Positions 1 through 64,000 of a DNA stretch of 64,000 bases are shown in pieces. This stretch comes from Histomonas meleagridis (taxonomy: Eukaryota > Parabasalia > Tritrichomonadida > Dientamoebidae): assembly GCA_020186115.1 (NCBI GenBank), contig WSYJ01000158.1:62001-126000 (forward strand). The letters are read 5' to 3'. Each line of letters opens with the position of its first letter. The stretch's first letter is position 1. The translations under genes and the position numbers were made by a program. The notes beneath the pieces are model-generated. The model was not told where the DNA came from, ran no database searches, and worked only from the letters and a program-made list of their open reading frames with translations.

Positions 1-324
1 TTTTAATTTGCAATAATTCTTTTTCGTACTTATAAATATAAAAATCAATTTATTATAACGTAATTGCTTAAGCAATTCAATTGAATTAATAAGAAATAAA
101 AATATCACAACAATCCAATGAAAAATATTATACTTTGTGAAATTTGAATTTGATAAAAATACTTATTTTTGATGAATATGGTGTATTGCTTGATGAAAAT
201 GGATTTGAATTGTTCAAAAGTGAAATGACCACTTCCTGTGCAGCGGTTGTGTTAAAAAATCAGTAACTTTTTGATTATGGTTTCAAGGGGCTTTTGAGTA
301 CTTTATCAAGGACAAGTCCGCAAC
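1..324. other. intergenic, no gene seen
   Basis: A/T-rich sequence with no convincing open frame. A perfect 16-bp palindrome (AATTGCTTAAGCAATT) lies near 63-78. The stretch just before 325 presumably holds the promoter of the small gene that follows, but I see no clear initiator. Confidence 0.5.
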
Positions 325-573
325 ATGGAAAATCAACAGAACTCAGCTCAATCCCAAGAGTGGAGAAAAGACAAAACAACGCCACTAGAAATTGATCCTG
401 CCGTTCAGGCCAACCTAAGGATACCTACAGATTCCGATAATTTCAAAGATACAGATTCTGAACCTGATTCAATTCCAACAAAACAAACGCCACTTGCCAC
501 ATCTCGCAGCTCTCCTCCTAACACTAAATCTCAGCCACCAAAAACGCAATCCAAATCTTGTTTTCTTTTGTGA
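325..573 (+). CDS. small Ser/Pro/Thr-rich protein ending in a CaaX box
   Basis: An 82-residue open frame starting at ATG 325. The protein is hydrophilic and disordered-looking: rich in Ser, Pro, Thr, Gln and Lys, with no hydrophobic segment. It ends Lys-Ser-Cys-Phe-Leu-Leu, and CFLL is a good CaaX box; a final Leu usually directs geranylgeranylation. This suggests a membrane-tethered small protein, but I recognise no family. It is not coiled-coil like a G-protein gamma subunit. It converges with the kinase gene whose stop lies at 635, leaving 61 bp between them. A chance open frame is possible, but the prenylation motif exactly at the C-terminus and the relatively high G/C for this contig argue that it is real. 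Confidence 0.55.
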   Translation: MENQQNSAQSQEWRKDKTTPLEIDPAVQANLRIPTDSDNFKDTDSEPDSIPTKQTPLATSRSSPPNTKSQPPKTQSKSCFLL

Positions 574-634
574 ATAAAAAACAAATATCAAAATCAATTT
601 TAATGAACAAACAGCAAACACCGCAAATCAAACA

Positions 635-1681
635 TCACCCAAACGAAGAAAACTTTGGGATTATAGATTCTGACCGCGGCTGCTTAAGTTTTCTTGTTCC
701 AACCGCAAATACATATCCTTCACCACAAACTTCACCACTGATTTCCCTGACTGGTAGCAATGGGTTATCATTTGGAGTTATTGGTGGTTTAAGTTGTATT
801 CGCACTGCCTGTGCACCTGTTACATATGGATGCTTCCTTACTTGATCGATATTATATCTGTCATGGATATCAGGCTTAAGCATATGCATTATCATGTCCC
901 ACAGAAGTGGGTCACATGTCTTAGGAGGTGTGAGTTCAGTTGTGATAATTGATCGAACAATTTCGAAAACACTTTCACCCTGATATGGAAGTTTTTCGAA
1001 GGAAAGAACGTACAGTGTAACGCCAAGTGACCAAATGTCTTCTTTGCCAGGGTCATAATCTTGATCATTTGGAGACCGATCGATCACTTCAGGAGCTTGA
1101 TAGGCTGGTGTGCCAACAACTCGTGCACAGCTTTCAAAGGAGTGACCAATTCCGAAATCGGTGATGAGTGGAGTTCCATCATGACGCATAAGAATATTCT
1201 GTGGTTTTATATCTTGGTGAACAACTCCATTTTTATGTAAGTAAGAAACACCTTCTACAATTTGACTGAATATATAACGAATCTCGTTTGAATTGAATTT
1301 ATGTTTGGTTAAATTCCCGCAATCAGCGTAATCCATAATGAGGTAAACTGATTGATTTTCTTTGACAAAAATTACTTCATGAAGACCAACAATATTTTTA
1401 TGGTGAAGCTTATTCATCATTCCAATTTCTCGTTGAAGAAGAGAAACACCAATTGCTGTCTTTGCTAATTGACGAATTCGAATCCGCTTTGCTGCATATA
1501 GTTCTGATGTTTCGGTATTGAGTGCAAGAAAAACTTTAGAATATGAACCTTTTCCAATTTCAGTGAGGAGTTTGTATTGGTTAATTTTTTTGATGTAATT
1601 ATGTTCGCCATATGTTGTATCGATTGCTACGCTGTGTGTAAATAAGCAGTGATCAAGGCTGATGGAACGTTTCGCCATCAT
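635..1681 (-). CDS. Ser/Thr protein kinase (CAMK/SNF1-like)
   Basis: A 348-residue eukaryotic protein kinase. The Gly-rich loop (GKGSYSKV, residues 43-50), the ATP lysine (AAK, Lys65), the catalytic segment HQDIKPQN, the Mg-binding DFG (ITDFGIG) and the APE-type motif (YQAPEV) are all visible in order. They are followed by DIWSLGVTLYVL and a helix ending in a conserved DRYNIDQVRKHPY. The HRD arginine is Gln, so it is a non-RD kinase whose activity need not depend on activation-loop phosphorylation; Asp, Lys and DFG are intact, so activity is expected. The layout and the insert before DIWSLG resemble CAMK-group (CaMKK/SNF1-like) kinases. The start is a double ATG at 1681. An AAACGATAA motif lies about 50 bp upstream at 1732-1740. 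Confidence 0.9.
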   Translation of the reverse strand: MMAKRSISLDHCLFTHSVAIDTTYGEHNYIKKINQYKLLTEIGKGSYSKVFLALNTETSELYAAKRIRIRQLAKTAIGVSLLQREIGMMNKLHHKNIVGLHEVIFVKENQSVYLIMDYADCGNLTKHKFNSNEIRYIFSQIVEGVSYLHKNGVVHQDIKPQNILMRHDGTPLITDFGIGHSFESCARVVGTPAYQAPEVIDRSPNDQDYDPGKEDIWSLGVTLYVLSFEKLPYQGESVFEIVRSIITTELTPPKTCDPLLWDMIMHMLKPDIHDRYNIDQVRKHPYVTGAQAVRIQLKPPITPNDNPLLPVREISGEVCGEGYVFAVGTRKLKQPRSESIIPKFSSFG

Positions 1682-2488
1682 ATAGGCCAGAAAGACGTTT
1701 GAAATTGAAACCTAAAAAGCATTCAAATCTGAAACGATAACATTCAATTCCAACAAAAAGTGCGACATTTACGACAGTTATAACTTTCAGAAAAGATAGG
1801 CCATTCTGCCAAAATAAAAAAAATGAAATAATGATCATCGGACCTCATTTTTTAGAAAAGTTTCAAAGGATTATCGCCAGCCTAAGAACAAAAAATTTAT
1901 TTGTGTCCCTAAAGAGATAAAATTTTTTGTTTTTATATATGCATTTAAATTCAATATTAAACTAGATTTTGGGGTTAAGGTAAAACATTATAATTTTATG
2001 AAAAGGAATCAAGTAAACAGTCCTGAATATTTTTTGAAGCTGATTAACATATTTACTTGTTTTGAACAAGAAGGAATTAATGTTAGTGCTAAAGAAATTT
2101 GTTTTGTAAGAAATTAACTTTGCAACTTAGCGAGGGGACCATAAATATAGATAAATTATATTCCCTACTAAAAAAGAAACAAATCCTAATGTCAAAGATG
2201 TAAAATTGTTTCACATAATTATCAATTTCTTAATTTGATGTATAAAGATAACCTAAGGAAATTAACCAAAATTTATAAATTACATGTTATAACAATGTAT
2301 CGATTAGAAATTGTTCGATTGAACTAAAACAATTCATCATCTTTAATTAGAGATATTCCAAGAGATTTTTATAAAATCACAGAGAAATTTATATTTTTTT
2401 TTTTTTTTTGTTCTCACTTCCAAAAACAAATTACATTAAAATTAATAGATTTATTGACAAATTCCATGGAAAAGTTAATAAATCGAAC
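1682..2488. other. intergenic with a small ankyrin relic
   Basis: No gene of normal length is seen. The kinase promoter side holds AAACGATAA (1732-1740) and GACGTTTG. A T-run sits at about 2393-2410, near the 3' end of the next minus-strand gene. The only recognisable coding trace is the ankyrin fragment listed separately at 2046-2099. Confidence 0.5.
2046..2099 (+). pseudogene. relic of an ankyrin cassette end
   Basis: Translates in one frame to the last third of an ankyrin repeat (EQEGINVSAKEI), preceded by a degraded Leu-rich helix segment. This is the same C-terminal signature (EQEGIDINAKDI) that ends every cassette in the loci at 29-38, 46-51, 56 and 63 kb. After the final codon it continues into A/T-rich spacer-like sequence. 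The rest of a cassette cannot be traced upstream, so it is a stray decayed copy. Confidence 0.55.
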
Positions 2489-4606
2489 TCAATTTCCCAT
2501 TTGTTTTGTATCCAACTCGAACCAATTCATCAAATTTTGGATTTTCTTTTTGATTTTAGCACCAAACGGCGAATCCTCGATTCCCATTTTTTGCGTGTAA
2601 ATTATTTCGTAGAACTTAATGAGCATAAACCTAAAGTAGAACGGCTCTTTATGGTCAAACAAATATGACAACAATTTCCGATGTTTGCCACCATAATCAT
2701 CGATTTTCGGTAACATTTCCTCTATTTCGAGAACAAGAATTAATTTGTTACCGATGAAGTTATCAACAAGTGATTGCTTAATGTCACGTTCAAAAGATCG
2801 CTCAGTAAATATCATCAAAGATTGTAACTTTTGCGATGATATCGCTATTGGATATAAAATCGGATCTTGAATGATGTTATATTTGGTCGTTGACTCATCA
2901 AATAATGGTTCGACTTTAGATTTAATACGAACAAATTCTTTGATGTAATGTTTGGGATTGTCAACATCATTTGGGATAAGAACAAATGGATAATTCGAAA
3001 GTTTCTTGAATATTAAATAAAAATATATTTCGGTCATTACATTCATGAAGAAATTAACCTGAGAGATCATGGTCTTTGGTATCACAGAGTCATTGTATTT
3101 CTTTCCTTTGGCCGTGTTGTAATATGTTTTCCATTTATTGATCGTATCAATTGTAACTTGTGGAATAACAGAAAAATCAGAAAATGGATTCTTCCCTTTG
3201 ATTAAGTTCGTAAGGTTTTCAAGTTCAGCGTCTTCAATTGTTGCTGCTTTTTCAGTTTCTAATATGAATTTAACTAAGTCACCTTTAACAAATGACTTAA
3301 AATATGAAAATGCAAACAATCCGATTTGAGTCATTACATATTCCTTAGCTGTTTTATTATCAGGGATTGTAATTTGATTTATATAAAGTCTAAATCTTAA
3401 GGTGAGAATGTGCTTAACGGATTCAATGGCCTCTTCAAATTCAGGGAAATTGTCGGCGGTTTCATACAAAAAGTCGTGTATCTCCTTTTTTTCAATCAAT
3501 TTGCCGTACGTTTCATCGGACTTTTCCTTCTTTTCAGGCGGAATACGTTTAGAAGTAAAATGACAAAACCGTTTGATCGAAAATGCATCTTGTAGGACAG
3601 TCGAAAGATTTGGTGGTGTAACTTTCTTGTTTAATATCACAGTATATAACTGTAAAATAATTTGAAAGTCAAGTTCTGTTAAACTTAAGAATTGCCCATC
3701 TTTGAAAATTATATCACCAATTTGTGGAAGTTCCGAATACATTAATGGCTCTTGCAAGAAGACTCGAGCAACTTCTTCTATTTCTGACTCTTTTGGTGAA
3801 TGTAAAATGTATTTAGAAAATAAATTATTAAATCCTACTTCGCCAGTATTTTCTTTGAACGTAGTGATTATTGTATTTGTTGATGATATATATGAATAAT
3901 TCCATACTTTAACTGTGATTTCTAAAAAGTATTTAATGGCCGATACGAAATTTGCATGGTTTATTTTGTTAAGTTCTGAAATTAGTTTAAGTTGATGTTG
4001 AGTTAAAAACGATAAACAAAATCGAATTGATTCTAGAAACATACTTTTAATAGAATCATATTTAAATGTAGTATTTTGATCGAATTTTTGTATTAAATTT
4101 TCAAGAAGTCTATCTCTAAATTTGAAATTATTTGCTAAATAAGATGCAAGAAGTTTAGGAGCAAGAGGATCTCTTATGTTTTTCATTATGTAATTATAGC
4201 CTAATTGTGCATATTCTTCAGAACAAAAACTACCATAAATACTTGGAAAAGTAATTAAAACAAAATAATCTACTATCCAAGGTAAACCTTGATAAGCATT
4301 TTGAAGAATAGTAGCTATATCTTGTTGTGATTTATCTCTTGGTTCTGAGTCAACTTCAAATAAATTATTTAAGTAAACTTTAACTTTCCAGTCATCATCC
4401 TGATTGTTAGAGAATGTAAAAAGCTCTTTTACAACTGATGTTTCATTTGGATATAAACTTCGAAATAAAATGAGTGAAGATGATTTTGCAAGTGATACCA
4501 ATTTATGAAATGTTTCTTTACCTTCGTCTATGTATACTTGTGATAACCTATCAGTATCAAAAGAATATAAGTTTTTAAGTATCTCATATGAACTTTTTTC
4601 TTCCAT
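2489..4606 (-). CDS. conserved-looking helical protein, function unknown
   Basis: A 705-residue open frame starting MEEKSSYEIL. The protein is predicted largely helical, rich in Leu, Phe, Ile, Asn and Lys, without a signal peptide, membrane span or cysteine motif. Its overall look recalls the large all-helical GTPase-regulator-like proteins (RasGAP-like) of trichomonads, but I cannot point to a catalytic arginine finger and do not assign it. A TCATA initiator lies about ten bases upstream of the start. It is divergently arranged with the protease gene at 4673, with 66 bp between start codons, so the two must share a promoter region. Confidence 0.75.
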   Translation of the reverse strand: MEEKSSYEILKNLYSFDTDRLSQVYIDEGKETFHKLVSLAKSSSLILFRSLYPNETSVVKELFTFSNNQDDDWKVKVYLNNLFEVDSEPRDKSQQDIATILQNAYQGLPWIVDYFVLITFPSIYGSFCSEEYAQLGYNYIMKNIRDPLAPKLLASYLANNFKFRDRLLENLIQKFDQNTTFKYDSIKSMFLESIRFCLSFLTQHQLKLISELNKINHANFVSAIKYFLEITVKVWNYSYISSTNTIITTFKENTGEVGFNNLFSKYILHSPKESEIEEVARVFLQEPLMYSELPQIGDIIFKDGQFLSLTELDFQIILQLYTVILNKKVTPPNLSTVLQDAFSIKRFCHFTSKRIPPEKKEKSDETYGKLIEKKEIHDFLYETADNFPEFEEAIESVKHILTLRFRLYINQITIPDNKTAKEYVMTQIGLFAFSYFKSFVKGDLVKFILETEKAATIEDAELENLTNLIKGKNPFSDFSVIPQVTIDTINKWKTYYNTAKGKKYNDSVIPKTMISQVNFFMNVMTEIYFYLIFKKLSNYPFVLIPNDVDNPKHYIKEFVRIKSKVEPLFDESTTKYNIIQDPILYPIAISSQKLQSLMIFTERSFERDIKQSLVDNFIGNKLILVLEIEEMLPKIDDYGGKHRKLLSYLFDHKEPFYFRFMLIKFYEIIYTQKMGIEDSPFGAKIKKKIQNLMNWFELDTKQMGN

Positions 4607-4672
4607 TAGATTTCATATGACATTTCGTTTCGACGCTGTATTATGTAAACTTATCAAAACCTATAACGTTTG
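4607..4672. promoter_or_regulatory. compact bidirectional promoter
   Basis: Only 66 bp separate the start codons of two divergent long genes. On the minus strand a TCATA matches the trichomonad initiator TCA(C/T)(A/T) just before the start of the 705-residue gene. On the plus strand the best candidate is TCAAAA, a poor match, followed by AACGTTTG immediately before ATG 4673. The region is too short to hide an additional coding exon. Confidence 0.5.
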
Positions 4673-7600
4673 ATGGGGTACAATAATATACCACATCTTT
4701 TACCCATAAATCATATTTCTTCAAGAATACTTCAAGTATCATCAGGTTGGTATTACTTACAAATTCTTCTTACTCTTACATCAGTTACTTTAAATGATTA
4801 TCAAGCAAAATATAACATTTCATTATCAACTTCGAATAGAGTTTCACCATATCTTCATAAATTATATCTAACTGAGAAACAAGTATCATTAATACTTAAA
4901 GATAAGACTATTAATCTAATACCTTGTCAACATAATTCAAAATCAATTAAATCTTCTGAATATGGAAAATATATCATCAAATCCACAAGCGATTGGACAC
5001 CTACTGATTCTAATATGAAATATCGAAAATTCTATTCAGATACCTATGTTGTTGTTGGTGATAAATCTAAACTTATTTCAGATAATCGAATTCTTTCCAT
5101 TGATGAATATCATCCCCCATCATTTAAGAGCCGATATTCAACAGGATACATCCAAACAGGCTCTGAGTCAGGCACCATCGTAAACGGCTCCCTCGTTTCC
5201 TATCGTCCATTGAATTCTGAGCTTGGATTAAATGGTGAAAATCAAGTCATAGGTATTATTGATACTGGTGTTGATTATTATCATCAATTCTTTTATGATC
5301 CAGAGCATCCAGTTCTTGAAGGTGTATTTCCGTTAACACATCGTAAAATTATTGGCTATATAAATTATGCTGAAATTTTAGATGGAGCAAATGGCCATGG
5401 TACACATGTTTCTGGTATAGCATCAGGGGAAGCATTAAATCCAGAAGATGGCATTTCATTATATAATGGTGTTTCACCAAAATCGAAAATATTTTTTGTT
5501 GATATTGGCGATAATAATAATAGTGGAACATTATCAGGGACGTTAGATCTCATGGAGATATTAAATGGGTATAGTAAGACAGGCGTCAGTATTTCATCTA
5601 ATTCATGGGGCTTTGACGCAGGCCCATTTAATTACACGGCATATATTAATCCATTAACGACAATATTTGATTCTATTTCATATTTATATAACTCTTTACT
5701 CCTTATATTTGCTGCAGGTAATGAAGGTATTAATGAGTTAACATTTACTCTTTGTAGTCCTTCTGATAGTAAGAACATATTATCAGTTGCTGCTACTACT
5801 TCAACTTCTCTTTCGACAATAGAATATATCAGAAAATGGATATTAGAAACGCCGAATAATGAAAAATATGACTTGAATATTAATTCATATGGTAATGATC
5901 CATGGGTTACTACACTTTCAAGTCCAATGAAGAAACTTTGTAATATTTCGATTTTAATTTATAATGAAACAACACAATATTATAATGACACAATTGTAAT
6001 TGTAAAAAATAATGAAAACATATGTAATGTAATTAAAAACATCGAAAATAAAAACGCGAATGCTATACTTCTAATTCCGGAAGTAACACTAAATAATTGT
6101 AACAAAGTTACAATTCCAATATTTACCTTATTAAATGATATTAATTTTACATCATTTAATAACATATCAATTTATCCACTTAATAATTATACGCAAAAAA
6201 TAGAAAGAGCGTATTTCTCGAGTGTTGGTCCAACATATACTGGTATTTATAAACCAGATATATCATTACCTGGATATCAAATTGTTAGTTCACGTGCTTC
6301 ATCACCAGATAAAAAAGTTCCAGGTCCAACAAATGTAAAAGAAGCGTTATTAACATTAAGTGGTACATCTATGGCTACACCATCATTAGCAGGTTTAACA
6401 TCATTAATTCATCAATACTTTGAAGAAGGTTATTATCCTCATTTACAAAAAGATTTACAAAACAAAATAAATCCAACATCATCATTACTTCGAGCGATAA
6501 TAATTAATTCTGCTAAACCAATTGATTCTGAATTAAGTGGCCCTAATATTTATACAGGTTTTGGTATACCAAATATATCGAATTCATTATTAGCACCTTT
6601 ACGAGTTCTTGATAATGTTGAAATTAATTCTGATGATAAACATACATATAAATTAAAAGTTAATAATAATAACGAATCATTAAGAGTTACTATGGCTTAT
6701 TTAGATCCACCAGTCTCTGAAGAATCAACACAATATTTGTTTGCGAATTTGGATTTGTTAATAATATCTCCAACAAAGAAGTTATATGTTGGTAATGGAA
6801 TCGCGAATAATCAAACAGAACAAATGAATACTATTGAACGAATAATAATTCCGAAAGAAGAAGTCGAAATTGGAGAATATATAATTATTGTCCAATCGAA
6901 TAAATTCGAAACTTCTTTATTAGGATCAGTCTTTTATTCGTTAGTTATTAATGGTTGTTTTAATCATTCCGATTATAATAATAATCCAATAATTTTACCG
7001 AAAGTTATTAATGATGAAAAATGTGAATTCGAATGTTTAAATGAAGGCGAATGTGAAAATGGTAAATGTAAATGTAAAGATGATTACTTCGGTGTTAATT
7101 GTCAATCAGAATTCAAGTCAATTAAACCGGATAAAGAAATACAATTCACTGCAAATCCGAACATGTTAAACTTATTAAAAGTTGAGTTAGATGATGATTA
7201 TGATCAATATGTACCAATAATTAGCACTGAATTTGTATCAGAAGAAAATGTTAATGGTACATTTCAAATTTGTTTGTCACTTGATAAGCCATTTAAATCT
7301 TTGTCTGATTATTACGTAGTATGCGGTGTCCCATTACAAGTTCCATCTTTGACAACATCTGTCGATATCCCAATTCCTGACTCCGGCGATTTGCATGACA
7401 TAACAATTTACATGAGCATTCGATTGATATATCACTCGAAAATCAATATGAGATTCAAAATGATTTTGAATCGAATTTCTCCTTCTGGTAAATCAGGAAA
7501 TGCGAAAAACACAGTCGCGTTGGTGGTCATTTTGATTGTGGTGCTGCTCGTAGCGTGCGGAGCAGCGCTGCTGTATATGTTCGTGCTGAAGAAGAAATTG

Positions 7601-7684
7601 AAGAAGGAAAAGAAAGAAAACAAATCGGACTCAAGCGACGAAAGACAAACGCCTTTGATTGACGAAGCAGCAACGCAAATTTGA
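4673..7684 (+). CDS. membrane-anchored subtilisin-like (S8) serine protease
   Basis: About 1003 residues from ATG 4673 (the codon before it is TTG, with a stop two codons upstream). The S8 catalytic residues are all present: Asp in GIIDTGVD (about residue 197), His in GHGTHVSG (about 242), oxyanion Asn in AAGNEG (about 349) and Ser in GTSMATP (about 566). Between Asn and Ser lies a segment that reads like a protease-associated domain. A Cys-rich EGF-like module follows at about 783-810. Near the C-terminus are one membrane helix (about 943-970) and a short basic/acidic cytoplasmic tail ending DEAATQI. The topology is of a type I surface protease, as in trichomonad SUB-type enzymes. No obvious N-terminal signal peptide is visible, unlike the paralogue at 51867-55634. 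Tandem decayed copies of its last coding bases follow. Confidence 0.92.
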   Translation: MGYNNIPHLLPINHISSRILQVSSGWYYLQILLTLTSVTLNDYQAKYNISLSTSNRVSPYLHKLYLTEKQVSLILKDKTINLIPCQHNSKSIKSSEYGKYIIKSTSDWTPTDSNMKYRKFYSDTYVVVGDKSKLISDNRILSIDEYHPPSFKSRYSTGYIQTGSESGTIVNGSLVSYRPLNSELGLNGENQVIGIIDTGVDYYHQFFYDPEHPVLEGVFPLTHRKIIGYINYAEILDGANGHGTHVSGIASGEALNPEDGISLYNGVSPKSKIFFVDIGDNNNSGTLSGTLDLMEILNGYSKTGVSISSNSWGFDAGPFNYTAYINPLTTIFDSISYLYNSLLLIFAAGNEGINELTFTLCSPSDSKNILSVAATTSTSLSTIEYIRKWILETPNNEKYDLNINSYGNDPWVTTLSSPMKKLCNISILIYNETTQYYNDTIVIVKNNENICNVIKNIENKNANAILLIPEVTLNNCNKVTIPIFTLLNDINFTSFNNISIYPLNNYTQKIERAYFSSVGPTYTGIYKPDISLPGYQIVSSRASSPDKKVPGPTNVKEALLTLSGTSMATPSLAGLTSLIHQYFEEGYYPHLQKDLQNKINPTSSLLRAIIINSAKPIDSELSGPNIYTGFGIPNISNSLLAPLRVLDNVEINSDDKHTYKLKVNNNNESLRVTMAYLDPPVSEESTQYLFANLDLLIISPTKKLYVGNGIANNQTEQMNTIERIIIPKEEVEIGEYIIIVQSNKFETSLLGSVFYSLVINGCFNHSDYNNNPIILPKVINDEKCEFECLNEGECENGKCKCKDDYFGVNCQSEFKSIKPDKEIQFTANPNMLNLLKVELDDDYDQYVPIISTEFVSEENVNGTFQICLSLDKPFKSLSDYYVVCGVPLQVPSLTTSVDIPIPDSGDLHDITIYMSIRLIYHSKINMRFKMILNRISPSGKSGNAKNTVALVVILIVVLLVACGAALLYMFVLKKKLKKEKKENKSDSSDERQTPLIDEAATQI

Positions 7685-7689
7685 TTAAT

Positions 7690-8290
7690 AAAAGTGGTTT
7701 CAAGTTGTTTCATTGTCGATTCGAATTTTCTGTTTTACATTTGGAGAGAAAAGAAAGAAAAGAAATCGGATTCAAGTGATTAAATAGTGACACAAATTTA
7801 ATAATAAAAATAGGTTTCGAGTTGTCTTATAATTGATTTGCATTTACAAGATTCACATATAGGGAGCAAAGGGGGAAAAAGAAATTGGATTCAAGTGATT
7901 AAATAGTAACACAAATTTAATAATAAAAATTGGTTTAGAGCTGTTTCATTGTCGATTCGAATTTTCTGTTTTACTTTTAGAGAAAGGAAATAAATTGGAT
8001 TCAAGTAACAAAGCAGTAACACAAATTTAATAATAAAAATAGGTTATGAGTTGTCTTATTATCGATTCGAATTTTCTGTTTTACATTTGGAGAGAAAAGA
8101 AAGAAAAGAAATTGGATTCAAGTGATGAAATAGTGACACAAATTTAACTATAAAAAATGGTTACGAGTTGTCTTATTATCGATTTGAATTTACTGTTTTA
8201 CATTTAGAGATCATAGAAAGAAAAGAAATTGGATTCAAGTGATGAAATAGTGACACAAATTTAACTATAAAAATTGGTTTCGAGTTGTTT
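7690..8290. repeat. tandem decayed copies of the protease 3' end
   Basis: Units of about 110-120 bp begin near 7696, 7813, 7933, 8043, 8159 and (partial) 8276. Each contains GGTTNNGAGTTGT, a GATTCGAATTTTCTGTTTTAC segment, then AGAAAGAAAAGAAATTGGATTCAAGTGA and ACACAAATTT before a run AATAAAAAT. The second half re-encodes the end of the upstream protease (KEKK..DSSDE..TQI then a stop), so the array derives from repeated duplication of the 3' coding end plus 3' flank. The copies differ from each other and from the gene. The last partial unit abuts the 3' end of the aldo-keto reductase gene. Confidence 0.85.
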
Positions 8291-9313
8291 TTATTCTCGG
8301 TTTGCATCGCCAAGTTTTACATCTGCAAGCTTAGCAATGTCGGCATCTGTGCGGTTACCGCTGATTGGAATTGTTTTGAGTCTTTCTTCGATGCTTTCAT
8401 ATTCTTCTTTCGTTAATGTGACAAATGATGCGCCGAAGTTTTCTTTGATACGTTCATCAGTTCGCATTCCAGGTATTGAAACCACGAAATCGCCTTTGCA
8501 CATAATCCAAGCTAAAGATATTTGCGCAGGTGTTACATGTTTAGATGCTGCAACTTCTTTGATGTAATTAAGTAATTCTTGATTCTTTTGAATGTTTTCT
8601 TGTGAGAAACGAGTAATGACACGTCGAACATCATCACCTGTGTACTTAGTTTCGGCAGTGTACTTTCCACTAAGGAATCCTGAGGCTAATGGTGAAAATG
8701 GAACAAATCCAATTCGTAATTCTTTACATGTTGGAATAACTTCTTTTTCATACATTCGCTCCATAATTGAAAATTCACATTGAATAGCAGTAAGTGGAGT
8801 AATAGCATGGGCACGTCGGATTTGATCAGCATCTACTTGAGACATTCCCCAACATCGGACTTTTCCTGTCTTGATAATTTCACCCATAGCCCAAGCAACA
8901 TCTTCAACACTTGCATGTGTAGGACGATGCCAATAATATAGATCGAGCCATGTGGTACGAAGGCGTTTTAGAGATGCATCAAGATGCTTAGTGATCTCTT
9001 TAAGAACTCCTTCACGTCCTGGTTCTTCAATTGGCCCAAAAAACATGAACTTTGATGAAAGAACAACTTTGTCACGTATGGGTTCTAAAGCTTCGCCAAC
9101 AATTTTTTCATTTTCACCCATTGCATAAACTTCTGCTGTGTCGAAAAACGTACAGCCTTGTCTATATGCTTCATGAATTAAATGAATTGCTTGATCGTGT
9201 GGAGTTGGATCACCATAGCCATGAGATAAACCCATTGAACCATAACCAATGGCTGAAACTTTAAGATCACGGAGCATCCTTGTTGGAAGCGTGACTTCTT
9301 GCTTGATTTCCAT
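8291..9313 (-). CDS. aldo-keto reductase
   Basis: A 340-residue NADPH-dependent aldo-keto reductase of normal length for the single-domain (alpha/beta)8 family. The catalytic tetrad is visible: Asp58 and Tyr63 in FFDTAEVY, Lys88 in VVLSSKF and His129 in LYYWHRP. The N-terminal GYGSMGLSHGYG and the C-terminal cofactor segment SIPGMRTDERIKEN are typical of bacterial-type enzymes of this family, so descent by transfer from bacteria is plausible, though established long enough to share local base composition. It acts in the cytosol on aldehydes or ketones; the substrate cannot be told. It is convergent with the protease locus: its stop touches the last degenerate repeat unit. Confidence 0.93.
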   Translation of the reverse strand: MEIKQEVTLPTRMLRDLKVSAIGYGSMGLSHGYGDPTPHDQAIHLIHEAYRQGCTFFDTAEVYAMGENEKIVGEALEPIRDKVVLSSKFMFFGPIEEPGREGVLKEITKHLDASLKRLRTTWLDLYYWHRPTHASVEDVAWAMGEIIKTGKVRCWGMSQVDADQIRRAHAITPLTAIQCEFSIMERMYEKEVIPTCKELRIGFVPFSPLASGFLSGKYTAETKYTGDDVRRVITRFSQENIQKNQELLNYIKEVAASKHVTPAQISLAWIMCKGDFVVSIPGMRTDERIKENFGASFVTLTKEEYESIEERLKTIPISGNRTDADIAKLADVKLGDANRE

Positions 9314-9546
9314 TTAAGTGAAGTTAATGTTAAGACGAGTTTACGAATTCAAATTTATCGGATATTCAATATGAATTAGCACGAAAAAAGCAAATTGAAT
9401 GATTATAGAATTCACTGAAATTATTCAATACCGTTTGGCTCAATTTTGGTTAAATTTAAAATCTTGAGCTGATTATTTCTTGTATTTTCATTTATTTGCA
9501 TCAATTTTTTAAATAACATGAGTTTTTCAATTTTACATGATGGTAA

Positions 9547-10158
9547 TCATTTGCTATTATTGATTTCATATATTTTTCTTTTTGCTAATTTATTTTGAAT
9601 ATCAATTGGCCCATATTGTTTTAGTTGCGTTTGGAGCGCTTGGTTATGTTCCTTATATATTTCTCGTGATAATATTTTTTGGTGTTCTATTGCTGTATTT
9701 ATTTTACGCATAAGAATAAACATAAATAAAGAAAATATTATTGAAAAGAGTAAAGTTAAAAAGAAGGAATTTGATAAAAAACTAAAAACAACTGAAACAG
9801 GAGATAGAAAAATAAAAATGCTTTGATGCGTACTATCAATATCCCACTGCATTAGTTCTTTGTAATTGATTTTTTTGTTTTGTGATGAATTTTTGGAAAA
9901 GAAATTTTTAAATCGATTCTTCCAATTCATTGATGAATCAATTACAGCTTCTTTCTTTTGTATAATTACTCTTTTTGTGTTAATAGGACTTGAATAGAAA
10001 AGTTGTCTTTTTTTGTATTTGGTGAAAAATAGTATCATATTAATAATTGAAATTATTAAAAATCCAAAATTAAATTCTACTGGCGCAAATAGAAAAACAA
10101 GCCAAATAATATATAATGGAAATCCTGGGAATAATTGTGATTTAAAGTCAACTTCCAT
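9547..10158 (-). CDS. small four-span membrane protein, unknown
   Basis: 203 residues with two hydrophobic hairpins, about residues 12-47 and 112-152, separated by a basic loop rich in Lys/Asn/Ser. The C-terminal tail is hydrophilic, with Glu/Lys/Gln helix-like sequence. No signal peptide and no catalytic motif. The hairpin-loop-hairpin layout resembles reticulon-like or other ER-shaping proteins, but I cannot support a family. The start ATG at 10158 is preceded by an AAAACGGACGTTTA motif (10164-10177). It is divergent from the dynein-tail gene 122 bp away. Confidence 0.65.
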   Translation of the reverse strand: MEVDFKSQLFPGFPLYIIWLVFLFAPVEFNFGFLIISIINMILFFTKYKKRQLFYSSPINTKRVIIQKKEAVIDSSMNWKNRFKNFFSKNSSQNKKINYKELMQWDIDSTHQSIFIFLSPVSVVFSFLSNSFFLTLLFSIIFSLFMFILMRKINTAIEHQKILSREIYKEHNQALQTQLKQYGPIDIQNKLAKRKIYEINNSK

Positions 10159-10279
10159 TCTTCAAAACGGACGTTTAAGATTAATTTGATTTGAATAGTT
10201 TATTAAAAAGTCACATTGGGATTATTATTAAAAGTGACGAAACAAAAAGTGACTTTGCAACGTATTCCAAGTTTTTGGA

Positions 10280-13024
10280 ATGAATGAAAGCCAAAATCCT
10301 TTGATTGGTCCTAAAAACATGTCCAATCAAAGGATTGCAAGAGAACTCCAATGCAGGCTTGTTCCTGTTCAAAAGGTTCGTTCACGAGCCGTGACATTAT
10401 CCGGAACTTTACGAAAAATTCCTCGTTTATCAAATCAAAAGCCCAATTATACTAAAAACATACTCTTGCCACCTCTTCTATCCAAAGAACCCGAACCTTT
10501 ATATACACTTCAAAAAGAAATTTCAACTGATGATCCAATACAATTTATTAAATCTGCAAAAGCTCGAAAAATTAAAGATGAATATGTTTATTTATCACCA
10601 TCAAAAGTTACAGAGGATTCTGACCATCCAACTAATCTCAAAATCATTCCATCAACTGAAGCTTCTCAAACAGAATTTTGGACCTTATCATTAAAAGGTC
10701 TAACTCATGTAAAAAATGGGTCTGTTGATTTCATACCTTTAGAACAATGGCTATCATCACTTCAAACATTTTCATTAATTATGCAGATACCATTTTTCAA
10801 ATATCAGCGTCAGTGGCGTCTATTTCGTCAATGGAAATCATACGTAGTAATTTCTAAGCTCCGTAATTCGCGATCTTTAATCAACAAAGAGCTCTTTTTT
10901 GTAAACAATTCAATGCGGCTTTCATTCTTAAAAATTCGAAGTAAATTAAATGAACTTCAAAATAAGCGACTTTTTTCACTCACATCTGAAAAACCATATA
11001 CCATTGATGAATTAATTAATGAGAATTTAAAATACAAAGAAAAAGTTTCAAAATATTTGGAAGATATGTATCAACAATTAACACAAATTGTTCAAAACTC
11101 ATGTGAAAAGACATTAGAACTTATAAATGCACCTAAAAATGAAAAATATGAAATGAGTTCATCAATATATATTAATCCACAACATAAATCTAAAAAAAAT
11201 CACAAATCCCAATTTGATGAAAAATCATTTCGTTTCACACAAAAGGCAATACAGAGTGCAATATGCACGAAACTTGTTCGATACATTCGATTGATTGATT
11301 ATAATATTGTTTCATCAGCACGGAAAGTATGTTTTATATCATTTTTAGAATTCTTTGCTATCTTAAAGACATTGTATGATAAAGGAATCGAACAAATAGG
11401 TTACAAAGAAGACATTAAACTTGAAGATTTGCCAGTGGAATATTCGCAAATTTATTCGGTGGTTTACCAAAAAGTGTCTTCAACATTCGAAAAACCGATT
11501 TTCAGAATCGACGTAAACTATTCAAATGGAAACATCACTTTTACACCAAAATTTGATGAATTTAATGAGAAAGTTGATATTTTACGGGATTTCTTTATAG
11601 AGATATCAATGAAAATTCCAAGATTAATTACTAATCCTTTATTTGCATCTTATATTGATGGACAACAAATTACAGATTTAACACATAATGTAACAATTCC
11701 TTTACCTAATTTGGATAAAATCATTTTTGATGATCCGATTTTTAAAGAGACGCTTAAGAAGCAAAAGAAATTATTTGAATCCTCATTTGATATATTAAAT
11801 TATTATTTAAATTCTTTATCGAAAATTTTTGATTTTTATAATGAAAACTTAAATTATAATTTTGATTTTTTAGAGTCAAATACTCTGAAAATTACTGATG
11901 TTAAAGATAAAATAAAATATTTTAATGAACAAAAAGAAATTGTACAAAATATTCCAAACAAATCTTTTGTTGGAATTTTTTGTTGTTATTTAAAAAATGT
12001 TAAAAATAAAATTATAAATTCCGCAAATAAATGTTTAAATATTATAAATGAATATATTCCTAAAATCATAAAAAAGTTATTTAGTGAATACAAAGAATTA
12101 ATTATAAAAAATCATTCCGAATTAACTAAAGAAATTAATTATAACATTGAAACGTATTTTAATTTTATAGATTCGTGTGAAAAATTCGCTGAAGTTGAAA
12201 ATGACCTAAAAAATAAATGTAATATAATAAATGATTTTTATTCTCTCGCATCTGATAAAAATATTATTTTATCTTCTGAAGAGAAAAAAGATTTTAATGA
12301 AATTCAACAAAAACATAAAATAATTGAAAAAGTTTACAACGATTCGAACGATACAATTATATCGTTATCGTCAAAGTTCTCAAAAATCATTGAAAATGAA
12401 ATCAATACTTTACATAACGATGAAACCCAATTTTCGAAGGAATTACAAAATCAAGTTTTATCGAATCCTAAATCATCTTTGAATGAAATAACACATGTTA
12501 TAAATTTTATTACATCCAAAGCAAATGATTTAGAATCACGTGCGAAAAAAATTCAACAATATCAAAAATCGATTTTGCATATTCAAACTCGTTTCGAAGA
12601 GATTGAAACAATAATAAAATACGTTAATAACATCCAACGACTTTGGGATACTCGAAAAAATTGGGAACAAACGATATCGAATTGGTTTTCATTAGATTCG
12701 AAATCAATTCATATCGAAGAAATGAATAAAATAATTCAGCAATATAAAGAAAGTGCATTATCTATTGCATCATCTTTAAGTGGAAATTTGGCTGCAGACG
12801 ATTTGTGTTCACAAATTTCGGATTTCGAGAAACTTTTACAAGTTTTTGTGTATTTGCAAAATCCATTGATAAAGAAAAATGATTTGGAAAGAATTTTCGG
12901 AGGAGAAAATGTTGACGAATTGACGTTGAAGAAGCTGTTTGAACTTCGTGCATTTGAGTTGAATGAAGTAATTAAAGAAATTGCGGAACAAGCAAAAAAT
13001 GAAGAAATATTAAGCGATTTGTAA
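10280..13024 (+). CDS. dynein heavy chain tail without the motor (headless)
   Basis: 914 residues starting at ATG 10280. From about residue 130 the sequence (EFWTLSLKGLTH, then LEQWLSSLQTFSLIMQIPFFKYQRQW and FRQWKSYV) matches the N-terminal stem of axonemal inner-arm dynein heavy chains. The end (LTLKKLFELRAFE, then EVIKEIAEQAKNEE) matches the N-terminal linker just before the conserved tryptophan of family members. Full dynein heavy chains are about 4000 residues with six AAA modules. Here translation stops before any AAA domain, and nothing AAA-like follows up to 14.3 kb. It may be a structural or regulatory tail protein that joins dynein complexes without motor activity, or a 3'-truncated gene. 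Coiled, Lys/Glu/Asn-rich helices fill the middle. Confidence 0.85.
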   Translation: MNESQNPLIGPKNMSNQRIARELQCRLVPVQKVRSRAVTLSGTLRKIPRLSNQKPNYTKNILLPPLLSKEPEPLYTLQKEISTDDPIQFIKSAKARKIKDEYVYLSPSKVTEDSDHPTNLKIIPSTEASQTEFWTLSLKGLTHVKNGSVDFIPLEQWLSSLQTFSLIMQIPFFKYQRQWRLFRQWKSYVVISKLRNSRSLINKELFFVNNSMRLSFLKIRSKLNELQNKRLFSLTSEKPYTIDELINENLKYKEKVSKYLEDMYQQLTQIVQNSCEKTLELINAPKNEKYEMSSSIYINPQHKSKKNHKSQFDEKSFRFTQKAIQSAICTKLVRYIRLIDYNIVSSARKVCFISFLEFFAILKTLYDKGIEQIGYKEDIKLEDLPVEYSQIYSVVYQKVSSTFEKPIFRIDVNYSNGNITFTPKFDEFNEKVDILRDFFIEISMKIPRLITNPLFASYIDGQQITDLTHNVTIPLPNLDKIIFDDPIFKETLKKQKKLFESSFDILNYYLNSLSKIFDFYNENLNYNFDFLESNTLKITDVKDKIKYFNEQKEIVQNIPNKSFVGIFCCYLKNVKNKIINSANKCLNIINEYIPKIIKKLFSEYKELIIKNHSELTKEINYNIETYFNFIDSCEKFAEVENDLKNKCNIINDFYSLASDKNIILSSEEKKDFNEIQQKHKIIEKVYNDSNDTIISLSSKFSKIIENEINTLHNDETQFSKELQNQVLSNPKSSLNEITHVINFITSKANDLESRAKKIQQYQKSILHIQTRFEEIETIIKYVNNIQRLWDTRKNWEQTISNWFSLDSKSIHIEEMNKIIQQYKESALSIASSLSGNLAADDLCSQISDFEKLLQVFVYLQNPLIKKNDLERIFGGENVDELTLKKLFELRAFELNEVIKEIAEQAKNEEILSDL

Positions 13025-13301
13025 GTAAAATGTAATTATATCATTTATTAGTTTATTCAAAATCGATTTGGAATTAATTCAAAAAAATTAAACATAAATT
13101 TTCGATTTTATTTTATATGAAATCACGAAGATTAAATGGTAATTGCATAGACTTTCATTGTAAATTTTCTGAAATATATTTATGTTGTTAGTCACACACC
13201 AAAACTAATATATTGATAATAAAATTAATAACATATATAATTATTCGTTTCTTGATACAAATATCTGGTTTATTTAAGTATGCATTAATTAATAAATTTA
13301 T
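13025..13301. other. intergenic, nothing recognised
   Basis: A/T-rich gap after the dynein tail. A GTAAGT overlaps the stop codon of that gene, but no downstream dynein exon exists, so I do not read it as a splice site. Confidence 0.45.
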
Positions 13302-13951
13302 GTGTCCAAAATGAATGTATCAAACCAAAAAATTGAAAATACAAATAGTATTATTGTATACATAAAAAAATATGATAGAAATGAAACATTTGGGAATTTA
13401 CTTGTTGATAAAGATCACAAAGAAAGAATTTGCGATCCACTTCCATCACATACATTTAGCATATCAAATACATTTTCACAATCAAAAATATTTACGTAAT
13501 CAAATACATTTATCCGGTCAAATAAATTATCAGATATCATAAAAAGTGATTTCACAGTTTTGTTTTCATATTTATTAACTTATACATTAACAACATCATA
13601 TTCATTAACTGTTTCTGAAACACAAACAATATCATTTTCATTGTCGAGAGTAAATTCAACATTTTCTTATATAGTAACAAATTTCATTTACTATAATTAT
13701 ACAATTCTTATATATTCAACTAATCAATATTATTATTCAAATTACTTTACAATGTTTTATTCAAGCGAACCACAATCAATGGAATAACAAATTCAGCTTT
13801 AATTGGAATAATTTGTGGATCAATTGGATTTGTTTTCATAATTATTGGAATTGTTATATTCTTAGTGAAAAGTAATAAGAAAAAAGAAAAATCGACTTCA
13901 AAATTACAATTTAAAGATTGGACTACATCAAGAACGAAACAAATTGAATAA
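13302..13951 (+). pseudogene. broken surface membrane-protein 3' end
   Basis: Three consecutive open stretches in different frames join into the C-terminal part of a type I membrane protein: a Ser/Thr/Tyr-rich extracellular segment, then ITNSALIGIICGSIGFVFIIIGIVIF as a membrane helix, a KSNKKKEK basic stop-transfer and a short tail ending at TAA 13949-13951. The helix and its leading NSALIGII resemble the anchor of the S8 protease at 51867-55634 (SNAALIGIIVG). At least one stop and one frameshift break it, and the N-terminal part is missing. It is therefore a 3' relic of a surface protein, probably of the protease or a related anchor family. Confidence 0.65.
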
Positions 13952-14368
13952 GTAAATTCTTTGGTAGAAGACAATTGGCTATGATATATCTCTATAACAA
14001 ATGATTTTTGATATATTTAGAGTAAACTTTACATATATCACCTGTTCTTCTATTACTTATTCGTTTTCCTAATAACCAAACAAAGTATTAGAGATCGTTC
14101 TTACAATGATAATGTAAATACCCACAGTAATTTTAATAAATGGTATTTGTATGAGTTATAATTTAATATCTTAATATCATTGAAAATGATCATTAGAACA
14201 AGAAGTTCATCAAATATCCTCTTTAACTATAGATTCTTCATCTGGAAAATCAAAAACATTTGTCACACATATTCATTTTTTGTTGTGTTCAGGAGAAGCG
14301 AACAAAGGTGCAGAACTTATAATATCATACATTACTGAAATCAATGAATAATAAAGTTTAATTCTAAT
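13952..14368. other. intergenic, nothing firm
   Basis: No open frame of useful size. One frame around 14195-14350 reads as a short peptide with a stop but matches nothing I know. Confidence 0.4.
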
Positions 14369-15617
14369 TTATTTATGTTGATCAAACATCCATTCCTTAA
14401 CACTATCAATTCCAAATGCCACAAACCATGTAACTCTATGATTACCTCCACTCAAATGCGTAAACAGCAAATGATTTCCTTCTTTTCTCATTTTATCAGC
14501 TTCTTCATTAAACTCCTCAGGCTTAAGATTCAAATTCCACGTTGCTTCAGACACATTACAACCATTTCCACGCCATTTTTTAACTGCTTTTGCTTGTAAC
14601 TTACTTGAAGATACATCACCTTCACAAGAGATTATCCAAGTGTTTTGTTTTTTCAATGGTTCCATTACTTTAGGATTCCATTTACAGGCTCTATTAAAGC
14701 ACCTGCAAATAAATTTGGCTTTTTTAGCATCATTACAATTGATGACATACAGCCCATGGATTGACCTGTCGTATAAATTCGATTCTCATCAATCGGATAA
14801 CTTTTTTGTAAACTTTTCAATAGATATATCGTTGCGTCAATGTGATGACTATAGTTCCAATTATCATCAACTGTAACAAGGATATTCAGGAGCAACAACA
14901 AAGCATTTATGACGTGATTGGAATTCTGGTTCTGCAAGTGTGATAGCTCCATTACCTTGAAATAATGGATGTGAAATTGGTCCACTTGCTACACTTGCAT
15001 CGTGGATAAACAAAACCAATAGATATTTCTCATTTGGATTATAATTCTTTGGTATGTAGATATTATACGGTAATATTTGACCTGTAATCGGAATTTATCG
15101 ATAAATTCTTTTTGCTGAAATTCATCTGCTACAAGACATTTTTCAATAGTACTTTTTAAAAGTGTTTCACTAGATTTATATGTTTTACCATCTGTAGTTT
15201 GTATATCTTTCGTTTGAGTTATAATTGCATTTCCTGGATATTCATCATTACCGCCTGTGCTCCATCCTGCACGTAAACCAGGGCCGCCTTGCATGCGATC
15301 GCGTTCTTTCTTCTTTTCAGCATCTTGCGGCATTTCATCGCATGAATTTAGATTAACTTCTGTTTTAAGCTCAACGATCACATATTGACCATCAACACTA
15401 ATTGAAGACGGTTCTGGTGAAGAGCTAGTATAAACACGAGTTATCTCTCGATTATCAACGTGATAAGAATCAATAAAAACACTTTTTAAACTAATGTAAT
15501 TATCGTATTCAAGAATGATTGCTGACACCTTCGCCCATCTCCAAATACCTTACTTAATACAGTAACTGATTTAACATGGCTAGGGTTACTAGAGTTAATA
15601 GGCTCTGGCTGAGTCAT
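14369..15617 (-). pseudogene. frameshifted alpha/beta-hydrolase (esterase-like)
   Basis: A bacterial-type esterase split over several frames. In order from ATG 15617: an N-terminal segment; a long middle segment beginning near 15530; a piece with the strand-loop IYIPKNY and FIHD; a piece with the nucleophile elbow GQSMG (Ser, near 14745); and a C-terminal piece from 14665 with the expected CEGD and the catalytic-His region GGNHRVTW. Frames change near 15535 (consistent with one base lost from a G run), between about 15080 and 14880, and near 14680. All parts of a carboxylesterase or depolymerase-like fold are recognisable, so inactivation is recent, or base-calling errors are present. None of the frame changes is explained by a GT-AG intron. 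Confidence 0.75.
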
Positions 15618-15787
15618 TGTGAAGTTTTGTTTTGTTATAAAAAATCGATCTCAATTATCGACAACAGAAAGAGAAAAAACCGCCACATTTTGAATATGAC
15701 CGGAGCGTCAAATTTCAATAAAAATTGATCGAAAACCGTTATGAGTTTATCGTAGTAAACGGTCGATGATGGATTGGTGTTTTTACT

Positions 15788-16422
15788 TTAGCAGCTGCAA
15801 CCGCCATCCTGAACTTTCTTTGAGGCGCCAATTGGTACGCTTCCTCCAGACCCGTTTGCGGCTGGTCCGCCAGCACCCTGTTTCTTCTGCATAGCTTCTG
15901 CCATTTTTTGGAATGTCATTTCAATGTTATTATTGTCTTTAGCAGAGGTTTCGATGAATGCAACTCCGTATTGGTTGGCAAGGGCTTGTCCTTCTTCGGT
16001 TGTGACAACGCGCTTGTCTTCAAGATCAATCTTATTTCCAACAAGAAGTCTACAAACATCTGGGGTTGCTAAACGATCAATTTCCTTCATCCAGTAGTTT
16101 ATGTGATCAAATGAATCACGATCAGTTACATCGTAAACAAGGATAATACCATTGCTTCCACGATAATATGAAGCAGTAATTGTTCTGAAACGTTCTTGAC
16201 CAGCGGTATCCCATACCTGCATTTTAACTGTCTTTCCTTCGATCTCAATTGTCTTGATTTTGAAATCAACACCAATTGTTGAGATATAGTTATCACTAAA
16301 AATGTTTTCTGCAAAGCGGATAAGGATACAGCTCTTACCTGTGCCTGAATCTCCAATAAGAAGAACCTCTGATGTAAGAATTAAAATATACTAAAAAGAA
16401 GGTCAAAATCGGTGCTTGACAT
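15788..16422 (-). CDS. Rab1-type small GTPase, two exons
   Basis: Exon 1 is 16392-16422 and exon 2 is 15788-16368, joined across a 23-nt intron, giving 203 residues. All GTPase motifs are complete: P-loop GDSGTGKS (16-23), switch I with STIGVDFK (Thr41), WDTAGQE (63-69), GNKID and ETSAK. The effector-region and RabF sequences (IGVDFKI, KMQVWDTAGQERF, YYRGSNGIILVYD) are those of the Rab1/Rab8 group, acting in ER-Golgi or secretory traffic. The C-terminus ends GGCSC, a CxC double geranylgeranylation signal. Without splicing the first ATG runs into a stop after 13 codons; with it the canonical LLFKVLLIGDSG is restored exactly. An AAACGGTCG motif lies about 60 bp upstream (16481-16489). Confidence 0.95.
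16369..16391 (-). other. 23-nt spliceosomal intron in the Rab1 gene
   Basis: On the minus strand the intron begins GTATAT and ends CTTACATCAG, with an A before it and AG after it completing a Lys codon (A|AG). The 5' end resembles the trichomonad GTATGT consensus. The 3' end resembles the fused branch site plus acceptor CTAACACACAG, shortened by one base. Removal restores the conserved phenylalanine-lysine-valine-leucine run before the P-loop. Very short introns of this size class have, as I recall, been described for Trichomonas. Confidence 0.93.
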
Positions 16423-16959
16423 GTGAAAAATACCGAAATTTACCCTATCATTCAATTGAAAAATATTTGCCCTTTTGAATAAACGGTCGAAGACATCAGA
16501 TGAAAACCCATTTACTCATTATAATAAGTAAAAAAAGATTCAAAATAAGTATTTTAAGAGTAATGTTGCTATTTCTATTTAATAATATTTGAAATAGGAA
16601 TGAGAAATGTTTTCAATTATTAATCATTAATATTATATTTCTTTGATTATACTCATCATTAGCCATACAAAATATCACTTATATAACCTATAAGGAAAAC
16701 ATATTAATAATTATTTATATTAATGAATTTGTTTTGTTTTCAGGTTACTTTTCTTCCATATTATTTCTGTTGAATTTAATCGTTACAATTATTTTATTCA
16801 AAAGTCATCAGTTTTGTTTACATTTAACCGGAAAAATGACTTTTTCTATTGAGTACAGGTAAAACTGAAAATTCAAATGATCACCGGAGTTTCTTTTGGT
16901 GCAGCCAATCCGATGCTTTTTTCATGACATCATTTTAGTAAATAATAGGCATCTCAGAG
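16423..16959. other. intergenic between Rab1 and SnoaL-like genes
   Basis: About 540 bp with no open frame of interest. It contains the AAACGGTCG motif (16481-16489) on the Rab1 side. No RNA gene was recognised. Confidence 0.5.
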
Positions 16960-17379
16960 ATGGAAAACAATACAGCTGCTAAGAATTTCGAAGAAGCAAT
17001 TCGTGATCGTCTTGTAAATGGATTTAAGAATTGGAACGGCGGATATGATGGTTGGTTAGAATGGTGTAACACACTATATGAACCAGATGCACATTATAAT
17101 GTATACAGTCATCGATTAACATTACAACAATATAAAGATATGATGGGAAAACTTTTCCAACATTACACGATGGAACTTGGAGCATTTGATAATATGATCA
17201 TTAAAGATGATTGGGCAGCAATACGTTACACTGTTAAAGTCAAGAATCTTGACACAAACGAAGAGATCTTGCAACACACAATGGAATTTGTTAACTTTAA
17301 GCAAAATCCAGATCCCATAGGTGTTCGCGTTGTTGAAGGCTGGGCGCTCTCAGATAGCCCTCTTTCAGCTAATCATTAA
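16960..17379 (+). CDS. SnoaL/NTF2-like fold protein
   Basis: 139 residues, the usual size of a single SnoaL-like (NTF2-fold) domain. The N-terminal helix with a Trp-rich WNGGYDGWLEWCNTLY segment, the central LTLQQYKDMM helix and the strands IIKDDWAAIRYTV and VVEGWALSD fit the cone-shaped alpha+beta barrel. Such proteins are mostly bacterial polyketide-cyclase or isomerase relatives, and related genes occur in trichomonads probably by transfer. The specific ligand or reaction cannot be deduced. No signal peptide; presumably cytosolic. The start is ATG 16960 with no in-frame alternative nearby. Confidence 0.8.
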   Translation: MENNTAAKNFEEAIRDRLVNGFKNWNGGYDGWLEWCNTLYEPDAHYNVYSHRLTLQQYKDMMGKLFQHYTMELGAFDNMIIKDDWAAIRYTVKVKNLDTNEEILQHTMEFVNFKQNPDPIGVRVVEGWALSDSPLSANH

Positions 17380-18294
17380 ACAAGGAAAAACTTTCATTTT
17401 ATTTGTTAGTTCCTTAAAAATTCACTCACACATATTACCCACTTCATTTGACGCAAAAGAATTAATAATGAAGGAATTGTATAACTTGTTAAACAATTAA
17501 AATCTTAGTTCAATTATGAAAGTTTGTTTTTATTGAGATAACATTTTATTTACATTATGTATTATACATGAGAAACATTTTTACTTATTATATTAAATTC
17601 GTATTCCGAAATTTATTTAAATTTATTGTTGAAATTTCCAGTGAGTTAAATCCATTTATCTTGATTAGAATAAATTGTATGGACTGCATAAGTAATGTTA
17701 TATTCATCATTAATTTCTGTTGTAGAATCGACATTGAATTCAAATGTATAAATATTAGATGTGCCTTTGTGCTTGATCATTGAGATGAAATGTCATTCGA
17801 TTCAAATCCTTCACTAAGTGAAATGGCAAGTATAAGCGCTAAACTCAAACGAGACAGGGGGTGGGGTTTGAAGGAATTAGGGTTTAAATCCACAATAACT
17901 CTTTATTAAGCTGGGCCTTTTATAATATCAGTGTCAATTGCTTTTTGCTCAAGAAGTAATTTGACTATTTTTTAATTCGTATTAATATTATTTTAAATTT
18001 CTTAATTGGTTACGTAATGCTTCATAAATTATTTCATGAAACAAATGTGTTTCTTTGGTTACAAATTGGTACAAACTAAATGCTTACATTGCTGTTCTTT
18101 TTCTTTTTACTGAAATATGATTATGAACTTATAACCCAAATCATTTCAATGTAATTTCAGTTCAAGTTTAACTTTTGGTCATATGAAAAAATTCATATAT
18201 AATGATATTCATACTACCTTTATTATTACAACACGATGTACTTTTTTCTATAAAACCTGATTTTATATAATTTAACAAAGTTTGTTCGAATTAT
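17380..18294. other. intergenic, nothing supported
   Basis: Over 900 bp without a convincing gene. A patch at about 17780-17900 is locally G-rich and has tRNA-like words (a GGGTTTAAATCC that could mimic a T-loop), but no acceptor or T-stem pairing can be built. Confidence 0.5.
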
Positions 18295-18969
18295 ATGGCT
18301 GAAAAAAAATCCAACTTTTCTTTATCATTAACATTTTCTCCAATATTAAATCGAAATAGGCGACTTTCATTTGACAATGAGGTGGAAATTGATGAGTTTG
18401 ATGTTTCAAGGTCTAATCTAAATTCAACTAAAAAAGATTTATTTTCCAAATTAATTGCTGGGAAAAGAGCAAATTCACAATGCAAAAGTCAGATTAAAAA
18501 ATTTCAAGATCAGCTTAACGAGCTAACAATTAATGCAGAAAAAACAATGCGTACCTTGGAATCAAATAATGAAAAACTTCAAAATGAAAATGATCAACTC
18601 ACAGACCTCAATAGGTCAATGCCACAAATCGGTTTTCTTGAGAGCCAATTAATGCTATTACAAAATATAAAAGAAACTGCAACATTTGATGTTATATCAG
18701 ATGAACCTTTTCATGAAATTGGAATACTGCAAGACGGAGATGACATGTCAAACCTTGAGAGAAGGATTTCTGCTCTTATGTACAAGTTAAATAAAGAAAG
18801 AAATCCATGTTCAAAATACATTTCTTTACGGAAAGAAAATTTAAAACGCAGATACTTATATACATACGAAATAGTTGAATCGTCTATTCGTAAAACAGAA
18901 GAGGAGCGATCAAGATTAGAACAAGAAGTTGAACTTCTTCGATCACAAATTGCGAAATTAAAAAAATAA
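18295..18969 (+). CDS. coiled-coil protein, unknown
   Basis: 224 residues. The N-terminal 55 are Ser/Asn-rich and basic. Residues about 60-110 (KFQDQLNELTINAEK and LESNNEKLQNENDQL) and about 150-224 (ending EEERSRLEQEVELLRSQIAKLKK) show heptad-like Leu/Ile spacing typical of coiled coils. There is no motor, kinase or membrane motif. It is likely a structural or adaptor protein, for example of the cytoskeleton or centrosome-like structures, but that is a guess from architecture only. It is co-oriented with the next gene, 133 bp away, with its own upstream region. Confidence 0.65.
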   Translation: MAEKKSNFSLSLTFSPILNRNRRLSFDNEVEIDEFDVSRSNLNSTKKDLFSKLIAGKRANSQCKSQIKKFQDQLNELTINAEKTMRTLESNNEKLQNENDQLTDLNRSMPQIGFLESQLMLLQNIKETATFDVISDEPFHEIGILQDGDDMSNLERRISALMYKLNKERNPCSKYISLRKENLKRRYLYTYEIVESSIRKTEEERSRLEQEVELLRSQIAKLKK

Positions 18970-19102
18970 TTATGTATTTATTTAATAAATGTTAATTAAT
19001 AATTTTATGTTTTTGATGATAAGCGCTTTATCAGAAGGAAATTAGCGATTTTTTACTTTATGCTTTGTTCAACCAATTATCAATTCAATTCTGGTCTTTC
19101 TA

Positions 19103-19858
19103 ATGGAGTCTCAGTCACCTTTTTGGGAAAAAAGCTGGAGTTGGTTTGGATTCGATGGCCCTCCAGAAGCTGGTGTTGATTACTCTTGGATACAAGTTCA
19201 GGAAGACTTAAATTTTATTGGTTTTAAAAATGTAATTAAATCATGCGTTCTTTACTTTTCTTCAAGATATCCAAATACTTATCTAATCAAAACAAGAGAT
19301 GGAATTTTAGAACTTTGGAATGTATCTGATTGTTCATTTTCTTTGTTAACCAAAAGTTCATCAATACTGTTGGTAGCAAATGGTCCATACACATTTCATT
19401 TGGCAGATGCATCTTCAACCTTAATTGAACTCCTAATGAACACAAGAAAACTTCCATTAAATTCAATGTTAGAACTCGAAACAGAATCTATTCCAATCAT
19501 ATTCACAAAAACATCCGCAAGTAAAGAGATGCCAGAACCATCTGTGAACCTTTTACAACCAGCATCCCAACAGTGCAAAGTCGTTCTTACTGGCACAGGA
19601 GTTGAAAATGAATTTCATGGTGAATTTGATTATTCTAAATCAGAAATCAAAATAACAAATGAAGAATCAGACTTTACAATCAAAATGGATGACATAATCA
19701 ATATTGATATTACAATAATAGGAAAAACATATTTAGTGGTTGCACTTAGAAATGAAAAAAGAATCGAAATTGCTTTTGATGAAAGCAATACATTCGAAGC
19801 AAAAAGATTTTACAGTAATATTTGTGAAGAAATTGGAAAACAAAAGAACGAAGATTAA
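19103..19858 (+). CDS. unassigned 251-residue cytosolic protein
   Basis: 251 residues, Trp-rich at the N-terminus (WEKSWSWFGF), followed by alternating beta-strand-like sequence and a final helix (NTFEAKRFYSNICEEIGKQK). The strand-rich body followed by a C-terminal helix is compatible with one or two PH-like folds, but no lipid-binding basic patch or signature lets me assign one. No signal peptide or membrane span. An initiator-like sequence cannot be picked with confidence. Confidence 0.6.
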   Translation: MESQSPFWEKSWSWFGFDGPPEAGVDYSWIQVQEDLNFIGFKNVIKSCVLYFSSRYPNTYLIKTRDGILELWNVSDCSFSLLTKSSSILLVANGPYTFHLADASSTLIELLMNTRKLPLNSMLELETESIPIIFTKTSASKEMPEPSVNLLQPASQQCKVVLTGTGVENEFHGEFDYSKSEIKITNEESDFTIKMDDIINIDITIIGKTYLVVALRNEKRIEIAFDESNTFEAKRFYSNICEEIGKQKNED

Positions 19859-19983
19859 ACGTCCGCCAAAGCGATACAGTAAATTGAATTGTTTACATAT
19901 GTTAGAAATGATAAAATGAAATTTCTAAATTATTAATTTACCATTTTTTTTACTCAACACCATGCTAAATGCAAAGATTTTTT

Positions 19984-20616
19984 TTATAATGGGTAATATG
20001 ATCCTTTTGATGAATACATTATTCCCGTATTTTCCAATAAAGATATAACACGCTTTGCAATTTCATCCGTTCCACATATTTGTTTGATTTGCTCATATGA
20101 TACGCCTTGAGGTTGATCACAACTAAGAATGAGATTTGTGACTTGATCGCTGATTTTATCGAAACCTGTTGAGATAGAAGCATCTGACGATAAAAATCGT
20201 TCTTGTGATTCATTTCTGAATTGTATGTTATTTCTGTGTATAGCTGCTTGTTCAAGAAGATGTTTGACTTCTTCCATTGGATCATTTTTAGTACTATAGC
20301 ACTTCAAAATAATCATCCTTTCAACGTCGCCACTAATTTTACCAAGAACTTCGATATAATCGCCAACTTTTGGAATTGATAGTAAAGAATCAGTTGGAAC
20401 TTCAACACAAATAACACCAGTTCCATCATCAATCAAAAAGCTTGTTTCATTGTTCTTAATCACAAGACCACTTATTCTTGCATTAATAAAAATAATTGGT
20501 CTATTATTTTCATCATTTAAATTTTGCTTGCAAAAGTATGCTTCATCTCTTTCTGCTGTGCTTGCAGAAAATATGTCTCTTATTGTAAGTTTTAGGTGTG
20601 AATTTGTTATTGTCAT
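19984..20616 (-). CDS. RPA2-like (RPA32) single-strand DNA-binding subunit
   Basis: 210 residues. The N-terminal half is an OB fold: strands NARISGLVIKNN, SFLIDDGTGVICVEV (the IDDGTG turn typical of RPA2 and Stn1) and GDYIEVLGKI. The C-terminal part (VTNLILSCDQPQGVSYEQIK, then a helix and GIMYSSKGSYYPL) matches the winged helix of RPA32 (compare LIKACPRPEGLN and EGHIYS). This gives the OB-plus-winged-helix order and near-normal length for RPA2, though the phosphorylated N-terminal tail is short. Stn1 is the alternative. It would act in the nucleus in replication and repair. A TCACA initiator lies just upstream of the start. It shares an 80-bp promoter with a divergent TBC gene. Confidence 0.75.
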   Translation of the reverse strand: MTITNSHLKLTIRDIFSASTAERDEAYFCKQNLNDENNRPIIFINARISGLVIKNNETSFLIDDGTGVICVEVPTDSLLSIPKVGDYIEVLGKISGDVERMIILKCYSTKNDPMEEVKHLLEQAAIHRNNIQFRNESQERFLSSDASISTGFDKISDQVTNLILSCDQPQGVSYEQIKQICGTDEIAKRVISLLENTGIMYSSKGSYYPL

Positions 20617-20696
20617 TAAAATGTGAATTCATTCCAAATTTTGGGGCGCCCCATTTACAAATAAAATTTGAACCACCCCATAAAAGTGACAAAATA
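20617..20696. promoter_or_regulatory. bidirectional promoter with a GC palindrome
   Basis: 80 bp between the RPA2-like gene and the TBC gene. Initiators: TCACA on the minus strand and TCATT on the plus strand. The sequence TTTTGGGGCGCCCC contains a perfect 10-bp GC-only palindrome at about 20641-20650, striking in such A/T-rich DNA. It resembles a symmetric E2F-type site (TTTSSCGC), which would suit a replication gene; that link is inference. Confidence 0.5.
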
Positions 20697-21590
20697 ATGG
20701 CACTTTCGGCTGAACAGTTCCAAGAAATCCTTGATGAAGATATTCTAGTTGATAGAGAAAAACTTTTTACAGCTGCAAAGTACGGCGTGCCAGAATCAGT
20801 TCGTGGGAAAGTTTGGATGTATTTATTAAATGTGTCAGATAATTCACACCAATTTGAAGGGAAAGCTGTTGAAGAAAGAACAAGATACTATAACAGTCTA
20901 CGGCCAAATACATTTCCTTATATTAAAAATGCTGTTAACACGGCAATTCATAATATGATGGTTTCATCTTTTGCCGACAAACGAATTTACTTTAAAGACA
21001 CTATGTCATCAAGTATTTACAATATTCTTTCCAACTATTTTTCATGCGAACCAAACATGCATTTTACTCCAGGAATAGTTAATCTCACAATTCCGTTATA
21101 CATTGCCTCAGGAAGAGATGAAGTTTCATCATTTTTCATGCTTAGTAGTTTATCCGACAGAATTAACACTATGACTGAAAATAGTATCCATCTCAGATAT
21201 GCGTCAAAGCTCTCAAAATTCATTAAAATCTTTATGCCTGAACTTGCTAATCACTTTGGTAGCGAAGCCATTGATCTTGATGAAATTTTTGTACATTGGT
21301 TCCAATATTTACATTCAACAGCACTTCCATTATCATCTTTGCTCCGTCTTTGGGACAGATATCTTTCAATTAGCGATAGCGAACTTCCACGAACAGTTTT
21401 ATTTGTTTCTCTTGCACTTGTTGATCGATTAATGCCTAAATTAGTCAGAATGGAACATATTGAAATCAAGAATTTTTTATCCAATCTTCCCTTGATAGAT
21501 ATGGATGTTTTATTGGTTCAAGCTGATACGCTTAAATCACAGTTTGAAGCATTATATAGTTCCGAATTTGGAGAAGATGAACATGAATAA
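20697..21590 (+). CDS. TBC-domain protein lacking the GAP finger residues
   Basis: About 297 residues from ATG 20697 (an in-frame ATG at 20598 would overlap the divergent gene's start and add an atypical leader). The TBC fold is recognisable: GVPESVRGKVWMYLL at the start, a middle helical region and LPLSSLLRLWDRYLS near the end, as in Rab GTPase-activating proteins. The motif that normally carries the catalytic arginine (IxxDxxR) reads AVNTAIHNMM, and the YxQ glutamine motif is replaced by MHFTPG. Both dual-finger residues are therefore absent, so Rab-GAP activity by the usual mechanism is unlikely; a binding or scaffold role is more probable. The acidic tail ends FGEDEHE. Confidence 0.8.
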   Translation: MALSAEQFQEILDEDILVDREKLFTAAKYGVPESVRGKVWMYLLNVSDNSHQFEGKAVEERTRYYNSLRPNTFPYIKNAVNTAIHNMMVSSFADKRIYFKDTMSSSIYNILSNYFSCEPNMHFTPGIVNLTIPLYIASGRDEVSSFFMLSSLSDRINTMTENSIHLRYASKLSKFIKIFMPELANHFGSEAIDLDEIFVHWFQYLHSTALPLSSLLRLWDRYLSISDSELPRTVLFVSLALVDRLMPKLVRMEHIEIKNFLSNLPLIDMDVLLVQADTLKSQFEALYSSEFGEDEHE

Positions 21591-21724
21591 AATTTTTAAA
21601 AATTTGAAATTATCGTCTTGTCACTTTTGTATTGTGCAAAAACGGTGTTTGACAAATTCCCCTTCGAGGGTAATTTATGTTCAAAATTCAAATAAACCGT
21701 TATAAATAAAGTAATCGTAACCAA

Positions 21725-22138
21725 ATGAATCTTGATCAACAAACTGTCAATTCATTAATAGAAGCACAACTTGCTTCATGTGAAGGACAAGAAAAAATAT
21801 CTTTGGTAATCACTGGTCACCAAGATGATGCTGCTGCAAAAGCAACATTTTTCAATATCCAAGCAAAAAAGTATGATACTGGTGGTTCTGTCGTTAAAAC
21901 ATCTGAAGAAAGGTACCGTTATTCCCAGCTACTTGAATTCAATGAATCATTGATTTTGGATTATGGAAATATTAGAATCCTTCGTCTTTTCCCACCTAAG
22001 AAATTGATAGGAAATAAATCAACGGACTTTGTGACCCAAAGACAAGAAGCACTCCAAAAATGGCTCAATGAATTGGTCGAAGATGAAGAAACATGCTCAG
22101 ATCCAAAAGTTTTGAAATTCTTCAAATTGATTGAATAA
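21725..22138 (+). CDS. PX-domain protein
   Basis: 137 residues comprising essentially one PX (phox homology) phosphoinositide-binding domain. The basic/aromatic ERYRYSQLLEF, the proline-rich loop FPPKKLIGN and the following RQEALQKWLNEL helix are the conserved landmarks, supplying the arginines that bind phosphatidylinositol 3-phosphate. There is no BAR, SH3 or other domain, so it is like a minimal SNX3-type sorting nexin working on endosomes. An AAACCGTT motif lies about 25 bp before the ATG (21694-21701). Confidence 0.88.
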   Translation: MNLDQQTVNSLIEAQLASCEGQEKISLVITGHQDDAAAKATFFNIQAKKYDTGGSVVKTSEERYRYSQLLEFNESLILDYGNIRILRLFPPKKLIGNKSTDFVTQRQEALQKWLNELVEDEETCSDPKVLKFFKLIE

Positions 22139-22398
22139 AATAATGAGGAAAATGATTTAGTGTTTTTTGCTAATCTTGAGCGAGGCAACTAGAGCTAGTT
22201 TGTGATAAGTCAACTAGAAGAAATGAATTTTGAAGATTTGCATCATTTGAGTTCTAGCAGAACTTGTATTTTGATTTTGCGGAAACATTAAGATTAAATG
22301 TTGGAGCTTAAGTTATTAGTCGATGTCTTAATCCGCGTTTGACATTTTTCTTCGTTTTTCTTATTTTTCACTATTGCTTTCTTTGTCAATTATTCCTT

Positions 22399-23014
22399 CA
22401 ATACATTTACCATTTTCTTCTGAAATGCATGTGTGATCTTCAATAAATTTTAGTTATATTGGATTAATTTTAATATTGTTATGAGGAAATTGTCCTGTAA
22501 CAACCACTGCACAAATTGTATCTTCACAATTCTCATTACTAAATATATGAATTTCATAAACACCTTCAATAACTTCATTATTATCTTTAAATAATATAAT
22601 TTTTTCATTTGTTGAGCAATGTTCTTCTTGGTTGTTTTTGTTGTGATTACTATAATATACATTTCTATTTGGATCTACTACAACTAAATCTAAATCATAA
22701 TATATTGGAATGTTTTTAGTAAAGTCATCTTCTCGTTCAAAAAATTTATCCATATATGATAATGTTACTTTTAAATCTGATCTTCTTTTTCTCAATATTA
22801 TTTTAGCTGAATAATGTTATTTCCCTGTTATTCTTAATTCTTTACATATCCGAAGCCCAAAATTTGACAATCTTTTCACTAGAAGAAGTGTTGATAAATC
22901 AACAGAACCATGACCTATCTTATTATCTGGTGTTCTTATTCCTCTATTACTTACAGCTGATTCAATAATTGCTGCTCTAAGAAGTACACCTGAAGGTTTG
23001 AAATTATATTTCAT
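22399..23014 (-). pseudogene. decayed S8 protease, C-terminal half only
   Basis: Two open pieces read as a subtilisin-family fragment. 22817-23014 holds the helix after the catalytic Ser (GVLLRAAIIESAVSNRG, then KIGHGSVDLS and FGLRICK). 22454-22795 holds the fibronectin-like region (IPIYYDLDLVVVDPNRNVYYSN, NEKIILF, GVYEIHIFSNENC). A trace of the Cys-rich segment follows (CISEENGKCIEG). These align in order with residues of the intact protease at 51867-55634. The catalytic domain is absent and the pieces are out of frame with each other. Confidence 0.8.
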
Positions 23015-23323
23015 TCAAAATAATAATATTAATTTATAAGTATTGAGCTCTCGATCTCCTGCCGCGTTGGATTGGGTGATGATAAGTTTGTTGTATGATT
23101 CCAAGATTTGTTTGTTTTCGTTCTTCATAATCATCTTCATTAATTGTTTGTTCAACAGAAGGAATTTCTTCTTCATCAATTTAAATATCTTTATATTTCT
23201 ATATTTCTTCTTAAGCTTTTTATGCTTGCCGGATAATTTATCTATCTTGCTTTTTAGCTCAATTATGCGTACCATTAACAATTGATCATTTGAGAAATAA
23301 ACTTTTCCTTCGTTGTTGATCAT
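23015..23323 (-). pseudogene. unassigned coding relic next to protease fragment
   Basis: Lys-rich open sequence in one frame. In another frame an acidic then basic tail (EEEIPSVEQTINEDDYEERK, ending RGRRSRAQYL and a stop near 23041) looks more protein-like. The frames conflict, so this is probably the decayed end of a neighbouring gene rather than a functional unit. No family recognised. Confidence 0.35.
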
Positions 23324-23821
23324 TTCAACTTAGTATTTCGTAATGCTTCTTCACAACGAACTTTATTTGCAAAATGTTTCATCGATTGTGTATAATGAAA
23401 TACTGATTCGTATCTCGATTACATTGAGATATTTGTGCAATCAAATTTAAAAATTTTGTTGATTGTGGGTTACTTATAGAATATACCCCCGAATAATAAT
23501 AACATTCAATTTGATCAAGCGTTTCATCAAATAATAAATATTTATGTCATTGTGATGTATATGATAAATAAAAAATATTAATCCCTTCAAATAAAAAACT
23601 ACGAGCTGGTCATAGGTCATATTCAATAACATTAATAATCAATGAAAACGCAAGTCGAAAAATGATATATGGAAAAATAAAATTATGTGCAAAAAATTTC
23701 AATACTGTAAAGTTATCAATTTCACCTCACAATTAATAGTGACTTTTTTTATTTAATGACAGTTTATGTGAAAATTTGACTTAGTTTGCTTAAAATTTCC
23801 TTGTTATTTTTGACATAATCA
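23324..23821. other. intergenic with decayed fragments
   Basis: No gene seen. It contains the promoter of the UBR gene; the bases directly before its ATG read TCAATGG. Confidence 0.4.
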
Positions 23822-26800
23822 ATGGAGGAAATTTCTTACTTCGATGGTGCTTCATTAGCAGAACTTTTCAAAACTCACACACCTGCTGCGATTGGATTTT
23901 GTGAAATGGTCTTATGTCATTATAAGAAAATTGGCTCTTTTGATAAATTCATAGAAGATCTTAAAGAACATGATTTCATATCATCATGTCAAAATTCCTG
24001 GTCTCAACGCGAACTTGCTGTACACTGTAAAACGTGTGGCGTTTTTGATCAAAGTTGTATTTGTTTTGAATGTTATTTAAATGGAAATCATGAAGGGCAT
24101 TCTATCATTCTAAGGCCTTTTAGCATTGGCAACTGTGACTGTGGCAACATGTCACTTTGGCGTCCTTCTGGCTTTTGCTGTCATCATCAAAATACATGTG
24201 AACATCCAGAAGAGAAATACATTGAAAAAGGTCTTAAAGACATTCTTGTTTCTATATTTACGGCAGCGACCTTACATATTCATGAATTAGCTCAAGATAA
24301 TCCTCTACATCTACTCAAATTATTAGATTGGCTTATGAAATTTGTACCCTTAGGTGATGGGTCACGCCGTTGTGTTGTATTAGGTTTTTCAAACAATGAT
24401 TCATATTATCATATAATGCAAAATGCCATCAATTATTCCCGAAATGTCAATGAGAAGTTTGTCGAACTCTTTGGCATGTTATTAACTGACAGCATTTTTG
24501 GTGAATATTTTGGATATGCTAATTTTCGAAATCTATTACAATATCTCGAATACAATTACAAGCATGTTGATGAAGGGGGCTCGATCAAGAACTTACAGCC
24601 CATCTGTCATTTTATGTTTCATTCATATTCTATTGATCCCATCACACGCTGTATCAAAAACCATAACTTACAATGGATTCCATTATATGTTGAATTTGTT
24701 AAGAATAATATCGATTACACATATTTAAGGGTTCGAACTGAATTAGCACGAAACAATTGCGCACATTTTGAAACCGAATTTTTAGGCTTAGTTAATTCTA
24801 TCATTAAACTACCAACAGAAAAGAACAACTTAATTCAATTGTTTAATGAATTAACACCAGTTTTCTTACATAAAGAACATCTTGATCAAGGTGTTACTAA
24901 TATATCTGATATCACACAAGCGTATCATTTTGCTCCAATCTTTTCTATTAATGTTAATTTCCATGTTATTACAAACATTATATCGAAAATGGAAGAAATT
25001 GATTATAAATTTATATTACAAAGTTTTGAGAAATATTATATTGACATTTATGAGAATCAAAATTATAATAAAATCTTTGATTTAGATAAGCCATTACTTA
25101 AACAATCCATTTTTGATGATTGTTCAATATATACAGAATATTCATCGATGTTATTATTATATCAAGTATTAATGCATGAGAAAGATACAATTAAAGAGAA
25201 ATTGATCGAATCAATTAATGATTTAGATAAGTTCTTACAATATGTAGCTATTAATACACAACGTAATTTTATTTCTACTTATTTCTATTCACAATCGATC
25301 ATTAAGAAATGTTTTGGACTTTTATATGTATTAGATTTTAATTGCAGAAGATTTCAACATGAATTTAATTTCCCACAATTCATATTATTACAATATTGCG
25401 CAGGATTAATGAACAATAAAGAACAATTCATTAATACAATTGCTCATACAATTGGTTTATATAATGATAACATTGAAGAAATGAAAGAATTAATACAATT
25501 TGATTTCATTTATTTAATTTCTACTTTGATAACTGATAGAATGTTAATGAGTAATGATACTAAAGCTATTACCACCCAAAAATTAGCACGAAAACTTTTA
25601 CTTAGATCAAAACCTTTTCATTCTATTCAAAAACTATTAAATTATGAAACAAAATTATCAGAAACAGATTTCAAATATTATATCGATAATGTTACATCGA
25701 CAATACATAATAATAAAGGAAACTTATATAAACTTAAATCTGTTAATCTTTGGGATCCTTTAGCACCTATAGCACCAGTCAATAAAATATTAACAACATA
25801 TTCCGAATATATTGCACAAAATCCAGAACAATTATTACCATTTAAACCATTTTTACCTGAAATCAATAAATTAGATTTAATCTCAATATTATATACACCA
25901 ACATTAATTGTAAATGAATATTTAATATTATTAGAAAATAAATCAAATGAAACAAATCATTTAATATTAAACTTATTAATGATTACATCTGAAAATCGAA
26001 AATCGACCGAAAAAGTTATAATAGAAGAACCAATTAAAGTTAATACAATTGATGAATTTATTGAGAAAATACCAAATAATAATTTCGAATCATTTATGTT
26101 ACAAAAATTCATTTATAAAGATAATGAACCATATTCTATGGTTGATTTAATTCAACGCCTTGGAAAGATTGGTATTAATTGTTTAATTAAAATGTCAATA
26201 ACATTTGAAGCCAAAGAAAACACGCAAAAAGATGACGAAGAACTTGCCAAATTAAATCATGAAAAATTTGAGAAGTTACGAAAAGAAATTTTGAACAATT
26301 TCTCACAACGACAATTACATTTTAAGCAAGACATTAAAGATAATCATGAAATAGATGAAGAAGAGCCATCAATACAAAAGGACACATGTTGTGTATGTAG
26401 TATTACTCGCGATGAAAAAGAAGAAGTATTATGTTATCCGGCGTTTGTCTTACATACACATTTACCATTAGAATTCGATGGTGATATTACTTGGAATAGT
26501 GTATTAGGTATATCAATCTGTAAACATTTATCACATTATGATTGTATACCGATACGTTGTCCTATTGATCGATCACATAAGAACACATTTATTCCACGAC
26601 TTGATAATATCAATGATTTAAATGATGAACATTTACAACAAATATTACGGAAATTTAAGAAATCGATTTTAGATGAACGAGAAGAAGATGATAATAATGA
26701 CATTGAAATATTATTACATTCGATTACAGCTTTAATTATTACATTCGAAGTACGTCTTAGATCTAATCCGGGATGTTTAGATAATGATAAATATTCGATA

Positions 26801-27529
26801 CTTGCACGTAACTTATTTTTATGTGTAAGACAATTATATTTAATGGGTAATGTGTTATTTAATGAACAAACGAAATGGACAAACTTTAGACATTTCATTT
26901 GTGACTTAATATTATCACAAAACCCAAAGGGTGAGATCAAAGACATCTGTAAGAGACATTCGACTGATTTAACGGGAAAAGATTTAACATTATACTTAAA
27001 ACGTGTTAAACTTTCCGAACATTTCTTATTAAATAATGAAACGGAAAGTAATCATTATTTGGATTGGGATGAACTTTTATCGAATGAAAATCTTTGTAAT
27101 GAATTCGATTTCAAATTTAATGGAGAAGAATATGTATTCGATCCTTATAAACTAATTAACTTACCTCATAACTTCTTCGAGTTGGGTAAAGAGCCATATA
27201 ACGCTGTGAACCAAATCAAAACAACTGCAACACAATATTACATATGTTTGAATAATGGTAAAATCATAAGCGAACAGAAAAAAATCGACTTGTTTCAGAA
27301 GAATAACTTCGACCCAACGGTGCTGATGGCCCTCAACAAACAGTTCACAGAGATGTCAATAGTACACGACAACAAAGGAAAGTACTACTCGGTGATACAG
27401 GAGCCGATTTACTTGGACTTCTTGGGTAACCCCGACGTGCAGCTGAAGAACGGCCATTTGCTGTACTTGTCAGAAGAAAAATATGAGGCGCTCGTCGATA
27501 GGCTGCTGTCTTCTGATTTCATATCTTAA
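23822..27529 (+). CDS. UBR1/2-type E3 ubiquitin ligase (N-recognin)
   Basis: 1235 residues. An N-terminal UBR box (about 60-125) shows the Cys/His pattern CKTCGVFDQSCICFECY, GNHEGHS, CDCGN and CCHH, the zinc fold that binds destabilising N-terminal residues. A long helical middle follows. A degenerate RING-H2 begins at CCVCSITRDE (about 853) and ends CPIDRSHKN (about 925), with CKHLSHYDC as its His/Cys core. The C-terminal region resembles the cap domain of UBR1/2. It is shorter than yeast or human UBR1 (about 1750-1950) but has the same order. Function: N-degron recognition and ubiquitination in the cytosol/nucleus. G/C rises in the last 250 bp. Six tandem repeats follow the stop. Confidence 0.88.
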   Translation: MEEISYFDGASLAELFKTHTPAAIGFCEMVLCHYKKIGSFDKFIEDLKEHDFISSCQNSWSQRELAVHCKTCGVFDQSCICFECYLNGNHEGHSIILRPFSIGNCDCGNMSLWRPSGFCCHHQNTCEHPEEKYIEKGLKDILVSIFTAATLHIHELAQDNPLHLLKLLDWLMKFVPLGDGSRRCVVLGFSNNDSYYHIMQNAINYSRNVNEKFVELFGMLLTDSIFGEYFGYANFRNLLQYLEYNYKHVDEGGSIKNLQPICHFMFHSYSIDPITRCIKNHNLQWIPLYVEFVKNNIDYTYLRVRTELARNNCAHFETEFLGLVNSIIKLPTEKNNLIQLFNELTPVFLHKEHLDQGVTNISDITQAYHFAPIFSINVNFHVITNIISKMEEIDYKFILQSFEKYYIDIYENQNYNKIFDLDKPLLKQSIFDDCSIYTEYSSMLLLYQVLMHEKDTIKEKLIESINDLDKFLQYVAINTQRNFISTYFYSQSIIKKCFGLLYVLDFNCRRFQHEFNFPQFILLQYCAGLMNNKEQFINTIAHTIGLYNDNIEEMKELIQFDFIYLISTLITDRMLMSNDTKAITTQKLARKLLLRSKPFHSIQKLLNYETKLSETDFKYYIDNVTSTIHNNKGNLYKLKSVNLWDPLAPIAPVNKILTTYSEYIAQNPEQLLPFKPFLPEINKLDLISILYTPTLIVNEYLILLENKSNETNHLILNLLMITSENRKSTEKVIIEEPIKVNTIDEFIEKIPNNNFESFMLQKFIYKDNEPYSMVDLIQRLGKIGINCLIKMSITFEAKENTQKDDEELAKLNHEKFEKLRKEILNNFSQRQLHFKQDIKDNHEIDEEEPSIQKDTCCVCSITRDEKEEVLCYPAFVLHTHLPLEFDGDITWNSVLGISICKHLSHYDCIPIRCPIDRSHKNTFIPRLDNINDLNDEHLQQILRKFKKSILDEREEDDNNDIEILLHSITALIITFEVRLRSNPGCLDNDKYSILARNLFLCVRQLYLMGNVLFNEQTKWTNFRHFICDLILSQNPKGEIKDICKRHSTDLTGKDLTLYLKRVKLSEHFLLNNETESNHYLDWDELLSNENLCNEFDFKFNGEEYVFDPYKLINLPHNFFELGKEPYNAVNQIKTTATQYYICLNNGKIISEQKKIDLFQKNNFDPTVLMALNKQFTEMSIVHDNKGKYYSVIQEPIYLDFLGNPDVQLKNGHLLYLSEEKYEALVDRLLSSDFIS

Positions 27530-27555
27530 AAAAGTAATAAATTTTTTGTTTTTTT

Positions 27556-28062
27556 CATTATGAACAAAATTACATTTTATATGGTATGAAAGTGTGTTTA
27601 CTGTTTTTTGTGTTTTATTATTTACATATTTTTTTTTTTTTTCATTATGAACAAAATTACATTTGATATGGTATGAAAGTGTGTTTACTGTTTTTTGTGT
27701 TTTATTATTTACATATTTTTTTTTTTTTCATTATGAACAAAATTACATTTGATATGGTATGAAAGTGTGTTTACTGTTTTTTGTGTTTTATTATTTACAT
27801 ATTTTTTTTTCATTATGAACAAAATTACATTTTATATGGTATGAAAGTGTGTTAATTGTTTTTTATGTATAATTATTTACATACTTTTTTTTCATTATGA
27901 ACAAAATTACATTTGATATGGTATGAAAGTGTGTTTACTGTTTTTTGTGTTTTATTATTTACATATTTTTTTTTTTTTTCATTATGAACAAAATTACATT
28001 TGATATGATATGAAAGTGTGTTTACTGTTTTTTGTGTTTTATTATTTACATATATTTTTCTT
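27556..28062. repeat. six tandem 82-87 bp repeats after the UBR gene
   Basis: Units beginning CATTATGAACAAAATTACAT start at 27556, 27643, 27729, 27811, 27893 and 27980 (periods 87, 86, 82, 82, 87). Each contains GGTATGAAAGTGTGTT, a TTTTTTGTGTTTTATTATTTACATA segment in two overlapping parts, and a T-run of variable length that accounts for the period changes. The array starts 27 bp after the stop codon, so it forms or follows the 3' UTR and poly(A) region. Confidence 0.95.
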
Positions 28063-28776
28063 TTTGCTTTTGTTTTATTCCTAAATATTTTTACCAGATT
28101 CAAAAAGATTTTTATTCTGGTTACATATTATTTATTGATAAACATGTGATCGAACTTCAGATTATGTACTGTTGTCCTCAAAGTTCAAAACGTATTGAGA
28201 ACGGCGGTTTGATGGTTCTAAATTTGATAAAAACGACATATACACATCCTAAAATCAATTCTGATAGTAATTATAATCAAAAGATATTATAATTACGGAA
28301 TAATATCCGAGCAATTTCATTTGAATTTGCTCCCTCTTCAATTAATTCGATATAAACGACATTTTTACTTCGATCCAAATATAATCGTTAGTCTGATTTG
28401 ATGCAAAGTTTGTAATGAATTTTGGACATATTATTTATGTAAAATATTTATCAATAAAGTTTTGATCAATTATATTTTCAACAAGTTAATATGTTTCATG
28501 GTATATATCAAATTGATATAGACATAAATGATTTCATAATTACTTTTATTAATTTCTTTATCCTTTAGATTGGTTTCAAATAAATAACATAAAAAAATAT
28601 CACATTAACCTAAATGAGAAGAAAATGCAGAATAAATCACATATAATGGCGATAAAAACATACTGAAAATCTAAATCGAATAAAGTCGTTGTTTGTAGAA
28701 TTGAACACAGGTGATGTTTTTTGGTTCACAAAGAATCAAATTTCAAAATTTAATATCATTGTTGTTTATGTTTTCC
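28063..28776. other. intergenic, nothing recognised
   Basis: Low-complexity A/T-rich DNA. One short open stretch at 28115-28290 has slightly higher G/C but matches no family I know. Confidence 0.45.
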
Positions 28777-29048
28777 TTAATCTTCAGTTACCCATCTTTG
28801 CCCACAGAGAGGACAATAATGTGATCGTGTAGTAATTAACTGGATACAATCAGCATGGAAAGTGCATCCGCAACGACCTGTACGTGTTTCACAGTTACCT
28901 CTTTGACCAAAGTGTAATAATGCACACTGCAAGGACCATTCAAAGGCATTCTGCATATGGCACAATCACCATTATGGGGTGTTGGACTAGACACCAATGA
29001 TAATTGTTCAAATTTGAATACAACCGTTGGGCCGCCCCTTTCTGGCAT
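28777..29048 (-). pseudogene. RING-H2 (APC11/RBX1-like) gene with a frame change
   Basis: From ATG 29048 one frame encodes a leader and the first zinc ligands (GDCAICRMPLNGPC). A second frame encodes the rest: QCALLHFGQRGNC, CGCTFHADCIQLI and CPLCGQRWVTED. The combined pattern is the RING-H2 of APC11, the cullin-partner subunit of the anaphase-promoting complex, or RBX1; CAICRMPLNG favours APC11. The frames meet near 28928 within the second Cys pair, where CX2C cannot be formed by either frame alone. Length and G/C (about 45%) are those of a conserved gene. Either it is a recent pseudogene or the contig carries an indel error. No GT-AG intron bridges the frames. Confidence 0.7.
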
Positions 29049-29731
29049 TTTTTCGCACTTTGAAAATTGATTTAAATTTGATCGTTACCATTTGTGAATC
29101 TAAAACGATGAAACTCATTTCAAAAAGTTCTATCGAAGTTCGCATTTGGTGCGAAACCGTTTATTTTCCATTTAAATTCATTTACGATACAATACATAAA
29201 CGATCATCTAAGCCATGGCGAGTCCGGACTCCAATTAACCACATCTAAACCCAGTATATACGAGTATTGTTAAAGAAATGTTTAAAATATTTTTATTTAA
29301 TGTTTAATTTTGTGATTTTTTTTATGAATCTCGCTCACAAATTTCCGAAAAGTTATTTTTTCTTCTAAAGATATTGAAAATCTTGTCTTCCTTAAAAACA
29401 GGATGAAAACTAGAGAAAAACTATATAAACTAGGCCTAATTATTATGGCCACTTATTTATTTCTTTAAATTTATTTCAGGTAGAATGAAAAAAAATTGGT
29501 TTTCTGATTTGAAACTACCGTTTATGTGGTTGGCTGGAATACTTCCCCAATTGCTAAGTTAAATTTAACAGAAATTTTACGACACGTTTCTTATCCCTTT
29601 TATAGGACCATTATTAAATCGAATTTTTTGGAAAATGATTTTAATCATAATAAACGCTTCAGATTTTGAAAGTATTCAAATATTGACAATGTGTGCTTGA
29701 TTTCATTTTATTTTAGGATACAGCTTCGCCA
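29049..29731. other. intergenic upstream of ankyrin locus C
   Basis: A/T-rich; GAAACCGTTTA near 29151-29160 is another copy of the AAACSGTT motif. No gene seen. Confidence 0.45.
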
Positions 29732-30959
29732 ATGCACATGCCTAGTGATGATATCAATACAATAAACACAGGAGATAAAAAATTGAATAATCTATCAACC
29801 AGCTTGAAATTCTTAATCGAGCTTGAGAAAACTATATTCAGTTTAAAAAAACATACAGCCATCCATTAAAAAAGTATTGGAATTATTCGATTCAAATTAT
29901 CCCTATACATTTAATAGTATTATAAGTAACATGGTTTATAATGCATTTTCATCACTAAAACATGAATTTGATATTTACATAAATTTTTTAAAAACACTTC
30001 AAACGAAAGAAGAAGAAAATAATCAAAGTGTCGATAAACTAATTTCAATTTTTATCAAACGTATAACTGAAATCAACACACAAGAATCATATTATTTAAT
30101 GGAGAAACTAATTGAACAAAATTTGATTGATAAAAATATTACCAAAAATATTAAATCGAGATATTTTTCTCATTATCAGGCAAAAGAAGAAAACCAAATC
30201 CACATAGCATTTGGAAATGATCCAAATTTAGAAGAACTTTCAAAGAATGATTGGGAACTTCATAAGAAATATGTTAAAGAAGGACATAATCCAAATGACA
30301 TTGCGAAAATAATTCGAAATGATGAAATAGAAAAACTTCAAGAAATATCATCACAAATAAATTTTGATTTTAATCAAACAATTGAACCATCACTTTATGA
30401 AAGATGTTCATTTATTAATCAAAAGAATGTTTCATTAATTGATTATGCAGCATTTTTTGGATCAGTTAAATGTTTTAAATATTTACTTATGAATAATGCA
30501 AATGTAAATAATACAGGTAAATATGCAGTTGCAGGTGGAAATGAAGAAATAATTCATTTATGTGAACAAAATCATTCAACATTTGAAGGTGCATATGAAG
30601 CTTCAATAGAATTTCATCGAAATAATATCTTTAAATATATTTATGATAACAAATTAGAAGAAATACGACCAAAGAAAATACTTCAAACGCCTGGAGATGA
30701 AACTAATCATTTGGTAAGTTTTTGTATCAAAAAAGATAATTATGATATTTCAGCGTTTTTGGAAGAAATGGGAATTAATGTAAATGCTGATAATATAAAT
30801 GAATCAGCAAGAAATGGAAATTTATTTCTCTTGAAATATTTCCTTCAAAATAATCAAATTCCAAAAAATATTTTGCCATTTGCTTCAGAATCAGGAAATA
30901 GTGAACTTGTGAAATATGTTTTAGAACAAAAAGAAATTGATGTTAATGCAAAAGGTATT
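29732..30959 (+). CDS. ankyrin locus C, first segment (frameshifted)
   Basis: Begins at ATG 29732 (MHMPSDDINT) and would encode about 410 residues, but the frame changes at an A7 run (29845-29851), after which the reading continues NIQPSIKKVLELFDS. The N-terminal 200 residues are helical. Then come DWELHKKYVKEGHNPNDIAK and SLIDYAAFFGSVKCFKYLL, the trichomonad domain (DUF3447-like) that caps many ankyrin proteins, followed by divergent repeats ending QKEIDVNAKGI at 30959. Likely an intracellular protein-binding protein. The A-run frameshift may be real or an assembly error. Spaced cassettes and a terminal exon-like segment follow. Confidence 0.75.
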
Positions 30960-31450
30960 CATTTGAATAATTTAGAATATGTTTTCATAATTTAGAATAT
31001 GTTTTCATAATTTGGAATATGTTTTAATAATATTTTATATGATTCAATAATTTGGAATATGTTTTAATAATTTATAATATGTTTTAATAATTTTATATAT
31101 GTTTTAATAATTTGAAACAGCACTTCATATAGCCGTAAGAAATAATAATATAGAAATAGTAAAATTACTTTTAGATAAAGAAGGAATTGATGTTAATGCA
31201 AAAAATATTCATTTCAATCATTTAATATATGTTTTAATAATTTGGAATATGTTTTAATAATTTTATATATGCTTTAATAATTTGAAACAGCACTTCATAT
31301 AGCAGTTAGAAATAATAATATAGAAATAGTAAAATTACTTTTAGATAAAGAAGGAATTGATGTTAATGCAAAAAATATTCATTTGAATAATTTTGGATAT
31401 GTTTTAATAATTTGTAATATGTTTTAATAATTTGAAATAGGTTTTAATAA
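30960..31450 (+). repeat. locus C cassettes and spacers
   Basis: Two 99-nt cassettes, 31111-31209 and 31281-31379, each one 33-residue ankyrin repeat (start TTT GAA ACA GCA CTT; end AAA AAT ATT). Spacers are 151 nt (30960-31110), 71 nt (31210-31280) and 71 nt (31380-31450). The long spacer is built from about 18-nt units like ATATGTTTTAATAATTTGGA. All spacers have stops in the cassette frame. Confidence 0.9.
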
Positions 31451-31756
31451 TATTTAACTGCAATTCAAATTGCACAAGAAAAAGGTTACACAGAAATAGT
31501 AAATTTACTCCGTGAAAAAAGTATAAACGAAAATTTTCAATCAAAATCTTCTTTTGTAAGCATCAAATCTTCATTTTCGATAAGAAATGGAAATGAAGCG
31601 TATATTGCTAATAATCAAAATCAACTTGAAGATCAAATTTTCGCAGTAAATACTAAAAAGAAAATTACAAAAAGTGTTGATGTAAACACTCAAACATATG
31701 AAAACAAACATATTCGTAAAGCAAAATATAAATACATAAAAACAATAATATTATAA
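31451..31756 (+). CDS. locus C terminal segment: last ankyrin plus tail
   Basis: An uninterrupted 102-codon frame without an ATG at its start. It opens with a partial ankyrin repeat (TAIQIAQEKGYTEIVNLL) in the same phase as the cassettes. It continues into a 75-residue Ser/Asn/Lys-rich tail ending KYKYIKTIIL and a TAA at 31754-31756. A long open tail that depends on the upstream cassette phase is hard to explain unless it is joined to the preceding segments in the mature message. Confidence 0.7.
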   Translation, partial: YLTAIQIAQEKGYTEIVNLLREKSINENFQSKSSFVSIKSSFSIRNGNEAYIANNQNQLEDQIFAVNTKKKITKSVDVNTQTYENKHIRKAKYKYIKTIIL

Positions 31757-33199
31757 AGTGTATTATAAGAAAAACTTCAACAAATAATTATAACAACAAT
31801 AGTAAGATTTGATAAATTTTCACACAATTTAAACGATAATTCTCCAATCATTTGAGAATACCGCCACTGATAATAAACGGTCGTTTCAAAAACTTAAAAT
31901 TCATTTTTCTTTTTTATTTCAAAAAATATTTAAATTTTAGTGAATATTTTAAATTTATCTATATGATGATAGTAATATATTTTAATGGTACTGAATAATT
32001 TCCAAGAAATCATTCTGAGTATCACATATTGGAGATCCAATTTCACATACAAAAAATAAAATTTAAAACAAATTTTTAAGTTCACACTCGCTTGAAATCA
32101 ACAAAGAATAAAATAATTTTTGATCAAGAGGAATCTATTGACTGTTTTTGAAATATGGAATCATTGTGATTACTTTTGATATAAGCAAAATTTAAAAAAT
32201 CTGTCTTGACAAAATTTTTAAAATTAGATAAATTTTGGGTACAAGTATATAATTTTGAAAAATATTTCATATTCATTTCATGAATTAATTTCCAAAATTT
32301 GAGAGCTTCCATCTTTAATTGAATAGTTTATTCGGTGTCAGATAGGTAAAAAATTGAGAACATTCGTCACTTTTGATTCAATTTATATCAAAAATTTGTG
32401 GGGAAAAGTGGACCCTTTCCAGGGTATAAAATAAAAATATCTTATCCTATAATTATTTATTTCTGTATCGTATTATAAGAAAAAAGTTTGCCTATGGAAT
32501 GAATATATTTTCACTATGGTAATCTAATTTGGTATTTTTACGAAAAATACAAAATTTTAACGTTTTCACGAGAACGTTTATAAACGTTTATAAACTGATA
32601 TCATCAAATAAAAAAAATAAAGATTTTCTTGTATAAATTTAATATTTAGTAAATTTAATTTCCATGCACTAAAATAATAGTAATATGCGCGTATTTGTTA
32701 TTAATATCCAATGTTTTTCAAAAATTTTTGTAAATTTGTTGGTGCAATTATCTTCTTTAAAGATGTAGCATATCTTGAATATATATTCCTTCCAGCTTTA
32801 CTGGAAAATCTCATTTGTGATGCTTGAATCCACCTCGTATAATAAACAGTCAAAAATATGTTCTTCATCATATCGTTGAACTGCAAAATTAAATTCAAAT
32901 TTAAAAGTGACAGGAACAGAACAAAATTCGTCTTTGTTCTATTTGAATATTCAAATCGTTGGATTGGAGTAAAAGAAAATTCATTAAAATCAATCATGTG
33001 TTTTGCATTTCCAAAATTGGTCCTCTAAAGAATTTTTACATTTTTTTAGAAATTGAATAGTTTATTATATCGTTCAATTCAAACTTATTACACTTAAAAT
33101 ATTCTGGAGAAAAATTAATTTTATCTTATCATTTTTATTTAAAAAAAGATTAACTTTATGCATTCTATATGATATTATTGTAATATTTTTGGATTAGGT
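31757..33199. other. intergenic between loci C and D
   Basis: About 1.4 kb, A/T-rich. It holds AAACGGTCGTTT near 31874-31886 and a compact repeat ACGTTTATAAACGTTTATAAAC at about 32570-32592 able to form a hairpin. Two minus-strand open stretches (32124-32312, 32701-32997) show no recognisable family and I do not call them. Confidence 0.5.
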
Positions 33200-36100
33200 T
33201 TAATTTGTTTCTAACTTTTTGTTAATCAATTTAACAATTTCATTATGACCATTTTTAGTTGCATATGTAAGAGCTGTTTCAAATATTTTGATTAAATTCC
33301 AAGTATTATAACGAAACATTATATTATGAAAATAAATATTATCTTTAGCATTAATATCGATTCCCTCTTGTTCAAGAAGTAATTTAGCCGTTTCTACATT
33401 ACCTTTATTAGATGCCTTAATAAGAGCAGTTTGAAACAATTTTTAAAAATTCCGAATATTATTTTGAATTTTCAAATCATAAAAAGAAACATTAAGCAAT
33501 ATAATTGAATATTTCTAGCGTTAATATCAATTCCTTCTTGTTCAAGAAGTATTTTAACCAATTCTTTGCTATTTTTGAATCCCGTCGATGCAATAATAAG
33601 AGCAGTTTCAAATAATTTAAATAATTTCCAAATATTATTTTGAAATTTGAAATTATTAAAATAAATATCAAATAAAACAAATAGACATCTTTAATATTTA
33701 CATCAATTCCTTTTTGTTCAAGAAGTAATTTAAATATTTCTAAATTGCCACGACTTGTTGCCAAAATAAGGCATGTATTAAAAAAATTGATTAAACTTTA
33801 AATTTATCTTTAAAACAAAAAAATACATAAATAAACTAAGAATTTATCAAGTAAATATCTAATTCATTGATATCAATTCCTTCTTGTTTAAGAAGCATTT
33901 TAACTATTTCTTCACTACCCATCCAACATGCTAACATAAGTGCTGTTTCAAGTAATTTGAATAATTTCCAAATATTATTTTAAAATATCAAATTATTAAA
34001 ATAAATTGAAAATAAATTATGTTAACATTACTTCTAACATTAATATCAATTCCTTCTTGTTCAAGAAGTAATTCAACTATTTTTGCATGACTATAATAAG
34101 ATGCCCACATAAGTGCTGTATTAAATAATTTATATAATTTCTGAATATTATATTGAAATATTAAATTAATAAAATAAATATTAAGTAAAACAACCAAATA
34201 TCTTTAGCATTAATATCAATTCCTTCTTGTTCAAGAAGTAATTTAACTATTTCTATATTTCCAGTTATTGATGCATGTATAAGTGCTGTCATAAATAATT
34301 TAAATAATTTCTGAATATTATAGTGAAATATCAAATTTTTAAAATAAATCTTAAATAAAACATATAAATATCTTTAGCATTAATATCAATTCCTTCTTGT
34401 TCAAGAAGTAATTTAACTATTTCTATATTACCGCTTCGAGCTGCTATTGAAAGTGGCCTAGGAAATACATTAAATAAACGCCAAATATTCTTTTGATATA
34501 AAAAATTATTAAAACAAATTGAAAATAAAATTTATTATCAAAATCTTCATTATTGATATCGATTCCTTCTTGTTCAAGAAGTAATTTAACTATTTCTGTA
34601 TGACCATTTTTTAATGCACATATAAGTGCCGTTTCAAACAATTTAAATAATTTCCAAATATTATTTTGAAATAAAAAATTATTAAAATAAATTATAGTAC
34701 TACCATTAATATCAATTCCCTCTTGTTCAAGAAGTAATTTAACTATTTCTATATGACATTTAAATGATGCCCATATAAGTGCAGTTCGTAATAATTTAAA
34801 TAATTTCTAAATATTATTTTAATATATTAAATCATTAGGATATATATTAAATAAATCATATAAATATCTTTAGCATTAATATCAATTCCTTTTTGTTCAA
34901 GAAGTAATTTAACTATTTCTAAGTTACCACAATCAGATGCTTTCATAAGTGCTGTTTCAAATAATTTAAATAATTTCCAAATGTTATTTTAAAATATTAT
35001 ATTATTAAAATAAATTTTAAATAAAACAAATTTATATTTCTTGCATTAATATCAGTTCCTTTTCGTTCAATAAGAATTTTACATATGTTTTCTAAACCAT
35101 TATTGCAAGCACATAACAAAGCTGTGGCAAAAAATTAATATAAAATCCAAATATTTTTTGAAAACAAAAAACATCACAATAAAACATTTTATAAAGCTTA
35201 AAAACATTAATTATATTTGTATCAATACCTTTTTGTTCTAAAAGCAATTGTGCAATATCTGTTGATTTATTTTGACATGCAATTAGAAGTGCTGTATTAA
35301 ATAAACTTAATAAACGCCAAATACTTAATTAAAACTTCAAACAATTTTAATGAATTTTGAAATAATTTTAAAAATATTTTGTGCATTAAGATCAGTATCT
35401 TTTCTTTCTAGTAATAACTTAATAAGTTTAATATCACCATTTTTACAAGCCATCATTAATTGTGTATTAAATACTTAAAATCAATTCCAAATATTAATTT
35501 GATACATGAAATAAACAAATAAAATATCAAATAAAACAAATTAATATCAATTGTATTAAAATCAAAGTCTTTTCTTTCTAAAAACATATCCAAAACAGCA
35601 GCAACCTCCTGTTTATCTCTATGTCTTAGCTTTTGCAATGCACTAAATGCTGTTTCATGAATTTATAATAAATTTCAAACAACATTTGAAAACTTTGAAA
35701 CATTTAAACTTATTTTATTTCTAATATTTACATTAATTCCATCATATTTTAAAAGTAATTTGATGACATCAAATCTACCATATATACATGAATAAATTAG
35801 AGCAGTATTAAATAAAATGAAGATATTCCAAATATAAATATCAGACTTTAAAAAAGAATAACAAACAGCAAAAAGCAAAAATTAACATCTTGAGCATTTA
35901 CATCAATTCCTTTTTGTTGAAGAAGGAAATTTACAAGTTCAAAATGTTTATTAGGTGAAAAACAATTAATTGCTATAATTAATGGTGTTTCAAATTGATG
36001 AAATAAATTCCATTAAAAAGAAATTAACATAAAATCATAAAAACATAAACAAAATAAAACATAAAAATATTTTTCTCATTTATATCGAAATTATGATTTT

Positions 36101-37382
36101 CAAGTAATGATTTAACAAGATCAATATTGAATTCTTGACAAGCAATCATTAATAAAGTATTAAAACATGTAAATAAATACCAAATATTAATATGAATCAT
36201 AATATTAATAAAACAAACATTAAGTATAATGATTAAACATCTTTTGGATTTTCAAAGCCTTCTTTCTTCATGAGATTTTTAATAAATTCATATTTGTGTG
36301 AATAACATGCAATCATAGAGAATGTTAGAAACGATTAAAATGATTTCCAAAATTGTTTTAAAAACAACTTAATATTATAACAAAAATTGTTTCTTAAAGT
36401 GTAATCGATTTCTTTTTGTTCAAGTATATTAAGCATATCATCAGGAAAATGATTAAGTGCATAAGCATAAGCAGATTGAAATATATTTATGGAATTCCAA
36501 ATATTTATTTTAAATAGTTAATATAATATAAAAACATTGAAAAAATTTAAAAAATATCTGTTGCATTAACATCAATATCATCTTTTTGAAGAAGTAATTT
36601 CACAGCTTCATAAAGCCCTTTTTGAACTGAATATAAAAGTGGAGTAAAATACCAACAAAAACAACTCCAAAAAATATTTTAAAACATAATTAAATAAGAA
36701 AGGTTAATATCTTTTGTATTTACATCAATTCCCTTCTGTTTAAGGAGAATTTGTATCATATCAATAAAACTATTTTTACAAGCATATGAAAGCACTGTAT
36801 CAAATTAAATAAAGTAATTCCAAAAATTTAATTTTAACATATAATAATATAATGAAAAATACTTATTAAAAAATGTATATTTTTAGCATTTATATCAATT
36901 CCTTCAGTTTCAAGGAGTAGTTCAACAATTTCTTTATGATTAAATCTACAAGCACATATGAGAGGTGTATTAAATATTATTAATAATTTCCAAATATTTA
37001 CATTAAACATAATATAATTTACCAAAACATTGAAACATTTTAATTAATATCTTTTGCATTGACATCTAATCCTTTTGACAAAAGTATTTTAACCATTTCA
37101 ATTGCACCAGAATAAGATGCCCAAATTAAAAGTGTATTAAATATTAAAAAGAAATATTAATTATTTTAGAAAAACTGCAACAACAAAAAACAAACTTTAA
37201 TAAAACATATAAAATATCAATTACATTAATATCAACATCTTTTTGTTCTATAATGTATTTAAATAAATTTAATTGATTATTCATACATGCATTCATTAAA
37301 ATCGTACGGAATCATTAAAATAAATTCCAATTAATAAAATAAAACCATAAAAAATAGAATTATACTTCAATTAAATTATATT
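33200..37382 (-). repeat. locus D: array of about 25 spaced ankyrin cassettes
   Basis: On the minus strand about 25 cassettes follow the first segment. Measured ones: 34540-34638, 34367-34465, 34197-34295, 34027-34125, 33854-33952, 33684-33782 and 33338-33436 are 99 nt; 33508-33612 is 105; the terminal 33200-33283 is 84 nt and carries the stop (EIVKLINKKLETN). Each encodes one repeat of the type ETALI.A...GH.EIVKLLLEQEGIDINAKDI. Measured spacers from the 3' end are 54, 71, 71, 71, 74, 71, 71, 74 and 54 nt. The last 54 nt of a 71-nt spacer is conserved and contains AATAATATTTGGAAATTATT before the next TTTGAAACA. The 71-nt type adds 17 nt at its 5' side and has a TGA in the cassette frame. Confidence 0.9.
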
Positions 37383-38642
37383 AATATCTTGATGATTAAT
37401 ATCAATATCACTATTCTCAACAATATATTTTACAATATCAATATTTCCAGAATTACCAGCTTCTATTAATATATTTATTGGTAATAAATCAGTATTATAA
37501 TAACGCTTAAAAAGATAAAAATTACATTGACTTACAGTTGTTGTCAAAATAAGCTCATTTGCTTTTAATCCTTTTTCTTCTAAATATGAAAGAGCCTTAA
37601 AGTTATAATATTTAATACTAAAAACTCCTAAATCAATTAAACTAATTGTTTTGTTTTCATTTTTAGGTGGAAAAAGAAAGAAATTATTTACAGGTCCAAA
37701 ATTGGAGAAATTCCCTTTCTTTGGTTGCATAGGTTTATTGTCTTCATTCTTTTTTTCAATTTTCTTTTCATAAATATATTTAAAGATATCATTATGATGA
37801 AACTTAATTGCTGCTTCATATGCACCTTTAAATGATGAATGATTTTGTTCACATAAATGAATTATTTCTTCATTTCCACCTGCAACTGCATATTTTCCTG
37901 TGTTATCTAATTTTGCATTATTCATAAGTAAATATTTAAAACATTTAACTGAAGAAAAAAATGCTGCATAATCAATTAATGAAACATCTTTTTGATTAAT
38001 AAATTCACAACTTTCATAAAGTGATGGTTTTATTATTTGATCAAAATCAAAATTTGTTTGTGATGATATTTCTTGAAGTTTTTCAATATCATCATTTCGA
38101 ATTATTTTCGCAATTTCATTTGGATTATGTCCTTCTTTAACATATTTCTTATGAAGTGCCCAATCATCTTTCTTCAACTCATTAATGTTATCAAAGAAAT
38201 CTTGATTATATTCATTGTGTAATGGTCCTCGAAAACATGATTTTTCGGTCTCGTGATGGGAGAAAAGTAATGACTCCTTTTGTTTGTCATAGCTTATATC
38301 TATCAAATTTTGTTCTGCCATCATTTCGAGAAAATAATTTGATTCTTTTGTTTTTTGTGAACAAAGTGTAGAGGCCAATGAATTTAATATTTGGTTTTTA
38401 TTTATTAAATTCTCTTTTATCAAATATGATTCTAATATGTTTAAATAAGATATGAATATACTTAATTCTTTCTTTTGTGATAAAAAAGAATAATAAACAA
38501 GATGGGAAATAATAATGAAAAATGAATCTTTATAATTAGGGTCAAAAAGATTAAATGTTGATTTAGCAGAAATTTCGATATTTTCAGCATTGAGACTAAA
38601 AATAATTTCCTCAAATGAAATAAGATATTTTTCTTCTTCCAT
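37383..38642 (-). CDS. ankyrin locus D, first segment (intact)
   Basis: An unbroken frame of 420 codons from ATG 38642. It has a helical N-terminal domain of about 150 residues, then DWALHKKYVKEGHNPNEIAK, LIDYAAFFSSVKCFKYLL and GKYAVAGGNEEIIHLCEQNH (the DUF3447-like signature). A Lys/Asn/Phe-rich linker follows, then degenerate ankyrin repeats ending DIDINHQDI at 37383, in the phase used by the cassettes downstream. This is the only first segment with a full array and no frameshift, so it is the best candidate for a functional member. It is head-to-head with the pseudo-Rab gene at 38699 (56 bp between start codons). Confidence 0.85.
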
Positions 38643-38698
38643 TTTTGTGGTGGATGGTCAAATTTTGAGTGCGTTTTAATCGTTATTAACTTCAACAA

Positions 38699-39280
38699 AT
38701 GGAAAATCAAGAAATTAAAATGATTCAACTTTTACTTATTGGTTCATCTTGTAATGTGAAAGACGATATTATGGGACCGTATTTTGGTTGCAATCCTTCG
38801 GAAGAAGAAATTGCATTAAAATTTGTCGAATTGAGAGAAAAATTATTAACCATTGATGGGGAGTCGATCAAGCTTAAAGTTTGTACCGAATGTGGGCAAG
38901 ATTCGTACCCTGTTATTACAAGAGGTTACGTAGCTCACGCAGATGGAATTGTTTTTATTTTTGACTTTACAGATGAATATTCTTTTGAGAAGTGCAAGAA
39001 ATGGTTGGAATCATTCCAGTTTGATTCTGTAAATGGGGATGTTTTCCTTATTGGAAATCATTGTGATCTTGATAAAGTTATTCCAGAAATTGAAATTACC
39101 AAACTCAGGAGTTGGTATAAAATACGATTCTATGAGGTTTCTGGTTTAAATATTGATGAAACTTTTTTTGATATTGCCAAAACGATAAATGAAAGAAAAG
39201 AAAAGAAAAAATTCGAAGTACACAAGCAACAAGAACCAAAGGAAAAACATTCCAACAAGGAACTATGCGTTATTTTTTGA
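38699..39280 (+). CDS. Rab-like pseudo-GTPase with CaaX tail
   Basis: 193 residues with the strand-helix order of a Rab/Ras GTPase but with every nucleotide motif changed. The P-loop position reads IGSSCNVKDD (no GK[ST]), the DTAGQE position reads TECGQDS, NKxD reads NHCD, and the SAK position VSG. Conserved structural pieces remain: LLLIG, GIVFIFDFTDEYSFEKCKKWL (compare the Rab sequence FDFTD.xSF...W) and a C-terminal helix. It ends KELCVIF, a CaaX box (CVIF), so it is probably prenylated and membrane-bound. Likely a GTPase-derived scaffold that does not bind or hydrolyse GTP. Confidence 0.82.
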   Translation: MENQEIKMIQLLLIGSSCNVKDDIMGPYFGCNPSEEEIALKFVELREKLLTIDGESIKLKVCTECGQDSYPVITRGYVAHADGIVFIFDFTDEYSFEKCKKWLESFQFDSVNGDVFLIGNHCDLDKVIPEIEITKLRSWYKIRFYEVSGLNIDETFFDIAKTINERKEKKKFEVHKQQEPKEKHSNKELCVIF

Positions 39281-39611
39281 CTGATATAACATAACGAGTA
39301 CAAATATTTTGACGAAAATAATATATTACATTACAAAACGGATTTTTTTGGTGAAAATTGTAATACAATTCTGCAATTTCTCCAAAAATAGCATCTTCAT
39401 TAATCATTGGATCAAACTGTCCGTTTAAAATTTCAAAGCGAACGTTTATTTAAGGCGTTTCTTTGTAAAATTGTTAAACTTCGAATAAATCCCCAAAATT
39501 TTGAAGCTGCTGTAAAGAAAGCGGAAGGAAAACCAATCAAATCATTCAAACTACAAAAACATTATCAAAATAAAAACGAATTTAATTAATTTTAATTTTT
39601 TTTTTTTTTTT
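39281..39611. other. intergenic; weak open stretch only
   Basis: Contains GTCCGTTTA and GCGAACGTTTA motifs near 39418-39446. An open stretch at 39407-39589 lacks an ATG and has no recognised family. A T-run at 39598-39613 marks the 3' end of the RapGAP gene. Confidence 0.45.
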
Positions 39612-42600
39612 TTAGTTTTCTCTTTTCGAGTTCTTAATGTCATTCAACGCTTCTTCGAACATCAACGACGGCAACTTATACACAGTCGAGGTCAATTTCC
39701 TTGCCGCTCTATCACTAAATATCGAAGTCCAACGCACTAACTCAGGCAGTGCTCTCATTGACACAATCGTTTCACCTTGTAAAGGCCCGAACAAATACGC
39801 CTCGTTTTTCTTATATATTCTAACTCTATAGAATCCATTTTTCTTTGTCGGATGTATTATCACATGGGCGTCATTAAACTGCGACGAAATTGTTGTCGGG
39901 TCATATTCGAGTGGGTTTTCAGTCCATACGATGTGAATGTTATCATTACCGATGTGTCTTTTCTTATAAATTTGTTGGTCATCTTTAGGATCTGTTGGAA
40001 TTAAAGGCGCGACATGATATAAAACTTCAAATCGTTGATCACTATAATATAAATGATAACGACCATTCGAAAAATTAGTAGAATCAAGTTTCCCATTAAA
40101 TCCTGTATGTACTGATAAGTCAACAATTGTACCAATCGATTTAACAAAGCTTCGGAATGATTCTGATGTGTCATTCCAACTATTTTTTAATATATCATTT
40201 TGTGATAATTGATCATTCTTAACATATAAAAACCCAATTTTTAATGTTTCACGAACTTGTGATTGGAATAATTTCGAAGTAGCAATATTAATCAATGAAG
40301 ATGGGTCTTTAATACAAATCGCAGAATCAGAATTTATCATTAAATTAAGTTGTTGATTAGGGAAAATTGAATAGTAAAAGGCAGTTGCCGATAGCGAATT
40401 GAACAGGGTGTTACTTTTGTGCTTCGTTTCAGGTGACATTTCATTCTTAGGCTGCTGTATCGTGTCTATCGTAAGGAATTTCACTTCTATTTGTTGTATG
40501 TCAGGAATTTGAGTTTCTTGTTTGGTGAAGAATTTGACTTCTTGCTCAAGGAAATCATTAGCATTTTCATTATTAATACATTCTTTTACACATTGGGTAA
40601 AATCGTCATTAAATTCATCAACAATGTTTTCTAAAGGTTCGAAAATTTCATTATTTAAACATTTTGTTTCATTATTAATCATTGGCGGCTCAATTGATAT
40701 TTCATATTTAGATGAACCAGTTCTATTTTTAGTCGTTAAGATGAATTTATTATTATTATCTAATTTTAATGCTTGTAAAGTATGGTTTGTAATTAGATAA
40801 CAATTATTTTGTTGTTCAGGTGACGTTTCTTCAATTGGTTTATTATAATATGAAAGGAATTCATATATTGCGTTTTTCAAGATAACTTCATTCGTTTTAT
40901 CATTAAAGTTAACAGAGTTCACAAATTTGATAAATGTTGAGCCACTATTATTATATTGTAAACATATATCAACAATAGTATTTATCATAAATTGGAATAA
41001 CTCTGTACTACATTTAGGATTATTTAATATTGGTATAATGAAATTATATATTAAAATATCATAAAAATATGTTTCACTTTGTTCTTCAACTTTAAATTTA
41101 CTACATATGATATCAAAATAATTCGGTAACATTGATACAATTCGAATTTCTTCAGTGGGCTCTAAATTAGATTCATCTTTCTTAAAGAAGTCACTGATTA
41201 ATTCGATTAAGTTATCATTAATCTTTTCCGAATCAGAATATAATTCTTCAAATAAAATTGTGACAATAGTATTTAATAATATTCCATTTCGTTGATTTTG
41301 GAATAAATAATTACGTAATAATTGTACAATTTTATCTAATATAAAATCACGATTTTCAAATTCATTGTTATGATATACATTTGTATATAATGTAATTAAA
41401 ATTGGAAATTCTTCATTATTATGAATGCTATTAATTTTAGATAAAATTGGAGAAATTAAATAATCCGATAATTCGGATACACGTGTTAAACAGTTTTTGG
41501 CTTGTTTCTTACTTTCTTCTATAAATTCTGGATTCCCACTTTCGATTCCTTTTAATATTAAATTGATCCATTTAACTTTTTGTTCATGTTCAATAAACTC
41601 AAATGAGGTACTTTCAATAATCGGTAAAATCGATTTAAAGATTTCATAATCATTAGTACTTTGATCTTCAAAACATTTGTTCATGAAGTTTTTGATTAAG
41701 AATTTATGATTAATATTCGGTAATTGTGTTATTAATCGTTTTTGTATCTTTGATATAATGTCAATTATTATATTACGTGCACTAAAATCATTATTTAACA
41801 TTTCCATGATTGAGTTGATATATCCTTTGGCTTGCTTCTTAGTCCACTTTCGTTTTTGTGAACAATGAATTCGCATCGATTGAAAATCACTTTGATTAGG
41901 TTGCATAAAGCGTGAAAATAAAATAGGAGACTTAACTATTAAATATACTAACTCAATAAAGTCGGCTTCACTACCATAAGCTTTCATTCTTTTGTTACGA
42001 TTCCGAAATAAGGACGATAGAGATTTGAGAGACTGGTAGAGCGGTTTCTGTGAATCGTTTTGCTCCAGAAAAAGTGGAGTCATGGCAACCGTCGCGTACG
42101 TTAAGTGCGATAGAAGCTCAAGCCAATGAAATGAGCTCTTTTCGAGGGGTGTTTGAGGATAATCAACATATTTTTGAAGGAGAACTGTTTGTTTTGTATC
42201 AAAGCTATAGGCAAAAATCATAATAGATTTTAATGGCTCATGAAGTCCATTTTGTGAAATTATTAATTCTTTAATCTTTTCATCTTTGTTTGAATTGTAC
42301 CTATAATGCATCCTACAAAGCTTTCGGAACGCAAGTACATGTTTAAGCTTTTCAGAATCAACAGATATATTATTACTTAATTCAATTTTTTCAGAATTTA
42401 TCATTTCTACATAAAGTTCCAAAATTTCGAATTCAAAGCCTGGTTCATTGCTTAACGCTTTAACAATCATTTCTGGTTTTGGTGTAACAAATTTGGCTTT
42501 CATTGCTGGAAGTGAATATAAACAGTTTTCGACAAGATCTTTTCGTTGCTGTGATGCATTTGAATCTGTTTCGTCTTTTTCTTTTTCTATAACAGATTTA

Positions 42601-43130
42601 ACTTTAACTTCGAATGATGGTAAAATAAAATATTTGAAAAATTTCATTCGATCTGAGATTGCATTTGGCTCGAACCCATTTGATGGTTTTTCTGTGTTAT
42701 ATTCTTTTAATACACGAAATGTAGAAATAATAGTATCTTCAAATGGTGGATAAATTATGTCACTTGTCACTTCCATTTGGTTATTTATATAAATGTCAGC
42801 TAATCTTTTAAGCCTTTCTGTGTTATCTGCATAAAGGAACCAACAAAATGGGAAACAATCATAAATTTTATAATCTGAAAGTGCATTAAAAAACATTTTA
42901 AATATGTTATCCTGTTTGTTAATTCGTATTCTTAATTTTTTGAGTTTTTCTTTTGTTGAGTCTGATATATCAATCGGGAGTTTAATTAAATTTAATGAAT
43001 TTAATTTATGGAAAAAATCACTGGGAAAGTTAGATGATGACTTAGGTATCTGTTCATCTAGGAATCTTTCTAATTCTTCTATGTGTTCATTAATTTTATT
43101 GTCTGTGATTTCTTCTGTTTTGTTTTCCAT
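39612..43130 (-). CDS. RapGAP-domain protein (tuberin/RalGAP-like)
   Basis: About 1172 residues from ATG 43130 (a TTG four codons earlier is not a credible start). The first 900 residues are helical-repeat-like. The C-terminal region from about 960 (KIGFLYVKNDQL) to 1140 carries a Rap/Ran-GAP catalytic domain: RHIGNDNIHIVWTEN (about 1058-1072) includes the Asn-thumb helix lead-in. It is followed by the ISSQFNDAHVIIHP and GFYRVRIYKK strands that are hallmarks of tuberin, RalGAP-alpha and Rap1GAP. Size and C-terminal placement favour a tuberin/RalGAP-type regulator of a Ras-family GTPase. A TCATT initiator and ACGGTTTA (43146-43153) lie within 25 bp upstream. Confidence 0.83.
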   Translation of the reverse strand: MENKTEEITDNKINEHIEELERFLDEQIPKSSSNFPSDFFHKLNSLNLIKLPIDISDSTKEKLKKLRIRINKQDNIFKMFFNALSDYKIYDCFPFCWFLYADNTERLKRLADIYINNQMEVTSDIIYPPFEDTIISTFRVLKEYNTEKPSNGFEPNAISDRMKFFKYFILPSFEVKVKSVIEKEKDETDSNASQQRKDLVENCLYSLPAMKAKFVTPKPEMIVKALSNEPGFEFEILELYVEMINSEKIELSNNISVDSEKLKHVLAFRKLCRMHYRYNSNKDEKIKELIISQNGLHEPLKSIMIFAYSFDTKQTVLLQKYVDYPQTPLEKSSFHWLELLSHLTYATVAMTPLFLEQNDSQKPLYQSLKSLSSLFRNRNKRMKAYGSEADFIELVYLIVKSPILFSRFMQPNQSDFQSMRIHCSQKRKWTKKQAKGYINSIMEMLNNDFSARNIIIDIISKIQKRLITQLPNINHKFLIKNFMNKCFEDQSTNDYEIFKSILPIIESTSFEFIEHEQKVKWINLILKGIESGNPEFIEESKKQAKNCLTRVSELSDYLISPILSKINSIHNNEEFPILITLYTNVYHNNEFENRDFILDKIVQLLRNYLFQNQRNGILLNTIVTILFEELYSDSEKINDNLIELISDFFKKDESNLEPTEEIRIVSMLPNYFDIICSKFKVEEQSETYFYDILIYNFIIPILNNPKCSTELFQFMINTIVDICLQYNNSGSTFIKFVNSVNFNDKTNEVILKNAIYEFLSYYNKPIEETSPEQQNNCYLITNHTLQALKLDNNNKFILTTKNRTGSSKYEISIEPPMINNETKCLNNEIFEPLENIVDEFNDDFTQCVKECINNENANDFLEQEVKFFTKQETQIPDIQQIEVKFLTIDTIQQPKNEMSPETKHKSNTLFNSLSATAFYYSIFPNQQLNLMINSDSAICIKDPSSLINIATSKLFQSQVRETLKIGFLYVKNDQLSQNDILKNSWNDTSESFRSFVKSIGTIVDLSVHTGFNGKLDSTNFSNGRYHLYYSDQRFEVLYHVAPLIPTDPKDDQQIYKKRHIGNDNIHIVWTENPLEYDPTTISSQFNDAHVIIHPTKKNGFYRVRIYKKNEAYLFGPLQGETIVSMRALPELVRWTSIFSDRAARKLTSTVYKLPSLMFEEALNDIKNSKREN

Positions 43131-43223
43131 GGCATCTGTCAAATGACGGTTTAATTGAATTTACACTCTTTAGCCAAACTTAAGTTTTGGAAACGAAAAA
43201 CCAGAAAGATAAGAGTTTCATTT

Positions 43224-43799
43224 TTATTTCTTGTGCTTAGCAGCTTCTTTAGCCTTGATGGATGCTCTCCATGCTTTATGTGCTTGTTGCTTGGTCTTAA
43301 ATAATTCTGCTTTCTTTTCTTCATCCTTAATTACTCTCCATGTGACCTTTTGGTCAGCCTTTGGAAGTGCAAAGAGTGATGGAATGGATTCTCCAGCTGG
43401 TAATTTCTCTGTCTTTGTATGAACACGAACCATCTTGGCTTTATAAGCCTTGAGACGCTCAATGTTAGCTTGTTTGATTTCATCTTTGGTATGAACACGG
43501 AATTTGTCCATGGCAATACCCATGAATCGGGCACGTGATGGTTCAAATCCTGCAGCTTTAACTTCTTCAACTGTGAATCCACGACCAAGTCTAACTTTGC
43601 GATTATAACGAACTGTTGGACAGTGAACAAGTGGACGAAGGGGACCTTCAACTGGACGTGGTGCAATCTTCTTAGCACGAATTGCTCTGGCTATTTGACG
43701 CCTCTTCTTACGGGCTGGATCATCAAAATAAAACTTGATACGGCGGAACCAATCCTTACGAAGGTGGTCATTTGGAACTTGGTTGTTCTTGCAAACCAT
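43224..43799 (-). CDS. RPL13: 60S ribosomal protein eL13
   Basis: 191 residues from ATG 43799. The beginning (NNQVPNDHLRKDWFRRIKFYFDDPARKKRRQIARAIRAKKI) and the block RPVEGPLRPLVHCPTVRYNRKVRLGRGFTVEEVKAAG are diagnostic for eL13, a large-subunit protein. The open frame continues 28 codons upstream, but eL13 starts just before NNQVPN, so 43799 is chosen. Codon use is G/C-rich, as expected for high expression. Upstream lie AAACCGTTTA (43816-43825) and TATCGTTTA (43844-43852), both candidate Myb-type sites. It is the nearest upstream gene to the RapGAP gene, same strand, with 93 bp between. Confidence 0.97.
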   Translation of the reverse strand: MVCKNNQVPNDHLRKDWFRRIKFYFDDPARKKRRQIARAIRAKKIAPRPVEGPLRPLVHCPTVRYNRKVRLGRGFTVEEVKAAGFEPSRARFMGIAMDKFRVHTKDEIKQANIERLKAYKAKMVRVHTKTEKLPAGESIPSLFALPKADQKVTWRVIKDEEKKAELFKTKQQAHKAWRASIKAKEAAKHKK

Positions 43800-44287
43800 T
43801 TCAGAAAGGCCGACCAAACCGTTTACATAATAAATTTGAGCGCTATCGTTTATACAAAAATCAAGTAAACGATCAGATTGCAATCAATTAAAAAAAGAGG
43901 TCATGTTGGGGTCTGATTCATGACGGTTATTGGTTAATTCAAGGTTGTGCCCAAAACAAGACAGATGAGTTTTTCGGACTTTTTTTAGTATAGTATTTCC
44001 CATCATGTGTATTAAAATATATTTTGAACAATTTTATTGATTTTAAACAAAATTAGTTTTCTCATCATAGTAAACCATTGAAATTCTTTTTTGTGTGCAT
44101 AATCAGCCGGCCAAATATTACAATACGATTGTTTCGACTTAAAAAACAACTTTTTCATAGAAAATCTATAGGGTTTTTCCTGGAAAGCAGAGCTCTGCTC
44201 TTTTGATGGCTAAGTTCATCGTACGCAACCGTCTGACTGGATTTCATGTTTTGTGGTGTTCTAGAACACTTTTCAAATGTTAATTAA
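43800..44287. other. intergenic with motif copies and palindrome
   Basis: eL13 promoter side, then unassigned DNA. A 14-bp palindrome AGCAGAGCTCTGCT lies near 44187-44200. From about 44236 the sequence resembles the flank found at 45978-46024 and 62255-62300 (TTCTAGAACACTTTTCAAAT), so this is the edge of a rearranged duplication. Confidence 0.5.
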
Positions 44288-44335
44288 CTTGAAAAGGTTC
44301 AAAAAATTATTAACATTGTTCATGATGTTACTTAA
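44288..44335 (+). pseudogene. duplicated 3' tip of the hexapeptide-repeat gene
   Basis: Encodes LEKVQKIINIVHDVT and a stop, identical to the last 15 residues of the gene ending at 61999, and the similarity continues through the 3' flank to the element boundary. It is a non-functional tail left by the segmental duplication shared with 61.95-63.9 kb. Confidence 0.85.
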
Positions 44336-44500
44336 TTTTGTTGTTAAAAGTATTTTTATTATAAATATTTTTTTTTTACTAAAGTGATGAACATATCAGG
44401 TAATGCATTTTTAAATTGTAACCAGGAAAAGATCTGAGAAGGATGAAATTTTGAGATATTTATTTGTGTTTCCCATTAATTGCTGTTGAACAAAAACGAG

Positions 44501-45877
44501 GGATCAATTACACAACCGCACCCCAAACCTCCAGATCCTCTGAATCGATTTTTAAAAAATAAATTTAGACCGATAGAGCACGATCCCACTTTTTAAAGGA
44601 AAATATTATTTTTTACATTTGATTTTCAATTAAAATATAAATGACACCTATTTTAAATGTAAATAGAAAATAAAAAATGGTTTAACAAAATACAGTCCGA
44701 TTGAAAAGCATCAAAAAAGTGATGCGTGTCACAATAATTTATTGAATACTTTATATTAAATATCAAATATCCAAAATACAAATTTTTATTAAATTAAATA
44801 AATAAATTAAATTAAATAAATAAATAAATTATTTAAACAAATTTTAAATAAAACAAAGTAATAACAAAATATTAATATCAATTCCTTCTTGTTCAAGAAG
44901 TAATCTAACTATTTCTGCAAATCATATCAATATTTCCGAATATAATTTGAAAACACCAAATGATTAAAATAAATACAAATTAAAACAAATAAATATCTTT
45001 AGCATCTATATCGATGTTTTTTTGGATAAAAAAGAACTTTTGCAATCGCATAATGACTATGTCGTATTGCACAATGAGGTGCTGTTTCATTAATTTCATA
45101 TAAATTACAAAATATATTACACAGTAAATATTTAATGGAAAACATTTTTACTATTTTTATATTAATACATAGTGAAGAATTATTAAATATAACAATTTTA
45201 TTAGATTAAAAAATGACATATTATTAGAACTTTAAGAAGCATCCGACTTCTAATTTTAGAGTAAAGATTTGAAATTTATCTATTATTTTTATTGATAAAA
45301 ATTACTTCTCACATTATGTGAACTATTATAAATACAATCTATATTCACTATCATGACACATAATGTAAATACTATAGAATAAGTTATATCAAATGTAAAA
45401 TCCGAATGAAACAAAACATATTTAAAAAAAATTAATAAGAAATGTATTGCTTTGGAATATATATAATATTCGAAGTTATCGAAAATAAATATAAGCCCTA
45501 ACATATTATTGATGTAAAACATGATTTCTAAGGTCACAGAACATTAACGTTTATTAAATATTTTTTAAAACAAAAATCGAAAAGCCATATCACTCACTTT
45601 GATTAGTGAAAGATCAAAGAATAGTTTACACATTCATAAAGTATTCAATAAATTATTGTGACACGCATCACTTTTTTAATGCTTTTTAATCGGACTGTAT
45701 TTTGCCAAACCGTTTTTCATTTTCTATTTTCATTTAAAATAGGTGTCATTTATACTTTTATTGAAAAAATAACAATTTCTTTTAAAAAGTGGGATCGTTT
45801 TCTATCGTCCTAAATTTGCCCTTTAAAAATCGATTGAGAGGATTTGGAGGTTTGGTCTGCGGTTGTGTAATTGATCC
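44501..45877. mobile_element. non-autonomous TIR element carrying ankyrin debris
   Basis: Left inverted repeat 44501-44750 and right inverted repeat 45640-45877 are near-identical when one is reversed; both begin GGATCAATTACACAACCGCA. The flanking octamers AAAACGAG (44493-44500) and AAAACAAA (45878-45885) fit an 8-bp target duplication. The paralogous uninterrupted site at 62159-62166 reads AAAACAAG with matching flanks on both sides. The roughly 890-bp interior has no transposase frame. It does contain minus-strand ankyrin cassette remnants with spacer (about 44875-45095). Long TIRs and an 8-bp duplication suggest a Mutator-like or hAT-like non-autonomous element; Mutator-like elements occur in trichomonads. 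Confidence 0.85.
44875..45095 (-). pseudogene. ankyrin cassette remnants inside the element
   Basis: Two decayed minus-strand cassettes. The one near 44875-44930 still reads EIVRLLLEQEGIDI; that at about 44998-45095 begins ETAPHCAIRHSHYAIAKVL and then loses frame. They are separated by typical cassette-spacer sequence (ATTTAATC.. and TTTCGGA-type block reversed). They were therefore captured together with a spacer from an ankyrin array. Confidence 0.75.
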
Positions 45878-46124
45878 AAAACAAAAAGCCGTTTTATCTT
45901 ATTCAAAGACCATTGTCACTTTTATTTCAAACCATTGGAATTTCTCTCTTTCATATCATATGATGAAATTTAGCGTCATTTCATGTTTTGTGTTACACTT
46001 TTCAAATTTGAATACTTAATTAACATGTTGATTGCTAATTGCAATTCAATTTATCAAAAAAAGTTGGTCGTTCGAATTAATTCAATTTTGAATATGAAAA
46101 CCGTTGTTCTCACCATATTGTTTT

Positions 46125-47446
46125 ATGTCGAAACAAGAGATTACAAATCAAGAAAATTCTTTAAATAAGGTAAGCAAATCTAATTACATGGAATTACTAA
46201 CTTCACTTGACAAAATCATATTTAATTTAACTGAAGAAAATATTGAAACTTCAATTCAACAAACAATGAAATTATTCGATTTAACTTTCCCATATTCATT
46301 TAATACCGTTATATGCAATTTAGTTTTTTCTTCATTTTGTTCTCAAAAATCTTTATTTGATAAATATTTGAATTATTTACTCCAACTTCAAAAGAGAGAA
46401 GAAGAAATTGACAAAAACATCAAAATCATTGATATTTTCGTTAAATGTATCATTAAAAATAAAACACAAGAATCATATTATTTAATTGAGAAAATGATTG
46501 AACAAAATTTAATTGATGCAAGCATTACTAAAAATATTAAATCGAAATATTTTGCACATTATAAAACAGAAAAAGAAAACAAAACATATCCTCTTGGTTC
46601 TGCAGAAAAAAATTTTATAAATGATTATGAAAAACTTTCAGCAAATGATTGGGAACTTCATAAGCAATCAATTAACGAAGGAGTTAATCCAAATGAAATT
46701 ATGAAAATAATTCGAAATGATGACATTGAAAAACTTCAAGAAATTTCATCACAAAATGATTTTGATTTTAATCAAACGATTGCACCATCAATATATGAAA
46801 GATGTGACTTTATTAATAAAGAAAATGTTACATTAATTGATTATGCAGCATTTTTTGGATCAGTTAAATGTTTTAAATATTTACTTATGAATAATGCAAA
46901 ATTAGATAACACAGGTAAATATGCAGTTGCAGGTGGAAATGAAGAAATCATTCATTTATGTGAACAAAATCATTCATCATTTGAAGGTGCATATGAAACA
47001 GCAATTGAATTCCATAAAAATGATGTATTTAAATATATTTATGATAATAAATTAGAAAAATTGGATGAAACCAATCAACAAAACTCAGCTCCAAAAATTG
47101 GATATCAAAATCTACGAACGTTTGGCACTTCAATTTCATTTGGAAACCAACCATTTAATTTAACTAGAGGAGGAACTCCAACAACGAATATAAATGATTT
47201 GAGATATTTTTGTGTTGATAGTAGTAATTTTGAAATTTTATCATATTTAGAAGAAAAAGAAGTGAAAATTAATGATTCTATTATTAATGAATCTGCTAAA
47301 AATGGTAATTTGTATCTTGTTAAACATTTTCTTATAATAATCAAATTCCAAAAAATATTTTGGAGTTTGCTATTGGATATGGAAATGTTGAACTTATTAT
47401 ATATCTTTTAGAACAAGAAGGAATTGATATTAATGCAACAGATGTT
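46125..47446 (+). CDS. ankyrin locus A, first segment (one frameshift)
   Basis: ATG 46125 (MSKQEITNQENSLNK) opens a frame of about 400 residues: a helical N-terminal domain, DWELHKQSINEGVNPNEIMK, LIDYAAFFGSVKCFKYLL, AVAGGNEEIIHLCEQNH, a Gly/Phe/Thr-rich linker and degenerate repeats. Near 47336 one base is missing relative to the duplicate at 63650 (CTTATAATAATC against CTTATAAATAATC), which shifts the last 37 codons; past it the repeat continues to EGIDINATDV at 47446. AAAACCGTTG lies about 20 bp upstream. The 5' region is nearly identical to locus B, so the duplication is recent. Confidence 0.8.
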
Positions 47447-50400
47447 TAATTATGTTGTTTAAATTTTAAATATTTGATTTGATATTTTAAAATAATATTT
47501 GGAACTTATTTGAATTATTTAATACAGCACTTATGTTTGCATCTAAAAATGGTTACACAGAATTAGTTGAATTGCTTTTAAAAAATGAATTCATTGATTT
47601 TGATGCTGGAAATGTATATTTATTTTATATAGAATTTGTTTTAATATCTTGATGTTTTAAGATAATAATTAGAAATCATTTAAATTGTTTGAAACAGCAC
47701 TTATATGCGCATGTAAATGTAATCAAACTGAAATTGCAAAAATGCTTATTAAAAATGTTCTTGAAATCAATTCTCAAGATAATGTATATTTTGGTGTTTT
47801 AAATTTTGTTTTAATCATTTAAAATTTATAAAAATAATTTCAAACAGCATTACATTATGCAGTTAAACATAATAATATAGAAATAGTTAAAACACTTTTA
47901 GAAAGAAATGATATTAATGTTAATGTAATGAATATTTATTTTATTTATACCAAATATGTTTTTATAATTTAACGTTTATAATAAGAGCTTTATGTTTAAC
48001 TTTATGATTTATAATTTATTTGAAAAATTTATAATTTGTTTTATTCATTTTTAATTTGTTTTATTTATTTAATATTCGTCACAACATTTTGGAATATGTT
48101 TTAACAATTTGAAATATGTTTTAATAATTTGTAATTTATCTTGATGGTTTGTAATTTCTTTTGATAATTTAAAATTTGTTTCAACAATTTAATATTTGTT
48201 TCGATAGTTTATAATTTGTTTTAACAATTTGAAATATGTTTTATTAATTTTGTATTTGTTTTAATATTTTGATATTTGTTTTAATAGTTTAATATTCGTT
48301 TTATTAATTCAGTATTTATTCTAAAAGTTTTATGTTCATTCTAATAATTCAAAATTTGTTTTAATAATTTGGTGTATTTTTTCATAGTTTAAAATTTATA
48401 TAAATGATTTGATATTTATCTTAATAATTTAAGATTTCTTTTAATTATTTTATATTTCTTCTCAGTATATAGTATTTATTTTCATTATTTGAAACACCAC
48501 TACATTTAGCAGCTAAAAACAATGATATTGAATTAGTTAAATTACTTTTAGAACATAAAGATATTGATGTTAATGCAAAAACTGATATTTTTATTGATTG
48601 TTTGATGTTTATTTATATAGTTTAATTTTCATTTATATTGTTTGATATTTATTTTGTAAATATGATGTTTATTTAAGTAATATGATATTTTTTAAGATAA
48701 TTTTGGATTTATTTTTTGTATTTGATTTTTATTTCTTTGATTTCTAGTTTGTTATACTAATTTATAATTTATTTTGATGATTTGAGGTTTGTTTTAATGT
48801 TTTAGTGTTTGTTTATATGTGTTGATATTTATTTTGAAAATTTTATATTTGTTTTTGTTGTTTATAATTTGTTTAAATAATTTTATGTTTGTTTTTATAA
48901 TTCATGATTTATTTGAATGTTTTTGTATTTGTTTTAATAATTTAAAGTTTGTTTGGATGATTTTATGTTTGTTTTATTGATTTTATATCCATTTTGATCA
49001 TTTGGAATTTGTTTTCTTAATTTGAAACACCACTACATTTAGCAGTTAAGAACAATAATATAGAAATAGTCAAATTACTTTTAGAGCATGAAGAAATTAA
49101 TATTAATGCAAAAACAATTTCTATATTTAATTTTATATATATTCCAATAATTTAAAATTTGTTTTAATATAATATTGTTTGTATTAATAATTTATGGTTC
49201 AACTTAATAACTTAAAATTTATTTGGAAGATTTTGGATTTGTTTTAGTAATTTATAATTTATTTTATTAACTTGAAATTTATTTGAAAGATTTTGGATTT
49301 GTTTTAAGAATTTCTTATTTATTTTAGTGATTTGAAATTTATTCTAATAATTTCCGATTTATTTGGATAATTTGAAATTTATTTAAATAATTTTATGTTT
49401 ATCTTGTTAATTTGGTGTTTGTTGTCATTATTTTATGTTTGTTTAAATTATTCGAAATTTATTTTAATCATTTGATATTTGTGTTAACAGTTTGAAGTTT
49501 GTTTTAAAAATTTAATATTTAAATTGAAGTTTCAAACTTTATTTTGTTAATTTGTAATTTATTTAATATTTTTAAAGTTTGTTTTCACTATTTTATATAT
49601 GTTTTTTGTATTTAAAATATGTTTTAATAATTTTCAATTTATTTTAAGTATTTATAGTTTGCTTAAATAATTTTATATTTATTAAACAAGTTTGAAATTT
49701 ATTCGAATGATTTGGAGTTTATTTAATATATTTAAAACACCTCTTCACATTGCAGTTAAAAATAATAACATTGAAATCGTGAAATTACTTTTAGCACAAA
49801 ACAATATTAATATTAATGCAATGAATTTTTATTTTACTAGTTTGATATTTATTTAAAACATAATTTAAAATTTCTTTAAACAATTGGAAATTTATATTAA
49901 TATTTTCATGTTTAACATAATGATTTAGATTTTATTTGCATATTTTAAAATTTGTATTCATAATTTTTTGTTTATATTTATGATTTGAAAATTGTTTTAA
50001 CAATTTAAAGTTTGTTTTAGTGATTTGAAATTTATTATTTGAATTTTATATTTCTTTACCATATTTGGAAATTATTTTCATTATTTGGGAATTATTTTAT
50101 TAATTTCAATCACCATTTCATTTAGCAGTTAAATATGATAACATAGAAATTGCCAAATTACTTTTAGAACATGAAGGAATTGATGTTAACGAAAAAGGTA
50201 TTTCTTTTAAATATTTGACATTCATTTTAATAATTTTATGTTTATTCCAATGATTTGGTATTTATTTTCAGTGTTTAGAATTCATTTTATTCATTTAAAG
50301 TTTGATTGAATGTTTTGATATTCATATTAACTATTTAAAGTTAATATAGTAAATTTAAAGTTTACTTAAGTAATTTGGTATTTATTCGAATCATTTGACA

Positions 50401-51513
50401 TTTGTTTTAACAATTTTATATTCATTTTAATAACTTGAAATTTAATTATTTGTTTTAAACTTTGTTTTCAAAATTTTATATTTGTTTTAATTGTTTTATA
50501 TTTATTGCAAGAATTTCGAATCGATTTTAATAATTTTTAGCGCCATTACATATTGCTGTTGAGAATGATAACATAGAAATTGTCAAATTACTTCTTGAAC
50601 AAGAAGGTATTGATGTTAATATAAAAACTATTTATTTTAATTATTTGATATTTATTTTAATAATCTGTTGTTTATATATATGATTTAGCAAAATTTATTG
50701 TTTAAGATTTATATAATTTACTTAATATTTATATCAATGATGTGGTGTTTATTATAATAACTTGAAACAGCACTTCATATCGTAGCTAAACACGATTATA
50801 TTGATATAGTTAAATTACTTCTTGATAAGGAAGAAATTGATATCAATATCAAAAATATTTGTTTTCTTTACTTAATATTTATTTGATTTATTTAATGGAA
50901 ATTATTTATAATATATGAAACAGCACTTATTTTGTCTGCTTTAAATAGATGCATAAAAGTAGTACAATTACTTCTTGAACAAGAAGGAATTGATGTTAAT
51001 GCTAAAAATATTTTTATGTTTTATTTAATATTTGTTTTAATTACTTAAAATTTCAAAATAATATTTGGAATTTATTGAAATTTTTTCAAACAATACTTAT
51101 TATAGCATAAAAAAAAAAAAAAAATCAAATTGTTGAATTACTTCTTAAAAAAGAAGGAATCGATATCAATGTTAAAGATATTTCCTTATTTTTGTTTTAT
51201 GTTTATTTTAGTATTTTTAAAATTTCAAAGTGTTATTTGGAAATTATTTTAAATATTTCGAACAGCACTCATTTGTGCAGCTGCATATAATCGCATAGAA
51301 ATAGCCAAATTACTTCTTGAACAAGAAGGAATTGATATTGATGCTAAATGTGCTGTTAATTGTTCATATTAAAAGTTTATTATTATAAAATAAAATATCA
51401 AAAATAATATTTGGAAATTATTTAAAATAAATTGGAATGCACTTATATATGCTACTAAAAAAGGTCACATGGAAATTGCCAATTTAATTCATGATAAATG
51501 TGAAGCAATTTAA
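47447..51513 (+). repeat. locus A: 13 cassettes with short and very long spacers
   Basis: Cassettes start at 47518, 47688, 47838, 48488, 49021, 49731, 50104, 50534, 50761, 50914, 51084, 51256 and 51430. All are 99 nt except the terminal one (84 nt, stop at 51511-51513). Spacers are 71, 71, 51, 551, 434, 611, 274, 331, 128, 54, 71, 73 and 75 nt. The long ones consist of degenerate 17-20 nt units of the type TTTGTTTTAATAATTTGAAA. Cassette 51084-51182 has an in-frame TAA beside a 15-A tract, although its length is still 99 nt. Confidence 0.92.
47937..50533. repeat. degenerate 17-20 nt tandem units in long spacers
   Basis: The spacers 47937-48487, 48587-49020, 49120-49730, 49830-50103 and 50203-50533 are composed almost wholly of variants of (A/T)TTTRTTTTAATRATTTGAA. 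The unit resembles the sequence immediately before each cassette (TTTTAATAATTTGAAACA), suggesting growth by tandem duplication of the spacer's 3' part. Confidence 0.85.
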
Positions 51514-51866
51514 AAAAAGTGATTCCACACTTTAATAAACAAAAAAGCAATAATTTTTATTTTTCATTCATAAAAATTAATAATTTTTATGATGACCTGT
51601 TTATTGTTCTGATTCGTAAAAAGATAGAAGAAAAAGGTTTTGAAAAATATACGTTTAATTGTTGATTTATGGATTAAATATTGAGTTTCTATAGTAAATG
51701 CAATATTTAGTAAATGATTTTAAGATTCATTTGCACTTTAATTAAGATTAAAACTTTACATAATTTATGTGATTCTGTGATATGCATCATAGTATTATGT
51801 AATAACCAAATGACAGTTAAACAGTTCAAGTATAAAAATATTTTTAAGTAAAATGTGGTATTTATT
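51514..51866. other. intergenic
   Basis: About 350 bp between the end of locus A and the 3' end of the second protease. A/T-rich; nothing recognised. Confidence 0.5.
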
Positions 51867-54800
51867 TCAACTTGTAGCTATCAAGTTTTTCTTTTTATTA
51901 TGTATCACTATAATTATAATAGCAATAACGATTATGACAAATGCAACACAACCAACAATAATTCCTATCAAAGCAGCATTACTCAATCCAAAGTGTTTAT
52001 AAGAAATACTTTCATTATCAATATTAATTACATCTTTAAGGCTATCATCAACTATAATATTACTTCCATCAGAGTTAGTTGTGATAATTGTAATATTAAC
52101 ACCATTAGGTAATTGTAAATCACCTTTTTGTCCTTTAACAACAGTTAAAATAGATTCTTGTGGACGACTTGTTTGTAAAACAAATTGCGTGCCAACTAAT
52201 AACTTAACTTTTTTAGAATTACCAGAGGAAGTTTTTAGTAAAATTTCATGATTATATATTTCCATTGTTGAAACTTTAATGTAATCAAGTAATGTTAAAC
52301 GATTTGTGTTAATTTTTTCGCTATAAAATTCAAAATCAATAACTAATTTATCAACATCCAAAGAATAATCATTCATAATTAAATTAACGTTTGTAAGATT
52401 CAAATATTCGAATTTAATAGTTTCTGCTTCTCCTGCACCAAGTATTAAAGTTAAATCTTTCGCTGTTAGTTTCATTTTAGATTGGAAAAAGCGAGAATCA
52501 GAAATATTGAGTAACTCGACAGTATGTTTTTGACCATTAAGTGAGTGTAAAGATAAATTGGTAAATGATAAAAATATTGCTGGAATTCTTACATCCATAT
52601 CAATATAAGTAATCGTCTTATTAACATAAGGTACTAATCCAAATAATTTGTTAATGTTATTGTAAGTGTTTTGCTTTTGACATATTCTTGAATTAGAACA
52701 TTTGCTATGATCACAGAAACAAAGTGGTCCATCATAAGGTTCATTAACTAAGTATATTAAGAAATCAGTTTGCATTGCAAAATTGTTTATAATCATGAAA
52801 TATTGATCTTCTTCAGAAAGAACTATTGGATAAGTTTTATTATATGCAAATTGATAATAAGAGAATGGGGAAACTTGACCAAACATTGGATAATTAATCT
52901 GTGGAATATATTGATTATAATTTGCTAATGCTGGAATATAATTTTCTGGTGAACCCATATTCCAAATCATTGAAATATTATTCCAACCATTTAATGCAAT
53001 TGTTACAATAATCATTTTATCATAATCATCAATATGTGAGAATTTGAAATATCGAATTTCATTTGGTGGAACTGTAATTATGGTATGATTATCAAATGAC
53101 TCCAAATTTTGTATATATTGTTTACATAATTGACCTGTGTAAGATTCAGAACAGACAAATCTTCCAAGTTCACATCTAACACTATTATCTACATGAGTTG
53201 AAACACATTCTTCTGTAGTGTTTAATTCAATATAAATTGGATTTGCTGTAATATTATCTTGTTCAAATGGTCCAACTGCAGTTATAACATAACGTACCTT
53301 ATCATCTTTAATATTAAGATTTGTAACTACATGTATCTCATATTTTCCGACCTCAATTTCTGATTTAGGAATTATAACTTTTTCGTTTAATGTTAAATGT
53401 TCTGTATCATATGTATGATTGTTACCCATATAAATTTTACCAGTTGGTGATTTAACAATTAAATCTAAATCATAATAAATGGGGATAAATGAATCTAAAC
53501 TAAGAGGTATATCAACTGAAGATAAAGCAATTCTAAGAGATGCTGTTTGTGATGTTACTGTAATATAGCCAATGTGATGTGTTTGGCCAATTTCCATTTT
53601 ATGGATTTTTGAAATACGTAATCCAAAATCTGAATCGTTAAATGGTAAAATAGAAGAAATATTAATTGCTCCATGTCCAATATAACAATCAGGTGTTGAA
53701 GTTCCATCATTTTTAGAGGCAGAAAGAACTAATAATGATCTTAATAAGAATGAATTTATTTCGACTGTTTGATTTAGATAATGACCATCTGTTAAATATT
53801 GTGAAATTAATGCTGAAGCACCTGCAGCATTAGGTGTTGCCATTGATGTACCTGACATCACCGTTATATGTTCTTGATAATCTGTTTGGTTCGAACCATG
53901 GTTTTTGATAATTGTTTCTGAGGAATTTGCACTATAAATATTAGAACCAGGAGCCATTATATCTGGTTTAATAATTCCACGTAATGTAGGACCTACTGAT
54001 GAAAAGCCAGCCTTATTAATATCTTTAAGTCCTATTATTTTATCATATGTTGTATTCACATTGATTTCTTTACCAACATAATTAAGCAAAACACTATCTT
54101 GATAGGTAAATAAGAAATTAGCTTGAAGTGTGATTAAAACATCACTTAATTTTTTCACTGATTCTTCTTTTATGTCAAATATAATTGCAGGTAATGTATA
54201 TTTCTTTATTTGCTGTAATACTTGTGGCATAATACTGATATAATTTTCAAATTCTTTTACACCAAAATAAAGTAATTTTTCCGTACCTTTTGTTGCATTA
54301 AAATCATTTACATCTGAAAGAAAAATTTTATTTGAAATTTGAACAATAGAAGTATCGGGTTGGCCATACAAGAAATGTAATGAAATGTTTTTGTCATCAG
54401 CTAAAATGGAAATATTAAAGTTTAAATACCCATAAATTCTCTCTGCTGCTGCAATAGAAAGAACGTTTTTACCTGCTGAAGGATAATTAATAGAATAATA
54501 TGGATTTGTAACTCCTTCGTTACCAGCAGCATATAAAAATAGGCAACTTTGTCCTGATTTGTTATGATATATAAGAGAATCAATATGTGACCCAGTAACT
54601 GTTCCCATATATATCAATGCTTCCTCATAACCCCATGAATTTGAAAATGAAATTGCTTTTCCTTCATATAATCTTTCATCAAGTATACTAGTATTAAAAA
54701 GATGTATATTCGTTGTATTTTGAATATTCCCTAAATACATTAATTTTGATTCTGGTGCAACACCATTATATGAACTAATTGTACTATTTTCATCAAACGC

Positions 54801-55634
54801 TTTACCTGAAATTGTTCCTGCAACATGCGTACCATGATTTTCTTTAGTCATTACTTGATAATATTTTGACTCATTTTGATATTCATTGTAAAAATATGTG
54901 AATTTTCTATGATTTGAAATATTTTGATTAAATAATAAAGTTTCATTATCATAAAATGATGTATGATAATAATCGATTGGTGAATCAAATAAAGCTACTA
55001 TTTGATCTTTTCCATTAATGCCTTTACTTTCTAAATATCGGGGAATTCCTAAGATTTCATATTTATCTTTAGTAACATTATCAGTATTTAGTTGGGTAAA
55101 ACCTGCTCCCATATTATTGGCTAATTTTGGATATGTAAATTTACCAATATTTTCAACTTGGCTTAAATGGGATAAATATTTAGCTGTTTCTTTGGGTTTA
55201 TCAGTTTCAACCACAAGTGAATTTGATGTTTTGGATAAAACTTTAAATAGTTTTGAATCAATAGGTACACCATTTTCAAATGAACCTTGTGCATATATAT
55301 ATTTCGCAGTACTAACTTCATTACGATCATAAATCTTGTCTTTTGGTGTGATAATATCTAATAGTGCAACACTTTTAAGATAAGAAATTTGTGCTGAATT
55401 CAAATAAAGTTTATAAACATTTTTATACACAAGAGAACCTGAATCCAAATTAATTCCATGTGCTTTGATTTTATCAAAATTTGAAGTTTCCTTAAAATAT
55501 GCATATACCCATGCATTTTGACCTGATTGAATTCTTTTTTGATTTTTAGAATCAAATGTAATTTTCTTTCCCATGGCAGTCAAAAGCTTAATGCTATTAG
55601 TAGCAAAACATGGATAAAGTAAAAGAGATAACAT
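51867..55634 (-). CDS. subtilisin-like (S8) surface protease with signal and anchor
   Basis: 1255 residues. The N-terminus MLSLLLYPCFATNSIKLL looks like a signal peptide. Catalytic sites: Asp in VALFDSPID (about 217; DSP instead of the usual DTG), His in NHGTHVAG (about 265), Asn in YAAGNEG (about 369) and Ser in SGTSMATPNAAG (about 594). A protease-associated-like insert lies before the Ser, then a beta-rich C-terminal region, Cys-rich EGF-like segments (about 805-835, and CFCDHSKCSNSRIC later), and a membrane helix (AALIGIIVGCVAFVIIVIAI) before a short basic tail. It is a type I cell-surface protease, paralogous to 4673-7684. The degenerate fragments at 22.4-23.0 kb and perhaps 13.3-13.95 kb derive from this family. 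Confidence 0.94.
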   Translation of the reverse strand: MLSLLLYPCFATNSIKLLTAMGKKITFDSKNQKRIQSGQNAWVYAYFKETSNFDKIKAHGINLDSGSLVYKNVYKLYLNSAQISYLKSVALLDIITPKDKIYDRNEVSTAKYIYAQGSFENGVPIDSKLFKVLSKTSNSLVVETDKPKETAKYLSHLSQVENIGKFTYPKLANNMGAGFTQLNTDNVTKDKYEILGIPRYLESKGINGKDQIVALFDSPIDYYHTSFYDNETLLFNQNISNHRKFTYFYNEYQNESKYYQVMTKENHGTHVAGTISGKAFDENSTISSYNGVAPESKLMYLGNIQNTTNIHLFNTSILDERLYEGKAISFSNSWGYEEALIYMGTVTGSHIDSLIYHNKSGQSCLFLYAAGNEGVTNPYYSINYPSAGKNVLSIAAAERIYGYLNFNISILADDKNISLHFLYGQPDTSIVQISNKIFLSDVNDFNATKGTEKLLYFGVKEFENYISIMPQVLQQIKKYTLPAIIFDIKEESVKKLSDVLITLQANFLFTYQDSVLLNYVGKEINVNTTYDKIIGLKDINKAGFSSVGPTLRGIIKPDIMAPGSNIYSANSSETIIKNHGSNQTDYQEHITVMSGTSMATPNAAGASALISQYLTDGHYLNQTVEINSFLLRSLLVLSASKNDGTSTPDCYIGHGAINISSILPFNDSDFGLRISKIHKMEIGQTHHIGYITVTSQTASLRIALSSVDIPLSLDSFIPIYYDLDLIVKSPTGKIYMGNNHTYDTEHLTLNEKVIIPKSEIEVGKYEIHVVTNLNIKDDKVRYVITAVGPFEQDNITANPIYIELNTTEECVSTHVDNSVRCELGRFVCSESYTGQLCKQYIQNLESFDNHTIITVPPNEIRYFKFSHIDDYDKMIIVTIALNGWNNISMIWNMGSPENYIPALANYNQYIPQINYPMFGQVSPFSYYQFAYNKTYPIVLSEEDQYFMIINNFAMQTDFLIYLVNEPYDGPLCFCDHSKCSNSRICQKQNTYNNINKLFGLVPYVNKTITYIDMDVRIPAIFLSFTNLSLHSLNGQKHTVELLNISDSRFFQSKMKLTAKDLTLILGAGEAETIKFEYLNLTNVNLIMNDYSLDVDKLVIDFEFYSEKINTNRLTLLDYIKVSTMEIYNHEILLKTSSGNSKKVKLLVGTQFVLQTSRPQESILTVVKGQKGDLQLPNGVNITIITTNSDGSNIIVDDSLKDVINIDNESISYKHFGLSNAALIGIIVGCVAFVIIVIAIIIIVIHNKKKNLIATS

Positions 55635-56268
55635 TTTCTTCAGTGAAGTAATTCTTGTTCGATAAATTAATTAACAAATGTTATCTCAAAAATTAAAAAC
55701 AGCACTTAAAAATAATCCGTAAAACATAAAATTGAATGTAAACAACGCTGAAGTATCGACCAATTGTTCTGAAGACAAGTCAATTTGACAGTTCACTGAA
55801 TATATGTATCGTATTCTTTCAGGTTCTCTTGCTTTTAATTTCTTTTGATGTTATTCAAAATAAAGTTTTTGATGCGAACATGTACCAATTTCTGTCCAAA
55901 ATCTGTAATATATAAATAAATATTTTATTTTCTATTTGTCTATTTCTAATTTTGTAACATTCGTAGTGTTAATCACAGGAATTCTTTATATATATAAAAT
56001 TGTTCTCAAATTTATCTGATCAAGACAATGAAATAATCAAATTAAGAATTACCATGCATTGAAAGTACTTTCAAGGAACTGCATTGCATTCAAATAAAAA
56101 TGGGTTATAATGTAAATTTAACATGGACCCCCCCCCCAACAAAATCTTATAAATTTATATTGCATTTAAGAAAAAAAACATTTATATTTTGTTAATAAGA
56201 TATATTTGAAAATGTTAATAAGTTATCTTTAATTAGGATGAATATATTTTATGTAATCATTAATATGG
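55635..56268. other. intergenic, includes a C homopolymer
   Basis: Upstream region of the protease and downstream region of ankyrin locus E. A run of nine or so cytosines near 56129 is unusual in this A/T-rich contig. No gene seen. Confidence 0.5.
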
Positions 56269-56628
56269 TTACATGGAAACATTAATATCAAATCCTTTTT
56301 GTTCAAGAAGTAATTTAACTATTTCTGTATGACCATTTCGAGATGCCCACATAAGTGCTGTTGCAAATAATTTTAATAATTTTCAAATATTATTTTGAAA
56401 TATCAAATTATTAAAATAAATATTAAATAAAATAAAAAAATATCTTTAGCATTTATATCAATTCCTTCTTGTTCAAGAAGCAATTTAACTATTTCTGTGT
56501 GACCTTTTTCAGATGCTCTCATAAGTGCTGTCCATAATAATTTAAATAATTTCCAAATATTATTTTATATTAAAGAATTAAAATAAATTCTAAGCATAAC
56601 AAATAAATAATATTAAATAACATAAACA
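56269..56628 (-). repeat. locus E: two ankyrin cassettes and spacers
   Basis: Spacer 56538-56628 (91 nt), cassette 56439-56537 (99 nt), spacer 56368-56438 (71 nt), then the terminal cassette 56269-56367, whose 33rd codon is a TAA (ending GFDINVSM). This is a complete short array that ends in a stop inside the last cassette, as in the longer arrays. Confidence 0.88.
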
Positions 56629-57774
56629 AATATTTTTGGGATTAATATCAATTCCTTTATTGTCTATAATATATTTTATAAATTCAACATTGTTTGATTC
56701 CGAAGCAAAAATCAAAATATTTTTTGGCATTTGATTTTCTTTCAGGAAATATTTCATAAGAAATATGTTTCCATTTTTTACTGATTCATTAAATATAACG
56801 TCATTAATTTTCATTCCATTTTCTAGTAAAAAAGAAAAAATATCATAGTTATTATATAAAACACAACATTTCCCTAGTTCCATTATATCTTCAACTTCAA
56901 TATTTTTCTTTTCATAAAAATAATGAAAAATATTATTTCTATGATATTGGATTGATGTTTCACATGCAACTTTAAACGATGGATTATCTTGTTCACATAA
57001 ATGAATGATTTCAATATTTCCTCCTGCAATTGCATATTTTAACGCATTGGTTATATTTGCTTTATTCATAATCAAAAACTTAAAACATTTTATAGAGCCA
57101 AAAAATGCTGCATAATCAGCAAGTGAAGTCCAAGAATTGTAAGTGATTGAATATCTTTCATAAAGTGATGGTCGAATTGCTTGATTAAAATCGAAATTTG
57201 CGTGAGATGATATTTCTTGAAGTTTTTCTACTTCATCATCTCGAATTATTTTTGCGATTTCATTTGGATTGACCCCTTCTTCAATTAATTTTTTATGAAG
57301 TTCCCAATCATTCTTTGATAGTTCTTCATAATTTTTTGAAAAATCATCTTCTATTGTGTCTATATAAAATATTTGACCTTTTTTTGTATGACGATGTGCA
57401 AAATACAAAGGATTATTATTGTATTCAATAATTTTTGGATCCATGTAATTATGTTTCATAATGAACTCGAGAAAGTAATTTGATTCTTGCAATCCAAAAT
57501 TCAATTGAAGAAATTTTACAAAAAACTCAGTCATTTTGTCCACATTCTCCTCAATGTTTCGTAAAAAATTCATATAAATTTTAAAATTCTTCACTTGAGA
57601 AACAATAGATGCGCATAATAATTGACTGATAATAAGTTTGAAAGAATATGGAAAATGATTATCGAAAAGGGTTGTTACTGTAGCTTGCGCTGTTTCCTTG
57701 AAATTATTTTCGTTTAAATTAAAAATTGCATGTTGAACAATTTTTAATATTTCCAAATAGTTTTTACTTTGCAT
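56629..57774 (-). CDS. ankyrin locus E, first segment (intact)
   Basis: 382 codons without interruption from ATG 57774 (MQSKNYLEILKIVQ). It has the same helical N-terminal domain, DWELHKKLIEEGVNPNEIAK, LADYAAFFGSIKCFKFLI and YAIAGGNIEIIHLCEQDN blocks as the other loci, then degenerate repeats ending GIDINPKNI at 56629. Divergence from loci A to D is spread along the gene, so it is an older paralogue. Likely an intracellular interaction protein. An AACGATA site at 57799-57805 lies within 31 bp of the start. Confidence 0.85.
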
Positions 57775-57836
57775 TTGCTTTCAGGAAAATAATTGGATAA
57801 CGATACATAAAAATTGAATTCGTTTCAGATGTTTAC

Positions 57837-58328
57837 TTAAAGCTTGATACTAGAGATCCACTTGGCAACATCCGTTTTACCACTTCCAGAAACCCACTGT
57901 GGATCACCAAATGCTTTTCCATATACTACGTTTGCACCAGGTGCGAGTTTTTTGATTTCCTCGACTGTTCTTCCAAGTCCACTTCCACCATGAGTAATGA
58001 ATGGAATAATTGTTTTTCCACGAAAATCGTGTGACGTTATGAACGTTTCCATAGGGCATGCGATTGTTCCCCACCAACATGGTGATCCGAAAAAGATTAC
58101 ATCATAGTTTGAGATATCACCTTTGGAAACAATTTCAGGTCTGAAACCAGCTTGCTGTTCTTGCTTTGCTTGTTGTGTTGTTTGATGATAGTCTTGGGGA
58201 TATGGTGTTACAGGTTCAACTCGAAATTCATCACCACCAGTGATTTCTTTGATAAAACCAGCAATGTTTTTTGTGACATTTGTCTTAGAGTAGTAGGCAA
58301 TAAGAATCCTTTTTCCTTCAAGAGACAT
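57837..58328 (-). CDS. flavodoxin (bacterial type)
   Basis: 163 residues, normal for a flavodoxin. The FMN phosphate loop is YYSKTNVTKNIA (about 12-23, a variant of SxTGxT), the second loop is FFGSPCWWGTIACPMETF (about 80-97, with tryptophans stacking on the flavin) and the third loop THGGSGLG. It matches the flavodoxin family common in anaerobic bacteria, so origin by transfer is likely. It carries electrons at low potential in the cytosol or possibly the hydrogenosome; no clear targeting presequence is seen. AAACGATAA lies 28 bp upstream (58356-58364). Confidence 0.92.
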   Translation of the reverse strand: MSLEGKRILIAYYSKTNVTKNIAGFIKEITGGDEFRVEPVTPYPQDYHQTTQQAKQEQQAGFRPEIVSKGDISNYDVIFFGSPCWWGTIACPMETFITSHDFRGKTIIPFITHGGSGLGRTVEEIKKLAPGANVVYGKAFGDPQWVSGSGKTDVAKWISSIKL

Positions 58329-58754
58329 GTATAAATGTGATCTGAAGAAATAGTTAAACGATAAATTTTGAATGTTGCGATAAATTTGAATTCAATTCCT
58401 TCCAAATTTCACCTCACCTTTAAATCTTTATAAAATTTTTGCATGTATTTATCTAAAATTCAGATGATTGAGTTAATGATTCAGGGCAAAGTAAACGCAC
58501 TTAAATAGGCTATATTGAATAACGAATACTAAAATATTGAACGATTTTTTAAAAATCATTTCAAATAGTATCTTAAATAATAAAGGTTTTTTCCTTCTTC
58601 ATTAATACAAATATTATGGGAGCCTCTTTGAGTTGAAGCTTTTGCCCCTTGTGTAGAAGTTTTGAAACAAACAAAATTTATTAAAATGGAATTCATTAAA
58701 AAACATAAAAACAAATTAAATTTAACAAATAATACACCTTAGTACAGCCGGTCA
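58329..58754. other. intergenic
   Basis: Flavodoxin promoter side with AAACGATAA at 58356-58364. The remainder is A/T-rich without a gene. Confidence 0.5.
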
Positions 58755-59888
58755 TTAGTCAATTTTTGGGTCCAGTAAAGGTAACAGATTTTGGATTAGT
58801 GTATCAAAAAATTCATCACTGTCAGCCCTGAGACGAGTTATAATTATAATGAGATCTTGAGCTTGGCTTTGAAAAGTAATTTTAAGCCCAGTTAAATGAG
58901 GTTCATGAATTAGAATGTTCAATGTTTCACCACCTTGTACAGTTCCCTTAAAGTTAGCAAAATACTGCTTTATTATAGCCTTTGCCTTAGTCTTTTTGTA
59001 TGAAGTACGTACCTGAATCTTTGTTGCATAATGTTGGCCAACACTAGTGTTGTTGAATTTGGGGTACCCGCGACGATAGCTCTCCCTTTTGCGGTTTGAA
59101 AGCCAAGGCGATTTCAATACTTCAGCGGCCGTTAGACGATCGTCGGGGTCGATGGCGAGCATTTTCTTGAGGAGCTCAACAAGATCTGTAGGGAAAAATG
59201 TTGGGTAATCGAGCGGCCTGTCGAAAATTGAGTGTTTAAGGTTGTCAATATCAAGGCCTTGAAAAGGCATTTCATATGCAAGACATGTATAAATAAGTAC
59301 ACCACAAGCCCATATGTCTGCTTTTTTAGCATCGTAAGAGCCACCATCACATGCCTCCGGTGGTTGATAATTTAAAGTGCCATAATAATCTGAGGCATCT
59401 TCATTGCGTGTGCTACGGAAAAAGTAGCCGAGCTTGAGATTGCGCTGTGTGTTAAAAAATATAGAATTTGGATTGATGTCACCATGCGCAATTCCATTTG
59501 AATGAAGATATGAAACTGCTTCCATGAGTTCACCAAAAATATGACGCGCATGTTCTTCATCAAGTGCTGTGTTTTGTGTATCAAAGATTGAAAAAAATGG
59601 ATTAGCTTCGAGTTCAAGAACAAGAAATAGATCATCATCGCGAATTACTGTGTCAATGTAGCTTTGAATTGATTGATGATAAACTGAGCCTATTGTCTCT
59701 ATTTCGTTTTCCATCTCTTTAAAGTTTGGACTTCCTTCTATACCTCTTCTATCAAATCGATATGCTGTATATAATTGATTCCCTGAAGAACGGGCAACAT
59801 AATATTCAAAAAGGCCGTAAGGGTTTTGTTTTTGTTGTCTTGTAAATTTATAATTTCCGATTTTTTCTTCTGATGGTGTTTGCTTCAT
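58755..59888 (-). CDS. pseudokinase of the CAMKL/SNF1-like group
   Basis: 377 residues. The kinase fold is clear in the C-lobe (DIWACGVLIYTCLAYEMPFQG, DPDDRLTAAEVLKSPWL), but catalytic elements are lost. The ATP-lysine position reads YTAYRF, HRD is replaced by HGDINPNS (Asp kept, Arg lost) and DFG by LGYFF, so Mg-ATP chemistry is very unlikely. The activation segment ends YGTLNYQPPEA. After a basic linker, a C-terminal region from about 300 (GGETLNILIHEPHL, QDLIIIITRLRAD, FFDTLIQNLLPLL) resembles the KA1-type membrane or autoinhibitory domain of SNF1/MARK kinases. Probably a scaffold or allosteric regulator. Start codon is 17 bp from the divergent gene's start. Confidence 0.88.
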   Translation of the reverse strand: MKQTPSEEKIGNYKFTRQQKQNPYGLFEYYVARSSGNQLYTAYRFDRRGIEGSPNFKEMENEIETIGSVYHQSIQSYIDTVIRDDDLFLVLELEANPFFSIFDTQNTALDEEHARHIFGELMEAVSYLHSNGIAHGDINPNSIFFNTQRNLKLGYFFRSTRNEDASDYYGTLNYQPPEACDGGSYDAKKADIWACGVLIYTCLAYEMPFQGLDIDNLKHSIFDRPLDYPTFFPTDLVELLKKMLAIDPDDRLTAAEVLKSPWLSNRKRESYRRGYPKFNNTSVGQHYATKIQVRTSYKKTKAKAIIKQYFANFKGTVQGGETLNILIHEPHLTGLKITFQSQAQDLIIIITRLRADSDEFFDTLIQNLLPLLDPKID

Positions 59889-59905
59889 TAGAGGCTGTCA
59901 CTTTT
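59889..59905. promoter_or_regulatory. 17-bp gap between divergent start codons
   Basis: The minus-strand kinase ATG ends at 59888 and the plus-strand ATG begins at 59906. TCACT lies about 6 nt before the plus-strand ATG, and TCATT/TCATA on the minus strand lies about 20-25 nt before the kinase ATG, inside the other gene. The two initiators therefore overlap each other's transcripts. Confidence 0.6.
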
Positions 59906-61999
59906 ATGAATGATACACAAGAAGTTAATGTGATTATTCATGGATCAAATGATTTAGAACCTATAGTAGATGTTTTTATCGAAGGAACTCTTTGTAGCGT
60001 TGAACTTGCAGAATTAAAAAATAGTTTTTGGACATTTTGTTTAACAGATATCAGAGAAAACGAAAATCCAATTGACTTGCATATTACACCTTCACATGGT
60101 AGCACACAAAAATTTACATTATCTTTCAAAAAACATCAGCCATTTTATTTTATTGATTTAAATGATCCATTATTATCATTTGATGAATTTTCTGATTTCT
60201 TTAAATCACATTTTTCATCTGGATACATAAATGTTTCGTCAAATACAATAGATATTTTTGAAAATATCAAAAATTTTATTATTTCATTTGATGACAAATA
60301 CATCATTTGGGCATTAATTTTTATAGCAACCCAAAATTTTCACTCATTATTAAAATTCAACGAGTCTCTTAGTCAATTTATCCTCAACATCATAACCAAT
60401 TATTTATTGAGAAATTTTCTAAAAGATGGGAATGAACTTAATCCAAACCTCAAAAACTTGAATCAACATGGAATTTACTTTCAATCTCTTAATAACTTCA
60501 ATTATAATACTTCACTCCCATATATCCATTATCTGATTATTTTTCTTAATGCTCAAATTGGCTATCAAATCACCTTTCTTTTTCTTAATTCCATTGGTAT
60601 TTATGATGATTACCCCAAATTTGCAATTCCAATTAACTACAAAAATGATTCTCTTTATGCCAAAGAGTTCGATAGACTTATTCAATACTTTATCGAAAAC
60701 TCATTAACGCGTGACCAAATCAAAAGAATATTACTTGTTTATATATCCACATGTAATTCTCATAATACTATATCTATTTCATTTATTTCGTCTTACTTAA
60801 ATGATGAGATTGATTCTTTTCTATATGCAAGAATAATTCAACGAAGACTTCTAATGGCAAAACCAACCAATTTAGAGAATCTCAAATTCATTCTTTCACA
60901 GATTTCGAACGTTGATTCTATTTTTGAATTGTTTTGTGAAGAGATTTGTTATATTCCATTCGAATGGGTACTCCCAATAAAACAAATAATCAATAGTGAT
61001 AATGATTTGCTTTTTACTATAATGGCTCAAAACTCACTTAAACACTCTATTTCAAGTCATCTTCGTCCTTATTTCGCAAAAATAACACCAGAAGGGTCAC
61101 TTTTCCATAAAGCATATAAACTCAATACGGTCTCCATCGTTGACGGTTGCGTAGAAAACGGTCTCCCAAAACCTTCAATTGATCCACAAGCTGTTATTGA
61201 GCAGCCTTTCACTATTGAAAATGGTGTTTCTATTGGAAGTGGAACCCAAATAATCCAAAACTGCGTAATTCAAAAATGTTCAATAATTGGATCCAATTGT
61301 AAGATTGGAGGAAATGTTCGAATATTAATGTATTCTGTTATTAACGATAATGAATGGGTTCGTCCAAGCATGGAAATTCCCATTGGATTTGAATATAAAG
61401 CTTCAGTAGTTGAATTATCAAAATATATTCCATCAATAATAACAAAAAAATTTGGGACTTTTGAGAAGCAAAAGTCTGGATTTGTGAATTTGTCATTAAT
61501 TCTTGACACGTTTCCATGTTTATTTTTTGAGTATTTTGAATTTTTCCAAGATTATCCAGCTGAATGTGGGAAACAATTTGCACTAAATGACGAAAGGATA
61601 AATGAAATCGAATCATTTAAGGTCCATTTTGATTATATATTTAGAGAATCATCATTGTTGTTTGTTGTCAAATATTGGCAAACGATGGGAATTAATCTTT
61701 CAAAAGTTCACGAAAACGACTTTTTTGAGCTTGCGAACTTTTCAATAGCAAAACTGCAAAATAAACTCAAAAGTGGCGAGTGTAAAATTTACACGATTTT
61801 GATCGTCGTAATGGAAATTGTATTGAATTTGGAGGTTTTATTGAAACATGGAATAGAGCAAGAAATAATAAGAGAGTTCAAAAATATCATATTCGAAAAA
61901 TGTGATGAAATTGGTGTGCAGCTAAGAATAAGACCAAAGTCACAATTCGAACTTGAAAAGGTTCAAAAAATTATTAACATTGTTCATGATGTTACTTAA
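59906..61999 (+). CDS. large protein with a left-handed beta-helix (hexapeptide) segment
   Basis: 697 residues from ATG 59906, preferred because a TCACT initiator lies six bases upstream (ATG 59873 is in frame but would sit inside the kinase gene's start). Most of the protein is helical and unassigned. At about residues 430-485 there are isoleucine/valine-rich hexapeptide repeats (TIENGVSIGSGTQIIQNCVI, CSIIGSNCKIGGNV), as in left-handed beta-helix acyltransferases and in eIF2B gamma/epsilon. No transferase histidine is evident. I do not assign it further. Its 3' end is duplicated at 44288-44335. Confidence 0.75.
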   Translation: MNDTQEVNVIIHGSNDLEPIVDVFIEGTLCSVELAELKNSFWTFCLTDIRENENPIDLHITPSHGSTQKFTLSFKKHQPFYFIDLNDPLLSFDEFSDFFKSHFSSGYINVSSNTIDIFENIKNFIISFDDKYIIWALIFIATQNFHSLLKFNESLSQFILNIITNYLLRNFLKDGNELNPNLKNLNQHGIYFQSLNNFNYNTSLPYIHYLIIFLNAQIGYQITFLFLNSIGIYDDYPKFAIPINYKNDSLYAKEFDRLIQYFIENSLTRDQIKRILLVYISTCNSHNTISISFISSYLNDEIDSFLYARIIQRRLLMAKPTNLENLKFILSQISNVDSIFELFCEEICYIPFEWVLPIKQIINSDNDLLFTIMAQNSLKHSISSHLRPYFAKITPEGSLFHKAYKLNTVSIVDGCVENGLPKPSIDPQAVIEQPFTIENGVSIGSGTQIIQNCVIQKCSIIGSNCKIGGNVRILMYSVINDNEWVRPSMEIPIGFEYKASVVELSKYIPSIITKKFGTFEKQKSGFVNLSLILDTFPCLFFEYFEFFQDYPAECGKQFALNDERINEIESFKVHFDYIFRESSLLFVVKYWQTMGINLSKVHENDFFELANFSIAKLQNKLKSGECKIYTILIVVMEIVLNLEVLLKHGIEQEIIREFKNIIFEKCDEIGVQLRIRPKSQFELEKVQKIINIVHDVT

Positions 62000-63908
62000 T
62001 TTTGTTGTTAAAAGTATTTTTATTATAAATATTTTTTTTTAAATTAAAGTGATGAACATATCAGGTAATGCATTTTTAAATTGTAACCAGGAAAATATCT
62101 GAGAAGGGTGAAATTTTGAGATCTTTCTTTGTGTTTCCCATAAATTTGCTGTTGAACAAAAACAAGAAGCCGTTTTATCTTATTCAAAGACCATTGTCAC
62201 TTTTATTTCAAACCATTGGAATTTCTCTCTTTCATATCATATGATGAAATTTAGCGGTATTCTAGAACACTTTTCAAATTTGAATACTTAATTAACATGT
62301 TGATTGCTAATTGCAATTCAATTTATCAAAAAAAGTTGGTCGTTCGAATTAATTCAATTTTGAATATGAAAACCGTTGTTCTCACCATATTGTTTTATGT
62401 CGAAACAAGGGATTACAAATCAAGAAAATTCTTTAAATAAGGTAAGCAAATCTAATTACATGGAATTACTAACTTCACTTGACAAAATCATATTTAATTT
62501 AACTGAAGAAAATATTGAAACTTCAATTCAACAAACAATGAAATTATTCGATTTAACTTTCCCATATTCATTTAATACCGTTATATGCAATTTAGTTTTT
62601 TCTTCATTTTGTTCTCAAAAATCTTTATTTGATAAATATTTGAATTATTTACTCCAACTTCAAAAGAGAGAAGGAGAAATTGACAAAAACATCAAAATCA
62701 TTGATATTTTCGTTAAATGTATCATTAAAAATAAAACACAAGAATCATATTATTTAATTGAGAAAATGATTGAACAAAATTTAATTGATGCAAAGCATTA
62801 CTAAAAATATTAAATCGAAATATTTTGCACATTATAAAACAGAAAAAGAATTCAATGATATATTCACTGGCTTTGGTTTTAAAAATCCATTTGAGAATAA
62901 ATTTTTAGGTAATTATAAAGAAATCTCAAAAAACAATTTCGAGCTTCATAAGAAATATGTTAAAGAAGGAGTTAATTCAAATGAAATTGCGAAAATAATT
63001 CGGAATGATGATATTGAAAAACTTCAAGAAATATCATCGCATGTTAATTTTGATTTTAATCAAACGATTGCACCATCAATATATGAAAGATGTGACTTTA
63101 TTAATAAAGAAAATGTTTCATTAATTGATTATGCAGCATTTTTTGGATCAGTTAAATGTTTTAAATATTTACTTATGAATGACGCTAGATTATTTTTCAC
63201 AGGTAAATATGCAGTTGCAGGTGGAAATGAAGAAATCATTCATTTATGTGAACTAAATCATTCATCATTTGAAGGTGCATATGAAACAGCAATTAAGTTT
63301 CATCATAATGATATCTTTAAATATATTTATGATAATAAATTAGAAAAATTGGATGAAACCAATCAGCAAAGTTCTGATGGTAATTCTTGTAAATCGCCAT
63401 TTGGTAGTTTTTCTTTTTTTGGAAATAGATTTCAAAATCAAACAAATTTTGGAAGCTTTGGAATATCTTCTATGTATAGCAGATTTAAATCTGAAACTCC
63501 AACAACGAATATAAATGATTTGAGATATTTTTGTGTTGATAGTAGTAATTTTGAAATTTTATCATATTTAGAAGAAAAAGAAGTGAAAATTAATGATTCT
63601 ATTATTAATGAATCTGCTAAAAATGGTAATTTGTATCTTGTTAAACATTTTCTTATAAATAATCAAATTCCAAAAAATATTTTGGAGTTTGCTATTGGAT
63701 ATGGAAATGTTGAACTTATTATATATCTTTTAGAACAAGAAGGAATTGATATTAATGCAACAGATGTTTAATTATGTTGTTTAAATTTTAAATATTTGAT
63801 TTGATATTTTGAAACAATATTTGGAACTTATTTGAATTATTTAATACAGCACTTATGTTTGCATCTAAAAATGGTTACACAGAATTGGTTGAATTGCTTT
63901 TAAAAAAA
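61951..63908. repeat. segmental duplication shared with 44.28-47.6 kb
   Basis: From the 3' end of the preceding gene through the 5' part of ankyrin locus B, this block matches 44288-44500 plus 45886-47583, interrupted there by the TIR element at 44501-45877. The match breaks just after GAATTGCTTTTAAAAAA in the first cassette, where the two loci diverge completely. Confidence 0.88.
62397..63768 (+). CDS. ankyrin locus B, first segment (one frameshift)
   Basis: A duplicate of locus A from ATG 62397. An extra A near 62793 (CAAAGCATTA against CAAGCATTA in A) breaks the frame after about 130 codons; the second frame then runs intact to EGIDINATDV at 63768, including the region that is frameshifted in A. 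Two internal blocks are unlike locus A: the segment after the first KTEKE (about 50 residues) and the Phe/Gly-rich linker (FGSFSFFGNRFQNQ). The blocks around them are almost identical, giving a patchwork. Confidence 0.8.
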
Positions 63909-63956
63909 GGAGCAAATTGTAATGAAGAAAATCTTCATTTTAATGATTTAAAATAA
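63769..63956 (+). repeat. locus B: 71-nt spacer and terminal cassette
   Basis: Spacer 63769-63839 is 71 nt. The cassette starting at 63840 opens as in locus A, then changes after LLLKK to GANCNEENLHFNDLK and a TAA at 63954-63956. This is another array that ends with its stop inside the last cassette, here the only one. Confidence 0.88.
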
Positions 63957-64000
63957 TTTACTTTAAATGCTTGAAATTCGTTATCATAAAATAAAACTTA

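Follow-up and report, generated by a model that had tools for sequence, protein, structure and literature searches.

Single codons at 20-nt spacing in ankyrin arrays of Histomonas meleagridis suggest genes interrupted by 17-nt elements

Ankyrin arrays of the window

The DNA considered here, i.e., the window, is a 64,000-nt stretch of the Histomonas meleagridis genome (contig WSYJ01000158.1, positions 62,001 to 126,000 of the forward strand). Array D lies on its minus strand and opens with a first exon (37386..38642) encoding an N-terminal DUF3447 domain (PF11929) along with a first ankyrin segment, as based on Pfam PF11929 and Ank matches. That exon ends at an Asp codon, within an ORF spanning 37371-38642, and the first loop begins at 37385. 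The remainder of the array (33200..37385) consists of 25 ankyrin cassettes, one of them diverged and one terminal, with loops in between. About 25 cassettes following an intact first segment is also what had originally been predicted, with 24 now found on the minus strand (two as partial profile matches) plus the diverged one in a 230-nt interval, 36326-36555. A typical cassette exon (34866..34955, minus strand) has 30 codons, running from Thr to Asp, and the surrounding 33 residues match Pfam Ank. All three of the internal cassettes tested score above the PF00023 cut-off and the terminal cassette scores below it. The terminal exon (33200..33277, minus strand) is a cap repeat that carries a stop of its own.

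Three arrays are found on the plus strand. The first (29931..31546) has a 160-nt loop followed by loops of 80 nt and lastly a cap repeat, which extends beyond the end as listed. A second (46125..51513) has very long loops, a cap repeat at its end, and contains 20-nt tandem repeats. The third (62397..64000) leaves the window at its edge, and its N-terminal exon is broken by a frameshift near 62790. A short array on the minus strand (56269..57774) has an N-terminal exon and two cassettes.

Cassettes had previously been delimited as 99 nt in length, separated by spacers of fixed length, most often 71 nt, and given those boundaries the description holds. In array D, 17 of 23 resolved spacers are 71 nt, with three of 54 nt, two of 74 nt and one of 72 nt, a count which omits a 221-nt interval containing the diverged cassette. 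Over all arrays of the window it is 24 of 42 resolved spacers, as counted by eye and omitting isolated remnants along with one interval within an N-terminal exon, and over the window plus 77 fetched loci it is 206 of 309 unique intervals. Also upheld is the occurrence of stops in most spacers (146 of 213 spacers no longer than 110 nt have a stop in frame with the preceding cassette) as well as the constant phase of cassettes, i.e., as anchored on spacers only, 125 of 127 inter-spacer intervals in the 60-140 nt range are multiples of three.

A lattice of single codons

The distance from the Asp codon ending one cassette to the Thr codon of the next usually is 80 nt, which is 4 x (17+3). The repeat unit of 170 nt thus can be described as a run of 30 codons followed by four that stand alone, each of the latter behind one 17-nt element, with 102 of the 170 nt coding and a repeat period of 34 residues. 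The first three and the last three bases of the ‘99 nt’ cassette belong, that is, to flanking 17-mers, and four codons per repeat are assigned to the loop rather than to the cassette. The 17-nt consensus is RTTTATTTNAATWATTT, with elements mostly starting ATTT, AATT or GTTT and mostly ending ATTT. In a typical 80-nt loop (34956..35035, minus strand), the four elements, at 35019..35035, 34999..35015, 34979..34995 and 34959..34975, alternate with the codons AAA, AAT, GGA and GAA as read on the minus strand, GGA (34976..34978) being the conserved hairpin Gly. Triplets at this 20-nt spacing supply the four hairpin residues that are missing from the ankyrin repeat (D-x-x-G-x-T), a hairpin which is present only if the lattice triplets are read.

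Loop lengths form the series 3c+17i. Array D, for example, includes a 63-nt loop with four codons and three 17-mers (34633..34695) and an 83-nt loop with five codons and four 17-mers (34460..34542), both on the minus strand, and the 160-nt loop of the array at 29931..31546 has eight of each. The longest loops in the window, both on the plus strand, have 28 codons and 28 17-mers over 560 nt (47934..48493) and 31 of each over 620 nt (49117..49736), with one of the latter 17-mers below the profile threshold. As a rough extrapolation, there are some 10,500 loops genome-wide, mostly with four 17-nt elements each.

Lattice triplets are sense codons. Stops number 0 among 788 triplets of 80-nt loops, versus 58.6 as expected from column composition, and 0 among 141 triplets of longer loops, versus 16.0 expected, i.e., none in 929 when pooled, with about 75 expected. 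A minisatellite, having no coding constraint on its unit, would not be expected to display this absence. The stop-free register is also the register of highest entropy, and 572 of 938 lattice codons are a single change away from a stop. Among 43 loops less than 70% identical there are 0 stops in 172 triplets, with 11.0 expected and a minimum of 3 over 2000 column permutations. For the 17 loops of 80 nt in array D it is 0 of 68, with the third triplet Gly in 12 of 17. Overall, 159 of 197 loops have Gly as their third triplet, and contiguous ankyrin repeats of the same genome have Gly at the matching position in 21 of 26. Hypervariability is seen in the x6 and x8 triplets but not in most other spacer bases. 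Two proteins from relatives span a loop, with Thr at 80 and 83 nt and GGN found 23 nt before Thr, and one ordinary ankyrin gene carries, at the point where loops occur, lone 17-nt insertions. That the spacer is a single non-coding block, which is how it had first been viewed, is not borne out.

A grammar of codons and 17-mers accounts for 182 of 213 lattice loops along with 48 of 70 others, as compared with 107/1065 and 21/350, respectively, for shuffled controls and 21/213 and 3/70 for reversed ones. It leaves 31 lattice loops and 22 others unparsed, and 11 of the parsed lattice loops fit only loosely, requiring just one or two 17-mers with 21-22 codons, as is equally so for several parsed non-lattice loops. 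Of 24 array D intervals, 16 parse as expected, four loosely and four not at all, and 6 of the 17 80-nt loops include a 17-mer that is below threshold. Among other sampled genes there is no excess of 17-nt gaps, with 72 joinable frame pairs at 17 nt versus 67-77 for gaps that differ in length but share the frame class.

How the 17-mers might be skipped

Very probably the 17-mers are skipped before protein is made, at whatever level that may occur. We infer, in addition, that removal is from RNA: Each array would be one gene, with its 17-mers skipped most likely as phase-0, non-GT-AG RNA micro-introns and its single codons retained, a reading to which we give a probability of roughly 0.62. Such a gene would start with an N-terminal exon, continue through many ankyrin exons of 30 codons and finish with a cap exon, with the four beta-hairpin codons (x-x-G-x) standing singly between exons, each after a 17-nt element. 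The removal machinery would recognise purine-T at the start of an element and TTT at its end, and the single codons would survive in the message as three-base exons. We know of no serial three-base exons for any splicing machinery.

Parabasalids do have short spliceosomal introns, i.e., trichomonad types A and B, and in this they resemble the arrays. One spliceosomal intron of 71 nt is found in the same genome (locus L037), with a flanking peptide which to us resembles a DHHC-type transferase more than a poly(A) polymerase. The consulted part of PMC12316389 describes trichomonad introns as GT-AG introns in which the 5' motif is extended and the branch site is fused with the 3' end, as at least 23 nt in length, and as numbering 63 in T. 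vaginalis. The 17-mers, by contrast, lack GT-AG, extended 5' motif and branch site. In-frame GT-AG within 15 nt of borders is possible for only 61 of 255 spacers, GTATGT is found in two of 255 and the CTAAC branch motif in none of 255. GC-AG borders were also tried and rejected. AT-AC borders fit 221 of 255 spacers, yet do so at several alternative positions at once, a fit which is uninformative because AT and AC are fixed within the cassettes themselves. The U2 and U6 of the genome look canonical.

Tiny introns of 15-16 nt are reported from Stentor coeruleus (PMC9505925, as consulted in part), and therefore size alone cannot exclude splicing of 17-mers. The Stentor introns are spliceosomal, with GT-AG ends, unlike the 17-mers. 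To our knowledge, strings of single-codon exons do not occur in Stentor. Euglenid nonconventional introns, according to the partial sources consulted, are like the 17-mers in having non-canonical borders and an unknown removal route, but they pair their ends by RNA structure, which was not found in array spacers. That is, folding of 80 of 206 spacers gave a mean z of -0.22, versus -0.09 for cassettes, indicating no stable structure, and covariation over 162 spacers yielded no run of complementary covarying positions. An Rfam scan of the window gave 0 matches. Animal ankyrin genes in which each exon encodes one repeat are similar to the arrays in that exons track the repeat, but have ordinary introns and no single-codon exons.

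The 17-mers might instead stay in the mRNA, with the ribosome hopping 17 nt after every loop codon, as is unlikely though the strongest of the alternatives. Single-codon steps would be natural for a ribosome, the elements sit strictly between codons, and programmed bypassing, as with T4 gene 60 and byp elements, likewise skips short inserts between codons. Classical bypass, however, requires matching take-off and landing triplets, and around 17-mers these match in just 18 of 954 cases. Nor was a stem-loop found, the 17-nt length is strict, unlike in those systems, and up to 31 consecutive jumps seem inefficient.

Frame keeping, cap repeats and selection

Could the arrays be decayed or silent, amplified as units, with expression limited to the N-terminal exon? 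This had been one of three options put forward by the original prediction and it is improbable. In its favor, N-terminal frames, open over 382-519 aa among the 99 candidates scored, come to a stop soon past the first segment, and some cassettes contain stops. Those stops, however, are found in frame 0 of only two of 114 intervals of 99 nt, versus in 102 and 114 for the other frames. Decay is unlikely given that cassettes hold frame and that most arrays, 19 of the 27 with spacers as judged by eye, are closed by a cap repeat carrying a stop of its own, and the sense-only lattice triplets too stand against it. The comparison of synonymous with nonsynonymous change that had been proposed reveals no overall constraint: Over all codons pN is 0.155 versus a pS of 0.150, a ratio near 1 as silent arrays would have it. 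Because pN is not below pS, and because the ratios are lower in the two wrong frames than in the cassette frame, overall pN/pS lends no support to coding. Framework codons nevertheless vary less than does spacer, with surface codons variable within a conserved frame.

Still less credible is a model in which 99-nt exons of 33 residues alternate with one 71-nt intron each, the spacers being otherwise non-coding tandem repeats. This model was adopted at first and dropped once the 20-nt lattice emerged. A two-intron model (51+17 nt) was superseded as well. Joining of cassettes had been claimed to restore a 33-residue period, and it is the case that the resulting junction is stop-free in 255 of 255 spacers and that 33 residues is the commonest ankyrin repeat length. 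Those exons leave the hidden codons unexplained, though, and the period is 34 residues. Also unaccounted for are the position of Gly, the series of loop lengths and, for loop triplets one to three, the missing stops (0/591 versus 26.7 expected), and the border Ile and Phe codons would be oddly constant. Contiguous forms of the 71-nt junction number 0, which has no bearing on the 17-mer model. Unconventional introns, another of the original options, come closest of the three, but as a series of 17-nt elements, at least four to a spacer and with single codons in between, rather than as one 71-nt intron.

Least probable of all is the remaining option, a recombination store from which contiguous genes are assembled via DNA rearrangement or element elimination. 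Although surface codons that vary while the frame is conserved do resemble antigenic stores, exact words of cassette end plus start occur 1,925 times with a spacer versus four times at 0-29 nt apart, so that assembled recipients are nearly absent (three of the four resembling ordinary ankyrin repeats and the fourth being out of frame), and Histomonas is not known to us to have a second nucleus with rearranged DNA.

Implications

Phase-0, non-GT-AG micro-introns of 17 nt, to return to the preferred reading, would probably represent a new class of intervening sequence, present in tens of thousands per genome and with single-codon exons up to 31 in series. A literature search, covering titles and the starts of abstracts, found no description of such elements. 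In the parts of PMC8529796 consulted, the genome, its annotation aided by a transcriptome, has 573 annotated introns, at most one per gene, and the word ‘ankyrin’ is absent from the main text. Of two papers found to pair Histomonas with ankyrin, PMC10063853, in the part consulted, mentions ankyrin once, within a proteomics table, and names at least one public Histomonas RNA read set, PRJNA935845.

Should transcripts confirm the above, then this would be a split gene of a new kind, its ankyrin repeats each including four codons that stand singly, and if the 17-mers leave RNA then exons can be one codon long. It would require either a novel removal machinery or a repeatedly jumping ribosome, and we know of no machinery of the required kind. 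A genome thought to be intron-poor, given its 573 annotated introns, would be concealing tens of thousands, and a poultry parasite would possess numerous ankyrin proteins whose surface residues are variable.

Cassettes and Spacers

The original prediction, of ankyrin cassettes set apart by A/T-rich spacers, is borne out on the minus strand at 33.2-37.4 kb, i.e., in array D (33200..37385), which follows a first exon at 37386..38642. About 25 cassettes had been proposed, and a profile gives 24 after the first segment plus one that is diverged. By the boundaries first drawn, 17 of the 23 resolved spacers of this array are 71 nt long, and that length prevails outside of it as well (206 of 309 unique intervals from the window and 77 loci; 186 of 271 gaps in the first set). 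All three of the internal cassettes tested lie above the Pfam Ank cut-off.

Isolated cassette remnants are present at 17915-18013 and 44859-45090 (both minus strand), with stops in two of three and with an N-terminal exon adjoining none. These show what true decay looks like, and the arrays differ from them. The N-terminal exon at 62397-63771 (plus strand) nearly duplicates the one at 46125-47411 but is interrupted near 62790 by a frameshift, which is either a homopolymer assembly error or the mark of a broken copy.

Coding Evidence

Spacers were located using a DNA profile blind to coding, and inter-spacer stretches of 60-140 nt were taken. Length is a multiple of three in 125 of 127 unique stretches, and among the 114 of 99 nt just two bear stops in frame 0, whereas 102 and 114 do so in the remaining frames. 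The proposed comparison of synonymous with nonsynonymous change was made. With all codons taken together, pN (0.155) is no lower than pS (0.150), and the two wrong frames give lower ratios (0.141/0.239 and 0.155/0.164), so that overall pN/pS lends no support. Viewed codon by codon, framework residues are near constant while a few codons, located at the ankyrin binding surface, evolve severalfold faster than the spacer. Framework pN (0.065-0.089) is below spacer divergence (0.119-0.144), and for the variable codons, which were chosen after codon-by-codon change had been viewed, pN is 0.398-0.455 with pS also raised (0.268-0.357; 100 bootstraps over 33 loci throughout). As the overall ratio is uninformative, the coding case rests on stops, kept frame, and the contrast of framework with spacer, and on this sequence evidence the cassettes are judged to be coding.

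Of the 27 spacered arrays whose end is within reach (33 rows minus five ordinary genes and one remnant), 19 finish with a truncated cap repeat that has a stop of its own, the other eight ending in a full repeat or running into spacer, all as judged by eye. The search with the N-terminal segment scored at least 99 candidates, with open frames of 382-519 aa.

The 20-nt Lattice

Cut as 30 codons, from Thr to Asp, adjoining cassettes leave the ankyrin repeat short of four residues (x-x-G-x) between the Asp of one and the Thr of the next. That Asp-to-Thr interval, the loop, is most commonly 80 nt (201 of 287). Long spacers are made up of a 20-nt unit; their autocorrelation peaks lie at 20, 40, and 60, and those of the common class at 40 and 20. 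Between close loops, the majority of spacer bases vary in no more than about 20% of pairs, vs. 36-50% for positions 14 and 16 and 35-65% for the triplets at 34-36 and 74-76. The triplet at 54-56 is GGA, and the spacing of this triplet and the variable sites is exactly 20 nt.

Stops were counted in each of the unit's twenty registers, with expectations taken from column composition. In the lattice register, that is, codons at 20-nt spacing with 17-nt elements between, 0 of 788 triplets from 197 unique 80-nt loops are stops vs. 58.6 expected (5.5, 16.9, 4.3, and 17.2 at the four positions, with zero observed at each), and no other register has triplets as varied as these. Register 0 also is stop-free, yet only 0.5 are expected there. 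Thirteen longer loops have 0 of 141 (16.0 expected), and a less-redundant set (43 loops, <70% identical) has 0 of 172 where 11.0 would be expected and where 2000 permutations never gave fewer than 3. Array D by itself, with 17 80-nt loops, has 0 of 68; in this small set two other registers, 0 and 15, are likewise stop-free, and the rest have 1 to 32.

The residues so read are, first, N, K, D, or E; second, D, Y, N, W, or K; third, Gly in 159 of 197 unique 80-nt loops; and fourth, K, E, N, D, or R. In 26 contiguous repeats, picked by motif from the ordinary ankyrin genes of seven loci, the matching residues are K/N/E, N/D/K/E, Gly (in 21), and E/K/R. The lattice residues fit the ankyrin hairpin.

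Loop Grammar

Loop distances take the form 3c+17i, with c codons and i elements: 80 nt (4, 4), 63 (4, 3), 83 (5, 4), 160 (8, 8), and, among longer loops, 340 (17, 17), 560 (28, 28), and 620 (31, 31). Window loops of 160, 340, 560, and 620 nt contain no stop among lattice triplets, and 1 of their 84 17-mers is below threshold. A dynamic-programming parser restricted to sense codons and to 17-mers that score above a profile threshold accepts 182 of 213 lattice loops and 48 of 70 others, vs. 107 of 1065 and 21 of 350 when shuffled and 21 of 213 and 3 of 70 when reversed. Since the threshold derives from the same 17-mers, shuffles are the fair comparison. Readings are loose in 11 of the 182 (21-22 codons with one or two 17-mers), and among the 48 four lack any 17-mer and eight are ten codons plus three 17-mers. 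The 24 intervals of array D parse as expected in 16 cases, loosely in four, and not in four, divergence of individual 17-mers being the main reason. Where a loop misses the lattice by a single base, the cause may be an error of assembly or an element of 16 or 18 nt. A 137-nt loop at 50630-50766 (plus strand) is not a neat fit to the series.

The 17-mer as an insertion into normal coding sequence is shown best by L042, an ordinary ankyrin gene. Some of its repeats are contiguous, and in two a single 17-nt insertion precedes the final codon of the loop. Judged by eye, a third insertion makes a loop of 63 nt and a fourth one of 64 nt, which misses the series by one base. The sample, some 350 kb from a single assembly and partly pattern-chosen, shows no excess of such 17-nt gaps in other genes.

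Elements, Signals, and Probable Skipping

The 938 17-mers, of which 618 are distinct, have in common that they start with purine-T and end with TTT, the middle being A/T-rich. Most likely these are skipped, with the codons between them retained, and removal from RNA would be our first choice, since start and end are conserved while intervening codons vary freely. The known form of the spliceosome is an unlikely agent of removal because its signals are absent: In 194 of 255 spacers the whole cannot be read as a GT-AG intron even with up to 15 nt of leeway at the borders, and CTAAC is found in none of the 255. Size by itself is no bar, as introns of 15-16 nt, similar in size to these elements, are spliced in Stentor (PMC9505925). 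The main rival to RNA removal is that ribosomes jump over the 17-mers; take-off and landing triplets are identical in 18 of 954, and a search of the spacers for RNA structure found none. Removal via DNA elimination has no support.

Histomonas also has ordinary introns, 573 among 11,119 genes according to its genome paper, from the main text of which the word "ankyrin" is absent (PMC8529796). One canonical parabasalid intron, GTATGT...ACTAACACACAG, lies on the reverse strand of locus L037 at about 1442-1512; it is 71 nt long, which as far as can be told matches the spacer length by chance. The peptide around it resembles, by appearance, a DHHC-type transferase. Two nearly identical U2 snRNA genes with GTAGTA (L079, L080) are present along with a U6-like gene with ACAGAG (L078; at 43.7 bits, just short of 44, the Rfam cut-off). 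An ORF at 15788-16222 (minus strand), Rab-like as judged by eye, is without the usual N-terminus and likely has an upstream exon and intron. Among the titles and abstract openings listed in searches of open-access literature, none describes elements like the 17-mers.

Relatives and Genomic Extent

Relatives of the N-terminal domain in short contigs, which may be DNA or RNA, are 48-54% identical to one of their number, P0003, and the best are 41-47% identical to the window's ORF. Eight (P0002, P0005, P0007, P0009, P0010, P0011, P0014, P0031) end just past the residue after the cassette Asp or its equivalent, though some of these may be contig ends. Two among the proteins compared, P0003 and P0030, extend across the loop. 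Back-translated, Thr-Ala/Pro-Leu is possible at 70 or 80 nt in P0003 and at 83 nt only in P0030, with GGN possible 23 nt before the Thr at 80 and 83 nt, respectively. Repeats are contiguous in P0034, a T. foetus relative.

Across the 43.3 Mb genome (121 contigs), the exact pattern of cassette end, spacer, and cassette start has 1,925 matches vs. 0 for the reversed control; words of cassette end and start 0-29 nt apart number four. This pattern fits 35 of the 146 sample loops that were not selected by it. Extrapolation from that fraction, which is rough because proximity to N-terminal exons governed the choice of sample, would place the genome total, loops of every size included, at about 10,500.
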